Assembly: GCA_009693105.1 (NCBI GenBank)
Contig: SHXV01000010.1
Location: forward strand, 1 to 37,792
Direction of reading: 5' to 3'
Length of the DNA: 37,792 bases
Source of the DNA: Dehalococcoidia bacterium
GTDB lineage: Bacteria; Chloroflexota; Dehalococcoidia; SHXV01
In this document: positions 1-37,792 of the stretch, piece by piece
Position numbering within the stretch: position 1 is the stretch's first letter
Layout of the letters: each line of letters starts with the position of its first letter
Program-made: the position numbers and the translations under genes
Notes under the pieces: model-generated
Seen by the model: the letters and a program-made list of their open reading frames with translations, nothing else
The model's database searches: none
Told to the model about the DNA's origin: nothing

Positions 1-1
1 G

Positions 2-97
2 AGCACGCTGGGCTATCGCGCCGCTACCGCTGCGCCGAAGCTGCCGGATACGCTACAATCGGTGTCGGTAACAGGAGCGAAGCGAGGAGCGGCGTAG
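2..97 (+). CDS. possible 3' end of an upstream gene (partial)
   Basis: This frame is open from the window edge to a TAG whose last base is the G of the dapF GTG start (TAGTG overlap). It would encode about 31 residues ending in TGAKRGAA. I recognise no family in this short tail. The stop/start overlap is typical of translationally coupled genes, which is the only argument for it being real. A TACAAT -10-like box at 54-59 lies inside it, so the stretch could equally be untranslated promoter DNA. Confidence 0.25.
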   Translation, partial: STLGYRAATAAPKLPDTLQSVSVTGAKRGAA

Positions 98-936
98 TGG
101 ATTTCGCCAAGATGCACGGCACCGGCAATGATTTCGTCGTGGTGGACGGGCGCGGGGCCGAACGCGATTGGCCGCGGCTCGCCATCGCCATGTGTGACCG
201 CCACTTCGGCGTGGGGGCGGATGGCATCCTGGTGGTGGAGGAATCGGCCGTAGCGCCGCTGCGCATGCGGATGTACAACCCGGACGGCTCTGAGGCGGAG
301 ATGTGCGGGAACGGCATCCGCTGTTTTGTGAAGTACGCGGTAGAGGGCGGCATTGTGGCCGGTGTGTCGCCGCTGGCGGTGGAGACCGGGGTGGGCGTGC
401 TGGAGGCGGAGTTCTGGGGTGGGGAGGGCCGGGTGGAGCGGGTGCGGGTGAACCTGGGGCCGCCCCACTTCGCGCCGGAAGAGGTGCCGGTGCGGGTCGA
501 TGGCGAGGGGCCAGTGCGCGACCTTGCCGTGGATGCGGGCGACCGCAGTTTTGCGGTGACCTGCGTTTCGATGGGTAATCCCCATGCGGTGACGTTTCTG
601 ACGGAGCCGGTGGCGGCGTTCCCGCTGGAGACTGTGGGGCCGCGGATGGAGCATCACGCCCTGTTCCCGCGGCGGACGAACTTCGAGATCGTGCGGGTGC
701 TGGACCGAGAGCACCTGGAGATGCGGGTGTGGGAGCGCGGCGCCGGCATGACGATGGCCTGCGGCACGGGCGCGGCCGCCGTGGCGGTGGCGGCGCGGCT
801 GCACGGATTCACCGGCGATACGGTCGCGATCGAGCTGCCGGGCGGCTGGCTGGACCTGGCCTGGGATGGCGAGGGCCCGGTGTACCTGAGCGGCCCGGCC
901 GTCGAGGTGTTCCGGGGCGTATGGCCGGAGGTGTAG
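97..936 (+). CDS. dapF: diaminopimelate epimerase DapF
   Basis: Cytosolic, cofactor-independent racemase that converts LL-diaminopimelate to meso-diaminopimelate for lysine and peptidoglycan. The 279-residue length is normal for the family. Both catalytic cysteines are present in their signature contexts: Cys70 in EMCGNGIRCF and Cys222 in MACGTGAAAVA. The N-terminus has the expected KMHGTGNDF substrate-binding motif and NPDGSEAEMCGNG follows. The GTG at 97 is chosen because FAKMHGTGNDF begins immediately after it and an AGGAG-like ribosome site (84-88) precedes it. The gene is followed after 4 nt by a small membrane gene and then dapL, whose product makes the DapF substrate, so the three probably form one operon. 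Confidence 0.97.
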   Translation: MDFAKMHGTGNDFVVVDGRGAERDWPRLAIAMCDRHFGVGADGILVVEESAVAPLRMRMYNPDGSEAEMCGNGIRCFVKYAVEGGIVAGVSPLAVETGVGVLEAEFWGGEGRVERVRVNLGPPHFAPEEVPVRVDGEGPVRDLAVDAGDRSFAVTCVSMGNPHAVTFLTEPVAAFPLETVGPRMEHHALFPRRTNFEIVRVLDREHLEMRVWERGAGMTMACGTGAAAVAVAARLHGFTGDTVAIELPGGWLDLAWDGEGPVYLSGPAVEVFRGVWPEV

Positions 937-940
937 GGCG

Positions 941-1246
941 GTGTTCAGGTTGCTGCGACGGCTGATCCTGGTGGCTCTGCTCTGGCAGGTGGGGCGAACG
1001 CTATGGATCGCCGGGTCGGCGCTGTGGCGGGCCCGCCCGATGCGCATCGGCAATTGGTTCCGTTCCGCCGATGAGGTGCACGTGGAGGAGTACGGCGACG
1101 AGCGGCACTACCGTGTCGAGCGGGCGCGGGCGGCGGAGGAGGGCTGGGCGATCGAGGATGAGGAACGGCTCCCCACGGGCGGGATGATCATCACGTACCG
1201 GCGCGTGGCCCCGCCGTTTGGGGCGGCCCCGGGGGGAGAGGCGTAG
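941..1246 (+). CDS. small single-pass membrane protein, unknown
   Basis: 101 residues from a GTG start 4 nt after dapF. Residues about 4-28 form one hydrophobic helix after a basic start (MFRLLRRLILVALLW), so the protein is probably anchored in the membrane by its N-terminus with the rest in the cytoplasm. The remainder is charged and rich in Glu and Arg and ends in a short Gly/Ala tail. I recognise no domain. Its tight position between dapF and dapL, with the stop 4 nt before the dapL ATG, argues that it is a real, co-transcribed gene rather than chance. Confidence 0.65.
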   Translation: MFRLLRRLILVALLWQVGRTLWIAGSALWRARPMRIGNWFRSADEVHVEEYGDERHYRVERARAAEEGWAIEDEERLPTGGMIITYRRVAPPFGAAPGGEA

Positions 1247-1250
1247 CGAC

Positions 1251-2417
1251 ATGGAACTGGCGGAGCGGATTCGGAAGTTGCCCCCTTACCTGTTTGTGGA
1301 GATCAGCCGCAGGATCGCGGAGAAGCGGGCGCAGGGGGTGGACATCGTGACCTTCGGCATCGGCGATCCGGACCTGCCGACGCCGAAGCACATCTTGGCG
1401 GCGCTGAAGGAGGCGGCGGATGTGCCGGCGAACCACCGCTACCCGGAGTCGGAGGGGCTGCCGGAGCTGCGCCAGTCCATCGCCGGGTGGTACGAGCGGC
1501 GGTTCGGGCTCGCCTTCGATGCGAACAAGGAAGTGCTGCCGCTGATCGGGTCGAAGGAGGGGATCGGCCACATGGCGCTCTGCCTCATCGACCCGGGCGA
1601 CGTGGCGCTGGTGCCGGACCCGGGGTACCCGGTGTACTCCATCGGCACCATGTTCGCCGGGGGCGAGTCCTACTTGCTGCCGCTGACGGAGGAGAACGAC
1701 TTCCTGGTGGACTTCGGGGCGATCCCGGCGGACGTGGCGCGCCGGGCGAAGGTGCTGTGGCTGAACTACCCGAACAATCCGACGGGGGCGGTGGCGGACA
1801 TTGGCTTCTTCGAGGAGGCAGTGGCGTTCGCGAAGAAGTACGACATCGTCATCTGCCACGACGGTCCCTACAGTGAGGTGGCGTTTGACGGCTACAAGCC
1901 GGTGAGCTTTCTCCAGGCGAAGGGCGCGCGCGATGTGGGGGTGGAGTTTCACTCCTTCTCCAAGAGCTACAACATGACGGGCTGGCGCATCGGCATGGCG
2001 GTGGGGAACCCGACGCTGATCGACGCGCTGATGCGGGTGAAATCGAACCTAGACTCCGGCATCCCGCAGGCGATCCAGCGGATGGCGATCGCGGCGGTGG
2101 AGGGGCCGCAGGACACGATTGGGGAGCACAACGCTGTCTACCAGCGCCGCCGGGACCGGGTGGTCTCGGTGCTGCAGGGGATGGGGCTGCGCGTGCGGCC
2201 GCCCAAGGCGAGCCTGTACGTGTGGGCGCGGACGCCGGAGGGCTACACCTCCGCCCAGTACGCCACCCGGCTGCTGGATGATCTGGGCATCGTGGTGACG
2301 CCGGGCGCCGGGTACGGGGAGCACGGGGAGCACTACATTCGTCTTTCCCTGACGATCGCCGATGATCGAATGGAGGAGGGGTTGCGCCGGATGGAAGGGT
2401 GGGCAGGGGCGAAGTAG
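1251..2417 (+). CDS. dapL: LL-diaminopimelate aminotransferase (class I/II PLP aminotransferase)
   Basis: 388 residues. PLP enzyme that should transfer an amino group from glutamate to tetrahydrodipicolinate, giving LL-diaminopimelate in one step and bypassing the succinylase and acetylase branches. Visible signatures are PDPGYPVY, LNYPNNPTGA, the cofactor lysine K238 in FHSFSKSYNMTGWR, and a C-terminal Arg in YIRLSLT for the substrate carboxylate. The ATG at 1251 is used because a purine-rich GGGGGGAGAG site (1231-1240) lies upstream and the family begins near this point; an in-frame GTG 11 codons earlier (1218) overlaps the preceding gene. Adjacency to dapF supports this assignment over the closely related aspartate/alanine aminotransferases, but specificity within the fold is inferred. 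Confidence 0.88.
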   Translation: MELAERIRKLPPYLFVEISRRIAEKRAQGVDIVTFGIGDPDLPTPKHILAALKEAADVPANHRYPESEGLPELRQSIAGWYERRFGLAFDANKEVLPLIGSKEGIGHMALCLIDPGDVALVPDPGYPVYSIGTMFAGGESYLLPLTEENDFLVDFGAIPADVARRAKVLWLNYPNNPTGAVADIGFFEEAVAFAKKYDIVICHDGPYSEVAFDGYKPVSFLQAKGARDVGVEFHSFSKSYNMTGWRIGMAVGNPTLIDALMRVKSNLDSGIPQAIQRMAIAAVEGPQDTIGEHNAVYQRRRDRVVSVLQGMGLRVRPPKASLYVWARTPEGYTSAQYATRLLDDLGIVVTPGAGYGEHGEHYIRLSLTIADDRMEEGLRRMEGWAGAK

Positions 2418-2435
2418 GCGCGGCTTTCCCCGTTA

Positions 2436-2463
2436 TTGACACTCCGATGGCCGGGAGTATGAT
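2436..2463 (+). promoter_or_regulatory. sigma-70-type promoter for the zinc-ribbon gene
   Basis: TTGACA (2436-2441), a 16-bp spacer and TATGAT (2458-2463) lie in the short gap after dapL and point at the gene starting at 2493. The predicted start of transcription near 2470 gives a leader of about 23 nt containing a GGAGG ribosome site. Confidence 0.7.
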
Positions 2464-2492
2464 GATCGTCAGGGCTTTGTGGGAGGGTGACA

Positions 2493-3038
2493 ATGCAGAT
2501 CGACTGGAATCGCACCATCGATGAAATCCTTTCCGATAAGATTGCCTGCCAGCGCTGTGGCGATCTCCATGATGATGCGATCGTGGGCTATACCCGTTCT
2601 CCCGCCGCCGCCGAGTTCGCGGCTCGCTGCCGAGACTGCCAGCGCAAGGAAGATTGCAACGAGCGCAAGCTGGTGGTGGTGTGCGATGACTGCGCCCGCG
2701 TCCTGCGGATGCGTGGCCGGCGCGTCGATCAGGAAGGCATGATGACCACGTTGATGAACGAGTGCCGGCGGGAGCTGGAGGAGTGCCTGGATTATCTTGC
2801 CGATTACTGGCAGGAGGACCTGGACGTCGATCCGGACAACGCGGACCTGACCTTTGAGGAGGCGGACCCGGAGGCCTTCGCGGAGGAGATGACGTGGCGG
2901 AAGCGGCTGGAGGAGGAGTACCTCAACCTGCACCGCTGGTTCCGTGAGCATCACAAGCGGGTGCCGGACCCGGGCTGGCGGGGTGAGTACGTGGAAGAAA
3001 TGCTGGAGCTGGGTTACGAGACGCAGCTAGGCAGCTGA
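2493..3038 (+). CDS. cysteine-rich putative zinc-binding protein, unknown
   Basis: 181 residues, no family recognised. The N-terminal third carries paired cysteines (CQRCGD, CRDCQRKEDC, CDDCARVLRM), the pattern of one or two zinc ribbons. The C-terminal two thirds are strongly acidic and aromatic (runs of Glu/Asp with Trp and Tyr) and predicted helical. ATG 2493 is preferred over the GTG at 2487 because GGAGG at 2482-2486 is correctly spaced only for the ATG. It has its own promoter and a strong terminator, so it is a single-gene unit. A role in nucleic-acid or protein binding is possible but nothing in the sequence proves it. Confidence 0.75.
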   Translation: MQIDWNRTIDEILSDKIACQRCGDLHDDAIVGYTRSPAAAEFAARCRDCQRKEDCNERKLVVVCDDCARVLRMRGRRVDQEGMMTTLMNECRRELEECLDYLADYWQEDLDVDPDNADLTFEEADPEAFAEEMTWRKRLEEEYLNLHRWFREHHKRVPDPGWRGEYVEEMLELGYETQLGS

Positions 3039-3062
3039 CCGGACGACAGGAGCCGAATGGAC

Positions 3063-3095
3063 GAGGGCCCCGCGCTATGCGGGGCTCTCTTTGTT
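3063..3095. terminator. bidirectional intrinsic terminator
   Basis: An 11-bp stem (3063-3073 with 3079-3089, one G-T pair) with a 5-nt loop is followed by TTTGTT on the plus strand. It lies between two converging genes; the stop codon of the minus-strand kinase gene is inside the loop. It should end transcription of the zinc-ribbon gene and perhaps of the hflX operon from the other side. Confidence 0.8.
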
Positions 3096-3773
3096 GGCGA
3101 ATAAGATGGGTAGCTCAAGCTCCGTGTTATCAACGGTAAGATGCGCTATTTCGAGCGGTCGGACCTGTCGTGCGTAGATAGCCCCTCCGGGGAGGTAGCG
3201 GACCCGATAGCGTTCCGCTGCCGCCTCCAGGTCCGACCAGCGAAGTTCGCGTTGCACCCCTCGCTCCAGCCGGGAGGAAGGATCCGCATCCACGAATACT
3301 CGCACATCCCACACGTCGTGCAACTCTGGACGGAAGAGGAACAGGCCGTCGATAAGCGCTATCGCGTTATCTTCGGCCACCTGCTCCGGCTCGTTGTGGA
3401 AACGTACATCGTTGACGCGGTCGAACCATCGAGGGCGGAAGCGTCGCCCGCCACCCGGGCCGAGGGGTTCCAGCAGGGCCGTGCGGAAGGTGATGTAGTC
3501 GAAACTGCCCAGGTAGTAGCCCTCTGGAGGGAGCCCGCCGCGGGCGTAACGTTCAGCGGTGGGCCGATGAAAATCATCGACGGACGCGCGGATGACCGGG
3601 CGCTTGTGTTGCAGAAGCACCCCTGCGAGGTCGTCCGTAAGCGTGGTTTTGCCGGCGGCGCTCCAGCCATCGATGGCGAGCCTGGTTGGGTGTGGCCGTT
3701 CGACAGCGGTGACGAATGCGGCGATGTACTCCAGTGTCCGGGCGCGAGGAAGGCGCAGCCCTGCCGACGGCAT
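3075..3773 (-). CDS. uridine kinase-like P-loop kinase
   Basis: 232 residues of the phosphoribulokinase/uridine kinase family. Walker A is GWSAAGKTT (residues 36-44); a DDFHRP motif follows, as in uridine kinases where Asp contacts the acceptor nucleoside, and ALIDGLFLF matches the strand carrying the second acidic residue. The C-terminal VRYLPGGAIY segment fits the lid region. It presumably phosphorylates a nucleoside or related small molecule, but many homologues of this short type lack tested substrates, so uridine is only a guess. It is the last gene of a minus-strand unit, starting 6 nt after hflX. Confidence 0.8.
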   Translation of the reverse strand: MPSAGLRLPRARTLEYIAAFVTAVERPHPTRLAIDGWSAAGKTTLTDDLAGVLLQHKRPVIRASVDDFHRPTAERYARGGLPPEGYYLGSFDYITFRTALLEPLGPGGGRRFRPRWFDRVNDVRFHNEPEQVAEDNAIALIDGLFLFRPELHDVWDVRVFVDADPSSRLERGVQRELRWSDLEAAAERYRVRYLPGGAIYARQVRPLEIAHLTVDNTELELPILFANKESPA

Positions 3774-3779
3774 CGGGAT

Positions 3780-4985
3780 TTACACGCGTTCCGGCAACGC
3801 CAGCGGTGGCAGGTCGCGGCGGGCATCGGCGAGGCGCTGGCGCTGGTCCGGCGGCATGGCGAGCAGTCCGCCGAGCTGCGCCCGCAGCTCCGCCAGCCCC
3901 CAGCGTCGTGCGGCAGAGATGAGCAGCGTGTCTGGACGGCTGCGCGCCAGGTCGATCTCGAGGTCGGCCAGGTCCATCAGGGCGCGCACTGGCCCGTCGG
4001 ATGGGAGCGACAGGTGGTCCGCCTTGTTGAGGACGGTGATGCGCGGCTTATCGGCCAGGCCAAGGTCATCCAGCGTGCGCTCCACGGTGGCGCTCTGCTC
4101 TGTGACGGCAGGGTGGGTGATATCGACGACGTGGAGGAGGATATCCGCTTCCTCCAGCTCCTCCAGCGTGGCGCGGAAGGCATCGACGAGGCCGGTGGGG
4201 AGCTTCTGGATGAAGCCGACCGTATCGGTGAGGAGGGCGGCGCCCACTTCCGGCAGGGAAATGCGGCGGGTGACGGGGTCGAGGGTGGCGAAGAGCTTGT
4301 TCTCCGCGAGGACATCGGCGCCGGAGAGCGCGTTCATGAGGGTGCTTTTCCCGGCGTTGGTGTAGCCGACGAGGGCGATGACGGGGATGCCCTGCTTGGC
4401 GCGGCGATGGCGGTAGAGGGTGCGGTGGCGGCGGACGTCCTCGATCTGGGCCTTGAGATGGGTGATGCGGGAGCGGGCAAGCCGGCGGTCGGTCTCGATC
4501 TGGGTTTCGCCGGGGCCGCGGGTGCCGATGGCGCCTTCCAATCGCTCCAGGTGGCTCCACTGTCCAGCGAGGCGGGGGAGCAGGTAATCCAGCTGGGCCA
4601 GCTCCACCTGCAGGCCGCCTTCACGCGTGCGGGCGCGGGCGGCGAAGATATCGAGGACGAGGGCGGTGCGGTCCAGCACCTTCACCTTGAGCGCGTTCTC
4701 GAGATTGCGCTGCTGGGAGGGAGAAAGCTCGTCATCGAAGATCACCAGCGTGTAATCGAGCGTTTCCCGTTCGGCGACGATCTCCTGCAGCTTGCCCTTG
4801 CCGATGAAGGTGGCGGAATCGGGGCGTTCCCGTCGCTGGGAGGTGCGCCCGACGACCTGGGCGCCGGCGGTCGCGGCGAGCTGGGCCAGCTCATCGAGGG
4901 AATCGGCGATGTCCCAGGAGCGGCCGTCGTGCAGGGAGACGCCGACGAGGTAGGCACGCTCCACGACGGGGGCGGTGGAGTGCAT
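3780..4985 (-). CDS. hflX: ribosome-associated GTPase HflX
   Basis: 401 residues. HflX binds the 50S subunit and splits or rescues stalled ribosomes, hydrolysing GTP. The N-terminal HflX domain (about 1-180) includes GKGKLQEI and the glycine-rich GTRGPGETQIETDRR loop. The G domain has G1 GYTNAGKST (207-215), G2 FATLDPVT, G3 DTVGF (254-258) and G4 NKAD (320-323). Length is at the short end of the family because the C-terminal extension is brief. The ATG is the first after a DUF302 gene 47 nt upstream; the conserved RAYLVGV segment starts at residue 10, so little can be missing. Probably co-transcribed with the kinase downstream. Confidence 0.95.
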   Translation of the reverse strand: MHSTAPVVERAYLVGVSLHDGRSWDIADSLDELAQLAATAGAQVVGRTSQRRERPDSATFIGKGKLQEIVAERETLDYTLVIFDDELSPSQQRNLENALKVKVLDRTALVLDIFAARARTREGGLQVELAQLDYLLPRLAGQWSHLERLEGAIGTRGPGETQIETDRRLARSRITHLKAQIEDVRRHRTLYRHRRAKQGIPVIALVGYTNAGKSTLMNALSGADVLAENKLFATLDPVTRRISLPEVGAALLTDTVGFIQKLPTGLVDAFRATLEELEEADILLHVVDITHPAVTEQSATVERTLDDLGLADKPRITVLNKADHLSLPSDGPVRALMDLADLEIDLARSRPDTLLISAARRWGLAELRAQLGGLLAMPPDQRQRLADARRDLPPLALPERV

Positions 4986-5032
4986 GTGGCCGGGGCCGGC
5001 GGTGGCAGGGACGGTGTAGGCGGTACGTCGGG

Positions 5033-5410
5033 TCAGGAGACGGCCTCCAGTGTCTGCATGGCGCGTTCAAGGCGCTCCTTGGCGTCGCCGGCGGCGACGT
5101 TCAGTGTCGCGTCGCCGGCCAGGCCGATGATGGTCTCCGGGTCCAGCGCCTCCACGATGGAATGCTGATCGTCCTCTGCATAGACGATGACGTTACAGGG
5201 GAGGAGGAGGCCGTGGGCCAGCGGCGGATTGCAGGCGCCCAGGATGACGTAGGGACGGAAGTCGACGTCCAGTTTGGCCTTCATCGGTTTCTGGACATCG
5301 ATCTCGGCGATGATACCGAAGCCTTCCGCGGGCAGCGCATCGCGCACGCGGGCGCCGGCCTCCTCATGGGGCAGGTGCAGGGTGCGGCGGGCGAAGGCGT
5401 AAGAGGCCAT
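5033..5410 (-). CDS. DUF302 domain protein
   Basis: 125 residues covering one DUF302 domain, with the family core visible as FGIIAEIDV, the PYVILGACNPPLA stretch containing the conserved Cys, and LLLPCNVIVY. Function is unknown; the family is small, cytosolic and often found beside stress or redox genes. The start has a GGGAG ribosome site upstream. It is probably the first gene of the DUF302-hflX-kinase unit on the minus strand. Confidence 0.9.
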   Translation of the reverse strand: MASYAFARRTLHLPHEEAGARVRDALPAEGFGIIAEIDVQKPMKAKLDVDFRPYVILGACNPPLAHGLLLPCNVIVYAEDDQHSIVEALDPETIIGLAGDATLNVAAGDAKERLERAMQTLEAVS

Positions 5411-5480
5411 ACGGGACGCTCCCGGTTGGTGATGTGTCTATTTTCGTCGATCGGGCGCCATCTGCCCAGCGAGTGGCGCG

Positions 5481-5867
5481 CTAGTGGTGCTCCGCTGCCT
5501 CCGCGGCATCGGCGTCGGCCTTGGTAGGGTGGACGGTGCCGGGCTTGTGCTGGGGCGGCGAGTAGGTGGTGATGATCTTGAGATTGTCCTTCCTGTCCGT
5601 GTTGATGAAGTTGTGCCAGGTTTCCTTGCGGACAAAGAGGATGTCGCCGTTCTCGAACGGGCCATCCGTATCGCCCAGGAAGACCTCTCCCTATCCCTCG
5701 ACGATGTAGAGCACCTGGTCTGTGTCCTCGTGCACTTCCATGCCGATCTCGCCGCCCGGGGGAATGCTCATGACGACGACATGGGTAAGCTCGCCGGTTT
5801 CGGTTTCCTGCCGGAAGTTTGTGTTCTGCTTTGTCAGCTCATTGATGGCCTTGATGTAGCCACGCAT
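5481..5867 (-). pseudogene. cupin-domain protein gene interrupted by an in-frame TAG
   Basis: A 129-codon frame (stop included) begins MRGYIKAINELT and ends EAAEHH, but codon 59 (5691-5693 on the plus strand) is TAG. The frame is open on both sides and both halves match a small cupin: IPPGGEIGMEVHEDTDQVLYIVEG before the stop is the first cupin motif in two overlapping pieces, and FENGDILF followed by KETWHNFIN after it is the second, with its metal-ligand histidine. The motif normally reads G-x-G at this point, so one sense codon (for example GAG, CAG or AAG) has become TAG. Translation would yield a useless 58-residue fragment unless TAG is read through. No frameshift is present, so decay appears recent. 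An intact copy would be a small metal-binding beta-barrel protein of unknown substrate. Confidence 0.85.
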
Positions 5868-5973
5868 GACGAGCCTTCAGCGGGGTATTGTCTTCAGTGT
5901 AGCGGGAGTCGATCTGGCCGGACAGGGCCGGATGGCCCGCGCATCGTGTGCCGTTGTTCGGGCGTCGCGGCGG

Positions 5974-5988
5974 TATAATGCCGCCGTG
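5974..5988 (+). promoter_or_regulatory. TATAAT -10 box placing transcription start on the mutS GTG
   Basis: A perfect TATAAT (5974-5979) ends exactly 7 nt before the G of the mutS GTG codon (5986), so the predicted first transcribed base is the start codon. No Shine-Dalgarno site is present. A TTGTTC at 5954-5959 is too close (14-bp spacer) to be a convincing -35. Confidence 0.6.
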
Positions 5989-8547
5989 AACAGCCCGATT
6001 CGACAGCAGTACCTGGATGTGAAGGCGCGCCACCCGGACGCGATCGTGCTGTTTCGCCTAGGCGATTTCTACGAGGTGTTCGATGACGACGCGAAGTTGT
6101 GCGCGCGGGAGCTGGACCTGACGCTGACCTCGAAGCCAATGGGCAAGGGGCTGCGGGTGCCGCTGGCCGGGCTGCCGCACCAGTCGCTGGATGGCTACCT
6201 AGCGCGGCTGGTGGCACGGGGGTATCGCGTGGCGGTGTGCGAGCAGCTGGCGGACCCGCGTTCGGTGAAGGGAATCGTGCCTCGGGACGTGGTGCGGGTG
6301 GTTACGCCGGGCACGCTGCTGGAGAGCGGGGTGCTGGAGGGACGGGCGAACACGTACCTGGCGGCGGTCATCGAGGCTGACGGCGTTGCCGGGCTGGCCT
6401 GGGCGGACATCAGCACGGGCGAGTTCGTGACGAGCCAGCTCGATGCGGCGGAGGTGGCGACGGAGCTGGCGCGGTTGCAGCCGGCGGAGCTGCTGCTGGA
6501 GCGTGCCGGGGCAGCGGGAGGGCCGGAGGGCTTTCGGGGGCTGGTAACGGCGATCGACGTTCCGGCGGAGCGGGCGGCGGAGGAAGCACTGCGGGAGCAC
6601 TTTGAGGCGGCCACGCTGGAGCCGTACGGCTGCGCCGGGATGCCAGGGGCGATCCGGGCGGCGGCGGCGCTGCTGGCCTACGTGCAGCGAACGGCACCGC
6701 CCGCGCTGGCGCAGATGAGCCGGTTGACGACCCGTTCCGGCCCGCGGGGGCTGGTGCTGGACCCCGCGACCCGGCGCAACCTGGCGCTGTTTCCCCCGCC
6801 GGGCGGGGGAAGCGGCGATTCGTTGCTGGAGACGATCGACCTGACGCGGACGGCGGCGGGTGCGCGCATGCTGCGGCGCTGGCTGGGGGAGCCGCTTAGC
6901 GATGTCGGCGACATCGCCACGCGGCAGGCGCACACGGGCTTTTTCTTGGAGGACGCGGCGCTGCGGGAGGAGGCGGGGCGGCTGCTACGGTCGCTGCCGG
7001 ACTTGGAGCGGCTGATCGGCCGGATCGCGGCCGGGTACGCCGGGCCGCGGGAGGTGGTGGCGCTCCGCCGGGGGCTGGAGCTTGTGCCGCAGGTGATGGA
7101 GGCGCTGCGGTTCGGGGCGGCGCGATTCCCGGCGGTGCGGGCGTTGCCGGAGGTGACGGAGGCGATAGCGACGGCGCTGGTCGATGATCCGCCGCGGGGG
7201 TTCGATGATGGCGGCGTGGTGCGGGAGGGCTGCTCACCGGAGCTGGATGGGCTGCGTCGCGTAGCGCGGGACGCCCGCGGCGGGCTGGCGGAGCTGGAGC
7301 GGGCGGAGCGGGAGCGCACGGGCATTCGCACGCTGAAGGTGGGCTACCAGCGGGTGTTCGGCTACTACATCGAGGTGAGCAACGCGAACCGGGACCTGGT
7401 GCCGGAGGATTACGAGCGGCGGCAGACGCTGGTGAACGCCCAGCGCTACGTGACGCCGGTGCTGCGTCAGTACGAGGCGCAGGTGCTGGAGGCGCGTGAC
7501 CGGATCAACGAGCTGGAGTCCGACTTGTTTCGGAGGTTGTGCGCGCAGGTGGCGGCGGAGGTGGAGGCGGTCCGCGCGGTGGCGGCGGCGCTGGCGGAGT
7601 TGGATGTGTATCTGGCGTTCGCGGAGGGGGCGGCCCGGTATGGCTACGTTCGCCCGGAGGTGGACGAGGGGGAGGCGATCCGGATCCGGGAGGGGCGGCA
7701 CCCGGTGGTGGAGCGCAAGCTGGCGGCAGGTGTCTTTGTCCCCAACGATACGATGCTGGACACGCGGGAGCGCCAGATCATCGTGCTGACGGGCCCGAAT
7801 ATGGCGGGGAAATCGACGTATCTGCGGCAGGTGGCGCTGATCGCGATCATGGCGCACCTGGGCTGTTACGTGCCGGCGTCCTCGGCCCGGATCGGGCTGC
7901 TGGACCGGGTGTTCACGCGGGTAGGGGCACAGGACGACCTGGCCGCGGGGCGCTCCACCTTCATGGTGGAGATGGTGGAGACGGCGGTGATCCTGAACCA
8001 GGCGACGCGGCGATCGCTGGTGGTGCTGGACGAGGTGGGGCGGGGGACGAGCACGTACGACGGGCTGGCGATCGCGCGGGCGGTGATCGAGTATCTGCAC
8101 AACCGGCCGGAGCTGGAGACGAAGACGTTGTTCGCGACGCACTATCACGAGCTGATAGCACTGGCGGACACGCTGCCGCGGGTGCGGAACGAGAACGTGG
8201 CGGTGAGCGAGGAGGGCGGGCGCGTCACCTTCCTCTACCGGATCGTGGCGGGTGGGGCGGACCGTAGCTACGGCATCCACGTGGGGCGGCTGGCCGGGCT
8301 TCCGCACGCCGTGATCGCGCGGTCGGAGGAGATCCTGCGGGCGCTGGAGTCGCAACGGGCCGGGCCGGTGGGGGGACGGCGAGAGGGGCCGCCCCCTCCG
8401 CAGTTGCCGCTCCTGCCGCGCCTGGATCCCATCTTGGAAGAGTTGGCCGCGCTCGATATGGACTCGATGACGCCGCTGGTAGCGATGACGCGGCTGTACG
8501 ATCTGCGGGAGCGGGCGCGAGTGCGCGAGGACCGGGGGCCGGATTAA
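5986..8547 (+). CDS. mutS: DNA mismatch repair protein MutS
   Basis: 853 residues, the normal MutS length. It recognises mismatches and small loops and recruits MutL. The mismatch-reading Phe-x-Glu is in GDFYEVF (F28, E30). The connector, lever (TVRIGGAG-free, with a MLRRWLGEPL core typical of domain III) and clamp precede the ATPase: Walker A GPNMAGKST from residue 603, then STFMVEM, Walker B LVVLDEVGRGTS and the ATHYHEL His switch. A shorter tail than E. coli follows. The GTG at 5986 is chosen over an ATG 40 codons upstream (5866) because MutS alignments start here (NSPIRQQYLDVK) and a TATAAT box sits just before it. MutL lies downstream beyond a divergent subtilase gene. Confidence 0.97.
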   Translation: MNSPIRQQYLDVKARHPDAIVLFRLGDFYEVFDDDAKLCARELDLTLTSKPMGKGLRVPLAGLPHQSLDGYLARLVARGYRVAVCEQLADPRSVKGIVPRDVVRVVTPGTLLESGVLEGRANTYLAAVIEADGVAGLAWADISTGEFVTSQLDAAEVATELARLQPAELLLERAGAAGGPEGFRGLVTAIDVPAERAAEEALREHFEAATLEPYGCAGMPGAIRAAAALLAYVQRTAPPALAQMSRLTTRSGPRGLVLDPATRRNLALFPPPGGGSGDSLLETIDLTRTAAGARMLRRWLGEPLSDVGDIATRQAHTGFFLEDAALREEAGRLLRSLPDLERLIGRIAAGYAGPREVVALRRGLELVPQVMEALRFGAARFPAVRALPEVTEAIATALVDDPPRGFDDGGVVREGCSPELDGLRRVARDARGGLAELERAERERTGIRTLKVGYQRVFGYYIEVSNANRDLVPEDYERRQTLVNAQRYVTPVLRQYEAQVLEARDRINELESDLFRRLCAQVAAEVEAVRAVAAALAELDVYLAFAEGAARYGYVRPEVDEGEAIRIREGRHPVVERKLAAGVFVPNDTMLDTRERQIIVLTGPNMAGKSTYLRQVALIAIMAHLGCYVPASSARIGLLDRVFTRVGAQDDLAAGRSTFMVEMVETAVILNQATRRSLVVLDEVGRGTSTYDGLAIARAVIEYLHNRPELETKTLFATHYHELIALADTLPRVRNENVAVSEEGGRVTFLYRIVAGGADRSYGIHVGRLAGLPHAVIARSEEILRALESQRAGPVGGRREGPPPPQLPLLPRLDPILEELAALDMDSMTPLVAMTRLYDLRERARVREDRGPD

Positions 8548-9581
8548 CGGCCGCTGGCGAGTCGGACGGCGCGGCCGATGTTGAGCAGGCCGATATCGCC
8601 GCCACCGGGGATGGGATCGGCCGACGCGATGAGGTAGCGCGCGGTCTGTTCCGGCGTGAGAGCGGGCACGGCGGAACGCAGGAGGGCAGCGGCTCCGGCG
8701 ACGATGGCGGCGGAGAACGATGTGCCCGTGACGCGGGCGTAGCCGAGTTCGCCCGTGACGGCGGCGATCTGGGGGGCGAGGAGCCGGGAGCCGGGCGCGG
8801 CGATGTCTACTCCTATGCCCCAGGCGCTGTAGGGGGCGGGCGCGCCGTCCTGCGTGGCCCCGGCGGAGAGTGTGGCGGGCAGGGCGGCGGGGAAGAGGAC
8901 GGACTCGCTGTTGCCGGCGGGGGCGACGATGAGCGAGCCGGCGGCCGTGGCGCGGGCGACCGCTTCGCTCACGGCGGTATCGTTCTCCGGGAAGCCGACG
9001 CCGATGTAGATGACCCGGGCGCCGCGCTGCCGGGCGTAATCGATAGCCGCGACGAGGTTTATGAGGCTGCCGTTGCCCTCGTCATCCAAGATGCGAATGG
9101 GCAGGATTTTCGCCCCGGGCGCGATGCCGGTGGTCCGCCCGGCGATGAGTCCGGCCGCTTCCGTTCCGTGGGCGACGCCGTTATCGACCTGGCCATCGCC
9201 GTCATCGTCCAGGCCGTTGCCGACGGAGGGAAGCCCGGCGGCGACGAGCGGGATGGCGTTGCCGGCTATGAAGTCCCAGCCGAGCAGGTCATCGGGAAAG
9301 CTGTTGCCGTCATCGTCCCGGCCGGAGATGCCCGCGGCCTCCGTTGCGTTGAGGGCGGCGCTGCCCTGGAGGTCCGGGTGCTGGAGAGCGACGCCGCTAT
9401 CGATGACGGCGACGATGACGCCCTCGCCGGTGCTGTGGGCCCAGGCTTCGATGGCGCCGAGGCGGCTGAACACGTCGATAGGGATAGGATCGCCGGGTGC
9501 GGCCCGGGTGGGCACGAGCGAAGCCGCTACCATCAGGGTAGCGGCGGCAAGCGCGGTAAGGCAGATCGCGTAGCGCTGCAC
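8544..9581 (-). CDS. secreted subtilisin-like serine protease (S8)
   Basis: 345 residues. Residues 1-28 form a signal peptide (MQRYAICLTALAAATLMVAA, then a likely AxA-type site at TRAA). The catalytic triad is visible as Asp61 in VIAVIDSGVA, His139 in GVAHGTEAAG and Ser288 in GTSFSAAIVAG, with oxyanion Asn in APAGNSES. Two Asp/Gly-rich loops (GRDDDGNSF and GLDDDGDGQ) look like calcium sites. The GTS-x-A-x-P motif lacks its usual proline, as in some divergent S8 branches. The GTG at 9581 is chosen because the signal peptide begins there; longer readings run into mutL on the opposite strand and are not credible. No pro-domain of usual size is present. The stop overlaps the mutS stop region tail to tail. 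Confidence 0.88.
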   Translation of the reverse strand: MQRYAICLTALAAATLMVAASLVPTRAAPGDPIPIDVFSRLGAIEAWAHSTGEGVIVAVIDSGVALQHPDLQGSAALNATEAAGISGRDDDGNSFPDDLLGWDFIAGNAIPLVAAGLPSVGNGLDDDGDGQVDNGVAHGTEAAGLIAGRTTGIAPGAKILPIRILDDEGNGSLINLVAAIDYARQRGARVIYIGVGFPENDTAVSEAVARATAAGSLIVAPAGNSESVLFPAALPATLSAGATQDGAPAPYSAWGIGVDIAAPGSRLLAPQIAAVTGELGYARVTGTSFSAAIVAGAAALLRSAVPALTPEQTARYLIASADPIPGGGDIGLLNIGRAVRLASGR

Positions 9582-9665
9582 AATAACTGTAACGCTGCCA
9601 CTGCCCGCCCGGTTCGGTACGTTCGGTCTGGCGGGCAATGGTAGAATGCGAGCCGAGGGGTGACG

Positions 9666-11405
9666 ATGCCGATCCGCAAGCTTCCCGGTGATGTCGCGAA
9701 ACGGATCGCCGCCGGCGAGGTGGTGGAGCGGCCGGCGTCCATCGTGAAGGAGCTGGTGGAGAACGCGGTGGACGCGGGCGCGCGCCGGATCGGCATCGAG
9801 ATTGAGGGAGGCGGCGTGGCGCTGATCCGGGTGCGGGATGACGGCGGCGGCATTGCCCGGGAGGATCTGGCGCTGGCGTTTGAGCGCCACGCCACGAGCA
9901 AGCTGACGACGGCGGAGGACCTGTGGGCGATCCGGACCTTAGGTTTTCGGGGTGAGGCGCTGCCCAGTATCGCCGCCGCCAGCGGTGAGGTGGAGATGAC
10001 CAGTCGCCCGCCGGACGAGCTGGCGGGGGCGCGGGTGGTGCTGCGGGACGGCGCGGTGGCCGCGCAGGGGGACCACGGCAGTGCCGCCGGTACAACGGTG
10101 ACGGTGCGCGAGGTGTTCGCCAATCAGCCGGCGCGGCGGGCGTTCTTGCGCTCAGCGACATCGGAGACGCGCGCCATCCTGAACGTGGTGACGAACGCGG
10201 CGCTGGCGCGGCCGGACGTCGCCTTCGCGCTGACGGCAGACGGGAGGGTGGCGTTTCGCAGCGGCGGTGGCGGGCTGCGCGATGCGGCGGTGGCGGCCTA
10301 CGGCGCCGCGGTGGCGCGCGATCTGCTGGAGGCCGGCGGTGAGGCGGGCGATGTGCGCGTGGAGGGGCTGGTGAGTGCGCCGTCCCAGCACCGGGCGGCG
10401 CGCAGCGGCATGGTGCTGGTGGTCAACGGCCGGCCGATCACGAGCCGGACGCTGACGTACGCGATTGAGAAGGCGTACCAGGGGCTGCTGCCGCGCGGGC
10501 GACACCCCCTGGCGGTGCTCACCATCGCCCTGCCGCCGGAGGCGGTGGACGTGAACGTCCACCCGACGAAGACGGAGGTGCGCTTCCGCGACGAACGTGT
10601 CGTGTTCGCGGCGGTGCAGCGCGCGGTGCGGGACGCGCTGCTCTCGGCGGCGCCGAGCGCGGCCACGTCGATCCGGCTGCCGGATCCGGGCCCGGCGATG
10701 ACGGTGGCGGCCCAACCGGCGTTCCATCTGCCGGCGCGGGCGGAGACGCGGACGCTGCTGGAGCGGCTGGGGCAGGAGCGAGATCGCTCCCGGCGGACGC
10801 CGGAGCCCGCCGCCTCTGCGGCGGCGACGGCGGCGTTCCCCCCGCTGCGCGCGCTGGGGCAGATACGGGACACCTACATCATCGCGGAGGGGCCGGAGGG
10901 GATGTACCTGATCGACCAGCACGCCGCCCATGAGCGGGTGCTGTTTGAATCGTTCCGGACGTGGCTGGGGGAGCGCCGTCCGGAGGTGCAGCTCCTGCTG
11001 TCGCCGCTGACGCTGGACCTGGCGCCGCGGCAGTCGCTGGCGCTGGAGCGCGACGCCGATGAGCTGGCCTCGCTGGGGTTCGACATCGAGCCGTTTGGCG
11101 AGGGCGGGGTGATCGTGCGGGCGGTGCCGGAGGCGCTGGTGCGCCGGGGCGCTCCGGAGCGGGCCGTGCTGGACCTGCTGGACGGGCTGGCGGAGGACCG
11201 GCCAACGGAGGAGGGGAACCGGGCGGCGGCGACGCTGGCCTGCCACGCTTCCGTGCGCGCGGGGATGACGCTGGCAGCGGAGGAGCAGCGGGCGCTGATC
11301 CGGCAACTGGAGGCGGCGGCGCAGCCACGGACGTGCCCGCACGGGCGTCCGACGATGATTCACCTGAGCGCGGAGGCGCTGGAACGCGGGTTCGGGCGGC
11401 GGTGA
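9666..11405 (+). CDS. mutL: DNA mismatch repair protein MutL (endonuclease type)
   Basis: 579 residues. The N-terminal GHKL ATPase has IAAGEVVERPASIVKELVEN, DDGGGI, RHATSK and GFRGEAL. The C-terminal dimerisation domain carries the endonuclease motif in full (DQHAAHERVLFE fits DQHA-x2-E-x4-E) plus the zinc-site partners ACHASVRAG and CPHGRP. It is therefore the nicking type of MutL found in bacteria without MutH, which would cut the new strand after MutS binding. ATG 9666 has a GAGG site 7 nt upstream; a GTG two codons earlier (9660) is possible. TAGAAT at 9642-9647 predicts a transcript starting only about 12 nt before the ATG. Divergent from the subtilase gene with an 84-bp gap. Confidence 0.97.
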   Translation: MPIRKLPGDVAKRIAAGEVVERPASIVKELVENAVDAGARRIGIEIEGGGVALIRVRDDGGGIAREDLALAFERHATSKLTTAEDLWAIRTLGFRGEALPSIAAASGEVEMTSRPPDELAGARVVLRDGAVAAQGDHGSAAGTTVTVREVFANQPARRAFLRSATSETRAILNVVTNAALARPDVAFALTADGRVAFRSGGGGLRDAAVAAYGAAVARDLLEAGGEAGDVRVEGLVSAPSQHRAARSGMVLVVNGRPITSRTLTYAIEKAYQGLLPRGRHPLAVLTIALPPEAVDVNVHPTKTEVRFRDERVVFAAVQRAVRDALLSAAPSAATSIRLPDPGPAMTVAAQPAFHLPARAETRTLLERLGQERDRSRRTPEPAASAAATAAFPPLRALGQIRDTYIIAEGPEGMYLIDQHAAHERVLFESFRTWLGERRPEVQLLLSPLTLDLAPRQSLALERDADELASLGFDIEPFGEGGVIVRAVPEALVRRGAPERAVLDLLDGLAEDRPTEEGNRAAATLACHASVRAGMTLAAEEQRALIRQLEAAAQPRTCPHGRPTMIHLSAEALERGFGRR

Positions 11406-11467
11406 CGCCGCCGGCATGACTGCGGGACGGCGGGCGACGCGCTCGCACGAGACGAAGGAGGACAGCG

Positions 11468-11884
11468 ATGGCACGGAAGAGCACGCGCGAGATGATCGAC
11501 GCGGCGAAGGCGAGGATCGATAACCTGAGCGTGGAGCAGGTGAAGGCGGAGCTCGCTGCCAACCTGAAGGCGGTGCTGGTCGACGTTCGGGAGCAGGAAG
11601 AGCTGGTGCGCGGCGGCAAGATCCCGGGATCGGTGCACGTGCCACGCGGGCGGCTCGAGTTCAGCCTCGATTCGACGATGAAGGAGCGGGGGACGCCGCT
11701 GGAGGATGACCAGCGGATCATCCTCCACTGCGCCGGAGGTGGTCGCTCGGCGATGGCGGCGGCAGCGCTCAAGGAGATGGGCTTCACGAACATCGCCCAC
11801 CTGGAGATGGGGTTCAACGGCTGGAAGGAGGCGGGCGAGGCGATCGATCAGGTGGAGGAGCCGGACTGGAGCGGCGGCAGCTGA
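11468..11884 (+). CDS. rhodanese-domain sulfurtransferase
   Basis: 138 residues with a single rhodanese fold. VLVDVREQEELVRGGKIPGSVHVPRG is the CH2A/CH2B-like region in two pieces, and Cys88 in ILHCAGGGRSA is the persulfide-carrying active-site residue in a six-residue loop. An N-terminal helix of about 30 residues precedes the domain. It probably moves sulfane sulfur between acceptors in the cytosol; the exact donor is unknown. An excellent GGAGGA ribosome site lies just upstream of the ATG. No operon partner is evident. Confidence 0.92.
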   Translation: MARKSTREMIDAAKARIDNLSVEQVKAELAANLKAVLVDVREQEELVRGGKIPGSVHVPRGRLEFSLDSTMKERGTPLEDDQRIILHCAGGGRSAMAAAALKEMGFTNIAHLEMGFNGWKEAGEAIDQVEEPDWSGGS

Positions 11885-11905
11885 TCCGGCGAGGCGAAAC
11901 GCCCC

Positions 11906-12285
11906 CTACTGCGAAAGACGAGGCGCTTCAGGCGACTTTAGTTCAGTCGAATTCGTTGAAGCTCGGTATTCCTCGCAGCGGTCGAGGTAGTAGTGCAAAA
12001 GGCTTGCCAATCCAAGAGATTCTAGACAGCGGTTCATGTCCTTATCCCAGGTCCAGTTATCATCGTGCGTGGAGGGGTTACGTAGGGCAGACATAGAACC
12101 GGCGAGCATGAAGCGAAGCCCTTCGTGCTCGTTTCGCTCAGTATCTGATTTCAACGCGCTCATCTTAAGAACCGGATCCCTACCGACCGCCTTATTCATC
12201 AGCGACTGACCATCTTCGGTCAGGTCCGACAATTTCCGTACTCGATTATTCAATGCAAGGAAACCGCCTATTGGGGTCAATGGTC

Positions 12286-12289
<4 letters not shown>
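11906..12289 (-). CDS. Ymh/TIGR02391-like HEPN-type protein, apparently N-terminally truncated
   Basis: 127 residues from a TTG start that overlaps the uvrA stop as TTGA. The segment [14 protein letters not shown], then [20 protein letters not shown] and [10 protein letters not shown], matches the C-terminal domain of the Hypoth_Ymh (TIGR02391) family. RNPSTH fits the R-x4-H motif of HEPN RNases, which occur widely in phage defence and toxin systems. Family members are usually longer, so the N-terminal part is probably missing. GC content here is near 50 %, well below the neighbours, which points to foreign DNA joined to the end of uvrA. Whether the fragment is translated by coupling from uvrA, or is a dead remnant, cannot be decided from sequence. 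Confidence 0.6.
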
Positions 12290-15198
<2,909 letters not shown>

Positions 15199-15229
15199 GG
15201 TATGGCCTCCCGAACGGGTATTCGAGTCG

Positions 15230-15235
15230 AGTATA
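15230..15235 (-). promoter_or_regulatory. TATACT -10 box upstream of uvrA
   Basis: TATACT on the minus strand lies 31 nt ahead of the uvrA GTG, with the ribosome site between. The hexamer 17 bp further upstream (TAGGAC) matches the -35 consensus only weakly. Confidence 0.4.
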
Positions 15236-15279
15236 GCAGGGCGGCGTAAACAGTCCTAGCGGCAAGGGAGTTACCGGCT

Positions 15280-16425
15280 TCAGCCTCCAAGGTTGATGGT
15301 CAGGTCCGGACCGTAACGAATTTCAGCGACTTCGCACGGCATCTCGACGATGCGCGCTATCTGCTTCCTGCTGTAGTTGGTACCTAGCCAGTAGCCGGAG
15401 CGCAGTTGATGTGACAGTTCTGCGAGGTGCGGACTATCGGGATAGAGGTCGCTCCGATCTCTCGCGAGGTATCGGCGTTTTGTACCGTGCTTAGGAAGCG
15501 ATGCGAATCGTTGTGGGAAGGTGGGATCACGGTCCGAGGGGGCATCCATAACGGATACGAGCACGGTGAGCGCGTTCCGGGCGGTGTGTTGTTGACCGAG
15601 CAAGACAAAGCCGACGGCGCGCGTTGCTGTCCTCCCGACAGCGTGTGCTGCGGGATCGGCTCTCGGTGGACTCGGAGGTGCAGCAGGCGGCGCTACGGGC
15701 GAGGGCGACCTCAGCATAAGCTGCTGCCCCAGGAATTTGGTGCCCGTGTCGGAGTCAGGCCTATAGCCGCATATGCTCTCCACTCTGTCTGCAAGAAGGT
15801 CGATGAGGAGATCATATCCCTCTTCTGCCAGTTTCTTCCAAGCCCCAGGTAGTCGGTCAGAAATCTGCTTTTCGCGTGCTAGGTCCTCGTAGTCCGCCTA
15901 AGCGGCTCTGAGAGCGGCCCCAGAGCACACATCGGCGTACCCAAGATATCCCTCGAAGCGGCCGGTCGATTCTTTGATCTCCCTTTCGACAATGTCGAGT
16001 TTATAGACTCGGCGCTCGCTGTATTCTCCAGGGGCGGCTGGTAAGAAGAAATGCCATTCCTGACCATCGGAGAGGATGGCCAGCGGGACACCCTTGTGGA
16101 ACGCATATTCGAACAGCTGGCGTTCGGCGCCGGCGCTCTGGCCGACCTGCTTCACCTCGATAAACACGAGACGCTTCCCAGCAGGATGGCAAAGCGCGAA
16201 GTCGACACGCCTTCCTTCGAGCGAGTACTCGACGAAGCCGGAGCCGTTGATAGTGATGGCGGTGCCGCCGGTGACGATGCCGCCGGTGGGGGAAACGCTG
16301 GTGATGGCGGGCGCGGCGAAGGCGTGGCGGGCTTCGAGTGCTCCAAACATGGCCGCAAGGAGCGCCAGGACGAGGACTGCTCTGAGGATTTCGCCCGCGA
16401 GGGAGCGTGGCGCGTAGAAGTGCAT
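15280..16425 (-). pseudogene. chimeric gene: secreted IPT-domain protein fused to a type I restriction R-subunit-like nuclease, split by TAG
   Basis: A single frame of 382 codons holds three parts. Residues 1 to about 64 are the start of an exported protein: a signal peptide (RAVLVLALLAAMFGALEA) and the first strands of an IPT/TIG domain (SVSPTGGIVTGGTAITINGSGF). Directly after GSGF comes EYSLEGRRVDFALC with LVFIEVKQVGQ, the PD-(D/E)xK-type nuclease core of HsdR-N-like proteins, followed by GVPLAILSDGQEW. Codon 176 (15898-15900) is TAG; the frame then continues as ADYEDLAREKQ, LLIDLLADRVESICGYRPD and a C-terminal tail to 15280. The nuclease family normally starts with its own N-terminal helix, not a signal peptide, so the join is an illegitimate fusion that truncated both genes. 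The 3' half is clearly less GC-rich than its surroundings, a sign of acquired DNA. Confidence 0.8.
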
Positions 16426-16489
16426 GAGCGGCCTTTTCCCTCCGTCAGTAGGACTATCGGAAGGACAAGAGGCCGCCGGTATTGGGCGA

Positions 16490-17480
16490 AACCCCTAGGT
16501 ACGGCTGCCAGCGGGGGCAGCGCTCGGCATAGGTGCCGCTTCGGTGGCAACCACGGCCTTTGCGGGGGCGTCGGCCAGGCGGTAGAAGGAAGCGCTCTCA
16601 TAGCTGCCGGTAAGCCAGCCAAGGGCGGCGGCGAGGTTCGCCGGCCACGGGCCCTGGTCCTGCCCCGCGCAGTTGAGGCCATCAATGACGGTCGGGTTCT
16701 GGTAGGTCATCGCCATGGTCCACGCGCCTTCGCGAAGCGCCGCGCCGGTGCAGCTCTCGCCATCGGCAAGCCCGGGGTGCCCGAGCCCGATCAGGTGCCC
16801 GATCTCGTGCAGGCAGGCGGCGACCCTATCGCAGATGGCAAGCGGGGGTGCGGCGCATCTGCTGTATCCGCCGACGCAGTAGTAGGATCCGGTGGCGTCC
16901 ACTTTGAGGACGTCGGGGCCGCAGGCGCGCTGGGCGGGAAGCCCTGCCCGCACCCAGCGATCAAGGGCCGTGTTTGCGGCTGCCCCGGCAGTGCAGAGCT
17001 CGACGGTGAGCCTGAGTGGGGCCGCGATGGGGCTTTGGGCCCTGGCGGGCGGGTCGGTACTTGGGCCGGCGGAGGGCTCCGCCGGCGTGGGCGCAGGCAG
17101 AGCTAATACCGAGGAAGGTGACGCATCGGCGGGGGAGCGGGAGGGGTCTTTCACCGGGGGCGACGGATGGGTGGTGGCGGCGGCGGAGGTGGAAGCAGCG
17201 ACGGAAGTCGAGATGGAAGTGCGCTTCGCTGTATCGATGCGGCGCAGCACCCCGCCGTCCCTGAGGACGGGGCGGGCATCGCCGGCGGTGCCCTCGGAGG
17301 ACGACCTTGACCGAATCGCGATGACCACGGTCATGAGCACCGCGAGCGCCGTCAGGGCGAGGACAAACAAGAGTAGGATCGCCCCGAATCGATCGGTGGT
17401 CGAGTAGCGGGGCGGAGCAGCGAGCATAGGTGTTCCCTTCCTCACTAGTAATCGGCAGCGAAGGGACGTTCCTAGGGGTT
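16490..17480. repeat. imperfect inverted repeats flanking the metalloprotease gene
   Basis: AACCCCTAGGTACG at 16490-16503 and the reverse complement AACCCCTAGGAACG at 17467-17480 (written on the minus strand) match at 13 of 14 positions and bracket one gene. The left copy overlaps the stop codon of that gene. Origin unknown; no transposase is present and chance cannot be excluded. Confidence 0.35.
16495..17427 (-). CDS. membrane-anchored metzincin-type zinc metalloprotease
   Basis: 310 residues. A hydrophobic helix near residues 14-38 (FGAILLLFVLALTALAVLM) follows a short cytoplasmic start, so the protein is probably a type II membrane protein with an outside catalytic domain. A long Ser/Thr/Pro/Ala-rich linker (about 40-125) leads to the enzyme domain, which contains HEIGHLIGLGHP, the full HExxHxxGxxH zinc site, followed by a methionine turn candidate (TMAMTYQNP). 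Six or more cysteines in the domain (ELCTAG, ACGPD, YYCVGGYSRC, ICDRVAACLHE, ESCTG, LNCAG) suggest disulfides. ATG 17427 has AGGAAGGG in front; a GTG six codons earlier overlaps that site. Substrate unknown. Confidence 0.82.
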   Translation of the reverse strand: MLAAPPRYSTTDRFGAILLLFVLALTALAVLMTVVIAIRSRSSSEGTAGDARPVLRDGGVLRRIDTAKRTSISTSVAASTSAAATTHPSPPVKDPSRSPADASPSSVLALPAPTPAEPSAGPSTDPPARAQSPIAAPLRLTVELCTAGAAANTALDRWVRAGLPAQRACGPDVLKVDATGSYYCVGGYSRCAAPPLAICDRVAACLHEIGHLIGLGHPGLADGESCTGAALREGAWTMAMTYQNPTVIDGLNCAGQDQGPWPANLAAALGWLTGSYESASFYRLADAPAKAVVATEAAPMPSAAPAGSRT

Positions 17481-17521
17481 GCCTCAGGGAGATTCTTAGG
17501 AATGGCGGTCGGGGAAGGCGC

Positions 17522-17536
17522 TATAATGCGGCGATG
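17522..17536 (+). promoter_or_regulatory. TATAAT -10 box placing transcription start on the polA ATG
   Basis: TATAAT at 17522-17527 ends 7 nt before the A of the polA ATG (17534), the usual distance from -10 box to +1. No Shine-Dalgarno site is present, so a leaderless mRNA is predicted. No good -35 hexamer is seen. Confidence 0.6.
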
Positions 17537-20284
17537 AAACCCCCACCTTCCCCGCAGGGCGACCGCCTTCTCCTCATCGACGGGCACGGCATCATCCACC
17601 GGGCGTATCACGCCTTCCGTGAGCCGCTGACGGTGCGGCGCACGGGCGAGATCGTCACGGCGGTGTTCGGGTTCACGAACACGATGCTGAAGGCGTTTGA
17701 GGAGCTGCACCCCACGCACGTGGCGGTGGCGTTGGACGCGCCGGGGCCGACGTTCCGGCACGAACGCGACGCCACGTACAAGGCGCAACGGCCGCCCATG
17801 CCGGACGACTTAAGGGCGCAGCTCGATCGCGTGCGCGAGGTGATCGACGCGTTCAACATCCCGAAGTTCGAGATCCCGGGGTGGGAGGCGGACGATGTGC
17901 TGGGCACGCTGGCGCGGCAGGCTTCGGAGCGGGGCGTGGAGACGTACATCGCCACGCTGGATAGCGACATCGTCCAGCTGATCCGGCCCAGCGTGTTTGT
18001 CTACATGTACCGCCCCTACCAGCGCGATACGGTGGTGTACGACGCGGAGGGGGTGTTGGAGCGCTACGGCGTTCCGCCGGAGGCGATGGCCGATCTTAAG
18101 GGGCTGAAGGGCGATACCTCAGACAACATCGCCGGGGTGCCGGGGATCGGGGAGAAGACGGCGATCAGGCTGGTGGAGGAGTTCGGCAGCGTCGCCGGCC
18201 TGTACGAGCGGCTGGAGGAGGTGACGCCGGAGAAGCTACGGGAGAACCTGCGCGCCCACCGAAGGGAGGCGGAGACCTGCCGGGAGATGGCGACGATTGA
18301 CGTGGACGCGCCGGTGGAGTTGGACCTGGACGCCTGCCGGGTGCACGACTTCGACCGGGGGCGGGTGCTGGAGCTGTTCCGTGAGCTGGAGTTCCGTAGC
18401 CTGATGGCGCGGCTGCCGGACTACGAGGGGCTGGCCCCGCCATCGGCGGAGGTGGCGGCAGGGCAGCCGCAGCCGCCGGACACGGTATGTCACACGGTGC
18501 TGAACCGGGAGGACCTGGACGCGCTGGCGGACCTGCTGCGGGACGTGGGGGCGTTCGCCTTCGATACGGAGACGACGGAGGCGCTGGCCTCCCAGGGGGT
18601 GCTGGTGGGGCTGTCCGTCTCGCCGCGGCTGGGGGAGGCATACTACGTGCCGCTGGGCCACGGGGGGATGTTCGAAGCGCCGCAACTGGCACTGAAGGAC
18701 GTGGTGGCGGCGCTGGGGCCGGTCTTCGCCGATGGGAGTATCGCCAAGACGGGCCACAACGCCAAGTTCGATATGTACATGTTGGAGCGGTACGGCATGC
18801 CGGTGCAGGGGGTCGAGTTCGACACCATGATCGCGGCCTACCTGCTGGGAGAGACAGCGCTAGGGCTCAAAACGCTGGCGCTCGAGCGGCTGAACTACGA
18901 GATGACGCCGCTGCTGGACATCATCGGGCGAGGGCGGAGGCAAAAGACGATGGCGGAGGTCACGATCGGGGAGGCGGCGCCCTACGCCTGCGCTGACGCC
19001 GACATGACGGGCCGGCTGCGTGTGACGTTCGAGCCGCGGCTGGACGAGCGTGGGCTGCGTCCCCTATTCGAGGACATCGAGATGCCGCTGGTGCCGGTGC
19101 TGCTGGGGATGGAGCGGATCGGCGTCGCCGTGGACACGAACGTGCTGCGGGAGATGTCGGGCGGGCTGGGGCAGCAACTGCTCGATCTAGAGAAGCGGAT
19201 GTACCTGGAGGTAGGGCACGAGTTCCAGGTCGGCTCCCCGCAGCAGCTGAGCAAGGTGCTGTTCGAGGAGCTGGGCTTGCCCAAGTCGCGAAAGATGCAG
19301 ACCGGCTACACTACGGACGCGGCGACGCTGGAGAAGCTGCGGGAGTTGCATCCGGTGGTGAGCCTGCTGCTGGAGCATCGCCAATACGCGAAGATCAAGT
19401 CCACCTACGTAGACGCTCTGCCGGGGCTGATCGACCGGGCGGACGGGCGGGTGCACACGACGTTCCGCCAGACGACGGCGGCGACGGGTCGGCTGGCCTC
19501 CAGCGACCCCAACTTGCAGAACATCCCGGTGCGGACGGAGCTGGGGCGGCAGGTGCGCCGCGCCTTTGTGGCGCGGGACGTGGGACCGAACCCGCAACTG
19601 CTGGCGGCGGACTACTCCCAGATCGAGTTGCGCATCCTGGCACACCTGTCGGGCGATGCGGGGCTGAAGGAGGCGTTCCGGCAGGGGGAGGATATCCACC
19701 GGGCGACGGCATCGCAGATGTATGGGGTGGCACCGGAGGACGTAACGGCGGACATGCGGCGGGTGGCCAAGGTGTTGAACTTTGGCGTGGTCTACGGGCT
19801 GTCCGGCTACGGGCTGGCGCAGCGGACGGACCTGGAGCAGGGCACGGCGCTGGCCCTGATCGAGGCGTACTTCACGAAATACCCCGGCATCCGTGACTAC
19901 ATCGACGAGACGATCCGGCTGACGAAGGAGCGCGGCTATGCGGAGACGATCAGCGGGCGGCGGCGCTACATTCCGGAGATCCAGTCGGCCAACCGGCAAC
20001 TGCAGGCGTCGGGTGAGCGGATGGCCGTGAACATGCCGGTGCAGGGATCGCAGGCGGACCTAATCAAGATCGCGATGATCCGGCTGGATGCCGCGCTGCG
20101 GCGGGAGAAGCTGCGTTCTCGCATGATCCTGCAGATCCACGATGAGCTGATCTTCGAGTGCCCCGGGGACGAGATCGGGCGGATGAAGGAGCTGGCGCTG
20201 GAGTACATGCCGAATGCACTGCCGCTGGATGTGCCGGTGGAGATCGCGCTGAAGACGGGGACGACCTGGGGCGACCTGGAATGA
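17534..20284 (+). CDS. polA: DNA polymerase I
   Basis: 916 residues with all three Pol I domains. The 5'-3' exonuclease (1 to about 290) has LLIDGHGI, WEADDVLGTLA, TLDSDIVQL and the LKGDTSDNIAGVPGIGEKTA helix-hairpin-helix region. The 3'-5' exonuclease keeps its acidic residues: FDTETTE (Exo I), GHNAKFD (Exo II) and YACADAD (Exo III), so proofreading should be active, unlike in Taq. The polymerase domain has motif A DYSQIELRILAHLSGD, motif B RRVAKVLNFGVVYGLSGYG with Phe at the dNTP-discriminating site, and motif C QIHDELIFE. It fills gaps left by the UvrA and MutM pathways encoded nearby. mutM follows after 35 nt and may share the transcript. Confidence 0.98.
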   Translation: MKPPPSPQGDRLLLIDGHGIIHRAYHAFREPLTVRRTGEIVTAVFGFTNTMLKAFEELHPTHVAVALDAPGPTFRHERDATYKAQRPPMPDDLRAQLDRVREVIDAFNIPKFEIPGWEADDVLGTLARQASERGVETYIATLDSDIVQLIRPSVFVYMYRPYQRDTVVYDAEGVLERYGVPPEAMADLKGLKGDTSDNIAGVPGIGEKTAIRLVEEFGSVAGLYERLEEVTPEKLRENLRAHRREAETCREMATIDVDAPVELDLDACRVHDFDRGRVLELFRELEFRSLMARLPDYEGLAPPSAEVAAGQPQPPDTVCHTVLNREDLDALADLLRDVGAFAFDTETTEALASQGVLVGLSVSPRLGEAYYVPLGHGGMFEAPQLALKDVVAALGPVFADGSIAKTGHNAKFDMYMLERYGMPVQGVEFDTMIAAYLLGETALGLKTLALERLNYEMTPLLDIIGRGRRQKTMAEVTIGEAAPYACADADMTGRLRVTFEPRLDERGLRPLFEDIEMPLVPVLLGMERIGVAVDTNVLREMSGGLGQQLLDLEKRMYLEVGHEFQVGSPQQLSKVLFEELGLPKSRKMQTGYTTDAATLEKLRELHPVVSLLLEHRQYAKIKSTYVDALPGLIDRADGRVHTTFRQTTAATGRLASSDPNLQNIPVRTELGRQVRRAFVARDVGPNPQLLAADYSQIELRILAHLSGDAGLKEAFRQGEDIHRATASQMYGVAPEDVTADMRRVAKVLNFGVVYGLSGYGLAQRTDLEQGTALALIEAYFTKYPGIRDYIDETIRLTKERGYAETISGRRRYIPEIQSANRQLQASGERMAVNMPVQGSQADLIKIAMIRLDAALRREKLRSRMILQIHDELIFECPGDEIGRMKELALEYMPNALPLDVPVEIALKTGTTWGDLE

Positions 20285-20319
20285 GCGGCCGCCCTTCGGC
20301 TCCGCTCAGGCCAGACTAG

Positions 20320-21141
20320 ATGCCGGAGCTGCCCGAGGTCGAGACGATCGTGCGGGACCTGCGTCCGCGGGCGGTGGGCCGGACGTTTACGGGCTTTCAG
20401 GCGCTGACGGCGGCGCCGACGCCGGTGCGGGACATGACGCCGGAGCAACTGGACGCGGCGCTGCGGGGCCGACGGATCGAATCGATCGAGCGGCGGGGAA
20501 AGTACCTCCTATTCGCGTTAAGCGGTGGGCTGACGTTGGTGGCCCACCTGCGGATGACGGGGGCGCTGCTGCATCGCCGCCCCACGGATGACGCCGACGC
20601 CTACACGCGGGCGGTGCTGTCGCTCGATGATGACACGGAGCTGCGCTTCGCCGATCTGCGGCGGTTCGGCACGCTGCGGCTGGTGGAGGACGCGACGCAG
20701 GCGCTGGGCAGGCTGGGCGTGGAGCCGCTGGGCCCGGAGTTCACGGCCGAGCGGCTGGCCCGGCTGGCGGGGACGCGGACGAGCGCGCCGGTGAAGTCGT
20801 TCCTGATGGACCAGGCGGTGGCGGCAGGGATGGGCAACATCTACGCCGACGAAGCGCTGTTCGCGGCGCGGATCGATCCGAGGCGGGCGGCGGCATCGCT
20901 GAAGAAGGCGGAACTGAAGCGGCTGCACGGGGCGATCCGGGCGGTGCTGGAGCAGGGGGTGGCCAATCGCGGGGTGAGCTTTCGCAACTACCGCGACGTG
21001 GCGGGCAACTCGGGGAGTAATCAGTACTTCGTGGCCGTGTTCCGTCGCACGGGGCAGCCGTGCGACGTGTGCGGGATGGCGATCGAGCGGGTGAAGCTGG
21101 GCGGGCGCAGCACCCACTTCTGCCCCCGCTGCCAGCGATGA
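20320..21141 (+). CDS. mutM: formamidopyrimidine-DNA glycosylase (Fpg/MutM)
   Basis: 273 residues. Bifunctional glycosylase/AP lyase that removes 8-oxoguanine and formamidopyrimidines. The start PELPEVETI supplies the N-terminal proline nucleophile and catalytic Glu after Met removal. RRGKYLLF carries the conserved lysine, GNIYADEALF the helix-two-turn-helix region, and the C-terminus has the zinc finger CDVCGMAIERVKLGGRSTHFCPRC in two recognisable halves ending in Q. The gene lies just after polA on the same strand, a sensible pairing of base excision with gap filling. Confidence 0.97.
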   Translation: MPELPEVETIVRDLRPRAVGRTFTGFQALTAAPTPVRDMTPEQLDAALRGRRIESIERRGKYLLFALSGGLTLVAHLRMTGALLHRRPTDDADAYTRAVLSLDDDTELRFADLRRFGTLRLVEDATQALGRLGVEPLGPEFTAERLARLAGTRTSAPVKSFLMDQAVAAGMGNIYADEALFAARIDPRRAAASLKKAELKRLHGAIRAVLEQGVANRGVSFRNYRDVAGNSGSNQYFVAVFRRTGQPCDVCGMAIERVKLGGRSTHFCPRCQR

Positions 21142-21149
21142 TCTAGAAC

Positions 21150-21869
21150 GCGAGGCCGCCGGGGCGGCGGGACATCTTCCGCCAGATGCTCCCAGTCGTG
21201 CTCCAAGATGCGGCGCAGCGCCTTACGGAGGGTGCGCACATCGCCGTTGGGGCGCTGCCGCACCATGGAGCGCTCCTCCGGTGTGGTGGCGCGCACCCGC
21301 TGCCGTCATGGCGTCGGTGCGGCGCAGCCCCTCGATCAGCGGCAGCTCGCCGCGCTCCACCTGTCCCTGCACCCGAGAGAAGCCGGTCGCACCGCCCAGC
21401 GCCGCCGAGAGGTAGGCGCCGGGTACTTCGAGGATGTGCAGCAGGATGGCGCGGGCGGTCCGCCCGTCCGCGGGCCCGGCGTCGAGGGCGGCGTCGGACT
21501 GCGCCTCCGCCCAGGCCGCCAGCGCTCCCGCATGGCGTGGAAGCGGCGCAGGTACAACGCGATCTCCTCCGCCGTCGGTGGGGCGAGGTCGGTGGCGAAG
21601 ACGATAGAGCCGGAGCCGTTGCCCATCCACTCGCCCTGGGTCAGGTGCTCGGCGACGGCGGTGGTGAAGGGGGCGTCCGGGTCGGCGGGCTCGCCGGGCT
21701 CGTCGATTGTACGGAGGAAGCGCAGGAAGCCGCGGATGGCGTCCGGCGTGGCGGCGAGCGCGTCCTCGGTTGTGGGGCCGTTGGCGATGCAGCCGAGCAG
21801 TGCGGGCACGTGTACCATCGTTTTGCGGTGGCGGGGGCCGGACTCCAGGTAGAGCGCGTACTCGGTCAT
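21150..21869 (-). pseudogene. DinB-like protein with HicB-like N-terminus, two frameshifts
   Basis: The ATG at 21869 opens MTEYALYLESGP...RKTMVHVPALLGCIANGPTTEDAL, a HicB-like beta fold, and runs to RRFHAMR near 21525. The match then continues in another frame as ALAAWAEAQSDAAL, RAILLHILEVPGAY and FSRVQGQVERGE to about 21300, and in a third stretch (back in the first frame) as RATTPEERSMVRQ and LRRILEHDWEHLAED to about 21170. These pieces together form one DinB/DUF664-like four-helix protein, so two single-base shifts have broken it. The intended stop is unclear; the frame TAG nearest the expected end is at 21143-21145. The DUF6602-like gene lies 5 nt upstream and probably shared a transcript. 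Confidence 0.75.
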
Positions 21870-21874
21870 CGGGC

Positions 21875-22687
21875 CTAGATCTTCCAGAACGAGCCGGCGC
21901 CGCTGCCGCGGGCGAAATAGGGGGCGGGGTCGAAGGGGGAGACGCCGGCAAGGTGGAGGTGGTGCAACAGCTCGTAGGCGGCGTCCAGCAGGGGCGGGAC
22001 GAAGTTATCGCTGGCGCGGTTCGTGATCGCCATGAACTCCGCTTCGTCAGGCATGACGGTGCGGACGCCGGGGCGGCGCATGTAGGAGGCGCAGAAGTCC
22101 TGGAGGTCGCAGTAGAGGTTGGGCCAGAGGCGGCGGTCCTGCCCCCGGATGGCGGCAAGGAAGTGATCGCTGAAAGGGGTGCGCTCCAGCGACTCGCCGG
22201 CCATGATGATGCCCAGCGGTTCATCGCCGAAGCGGGGCGCGGCGGCGACCGGGGCGGCGTCGCCAGCGGGGGAGGCGACGGGCACGGGCGCGCGTTGGAG
22301 CGCCTTGACGGAGGCGATGGCGTCGAACGCCCGTTGCAGCGCGGCGGCGTCGGCGAGGGCGGCGCGATTCTGGACAACGGCGACGACGGCCTCCAGGGGG
22401 ACGTGGCGCACCCCGGCGTGCTCGAACCGGGGATGATCGGCGCGATGGACGATGAGGTCGATCGGCTGGCTGCGGGCGCCGCGGGCAGCGATGACGACGC
22501 CGGGGCCGAGCTGGAGGGACTGGGGGAGGAGGGCGCGGAGGAAGCCGGCCACGACGCGTTCACGCGCCTGGTCCGTGCTGGCATCGCCATGGCCGTTGGT
22601 GGCGCGGACGGCGTTGAGCCGGTCCAGGGCGTCCCGGTTCATCGCCTCGAACAGCGCCTGCGTGTCATTTTCGCTCACCTGGCTCAT
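21875..22687 (-). CDS. DUF6602-like protein lacking the nuclease lysine
   Basis: 270 residues. The stretch VVAGFLRALLPQSLQLGPGVVIAARGARSQPIDLIVHR (split here by function: a helical lead and the QPIDLIV strand) followed by VPLEAVVAVVQNRAALA resembles DUF6602-type restriction-like domains, in which the second strand normally reads VxAVIEVKS. Here that position reads AVVQNRA, so the E-x-K pair is gone and nuclease activity is unlikely. The C-terminal half (FMAITNRASDNFVPPLLDAAYELLHHL) is helical and unfamiliar. ATG 22687 has a GCGAGGA site and a TACAAT box 15-20 nt upstream, making it divergent from the P1 peptidase gene. Family assignment is by eye and tentative. Confidence 0.6.
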   Translation of the reverse strand: MSQVSENDTQALFEAMNRDALDRLNAVRATNGHGDASTDQARERVVAGFLRALLPQSLQLGPGVVIAARGARSQPIDLIVHRADHPRFEHAGVRHVPLEAVVAVVQNRAALADAAALQRAFDAIASVKALQRAPVPVASPAGDAAPVAAAPRFGDEPLGIIMAGESLERTPFSDHFLAAIRGQDRRLWPNLYCDLQDFCASYMRRPGVRTVMPDEAEFMAITNRASDNFVPPLLDAAYELLHHLHLAGVSPFDPAPYFARGSGAGSFWKI

Positions 22688-22708
22688 CCGGTCCTCGCTT
22701 TCACCCCG

Positions 22709-22732
22709 ATTGTACGGGATCGCTGCTACAAT
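22709..22732. promoter_or_regulatory. back-to-back divergent -10 boxes
   Basis: ATTGTA (22709-22714) and TACAAT (22727-22732) are inverted copies separated by 12 bp. Read on the minus strand the first is TACAAT for the DUF6602-like gene; the second serves the P1 peptidase gene, predicting a start about 2 nt before its ATG. Each -10 occupies the -35 zone of the other, so the two promoters would compete. Confidence 0.5.
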
Positions 22733-22740
22733 GGGCCGCC

Positions 22741-23730
22741 ATGAGCGAACGACATGACGACATCACGGACGTTCCCGGCGTCGAAGTAGGGCAGTGGACG
22801 GACGCGGAGGCGGCCACGGGCTGCACCGTCGTGCTGGTGCGCGCGGGGGCGGTGGCGGCGGTGGACCAGCGGGGGGGCGCGCCCGGCAGCCGGGAGACGG
22901 ACCTGCTGGCTCCGGCGAACACGGTGGAGCGGGTGCATGCCGTGGTGCTGGCGGGGGGCAGCGCCTTTGGGCTGGACGCGGCGGGCGGCGTGATGCGGTG
23001 GCTGGAGGAGCGCGGCATCGGCTTCGACACCTCGGTGGCGAAGGTGCCGATCGTGACGTCCGCCATCCTGTTCGACCTGGCGTTGGGGAGCGCGACCCGC
23101 CGCCCGGGGGCGGAGGACGGCTACGCCGCTGCCGACGTGGCCACGACCGGGCCGGTGGCGCAGGGCAACGCGGGCGCGGGCACGGGCGCGATGGTGGGAA
23201 CGCTGATGGGGCGGCTGCGGGCGACGAAAGGCGGGCTGGGTTCGGCATCGGAGCGGCTGGCCAACGGGACGATCGTCGGAGCGGTGGTGGCGCTGAACGC
23301 GGCGGGGGAGATCGTCGATCCGGAAAGCGGGCGCACGGTAGCGGGCATACGGGGCGATGTGGGAGGGTTCCTGTCGGCGATCGAAGCGCTGCGGGCGATG
23401 GCGCCGGGGGCGACACCGCTGCGGGAGAACACGACGCTGACCTGCGTGGCGACGGATGCGGCGCTGACGCGAGGGCAGGCGCTGCGGGTGGCGATGGTGG
23501 CGCACGCGGGGCTGGCGCGGACGGTGCGCCCCACCCACCTGCCGGTGGACGGCGACACGCTGTTCGTGCTGTCGACAGCGGCGCCGGGCGCACCCCCCAG
23601 CGATGTGCGCGCGGTGATGGCGGTGGGGGCGCTGGCCGCCCTTGCCGTGGAGCGGGCGGTGCTGAAGGCGGTGCGCGCGGCGGCGGGGCTGCACGGGGTT
23701 CCCGCGGCGTCGGAGTGGCCGGCAGGGTAA
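22741..23730 (+). CDS. P1-family (DmpA/NylC-like) N-terminal nucleophile peptidase
   Basis: 329 residues. Family members cleave themselves in two and use the new N-terminal Ser or Thr to hydrolyse amide bonds in small peptides, beta-peptides or nylon oligomers. DDITDVPGVEVGQWTD and VVLAGGSAFGLDAAGGVMRWLEE are the hallmark N-terminal motifs. The expected cleavage is Asn230-Thr231 in ENTTLTCVATDA, the NylC-type Asn|Thr site, giving alpha and beta chains of about 25 and 10 kDa. No signal peptide is visible, so it acts in the cytosol. Physiological substrate is unknown. TACAAT at 22727-22732 suggests an almost leaderless transcript. Confidence 0.9.
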   Translation: MSERHDDITDVPGVEVGQWTDAEAATGCTVVLVRAGAVAAVDQRGGAPGSRETDLLAPANTVERVHAVVLAGGSAFGLDAAGGVMRWLEERGIGFDTSVAKVPIVTSAILFDLALGSATRRPGAEDGYAAADVATTGPVAQGNAGAGTGAMVGTLMGRLRATKGGLGSASERLANGTIVGAVVALNAAGEIVDPESGRTVAGIRGDVGGFLSAIEALRAMAPGATPLRENTTLTCVATDAALTRGQALRVAMVAHAGLARTVRPTHLPVDGDTLFVLSTAAPGAPPSDVRAVMAVGALAALAVERAVLKAVRAAAGLHGVPAASEWPAG

Positions 23731-23743
23731 TTCAAGATTGCGC

Positions 23744-23771
23744 TTGACAACACGAAGAGCCGATATATAAT
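23744..23771 (+). promoter_or_regulatory. strong sigma-70 promoter of the pan operon
   Basis: Perfect TTGACA (23744-23749), 16-bp spacer and perfect TATAAT (23766-23771). Predicted transcription start near 23778, about 210 nt upstream of the panD ATG, so the operon has a long leader. Confidence 0.85.
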
Positions 23772-23777
23772 CGTGGT

Positions 23778-23988
23778 GCCTTCGACCCAACATGGGCGAT
23801 GAGCACGCTGGTCACGCGAACGAACACCAGCACTCCGAGACGCTCGCTTGGATCGCATGACCGAGACGGGACAGGGGTGGCAGATACGTGCCGCTGTGTG
23901 CCCTCCCGGTCGGAGACTCGGAGGGCTTCTTGGTGACCGAATGGACCGCAGCCATCCCGCAAGGGAGGTCGACGGAGGAGATGAGAGC
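23778..23988 (+). promoter_or_regulatory. structured panD leader with terminator-like hairpin
   Basis: Three hairpins can be drawn: GCTGGT/ACCAGC (23807-23812 with 23826-23831), GTGGCA/TGCCGC (23877-23882 with 23889-23894), and GCCCTCC/GGAGGGC (23900-23906 with 23920-23926) followed by TTCTT. The last resembles an intrinsic terminator, and AGGG at 23873-23876 can pair with CCCT inside its 5' arm, so two exclusive folds exist. This is the layout of an attenuator. It resembles a T-box in outline but lacks the conserved UGGNACC bulge. No long coding frame lies in the leader. Confidence 0.45.
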
Positions 23989-24381
23989 ATGCGCATGATG
24001 CTCAAAGGGAAGATTCACCGGGCCCGGGTGACGCAGGCCGACGTGAACTACGAAGGTAGCATCACGATCGACCCGCACCTGATGGAGGCGGCGGACATCC
24101 TGCCGTTTGAGCAGGTTCATGTGTTGGACGTGAACAACGGCAAGCGCCTCCAGACATACGCCATCGAAGGCGAGCGTGGCAGCGGGGAGATATGCGTCAA
24201 CGGCGCCGCCGCCCGGCTGGTGGCCGTGGATGATCTGGTCATTATCCTCACCTACCACATGGTACCGAACGCGGAGGCGGGTGACGCCCGACCGAAGCTG
24301 GTGTACGTGGATGCGGATCACGGCAACCGGATCACGCGGATCAGCAGCGAGATCCCTCCGCATTCCGTCTTCGCCAGCTAG
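23989..24381 (+). CDS. panD: aspartate 1-decarboxylase
   Basis: 130 residues. Makes beta-alanine from L-aspartate for pantothenate. The proenzyme cuts itself between Gly and Ser in NYEGSITID, and the new Ser becomes the pyruvoyl group; [14 protein letters not shown] before it carries the conserved Lys and His region. [19 protein letters not shown] and LVIILTY complete the family core. The ATG at 23989 matches the family start (MLKxKIHRA) and has GGAGGAG 8 nt upstream; longer readings start inside the leader RNA. First gene of panD-panB-panC. Confidence 0.96.
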
Positions 24382-24402
24382 CGCCGCGTCCGGGAGGCCG
24401 CC

Positions 24403-25242
24403 ATGGCACGGAAATCCGTGACCGATCTACAGGCGATGAAGCGCCGCGGCGAGCCCATCGCGATGCTGACCGCCTACGATTACCCCTCCGCCCGTCTCAT
24501 CGATGAACTGGTCGACGTTATCCTGGTCGGCGATTCGCTCGGCATGGTCGTGCTGGGCTATGACTCCACGCTCCCGGTGACGATGGAGGACATGATCCAC
24601 CACACGAAAGCAGTGGTCCGGGGGAGCGAGCAGGCGATGGTGGTGGCGGACATGCCGTTCATGTCCTACCAGGTCAGTGTGGAAGAGGCGATGCGCAACG
24701 CGGGCCGGCTGCTGCAGGAAGCGGGGGCCACGGCGGTGAAGCTGGAGGGCGGCGTTCGCTCCGCGGAGACGGTGCGGCGCCTAGTGGAGGCGGGGGTGCC
24801 GGTGATGGGGCACATCGGCCTGACACCGCAATCGGTGAACGCGCTGGGCGGCTACAAGGTGCAGGGTAAGACACGAAAAGAGGCGCTGGCGCTGCTGCGG
24901 GACGCGCAGGCGTTACAGGAGGCGGGGGCGTTCTCAATCGTGCTGGAGACGATCCCCGCGCCGCTGGCCCGCGCCATAACGGAGCGGCTGGATGTGCCCA
25001 CCATCGGCATCGGCGCCGGCCCCGCCTGCGGAGGCCAGGTGCAGGTGTTCCACGACCTGCTGGCCTACGCGACGAATTTCGTCCCCAAGCACGCCAAGCA
25101 GTACGTCGCGCTGGGCGACGCCGTGCGCGGCGCGGTGGCGGAGTATGTCGCGGACGTGCGGGCGGGGACCTTTCCCACGGAGCAGGAAAGCTTCGCCATG
25201 AACGAGGACGTGCTGCGCGAGATCATGGAGGGCGTGGCGTAG
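24403..25242 (+). CDS. panB: 3-methyl-2-oxobutanoate hydroxymethyltransferase
   Basis: 279 residues, a normal PanB. It transfers a one-carbon unit from 5,10-methylene-tetrahydrofolate to alpha-ketoisovalerate, giving ketopantoate. The magnesium and substrate residues sit in MLTAYDYPSARL, ILVGDSLGMVVLG, MPFMSYQ, KLEGG and GHIGLTPQSVNALGG; the catalytic Glu is in IVLETIP, and TIGIGAGPACGGQVQVFHD follows. GGGAGG lies upstream of the ATG. It begins 21 nt after panD and ends 3 nt before panC. Confidence 0.98.
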   Translation: MARKSVTDLQAMKRRGEPIAMLTAYDYPSARLIDELVDVILVGDSLGMVVLGYDSTLPVTMEDMIHHTKAVVRGSEQAMVVADMPFMSYQVSVEEAMRNAGRLLQEAGATAVKLEGGVRSAETVRRLVEAGVPVMGHIGLTPQSVNALGGYKVQGKTRKEALALLRDAQALQEAGAFSIVLETIPAPLARAITERLDVPTIGIGAGPACGGQVQVFHDLLAYATNFVPKHAKQYVALGDAVRGAVAEYVADVRAGTFPTEQESFAMNEDVLREIMEGVA

Positions 25243-25245
25243 CGT

Positions 25246-26091
25246 ATGCGGGTGTTACGCACGCTCGTGGAAGCGCGCGCCTGGCGCAGGGCAGCCGGAG
25301 CCACGGTCGGGTTTGTGCCGACGATGGGCTATCTGCACGAAGGCCATCTGGAGCTTGTCCGGCGCGCCCGCGCCGAGAACGACGCCGTCATCGTCAGCAT
25401 TTTCGTTAATCCCACCCAGTTCGGCCCCAAGGATGACTTTTCCCGGTACCCGCGGGATGAGGCGCGTGATCTCGCCCTGCTGGAGGTGGAGGGCGTTGCC
25501 GCCGTGTTCATGCCGACGGTGGAGGAGATGTACCCGGAGGGGTTCGCCACGGCGGTAGACGTGAGCGGCGGCCTGACGAGCGTGTTGGAGGGGGCGGCCC
25601 GCCCCGGTCACTTCCGGGGCATGGCGACGGTGGTGGCGAAGCTGCTGAGCATCGCCGGGGCGGAGCGGGCCTATTTTGGGCGCAAGGACGCGCAGCAACT
25701 GGCCGTCGTCCGGCGGATGGCCTCGGACCTGAACCTGGCGGTGGAGATCGTGCCCTGCGATACGGTGCGGGAGCCGGATGGGCTGGCGATGAGCAGTCGC
25801 AACACCTATCTCACGTCGGAGGAGCGGCGGGCGGCGCCCGCGCTCTACGCCGGGCTGCGGCAGGCGCTGGCGCTGTTCGAGGGCGGGGAGCGGGACCCGG
25901 CGGTGCTGCGGGAGGCGGTGCGCGCCCGGGTGGTCGTGGAGCCGGCCTTCGCCTTGGAATACGTCAGCGTGGCCGATCCGGAGACGCTGGCGGAGCTGGA
26001 TTGGGTGAAGGGTGCGGCGCTGGTCTCCGTGGCGGCGCGGCTGGGGCGGACGCGGCTGATCGACAACGTCACGCTGGGGGAACGGGGCTAG
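25246..26091 (+). CDS. panC: pantoate-beta-alanine ligase
   Basis: 281 residues. Condenses pantoate with the beta-alanine made by PanD, using ATP through a pantoyl-adenylate. The nucleotidyltransferase motifs are PTMGYLHEGHLELVR (HIGH-like) and AMSSRNTYL (KMSKS-like); SIFVNPTQFGPKDDFSRYPR, PGHFRGMATVVAKL and YFGRKDAQQL provide the pantoate pocket. The ATG follows the panB stop after 3 nt, so translation is probably coupled. The gene for ketopantoate reductase (panE) is not in the window. Confidence 0.98.
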   Translation: MRVLRTLVEARAWRRAAGATVGFVPTMGYLHEGHLELVRRARAENDAVIVSIFVNPTQFGPKDDFSRYPRDEARDLALLEVEGVAAVFMPTVEEMYPEGFATAVDVSGGLTSVLEGAARPGHFRGMATVVAKLLSIAGAERAYFGRKDAQQLAVVRRMASDLNLAVEIVPCDTVREPDGLAMSSRNTYLTSEERRAAPALYAGLRQALALFEGGERDPAVLREAVRARVVVEPAFALEYVSVADPETLAELDWVKGAALVSVAARLGRTRLIDNVTLGERG

Positions 26092-26096
26092 CGGGA

Positions 26097-26190
26097 AAAC
26101 ATCCGACCTGAGAGAGACGCCGCTGAGAGCGCCACCGGCATCATGATCGGGTCCAGCGAATGCGGTAAGGGAGAACCCGATCCAAAGTGG
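26097..26190 (+). other. intergenic hairpin element after panC, unidentified
   Basis: An 8-bp perfect stem GATCGGGT/ACCCGATC (26145-26152 with 26175-26182) encloses 22 nt containing GCGGTAAGGGAG; upstream lies CTGAGAG at 26123-26129. The combination recalls TPP riboswitch words (CTGAGA, TGATC, AGGGA) but spacing and helices do not fit that class. It may be a panC 3' structure or part of the leader of the decayed sensor gene. Confidence 0.25.
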
Positions 26191-26244
26191 CTTTAGACAG
26201 ATCTATCCCCTGGCCACTCATCGTTGCAGCGGATCATTGATCCT

Positions 26245-26936
26245 GTGTTCAACCCGTGGACGTACGCTCGTGCGGCGCACCTGCTCTTCATGTCCCCGGC
26301 GGCATCCTGTATTTCGTCGCGCTGGTGACGTTCCTGGCGGTCGGCCTGAGCCTGAGCTGGACGATCGTCGGCCCTCCGGTGCTGCTGGTGGCGATGTACC
26401 TATCGCGCTGGGCGGGCGACACCGAAGCCTGGCTGGTGCGCCACCTGCACGCCATGGAATTAGGCCGGCCCCCTACAACAATCGAGCGAGGCTCCTATCG
26501 CAGCTAGGTCTGGGCTCGCTTCATCGACCCTACGACGTGGACGGGGGTGGTCTACCTCTTCGTTCAGTTCCCGATCGGCATCGGGGCATTCGTATTCCTT
26601 GTGAGCTTCACGACGGTCGGCACCGCCTTCGTGACCTCGCCGCTCATCGTAGGCCCGACGAGCGTGATCGATTCCGGGGCCGGCGCCCGCTGGGTCATCG
26701 ACGAGCCAGCCGAGGCGTGGTGGCTGCCCATCGTCGGCACCGCCACACTGCTGATCGCGGAGGCGTTCGTGGCCAGCGAGGGGACCGTGAAGACGCACGT
26801 CAAGCGCGTCCTGGCCAAGCTTGTGCTCCGCGACCGCACGCAGGTGGCGGTATGGGCCTACGAGCACGGCGCGGTAGAGCCGGTCACGCGCGCGACGCCC
26901 GTGGAGGGGCATCGGTCACCGGCGGCGCCATCTTGA
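26245..26936 (+). pseudogene. remnant of a sensor kinase / LuxR regulator pair fused by deletion
   Basis: A GTG opens FNPWTYARAAHLLFM, the usual start of the 'putative sensor' membrane domain of two-component kinases. A frameshift near 26295 moves the match to GGILYFVALVTFLAVGLSL and IVGPPVLLVAMYLSRW. In that frame TAG at 26505-26507 interrupts RS*VWARFIDPTTW, after which VVYLFVQFPIGIGAFVFLVSF resumes the sensor domain. Near residue ILIAEAF the frame jumps without warning into VASEGTVKTHVKRVLAKL and DRTQVAVWAYEHGAV, the C-terminal HTH of a NarL/LuxR response regulator. The kinase, receiver and most of the regulator are missing. So one deletion fused the ends of an adjacent kinase-regulator pair, with a frameshift and a nonsense codon added. 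Confidence 0.8.
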
Positions 26937-26992
26937 GGACATAACCTAGGGCATTTGTTCGCTCGGCCCTTTTTCCCGCCTTCCCGCTCGCA

Positions 26993-27007
26993 TAGAATGG
27001 GCGTATG
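26993..27007 (+). promoter_or_regulatory. TAGAAT -10 box placing transcription start on the dinG ATG
   Basis: TAGAAT (26993-26998) ends 7 nt before the A of the dinG ATG at 27005, again predicting a leaderless mRNA. No Shine-Dalgarno site and no clear -35 hexamer are present. Confidence 0.5.
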
Positions 27008-29809
27008 CCCACGTACGTCGCGATTGACCTGGAGACGACCGGCACCGATCCGAAGCGGAACGACATCATGGAGATCGGCGCCGTCCGTTTCGACGAGCAC
27101 GGCGTCAGCGAGACGTTCCAGTCCTTCGTCCGGCCCGCGGAGCCCATTCCCTATCGCATCCGGCTGCTTACGAACATTGAGCAGGCGGACGTGGACACCG
27201 CGCCCGTGTTCGATGACGTACGGGAGGCGCTGGTCCGGTTCGTGGGGGACGCGCCCATCATCGGCCAGAACGTGGCGTTCGACCTGGCGTTCCTGGAGCG
27301 TAAGGCCGTGCGCTTCAACGGCCCTGTGTACGACACGGCGGAGCTGGGGCACACGCTCCTCTGGGACGCCCGGCAGCACAGCCTCCAATCGATGGCGCAG
27401 TACTTCGCGATCGACTTCCCGGTGCGGCACCGGGCGCTTCTGGACGCCCTGGCGACGCGGGACGTGTTCCTTTCCCTGCGCGGGCGGGCGCTGGGGCTGC
27501 CGCCGGCGGTGCTGGCGGAGGTGGCGCGGATCGCCTCGGCGTCGCCGTGGTCGCTGCGGGGGCTGCTCGCGGAGCTGACGATGGAGCGGGTGCGGGAGAT
27601 CGCAGCATCGGCGGGGATGGGGAACGGGAAGGCGAGCCGCGACAGTTGGCCGGCGATGGTGGCGGTGGAGACGCCGCAGCCGGTGCCGGAGGCGGAGGCG
27701 GTAGCGCTGCTGCGCTCGGCGGGCGTTCGGCCGGGGCTGATGGAGGCGTTCGAGCAGCGGCCCCAGCAGGAGGCGATGGCGGGAGCGGTGGCATCGGCCC
27801 TGAGCGAGGGCCAGCACCTGCTGGTGGAGGCGGGCACGGGCACGGGAAAATCGCTGGCGTACCTGATACCGGCGGCGCTGTACGCGATGCGGAACGAGAC
27901 GCGGATTATCATCTCCACGAACACGATCGCGCTCCAGCAGCAGCTGATGGATAAGGACGTCCCGGCGCTGCGGGCGATGCTGGGTGAGGAGGGGGAGCGG
28001 TTGCGCGTTGCCCAGCTCAAGGGCCGGGCGAACTATCTCTGCCTGCGCCGGTTCACGGCGCTGCGGCACGGGGGCCCGTTCACGGTGGAGGAGGCGCGGC
28101 TGCTGGCGCGGCTGAGCGTGTGGCTTCCCCACACGGAAACGGGCGACCGGGCGGAGCTGAACCTGACGATGGCGGAGGACGGCGCCTGGGCGCGCGTGGC
28201 GGCGAACGAGAGCTGCGGCGCCGCCTGCGTGGGGCTCACGGGCGCGCCCTGTTTCCTGGCGCGGCAGCGCAGGCGGGCGGAAGGGGCGCACCTGCTGGTG
28301 GTGAACCACGCCCTTCTGCTCTCTGACATCGTGTCCGGGGGCCACGTGTTGGCGGAATACGATCACCTGATCATCGACGAGGCGCACCACGTGGAGGACG
28401 AGGCGACGAGCCAGTTCGGCTTCGCGGCGTCGCAGTCGCAGGTGCTGGATTACCTGGACCGGCTGCACTCGGCGGGCAGGGCGAACGTTGGGGTGACGGG
28501 CCTATCCGCGGCGCTGCGATTGGTGATGCGCCTGGCGCAAGGGAAGGCGCTGGGCGCGGGCGCGATGGGGGCGATCAGCGAGGGGGCCGACGACCTTGCC
28601 CGGACGACGGGCGAGGCGCGGACACGGGTGAACGAGTTCTACTCCGTGCTGCGGGCGTTTGTGGAGAATCACGCCGCCTCTTCCGGCGATTACGAGACGC
28701 GGCTGTTGCTTTCCAGCGGGGTGCGGCGGCAGCCGGCGTGGTCGGAAGTGGAGATGGGGTGGGATAACCTGGCGCTTCTGTTCAAGGATACGCTGGCGGT
28801 GGTGGAGCGGATACGTGGGGCGCTGGCGGACGCGGGGGAATCGCTGGCGCTGGACGCGCTGACGCTGGTGGAGGAGTGCGCGGCGCTGCACGTGGAAGGC
28901 AGCCGGCTGCTCGACGGCCTCGGCGCGATCGTGGGGCGAGAGGACCAGGAGCGCATCGCCTGGCTGACGGCGGCCCAGAGCGGGTCGACGGTGCTGAACT
29001 CGGCGCCGCTGCACGTGGGGGACATCCTGCGGGATGCGCTGTTCATGGCGAAGCGGAGCATCGTGCTGACGGGCGCGACGCTGACGGCGGGCGATGGCTT
29101 CGCCTACATCCGGGAGCGGCTAGGGATCGACGAGGCGCGAGAGCTGGAGCTGGGGTCGCCGTTCGATTACCAGCGGTCGGCGCTGCTGCTGCTGCCGCGG
29201 GAGATGAAGGAGCCGGGCCAGCCGGGTTACCAGAAGGCGGTGGAGGAGGCGGTGCTGGAGTTGGTGCGCGCCTCCCAGGGGCGGGCGCTGGTGCTGCTGA
29301 CCTCGCACGCAGCGGTGCGGCAGACGGCATCGGCGATCCGGGGCCCGCTGGAGGCGGAGCAGATCCTGGTGCAGGCGCACGGGGTGGACGGGTCGCCGCG
29401 GCAGCTGATCCAGACGTTGCGGGAGCACCCGCGCTGTGTGCTGCTGGGGACGTCCAGCTTCTGGGAAGGAGTGGACGTGGTGGGCGAATCGCTGTCCCTG
29501 CTCATCATCGCCAAGCTGCCGTTCCATGTGCCGACGGAGCCGGTGTTCGCGGCGCGCTCCCAGCTGTTCGATGACCCATTCAAAGAGTACGCGCTGCCGG
29601 GGGCGCTGATCCGGTTCCGGCAGGGGATCGGGCGGCTGATCCGGAGCCGGACCGATCGCGGCGTGCTGGTGGTGCTGGATCGGCGCATCCGCTCCAAGAG
29701 CTACGGGCAGGCGTTCATCGACGCGCTGCCCGATTGCCGGGTGGAGGACGTGGGGTTCGCAGGGATGGCGGACAAGGTGAAGGCATGGTTATCGCCGGAC
29801 GTGAGGTAG
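27005..29809 (+). CDS. dinG: DnaQ-type exonuclease fused to DinG-family helicase
   Basis: 934 residues. The N-terminal 170 or so form a DEDD exonuclease: AIDLETTG (D8, E10), GQNVAFDLAFLE and HRALLDALATRD. The rest is a superfamily 2 XPD/DinG-like helicase with Walker A EAGTGTGKS (from residue 275), DEAH box (D458-H461) and late motifs SFWEGVDV and IRFRQGIGRLIRS. Four cysteines in NYLC, ESCGAAC and APCFL lie where XPD and E. coli DinG bind an iron-sulfur cluster, so a cluster is likely; exonuclease-fused firmicute DinG proteins commonly lack it. It probably resolves R-loops, D-loops or damaged replication intermediates. Confidence 0.93.
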   Translation: MPTYVAIDLETTGTDPKRNDIMEIGAVRFDEHGVSETFQSFVRPAEPIPYRIRLLTNIEQADVDTAPVFDDVREALVRFVGDAPIIGQNVAFDLAFLERKAVRFNGPVYDTAELGHTLLWDARQHSLQSMAQYFAIDFPVRHRALLDALATRDVFLSLRGRALGLPPAVLAEVARIASASPWSLRGLLAELTMERVREIAASAGMGNGKASRDSWPAMVAVETPQPVPEAEAVALLRSAGVRPGLMEAFEQRPQQEAMAGAVASALSEGQHLLVEAGTGTGKSLAYLIPAALYAMRNETRIIISTNTIALQQQLMDKDVPALRAMLGEEGERLRVAQLKGRANYLCLRRFTALRHGGPFTVEEARLLARLSVWLPHTETGDRAELNLTMAEDGAWARVAANESCGAACVGLTGAPCFLARQRRRAEGAHLLVVNHALLLSDIVSGGHVLAEYDHLIIDEAHHVEDEATSQFGFAASQSQVLDYLDRLHSAGRANVGVTGLSAALRLVMRLAQGKALGAGAMGAISEGADDLARTTGEARTRVNEFYSVLRAFVENHAASSGDYETRLLLSSGVRRQPAWSEVEMGWDNLALLFKDTLAVVERIRGALADAGESLALDALTLVEECAALHVEGSRLLDGLGAIVGREDQERIAWLTAAQSGSTVLNSAPLHVGDILRDALFMAKRSIVLTGATLTAGDGFAYIRERLGIDEARELELGSPFDYQRSALLLLPREMKEPGQPGYQKAVEEAVLELVRASQGRALVLLTSHAAVRQTASAIRGPLEAEQILVQAHGVDGSPRQLIQTLREHPRCVLLGTSSFWEGVDVVGESLSLLIIAKLPFHVPTEPVFAARSQLFDDPFKEYALPGALIRFRQGIGRLIRSRTDRGVLVVLDRRIRSKSYGQAFIDALPDCRVEDVGFAGMADKVKAWLSPDVR

Positions 29810-30243
29810 CGGTGCGGCCGGCCCGCGCGAGCGACGGCCATGCGCTCCGGGGCTGGCTGGGCGATGCGCTGAATGCGGCGGTGGAGGAGGGTGCGGAGGC
29901 GGAGCGGTTGCTCGGTGAGTTCGAGCGGGGCCTGGAGGCGGGCGCGGGCGTGTACCTGATCGAAGAAGCGGGCGCGGTTGTGGGGGCGGTGCGGGCGCGG
30001 CTGGTGGCCGACGGCGAGGCGGCGCGGTTCGATGCGCTGGTGGTGCGGCCGGAGGCACGGCGGCGGGGCATTGGGGCGAAGGCGCTGGCGCTGGTGGAGG
30101 AAGCGACGGGGGCACGGCGGTTCCTGGCGGAGACGCGGGCGCGGGACGGACGGGCGCTCTATTTCTGGCTTCGGTTGGGGTATCGCCCCATCTATGAGGA
30201 CGGACGCGTGGTGATGGAGCGTTTCAAAGAAGGCGAGCGGTGA
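29785..30243 (+). CDS. GNAT-family N-acetyltransferase
   Basis: 152 residues. One GNAT domain, with the acetyl-CoA loop in VVRPEARRRGIGAKALALVEE (R/Q-x-x-G-x-G/A pattern RRRGIGA) and the C-terminal YFWLRLGYRPIYEDGRVVMER strand pair. Acceptor substrate unknown. The ATG at 29785 overlaps the end of dinG by 25 nt and has AAGGTGAAGG upstream; this overlap implies co-transcription and translational coupling. The reading could extend upstream to 29734 within dinG, but the domain begins only after the chosen start. Confidence 0.85.
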   Translation: MVIAGREVAVRPARASDGHALRGWLGDALNAAVEEGAEAERLLGEFERGLEAGAGVYLIEEAGAVVGAVRARLVADGEAARFDALVVRPEARRRGIGAKALALVEEATGARRFLAETRARDGRALYFWLRLGYRPIYEDGRVVMERFKEGER

Positions 30244-30250
30244 TGCCCCT

Positions 30251-31601
30251 ATGACGGGCGTTTCCAGCTATATTGATAGCCACTTTGAGGGGCACATGCA
30301 AGACCTGATCGCGCTCTGCCGCATCCCGACGGTAAGCGCGCATGGCCGGATGATCGAGGAGACGGCGCGCGAGGTGGAGTCGCGGTTGCGGGCGCTCGGG
30401 TTCAGGACGGAGCTCCTGCCGAAGCTGGAGGGCGGGCACCCGGTGCTGCTGGCGGACCGGAATGAGGGCGCGCCGCGCACGCTCCTGTTCTACAACCACT
30501 ACGATGTGCAGCCGGCGGAGCCCCTTGACCTGTGGACCACGCCCGCCTTCGAGCCGGCCTCCGGGAAGGCAAGCTCTACGCCCGCGGCGCCTCCGACAAC
30601 AAAGGCAACATCGTGGCACGGCTGGCGGCGCTGGAGGCGATCCTTTCGGCGGAAGGCCGCCTACCGATCAACGTGAAGTTCCTGATCGAAGGAGACGAGG
30701 AGATCGGCAGCCCTAACCTGGGCGCCTTCGTCGCCCGCCACCGCGACCGCCTGCGCGCTGACGCCTGCCTGTGGGAGGGCAGTGGAGTAAGCGCAGGGGC
30801 CAGCGGCAGGTGACGCTGGGAGTGAAGGGGTTGCTCTACGTAGAGCTGACGGTGGAAGTGGCCGCCCGCGACTCGCACTCGCAGTGGGCGACGGTCGTGC
30901 CGAACGCCGCCTGGCGGCTGGCCTGGGCACTGGCGTCGCTCAAGGGGCCGGACGAGCGTATCTACGTCGCCGGCTTTTACGACGCGGTCCGGCCGCCAAC
31001 GCCGGAGGAAGATGCGGCGCTGGCCAGGCTTCCGGACGAGTCCGCGGAGACGGCGCGCTCGCTGGACATGCCCGCCCTGCTGATGAATGTGCAGGGGCCT
31101 GACTACTCGCGCCGTCACCTCCTGGAGCCGACCTGCACGATCGACGGGCTGAGCAGCGGCTACGAGGGCGGGGGTGCGAAGACGGTGCCGCCGGCGAAAG
31201 CACTAGCGAAGATCGAGTTCCGGCTGGTGCCCGATCAGGGCTCCGCACGGGTCGCGACGCTGCTCCGAAAGCACCTCGACGACCACGGCTTCTCCGATGT
31301 GCGGATGCGGGTCATCTCAGGCGTGGAGCCGGCGCGGACGCCTCCGGACGCGCCCTTCATCCGCGTGATCGAAGAGGCGGGACGCGAGGTTTACGGGGTC
31401 GATCCGCTGATCTACCCGACGATGGCGGGCACGGGGCCGCTGCACGCCTTTATCACCGAACTGGGGGTCGATAGTGCGGACTGCGGTGTCGGCTACCCGG
31501 ACAGCCGTATTCACGCGCCGGACGAGAGCATCCGCATCGATGACATGCGGCGCAACATCCATCACCTGGCGGCGATAATCCAGCGTTTCGGCGCGGGCTA
31601 G
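30251..31601 (+). pseudogene. M20-family dipeptidase, broken by two frameshifts
   Basis: Starts at ATG 30251 (VSSYIDSHFEGHMQDLIALCRIPTVSA, shown here only as family match) with LLFYNHYDVQPAEPLDLW bearing the first metal ligands. Near 30560 the frame shifts and continues as REGKLYARGASDNKGN, then EGDEEIGSPN, the metal and catalytic Glu region. Near 30785-30810 a second shift leads to QVTLGVKGLLYVELTVEV, ARDSHSQWATVVPN and the end of the protein at 31601, including TGPLHAFITELG with the last metal ligand. All family motifs survive, so the lesions are recent single-base indels. Intact homologues are about 450 residues and hydrolyse dipeptides or carnosine-like substrates. It starts 7 nt after the GNAT gene. 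Confidence 0.85.
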
Positions 31602-31617
31602 TTCGGTTGACGGAGGG

Positions 31618-31899
31618 TTAGCGCGGCCGGGTGCGGAAGAGGGCGCGGGTGGTGAGGCGGGAGAGACCGAACGCGACGCCAAAGACGCCGAGGACGAAGA
31701 GCGCGACGCTCACCAACGGCACCTCATACAAGTTGTACATCACGAAGAGCCCGGTGCAGAAGGCGACGAAAACGGAGAGGGGTGGGCGCCGCCAGAGGGG
31801 CCGACGCGGCTCCTGCTGCGGCAGAGCGGCGCGCTGCTCCTCGGCAGCGCGCAGGTGGCCGGGGACGCGACGGGAGCGGCGCTGTTCGCCCTTGCTCAT
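31618..31899 (-). CDS. small two-helix membrane protein, unknown
   Basis: 93 residues. A basic, Arg-rich N-terminal 40 residues are followed by two hydrophobic helices (PLSVFVAFCTGLFVMYNL and LVSVALFVLGVFGVAFGL) with a very short turn, so both ends lie on the same side, probably the cytoplasm. No family recognised. Its ATG overlaps the stop of the zinc-finger gene as ATGA, and that gene overlaps cca in the same way, so the three are translated from one mRNA. Confidence 0.65.
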   Translation of the reverse strand: MSKGEQRRSRRVPGHLRAAEEQRAALPQQEPRRPLWRRPPLSVFVAFCTGLFVMYNLYEVPLVSVALFVLGVFGVAFGLSRLTTRALFRTRPR

Positions 31900-32117
31900 G
31901 AGCCGGTGGCCTGGGGCTGGGTTCGGCCCTCATCGATGCAGTTGCGGCAACCGAACTCCAGCGCCATCGATGCTTCGCCGATCCAGACATCGCCACAGTC
32001 CTTGTCGTCGCCGTCGCTGCGCTGGTTCAGGTGGTAGCGCTGCTGGCAGAACGAGCAATAGCTCGAATTGGAGTCGTCCAGCGGCTCCTCCTTGCAGACC
32101 ACACATGCTTCACTCAA
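31896..32117 (-). CDS. small zinc-finger protein, unknown
   Basis: 73 residues with eight zinc-ligand candidates: CVVCKEE, YCSFCQQRYHLN, DCGDVW and GCRNCIDEG. The spacing (C-x2-C, C-x2-C, H, C, C-x2-C) suggests a compact cross-brace or double-ribbon fold. Function unknown. It starts with ATG overlapping the cca stop (ATGA, 32114-32117) and ends overlapping the membrane-protein start, arguing for coupled translation and a real gene. Confidence 0.65.
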   Translation of the reverse strand: MSEACVVCKEEPLDDSNSSYCSFCQQRYHLNQRSDGDDKDCGDVWIGEASMALEFGCRNCIDEGRTQPQATGS

Positions 32118-33406
32118 TGGTCGCCTCCGGGTGTCCCTCCGCGTCGCAAGGTATCGAGTGCGCGCCGCACCAAGGCTAGCTCATCCTCGCGCGTGGTCGC
32201 AAGACCGTCGCGCCGGGCGTCGAGCAGGAGCGCCGCGATCGCGCTGAGGGCGGGGCCGCGGGGGACGCCGGCGGCGATGAGATCGGCGGAGGAGAGCAGC
32301 GGGTGGAGGAGGGGGGGGCTCTCCGTAAGGTAGCGACTGAGGGCGCGGCGTATTGCTTCGTTCGGCGCGGCGAGGGCGGCGCCCCGGACGGCGGCGGGCG
32401 ATTCAGGTGCGACGGCATGGGCGACGCGGGAGGGCGATGCCTCCGTCAGCGCGGCGTTGGCGGCGAGGGTGGCGGCGCCGACGAGCGAGGCGGCATCGCG
32501 CCGGGGCAGGGACAGCCGTTGCGCCAGCGCCGCTGCTACGCCTAGGGGGAGCCTCGATCCCACGATGGCCCAGCCCACGTGGGGGCGCTCCGGCTCCGGA
32601 ATGGTGGTGCGCCAGAGGCGGAACGCCTCGCTCGCGGCGGACGGGTCGATGCGAAAGTGGGGGGTGATCGCTTCGAGCGCCCCCAGGTCCGCGGCGGCGG
32701 CAAAGGCGGCGGCTGGGTTTGGCTCGGCCAGGAGGCGTTCCAGCTCGGCGCGGACGCGTGCGCCGCTGACGGTGGCCAGCGCGGGCGCATCGCGCCGGGC
32801 GAGGGTGAGGGTGCGCGGCTCCAGCGTGAAGCGCAGGCGTGCCGAGTAGCGGGCGGCGCGCAGGATGCGGGTGGGGTCATCGATGAAGCTGCGGTCATGA
32901 AGAATGCGGATGAGCCGGTTGGCCAGGTCCGGCTGCCCGCCCGTGGGATCGATGAGCTGGCCGGCGGCAGGACCATCCAGTGCGAAGGCCATGGCGTGGA
33001 TGGTGAAGTCGCGCCGGAGGAGATCGTCGTGCAGGATGGAAGGGGTGACGCGGGGGAGGGCGCCCGGCCGGGGATAGCGCTCCGTCCGGGCGGTGGCGAA
33101 GTCGAGCTGGTAGCTGTCGCCGGTGTCGGGGCCGGCGATGGTGGCGGTGCCGAATGCGCGATAGCCGCGTACGGGGATGGCGAGGGCGCTACCGACGGCA
33201 CGGGCGAGGGCGGGGGCGTCGCCCTCTACGACGATATCGATATCGAGGAAGGGGACGCCCAGCAGCAGGTCACGCACGGCGCCGCCGACGAGATACGTCG
33301 CCACGCGGACCCGGCGCGCCTCCGCGATCGTTACGTCGAGGGCGCGAGCGGGCGCGGGGGTGGGGGTGGAACGGAGACGGTGGAGGAGATCGGTAGTAGC
33401 TGGCAC
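32114..33406 (-). CDS. cca: class II CCA tRNA nucleotidyltransferase / poly(A) polymerase family
   Basis: 430 residues. Template-independent polymerase that builds or repairs the 3' CCA of tRNA. The head domain has YLVGGAVRDLLLG (nucleotide-binding Gly-rich motif), LDIDIVVEG with the two catalytic Asp, and RRDFTIHAMA; DPTRILRAARYSARL is the neck motif. No HD domain is visible in the C-terminal half, which is Ala-rich and helical. Distinguishing CCA- from A-adding activity by eye is not safe. GTG start; a TATACT box (complement of 33416-33421) lies 10 nt upstream, so the mRNA is nearly leaderless. Confidence 0.88.
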   Translation of the reverse strand: MPATTDLLHRLRSTPTPAPARALDVTIAEARRVRVATYLVGGAVRDLLLGVPFLDIDIVVEGDAPALARAVGSALAIPVRGYRAFGTATIAGPDTGDSYQLDFATARTERYPRPGALPRVTPSILHDDLLRRDFTIHAMAFALDGPAAGQLIDPTGGQPDLANRLIRILHDRSFIDDPTRILRAARYSARLRFTLEPRTLTLARRDAPALATVSGARVRAELERLLAEPNPAAAFAAAADLGALEAITPHFRIDPSAASEAFRLWRTTIPEPERPHVGWAIVGSRLPLGVAAALAQRLSLPRRDAASLVGAATLAANAALTEASPSRVAHAVAPESPAAVRGAALAAPNEAIRRALSRYLTESPPLLHPLLSSADLIAAGVPRGPALSAIAALLLDARRDGLATTREDELALVRRALDTLRRGGTPGGDH

Positions 33407-33448
33407 GGCAGGACCAGTATAGCATCGGGCTATGGCGGCGATGCCTCC

Positions 33449-33477
33449 TTGACGAGAGGCGGGGGATTTGCTACTCT
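33449..33477 (+). promoter_or_regulatory. sigma-70 promoter of the PyrE-like gene leader
   Basis: TTGACG (33449-33454), 17-bp spacer and TACTCT (33472-33477). Predicted start near 33484, giving a leader of about 307 nt before the phosphoribosyltransferase ATG. Confidence 0.7.
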
Positions 33478-33530
33478 GATACTAGCTGCGCGGCGACATG
33501 GACCAGTGCCTGGGACAGAAGGAGGGATCC

Positions 33531-33623
33531 ATGAAATCGATCAATCGAATCCTCTGGGGTGTATGGCAGGTTGACTGCGCAGCCCTGCGAGGCAGGGCTG
33601 GCCACGCGACGGCGGGCCCCTGA
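33531..33623 (+). CDS. 30-residue leader peptide ORF
   Basis: ATG at 33531 is preceded by AAGGAGGG, one of the best ribosome sites in the window, with ideal spacing. It encodes MKSINRILWGVWQVD followed by CAALRGRAGHATAGP and ends at TGA 33621-33623. Two Trp codons lie close together but no run of a control codon is obvious. The coding sequence contains a perfect 9-bp hairpin (CAGCCCTGC 33580-33588 with GCAGGGCTG 33592-33600), and GCGCAGCC at 33577-33584 is complementary to the 5' arm of the downstream terminator (33736-33743). This suggests translation of the ORF controls folding of the leader. Confidence 0.5.
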   Translation: MKSINRILWGVWQVDCAALRGRAGHATAGP

Positions 33624-33697
33624 ACTGAACACCAGGGCACCCTACACCGACATGCGCGTGCCCACTGAGGAAAGAATCCTCGGATCGGGGCCTGCCG
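33610..33697 (+). ncRNA. candidate three-way-junction structured RNA in the leader of the PyrE-like gene
   Basis: P1 is 11 bp (33610-33620 with 33687-33697, one G-U). It closes a junction with P2, GGGCAC/GTGCCC (33635-33640 with 33658-33663, 17-nt loop), and P3, 7 bp (33665-33671 with 33677-33683, one G-U, loop AAGAA). The linkers are TGAACTGAACACCA, A and ATC. Long complementary P1 arms 66 nt apart and two nested perfect helices are hard to explain by chance. I match it to no riboswitch class I know. A terminator hairpin follows 36 nt later, the arrangement of an aptamer with expression platform. Confidence 0.5.
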
Positions 33698-33734
33698 GGC
33701 GGACGACATGATAACAAACGAATAGCTTGCTTAG

Positions 33735-33767
33735 AGGCTGCGCCGGAATCCGGTAGCAGCCTTTCTT
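33735..33767 (+). terminator. intrinsic terminator / attenuator before the PyrE-like gene
   Basis: AGGCTGC/GCAGCCT (33735-33741 with 33756-33762) encloses a second hairpin CCGG-AAT-CCGG (33743-33753) and is followed by TTCTT. It lies 24 nt upstream of the ATG, so transcription must pass it for the gene to be expressed. Confidence 0.7.
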
Positions 33768-33790
33768 ATGAGAGGACAGCGGAGGCGGAT

Positions 33791-34441
33791 ATGGCACGAG
33801 GCGGAGATGACATCGGCAATCTCTGGCTGGCGCGGGTGCTCTGGTCGCTGGGCGGTGTCCGCTTCGGCGATTTCACGCTGGGGCGCACGACGGTGCACTC
33901 GCCGGTTTACGTCAACCCGCGACGGCTGATCAGCCGGCCTACGGCGTTGCAGCGGGCCGCGCGGGTGCTGGATGAAGAGGTGCGGACGCTGCAATCGATG
34001 CGGAACCCACAGATGCAGCCGTTCGACTTGATTGCGGGCATCCCGCTGGGCGGGCTGCACCTGGCGACAGCGTTCTCCCTGCGCACGAAGGTGCCGATGG
34101 TGTATCTTCACCCGAGGCCGGGGAAGCCGGAGGAGATGACGCTTGAGGGGGTGTACCAGCCGGGGCAGCGCGTGCTGATGGTGGATGACCTGGTGAACAA
34201 GGGCGGGAGCATCCTGGCCATGGGTGAGCAGCTGCGCGAAGCGGGGCTCGTCGTCGGCGATGCGGCGGTCCTCATCGACCGGCAGGTCGGGGGGCGGGAG
34301 GCGCTGAAGGAGCGCGGCTATAACGTGGTGGCGCTGCTGGGGCTGGAGCCGATGCTCAATTACCTGATGTCCACGGGCAAGATCGATGAGCGGCTATATC
34401 GCCGCAGCCTGGATTACCTGATGAAGGAGAAGCAGGGCTAG
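33791..34441 (+). CDS. orotate phosphoribosyltransferase-like protein
   Basis: 216 residues of the type I phosphoribosyltransferase fold. RVLMVDDLVNKGGSIL is the PRPP-binding signature (two acidic residues then a Gly/Ser loop), and AGIPLGGLHLATAFSLRTKVPMVYL and GGVRFGDFTLG match the OPRT arrangement, including the N-terminal substrate segment. Reaction, if true OPRT: orotate plus PRPP to orotidine monophosphate in UMP synthesis. The flexible-loop Lys region is shortened to PRPGKPEEM and several PyrE-like paralogues have other roles, so the symbol is withheld. GGAGG lies 5 nt before the ATG. It follows a long structured leader with a terminator and its stop shares CTAG with the convergent capA-like gene. 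Confidence 0.75.
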   Translation: MARGGDDIGNLWLARVLWSLGGVRFGDFTLGRTTVHSPVYVNPRRLISRPTALQRAARVLDEEVRTLQSMRNPQMQPFDLIAGIPLGGLHLATAFSLRTKVPMVYLHPRPGKPEEMTLEGVYQPGQRVLMVDDLVNKGGSILAMGEQLREAGLVVGDAAVLIDRQVGGREALKERGYNVVALLGLEPMLNYLMSTGKIDERLYRRSLDYLMKEKQG

Positions 34442-35520
34442 CGTCCGAGCCCTGCGATCGCTTCGGCGATGGAGGGCTTGAGGCGGGCGGCGCGGGCCTG
34501 CACGGCGGTGGCAGCGGCACGGGTGACGAGCCAGGGGAAGCCGGTCAGTTCATCGGTAACGGCGGGCACAAACCCGGCGGAGCGCACGCCGTCCTTCGTC
34601 AGTTCTGCCTGGAACACCATGGAAAGGGTGGAGGGCAGGCCAGGGAAGGCGCGATCGTACTCATCCAGGTCAAAAAGCAAGTTCCCCAGGCTGTAGACGA
34701 TGAGCGCACCGTTGCGCGCTTCACAGCGCTGGAGGAGGGGGGGGCCGGACCCCAGCACCAGCGTGGCGCCGGCATCGACGGCCGCATAGGCGAGGGCCCG
34801 TTGCTCCGGGGCTATCTCGTCGCGATACTCGTGGCCCCAGTGCATCGACACGATGACGACGTCGTGCGCCGCTTTCGCCCGGGCAACGGCGTCGCGGATC
34901 GCCTTCGGCTCCGCCCAGGCGATGCCGGCCGAGGTGGGCGTTGCGGCGAAGGAGCGGGCGCGGTAGCCGGTCACGGAGTCGTCATCGAAGCTGGCGAAGG
35001 CGGGCACGGCGATGCGAAGCCCCTGGGCGGTGACCGTGGCGGGCCGCAGCGCGTCGGCGAGGATGGCCCCGGCGCCGGTGGCGGCGATGCCGCGGGCCTG
35101 GAGAGCGGCGAGCGTATCGGCGAGACCGTCCGGGCCGTAGTCCAGCGAGTGGTTGTTGGAGACCGAGACGACATCGGAGCGGGCGAGGGCATCGGCGGAC
35201 GATGCGGGGGCGCGGAAGGTGAAGTCCTTGTTGGCGGCTACGCCACGGCTGGTTAGGGGGACTTCCAGGTTGGCGAAGGCGATATCGGCTGTGGCGATGG
35301 GCGCGGCGACGGCGGCGAAGACGGTGCCGGCGCCCTGGCGGGCGATGGCATCGCCCACGGCCCGGGCGAGCATGACGTCGCCGACGGCGGAGACGCGAGC
35401 GACGCCGCTGGTTGATGCGGCAGCGCCGGTGCCGGGGGTGGGCTGCACGACGGCAATGGGGGCGCTATCGCGGGAGGAGCAGGCGGCGAGGGCGGCAAGC
35501 GCGAACGCCGTGAGCACCAT
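34438..35520 (-). CDS. CapA-like (PGA_cap) lipoprotein
   Basis: 360 residues. The signal peptide ends in a lipobox (ALAALAAC, Cys at about residue 14), so the protein is a membrane-anchored lipoprotein. The CapA/calcineurin-like metallophosphatase fold is visible from SAVGDVMLAR through FANLEVPLT, SVSNNHSLDYG and SMHWGHEY. The usual late motif G-x-H-P-H-V reads VLGSGPPLLQ, so two metal-ligand histidines are missing while NNH and HWGHE are kept. The family includes poly-gamma-glutamate synthesis proteins, but no other cap genes are present and many homologues are of unknown role. Catalytic activity is therefore doubtful. Confidence 0.82.
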   Translation of the reverse strand: MVLTAFALAALAACSSRDSAPIAVVQPTPGTGAAASTSGVARVSAVGDVMLARAVGDAIARQGAGTVFAAVAAPIATADIAFANLEVPLTSRGVAANKDFTFRAPASSADALARSDVVSVSNNHSLDYGPDGLADTLAALQARGIAATGAGAILADALRPATVTAQGLRIAVPAFASFDDDSVTGYRARSFAATPTSAGIAWAEPKAIRDAVARAKAAHDVVIVSMHWGHEYRDEIAPEQRALAYAAVDAGATLVLGSGPPLLQRCEARNGALIVYSLGNLLFDLDEYDRAFPGLPSTLSMVFQAELTKDGVRSAGFVPAVTDELTGFPWLVTRAAATAVQARAARLKPSIAEAIAGLGR

Positions 35521-35594
35521 GGCGAGGGTGCGAGGGACGGATGGATGCGGTGCGCAGGGCTACGTCTCCCGGCGTCCAGCGCGGGCGGTGACGT

Positions 35595-35810
35595 TTAGAG
35601 AAGGCGGCGAATGGGCTTGCGGCCGGGGCGCGGATCGTAGTTTGCCTTGAACATCTCGATCTTGTCCCGCTCGATGAGGTACTTACCGGCGAAGAGGATG
35701 GCGGGCACCTTCTTCTGTTTAATCAGGCGTCGCAGGCTCTGGGGGTGAATCCCCAGGAGCAACGCGGATTCGACGAGGTCAAGGTAGTTCTCAAACGGGC
35801 TGGTGGCCAT
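35595..35810 (-). CDS. small helix-turn-helix (excisionase/MerR-like) protein
   Basis: 71 residues. YLDLVESALLLGIHPQSLRRLIKQKKVPAILFAGKYLIERDKIEMF is read as a winged-helix DNA-binding domain: VESALLLGIHPQSLRRLI is the HTH, and KYLIERDKIE the wing as in excisionase-family regulators. A basic tail (RPGRKPIRRLL) follows. It could be an isolated regulator or a remnant of a toxin-antitoxin or mobile element. A minus-strand promoter candidate, TTGACC, 17 bp, TACTCT, lies about 30-70 nt upstream. Confidence 0.7.
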   Translation of the reverse strand: MATSPFENYLDLVESALLLGIHPQSLRRLIKQKKVPAILFAGKYLIERDKIEMFKANYDPRPGRKPIRRLL

Positions 35811-35915
35811 GAACGCTCCCCGTGTCGTTGCTAGTTGCTAAGGTGCGTATACAGAGTAGCTCACAATGCGGGGATGGTCAAGGTCCGGCCCGATAGCGGG
35901 GGATAATCATCTCGC

Positions 35916-35945
35916 TTGACCGTGGCCGAGGACGTCGCCTATAGT
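35916..35945 (+). promoter_or_regulatory. sigma-70 promoter of the cobalamin-controlled operon
   Basis: TTGACC (35916-35921), 18-bp spacer, TATAGT (35940-35945). Predicted start near 35952, about 40 nt ahead of the riboswitch aptamer. Confidence 0.75.
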
Positions 35946-35990
35946 CGGGCTGGTTGACGCGTCGCGTCGCTGAATAGAATAGCTTCTTTG

Positions 35991-36122
35991 CAGGGGTTCC
36001 CCCGTTGCCTCAAGCAGGGCTCGCAAGGGTCCGGGGGTTGAATGCGAAGCCGGTCAGAGTCCGGCGCTGTCCCGCAACTGTAGTCCATCCGCTGGGATGG
36101 AGAGCCAGGTCGACAGCCCCTG
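35991..36122 (+). promoter_or_regulatory. cobalamin riboswitch aptamer
   Basis: The B12 box runs 36048-36082 with AGCCGGTCAGAGTCCGGCG and CTGTCCCGCAACTGTA, nearly identical to the class consensus. TCCATCC/GGATGGA (36084-36101) is a peripheral hairpin, followed by GAGCCAGGTCGACA. The outer helix is closed by CAGGGG (35991-35996) and CCCCTG (36117-36122). It binds adenosyl- or methylcobalamin and should lower expression of the downstream transport and salvage genes when B12 is abundant. Confidence 0.95.
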
Positions 36123-36128
36123 TGAGAT

Positions 36129-36229
36129 GCGCGAGCCTTCGAGGAAAGGGGCCGCTGCGTCCTGTACCCTCGCGGGTGACAGGCCCCAGCCCCCTCGGCC
36201 GGGGCCTTCTGGCGTCCGGCGGCTCGCGT
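36129..36229 (+). promoter_or_regulatory. possible riboswitch expression platform
   Basis: A hairpin GGCCCC/GGGGCC (36182-36187 with 36201-36206, extended inward by GCC/GGC) followed by TTCT lies inside a longer pairing, GCGCGAGCC (36129-36137) with GGCTCGCGT (36221-36229). The weak T run argues against efficient intrinsic termination; the elements could instead act through Rho or ribosome access. The remaining leader to 36291 shows no coding frame I can support. Confidence 0.35.
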
Positions 36230-36291
36230 GCGGCGGGGTGCCCCGAGGAGGGTGTAGGGCGATTCGACGGGATGGAGAGGGAGATGGTGCA

Positions 36292-37233
36292 ATGCGTACG
36301 GTGATGGCGGCGCTGTTCCTGCTGCTGGCGGTGGCGCTGGCGGCGGCCTGCGGCGACGGTGGCGGAGGTGGCGGAGGTGGGGGCATTTCGGCGACGGCGA
36401 GTCCGGCGGTGAGCGCGTTCCCGGTGACGGTGAGCAACAGCGATGGTACGAAGACGACGCTGAGCAGCGCCCCGCAGCGGATTATCTCGCTCTCGCCGGC
36501 GGCGACGGAGACGTTCTGCGCGCTTGGGCTGGGCGACCAGCTTGTAGCAGTGGAGAAGTATGAGAATTGTCCCCACGGAAGCAAGGCGAAGCCGGAGGTG
36601 GACGCGTTTAAGCCGAACCTGGAAGGGATCGTGAGCTATCGCCCGGACCTGGTTTTTGTGAGCAGCGATAGTGGCGGGAGCGTGGATGGGCTGCGCCGGG
36701 CGAACATCCCGGTCGTGTACCTGAAGGTGCCAACGACGCTGGATGGCGTGCTGCAGCAGATTACACTGTTCGGTCAGTTCACGGGGCAGCAGCGGCAGGG
36801 GGATGAGCTTACGCGGACGATCCGGGGACAGCTGGACGAGGTGAAGAGGAGGATTGCTGATGTGGGCGCGGGCCCGCGCGTCTACCACGAGTTGACCGCG
36901 ACGTTCTACAGCGCCGCGCCCTCCAGCTTTGTGGGGGACTTCTACACCCAGTTGAAGGCGAAGAACATTGCCGAGGGGGCGAACACGGAGTACCCGCAGC
37001 TCACGGCGGAGGTGATCATCCAGCGGGACCCGGAGGTGATCGTCCTCTCTGGTGAGGAGGGCGGACGAACGGTAGAATCGGTAAAGACGCGGGCGGGGTG
37101 GGGGCAGGTGAGCGCGGTGAAGAACAACCGCGTCTGCCATGCCGATCCGGACCTGACGAGCCGGCCGGGGCCGCGCATCGCCAATGCGATGACGGAGCTG
37201 GGGCGCTGCCTCTATCCGGAGCGCTTCCGCTAG
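36292..37233 (+). CDS. btuF: cobalamin/iron-complex ABC transporter substrate-binding lipoprotein (BtuF-like)
   Basis: 313 residues. A lipoprotein signal ([13 protein letters not shown], lipidated Cys) is followed by a Gly-rich linker and a periplasmic-binding-protein type III fold: [36 protein letters not shown] in pieces, RPDLVFVSS, and [12 protein letters not shown]. It should deliver vitamin B12 or a cobinamide to an ABC permease, which is not in the window. The B12 riboswitch immediately upstream supports corrinoid as ligand. ATG 36292 is chosen because the signal peptide begins there; an upstream in-frame ATG (36097) lies inside the riboswitch. GAGGGAGA is the ribosome site. Confidence 0.88.
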
Positions 37234-37247
37234 CGGCGGGGGGAAGC

Positions 37248-37395
37248 ATGACAACGATGGAAGAGACGACCGCTATGATCGGGCTGCCGGACCTCGGGGC
37301 GATGGAGCGGGCGAGAGAGCGACAATCGCGGCTGACGAAACCGTTGGACAGCCTGGCCCGCCTGGAGGATGTGGCGGTGCGAATCGGCGGTGCTG
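37248..37395 (+). pseudogene. cobT: 5' fragment of cobT
   Basis: The ATG at 37248, with GGGGGGAAG upstream, opens [22 protein letters not shown] and [16 protein letters not shown] (shown as two pieces of one match), the start of nicotinate-nucleotide:dimethylbenzimidazole phosphoribosyltransferase. The match stops after about 49 residues, where a normal CobT has 300 more. The next recognisable sequence belongs to CobU in another frame, so a deletion has removed the rest. The gene would make the lower-ligand nucleotide of cobalamin; it sits under the B12 riboswitch. Confidence 0.75.
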
Positions 37396-37636
37396 GCGGA
37401 AGGTCCGGGCGGCTGCGGACTGGCGGGAGCGGGCGGGCTGCTCAATGGCGATCGTGAGCAACGAGGTGGGGATGGGGATCGTACCGGACACGGCGCTGGG
37501 GCGGGGCTACCGCGACTTGTTGGGGCGGGCCAACCAGCTGCGCAGGGCGGGCGGAGCGGACGCTGCTGACCGTGGCCGGGATAGCGGTGGACCTCCAGGC
37601 CGCGGGGGCATGGCCGATCGAGGAATTCGCCCCTAG
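37396..37636 (+). pseudogene. cobU: 3' fragment of cobU
   Basis: [23 protein letters not shown] and [22 protein letters not shown] (pieces of one match) are the C-terminal part of adenosylcobinamide kinase/guanylyltransferase; SNEVGxGIVP is its signature. After NQL a frameshift near 37545 moves the match to [14 protein letters not shown] and AWPIEEFAP. The N-terminal P-loop half is missing. Together with the cobT fragment this shows one deletion joining two neighbouring cob genes. Confidence 0.75.
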
Positions 37637-37648
37637 CCGGGGGCGTAG

Positions 37649-37792
37649 TCAGGGAGCGAGGAGGTCCGGCGTGATCTGCGCCGTGGTGGCGCAGCCGCAC
37701 AGCGCCATGGCGAGATCGAACTCTGCGGCGAGCAGGGACAGGGCGGCGCGAACGCCCGCTTCGCCATCGACGGCCAGCCCCCAGAGGATGGG
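37649..37792 (-). CDS. FMN-dependent alpha-hydroxy-acid dehydrogenase, 3' end (partial)
   Basis: The last 47 residues of a gene entering from the right edge. PILWGLAVDGEAGVRAAL, LLAAEFDLAMALCGCATTAQI and TPDLL match the C-terminal helix region of the lactate dehydrogenase/glycolate oxidase/lactate 2-monooxygenase family, where the pattern R/P-xLWGLAxxGxxGV is typical. The active-site residues lie outside the window, so the substrate cannot be judged. TGA stop at 37649-37651 on the minus strand, converging with the cob remnant. Confidence 0.8.
   Translation of the reverse strand, partial: PILWGLAVDGEAGVRAALSLLAAEFDLAMALCGCATTAQITPDLLAP

Follow-up and report, generated by a model that had tools for sequence, protein, structure and literature searches.

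The window, by which we mean the whole 37,792-nucleotide stretch of Dehalococcoidia DNA analyzed here, encodes on its plus strand a PyrE-like protein of 216 amino acids (33791..34441), assigned to the orotate phosphoribosyltransferase family through NCBIfam matches below cut-offs and relatives in the PDB. Between this gene and a CCA-adding-enzyme-like gene on the minus strand lies a leader that an earlier note, made from the sequence alone, had described as a promoter, a three-way junction and a terminator; every part it named is present. Elsewhere in the window, a cobalamin riboswitch (RF00174, 51.5 bits) at 35977-36135 on the plus strand precedes a gene for a BtuF-like substrate-binding protein. 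Because its aptamer is overlapped by the long open reading frame called from 36097, the protein probably begins further on, at a lipoprotein start. An M20 peptidase at 30251-31601 (plus strand) is apparently split over frames (30251-30676, 30532-30813 and 30771-31601), which appears to reflect assembly-error frameshifts or a pseudogene. A PGA_cap-family protein is encoded at 34441-35520 on the minus strand; its similarity to MslH, a lasso peptide Trp epimerase, is weak and below cut-off.

The promoter of the leader consists of TTGACG (33449-33454), a 17-nt spacer and TACTCT (33472-33477). With 8 of 12 positions matching the consensus, it falls under the threshold of our scanner and is weak by that measure, but it sits where the promoters of related leaders sit: its -10 box is 53 nt upstream of the start of a short open reading frame (ORF), as compared to a median of 50 nt for relatives with a clear promoter. 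Promoters with at least 9 of 12 matches were found in 41 of 70 upstream regions of relatives, against 5.3 expected, and there too the -10 box is separated from the start codon by about 50 nt. We take the promoter at 33449-33477 to be real, as first proposed. The mini-ORF itself (33531-33623, plus strand) had been overlooked. It is preceded by the Shine-Dalgarno sequence AAGGAGG at 33519-33525, 5 nt before its ATG and matched in relatives, and its translation, which begins MKSINRILWGVWQVDC and in full reads MKSINRILWGVWQVDCAALRGRAGHATAGP before the stop, carries the hexapeptide GVWQVD at 33558-33575.

Three structures follow the GVWQVD codons. The first, also overlooked previously, is a 9-bp hairpin, here called H (CAGCCCUGC at 33580-33588 paired with GCAGGGCUG at 33592-33600), which lies at a fixed distance 3' of GVWQVD and corresponds to the first helix of the covariance model described below. 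The second is the three-way junction at 33610..33697, whose geometry is exactly as the earlier note gave it: P1 of 11 bp (33610-33620/33687-33697) with 66 nt between its arms, P2 of 6 bp (33635-33640/33658-33663), P3 of 7 bp (33665-33671/33677-33683), and the 14-nt linker TGAACTGAACACCA at 33621-33634. Pair probabilities are about 0.93-0.98, and the fold of 33605-33700 has a z score of -4.4, with none of 200 dinucleotide shuffles as stable. The linker had been offered as a possible conserved core, but its sequence is not kept in relatives, and its first letters (33621-33623) are the UGA stop codon of the mini-ORF. The third structure is an intrinsic terminator at 33733..33767, formed by a hairpin (33733-33764) and the tail UUUCUU, whose existence ahead of the ATG is borne out by a z score of -4.2 (again 0 of 200 shuffles as stable); its bulge and broken U tract hid it from a simple consensus scan.

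The DNA 5' of homologous PyrE-like genes in other families of the class contains mini-ORFs led by a Shine-Dalgarno sequence and ending VLWGVWQVDR-stop, RFGVWQVDC-stop and similar. A degenerate GVWQVD pattern found 64 matches in 393 genomes of the class, most of them metagenome-assembled, as compared to 2 for the reversed control, and nearly all lay in mini-ORFs, about 14 codons long, that follow a strong Shine-Dalgarno sequence. In a scan of named genomes, the Chloroflexota among the matches listed were Dehalococcoidia, unclassified Chloroflexi and Thermomicrobiales. Almost all of the remaining matches fell in long proteins of an ordinary kind or had no suitable start; those within long ORFs, which account for most of the matches outside Chloroflexota and for several in the phylum scan, were discarded as apparently ordinary proteins. 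The Shine-Dalgarno sequence is usually strong in accepted relatives, of which one was demanded, and it is present as well in matches to a covariance model that contains no peptide information.

That model, R1, was built from an alignment, A1, of 34 members, from which the window and the pyrE-adjacent type were left out. 3' of the ORF, the order of parts in relatives is fixed: first a GCCC…GGGC hairpin, then the three-way junction, then the terminator. In A1, 88.5% of cells are paired under the named structure, versus 33-47% when the structure is slid by 1-3 columns; 22 pairs have changed on both sides (13 in shuffles), and the 95 double-change cells compare with 28 in shuffles, none of 500 of which reaches 95. 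The covariation of related leaders, suggested at the outset as a check, is thus strong, and this comparative evidence argues that the junction is under structural selection. R1 recovers the held-out window at 33581-33699, over its full length and as the sole match in 37.8 kb, with E = 0.0037 and a modest score of 23.9 bits; the match begins 6 nt beyond the final GVWQVD codon, in agreement with its relatives. A separate alignment of the pyrE-adjacent family f66 gives the same hairpin and three-way junction, with 181 of 200 cells paired and 8 double-change pairs.

Searched without regard to the peptide, R1 found matches in 42 of the 393 genomes. Of 23 matches new to the GVWQVD pattern, 22 carry an ORF in register whose peptide is a related one (GVRQVD, GVLQTD, GVMQID, GVNQAD, GVWEVD, GVWLFPS and others), the one exception being weak (E = 0.02). 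In these 22 peptide-blind loci, single-base codon differences are synonymous at a fraction of 0.54 in frame, versus 0.24 and 0.16 in the other two frames; a fraction of 0.64, from a set including loci picked by the peptide pattern, is upward-biased, and 0.54 is used instead. The GVWQVD codons vary freely at third positions (GGA/T/G/C, all four GTN, CAA/CAG, GAC/T). Comparative evidence of this kind points to translation of the mini-ORF. Conserved residues cluster near the C-terminal end of the peptide while the N-terminus is variable, as in arrest peptides, and relatives can have Arg, Leu, Met or Asn in place of the Trp. In two genomes, paralogues differ in the peptide end, GVWLFPS in one copy versus GVRQVD or GVRQTD in the other.

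Taken together, the pattern and R1 place the unit in about 65 of the 393 sampled genomes, with a patchy distribution and at least two copies in some. Its recurring parts are promoter, Shine-Dalgarno sequence, ORF of about 14 codons ending in GVWQVD, GCCC…GGGC hairpin, three-way junction and terminator. As judged by comparison among these copies, the unit appears to be self-contained, about 250-300 nt long and equipped with a promoter and a terminator of its own; in it the mini-ORF typically ends GVWQVD-x-stop and the GC hairpin begins 6-9 nt after the last conserved codon.

The RNA lies directly before a co-directional gene in the window and in the pyrE clade, but of the next genes at 67 loci, 36 run in the direction of the RNA and 31 lie on the opposite strand. 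Neighboring ORFs were called by a simple caller and co-directional neighbors mostly named by eye from sequence; opposite-strand neighbors are real by Pfam in several loci (TatD, HAD hydrolase, S9, ABC ATPase, nitronate monooxygenase and glycosyltransferases). The next genes are diverse, including rpe, pyrE, cysS, a fabD-like gene, a glycosyltransferase gene, tatD, rpsI and others. In about half of the copies, then, the gene that comes next is convergent or unrelated, which makes the RNA normally a free-standing one, and the diverse or opposite neighbors argue against a leader that senses a ligand on behalf of pyrE. Of the riboswitch or attenuator architecture originally proposed, the structured RNA outside Rfam, the covarying junction and the terminator all hold; control specific to pyrE is not supported, given that most relatives lie elsewhere, that the next gene is opposite in about half, and that the terminator, as described next, forms regardless.

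In the window and its clade the RNA may nonetheless bear on pyrE expression. The PyrE-like gene starts about 24 nt after the terminator and no other promoter for it is evident, which makes read-through a likely source of pyrE transcripts; the unit also recurs before pyrE in several families. This order, together with a leader ORF whose translation the comparative coding evidence suggests, would suit a ribosome-mediated transcription attenuator, with translation of the leader peptide choosing between terminator and antiterminator. Terminators before pyrE also have fewer U residues in their tails (4.7 versus 5.7 of 8, p = 0.003 uncorrected for relatedness), in agreement with read-through. Against such attenuation, the pair probability of the window's terminator is 0.996 whether or not the upstream fold is present, and it is the same for RNA free of ribosomes and for RNA with a ribosome placed on the Asp codon or on the ORF stop; release of the terminator by a ribosome was accordingly rejected for the window. 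Pairing of H with the terminator as an antiterminator looked plausible in a few loci, yet over 66 loci the hairpin arms pair no better with their own terminator than with those of other loci, whereas the P1 control does show such specificity. Neither the window's fold nor this 66-locus pairing test found a mutually exclusive terminator and antiterminator. About half of the family, moreover, has no co-directional gene to regulate, and codons linked to pyrimidine metabolism are not abundant in the mini-ORF; attenuation through Trp codons was rejected because the Trp is replaceable. We consider attenuation of the PyrE-like gene improbable. At seven loci from relatives that lack the RNA, the PyrE-like gene is immediately preceded by a strong promoter and by a short hairpin resembling a terminator, so pyrE may have a separate attenuator in such lineages.

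The peptide also occurs apart from the junction. In 21 loci, mostly of families f77 and f78, the GVWQVD mini-ORF, often with the adjacent hairpin, is found without a three-way junction, in several copies per genome and directly before genes for apparently secreted proteins; in two of these loci the stop of the mini-ORF overlaps the Shine-Dalgarno sequence of the next gene. Because the peptide and hairpin of f77 and f78 precede genes with apparent signal peptides and mostly lack the junction, the peptide module would seem usable in more than one setting. The same arrangement, the conservation at the amino-acid level, the strong Shine-Dalgarno sequence and the presence of paralogues ending GVWLFPS in the same genome would also suit a peptide of 14 residues that is itself the product, as a signal peptide, a cofactor or the scaffold of a ribosomally synthesized and modified peptide, with the fold merely stabilizing its mRNA. 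No conserved modifying enzyme or exporter adjoins it in the loci read, however, and 22 compensatory pairs represent more structural constraint than simple stabilization needs, so that we give this explanation rather long odds. About the same doubt attaches to a stabilizer coupled to translation, in which ribosomes near the 5' end would protect an mRNA or small RNA from decay and sense nothing specific: a strong Shine-Dalgarno sequence near the 5' end and an ORF adjoining a hairpin agree with it, and they occur whether the RNA stands alone or leads a gene, but by itself such protection needs no conserved peptide sequence. Least probable by far is the metabolite riboswitch controlling pyrE that the earlier note proposed, for although a covarying three-way junction and a terminator do precede pyrE, most members are unlinked to pyrE and have diverse next genes, no conserved unpaired core is held in common with the window, and the strong coding conservation would be left unexplained; a normally free-standing RNA in which no terminator/antiterminator switch was found leaves PRPP, orotate or a pyrimidine nucleotide unsupported as ligand, and nothing in the data points to any of the three.

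The impression that the junction fits no known class stands after an Rfam scan at gathering and relaxed thresholds, in which no family matched the element (best E = 3.5 in that region of the window). A nucleotide search with the leader against 60 relatives, none of them from the window's own family, returned no match. ARAGORN found no tRNA or tmRNA mimic in the element, and viral carriage was set aside with only three matching viral contigs in the collection. Neither the GVWQVD motif nor an RNA of this kind was found in the literature searched, a 2017 list of 224 candidate RNAs falling outside that search.

SgrS/SgrT, Spot 42/SpfP and SR1/SR1P are examples of dual-function small RNAs, and those of bacteria that encode peptides have been surveyed as a group. 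The unit resembles them in having an independent promoter and terminator and in joining a structured RNA to a short conserved ORF, but no sequence or Rfam relation was found, and the fixed spacing of ORF and hairpin and the three-way junction set it apart; the survey is that of PMC5521070. Yfr6, the Downstream-peptide RNA of cyanobacteria (RF01704), is likewise an RNA of about 250 nt with a short conserved ORF marked by synonymous changes (PMC2864571). There the aptamer precedes the ORF, while here the fold follows it, and no Rfam match links the two. SpeFL is an arrest-peptide leader. TnaC is another (PMC8429421). With both, the mini-ORF shares conserved C-terminal residues near the stop, a variable N-terminus and a position before structured RNA; it differs in having no peptide sequence in common with them, in not being bound to one downstream operon, and in that arrest here is putative. 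The trp and his attenuators similarly have a leader ORF and a terminator, but the present unit has no regulatory codon run, no alternative antiterminator was found, and often no gene stands behind it.

Our preferred reading, to which we assign a probability of about one half, is that the window holds one copy of an apparently undescribed family of dual-function RNAs, spread through many Chloroflexota, in which the nascent peptide probably induces a ribosome pause beside the fold. Members of the family have their own promoter and terminator, are normally free-standing and contain a conserved coding ORF, with pyrE following closely in the case of the window. Given the conserved C-terminal end of the peptide, its variable N-terminus and the constant distance to hairpin H, we suggest that nascent GVWQVD would cause a pause of the ribosome on the Asp codon or immediately past it, up against the hairpin, and that the state of translation would decide whether the hairpin and junction fold. 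About a third of copies, the window's among them, have lost the stop ahead of the hairpin, and the ORF in the window would cross H and the 5' arm of P1 absent a pause; loss of the stop fits a pause before it, though it is no proof. From the free-standing arrangement, we infer that the RNA may act chiefly in trans, or else while bound to the ribosome; no antisense seed or target conserved in the family was identified. In the window's clade, where the unit stands directly before pyrE, the gene is probably transcribed from the RNA promoter through a leaky terminator. A bolder version, which we offer as a tentative proposal, is a free-standing riboregulator that senses by way of the ribosome: a built-in arrest peptide of 14 codons would park a ribosome and so switch a three-way-junction RNA acting in trans, variants such as GVWLFPS might confer another specificity on paralogues, and the peptide-plus-hairpin module would serve also before secreted-protein genes in some lineages.

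Peptide-encoding small RNAs and arrest-peptide leaders are already known; what is new, as far as our searches reach, is their combination here. Strong covariation and strong coding conservation meet in one molecule, in what appears to be an undescribed RNA family, and the motif (MRLHELYGVWQVDS-stop-hairpin, or the window's version of it) is short enough for direct toeprinting. The family would join nascent-peptide biology to a structured RNA outside the leader of any single operon, in a unit that stands free, and it is spread over Dehalococcoidia and other Chloroflexota, bacteria whose regulation is almost unstudied.
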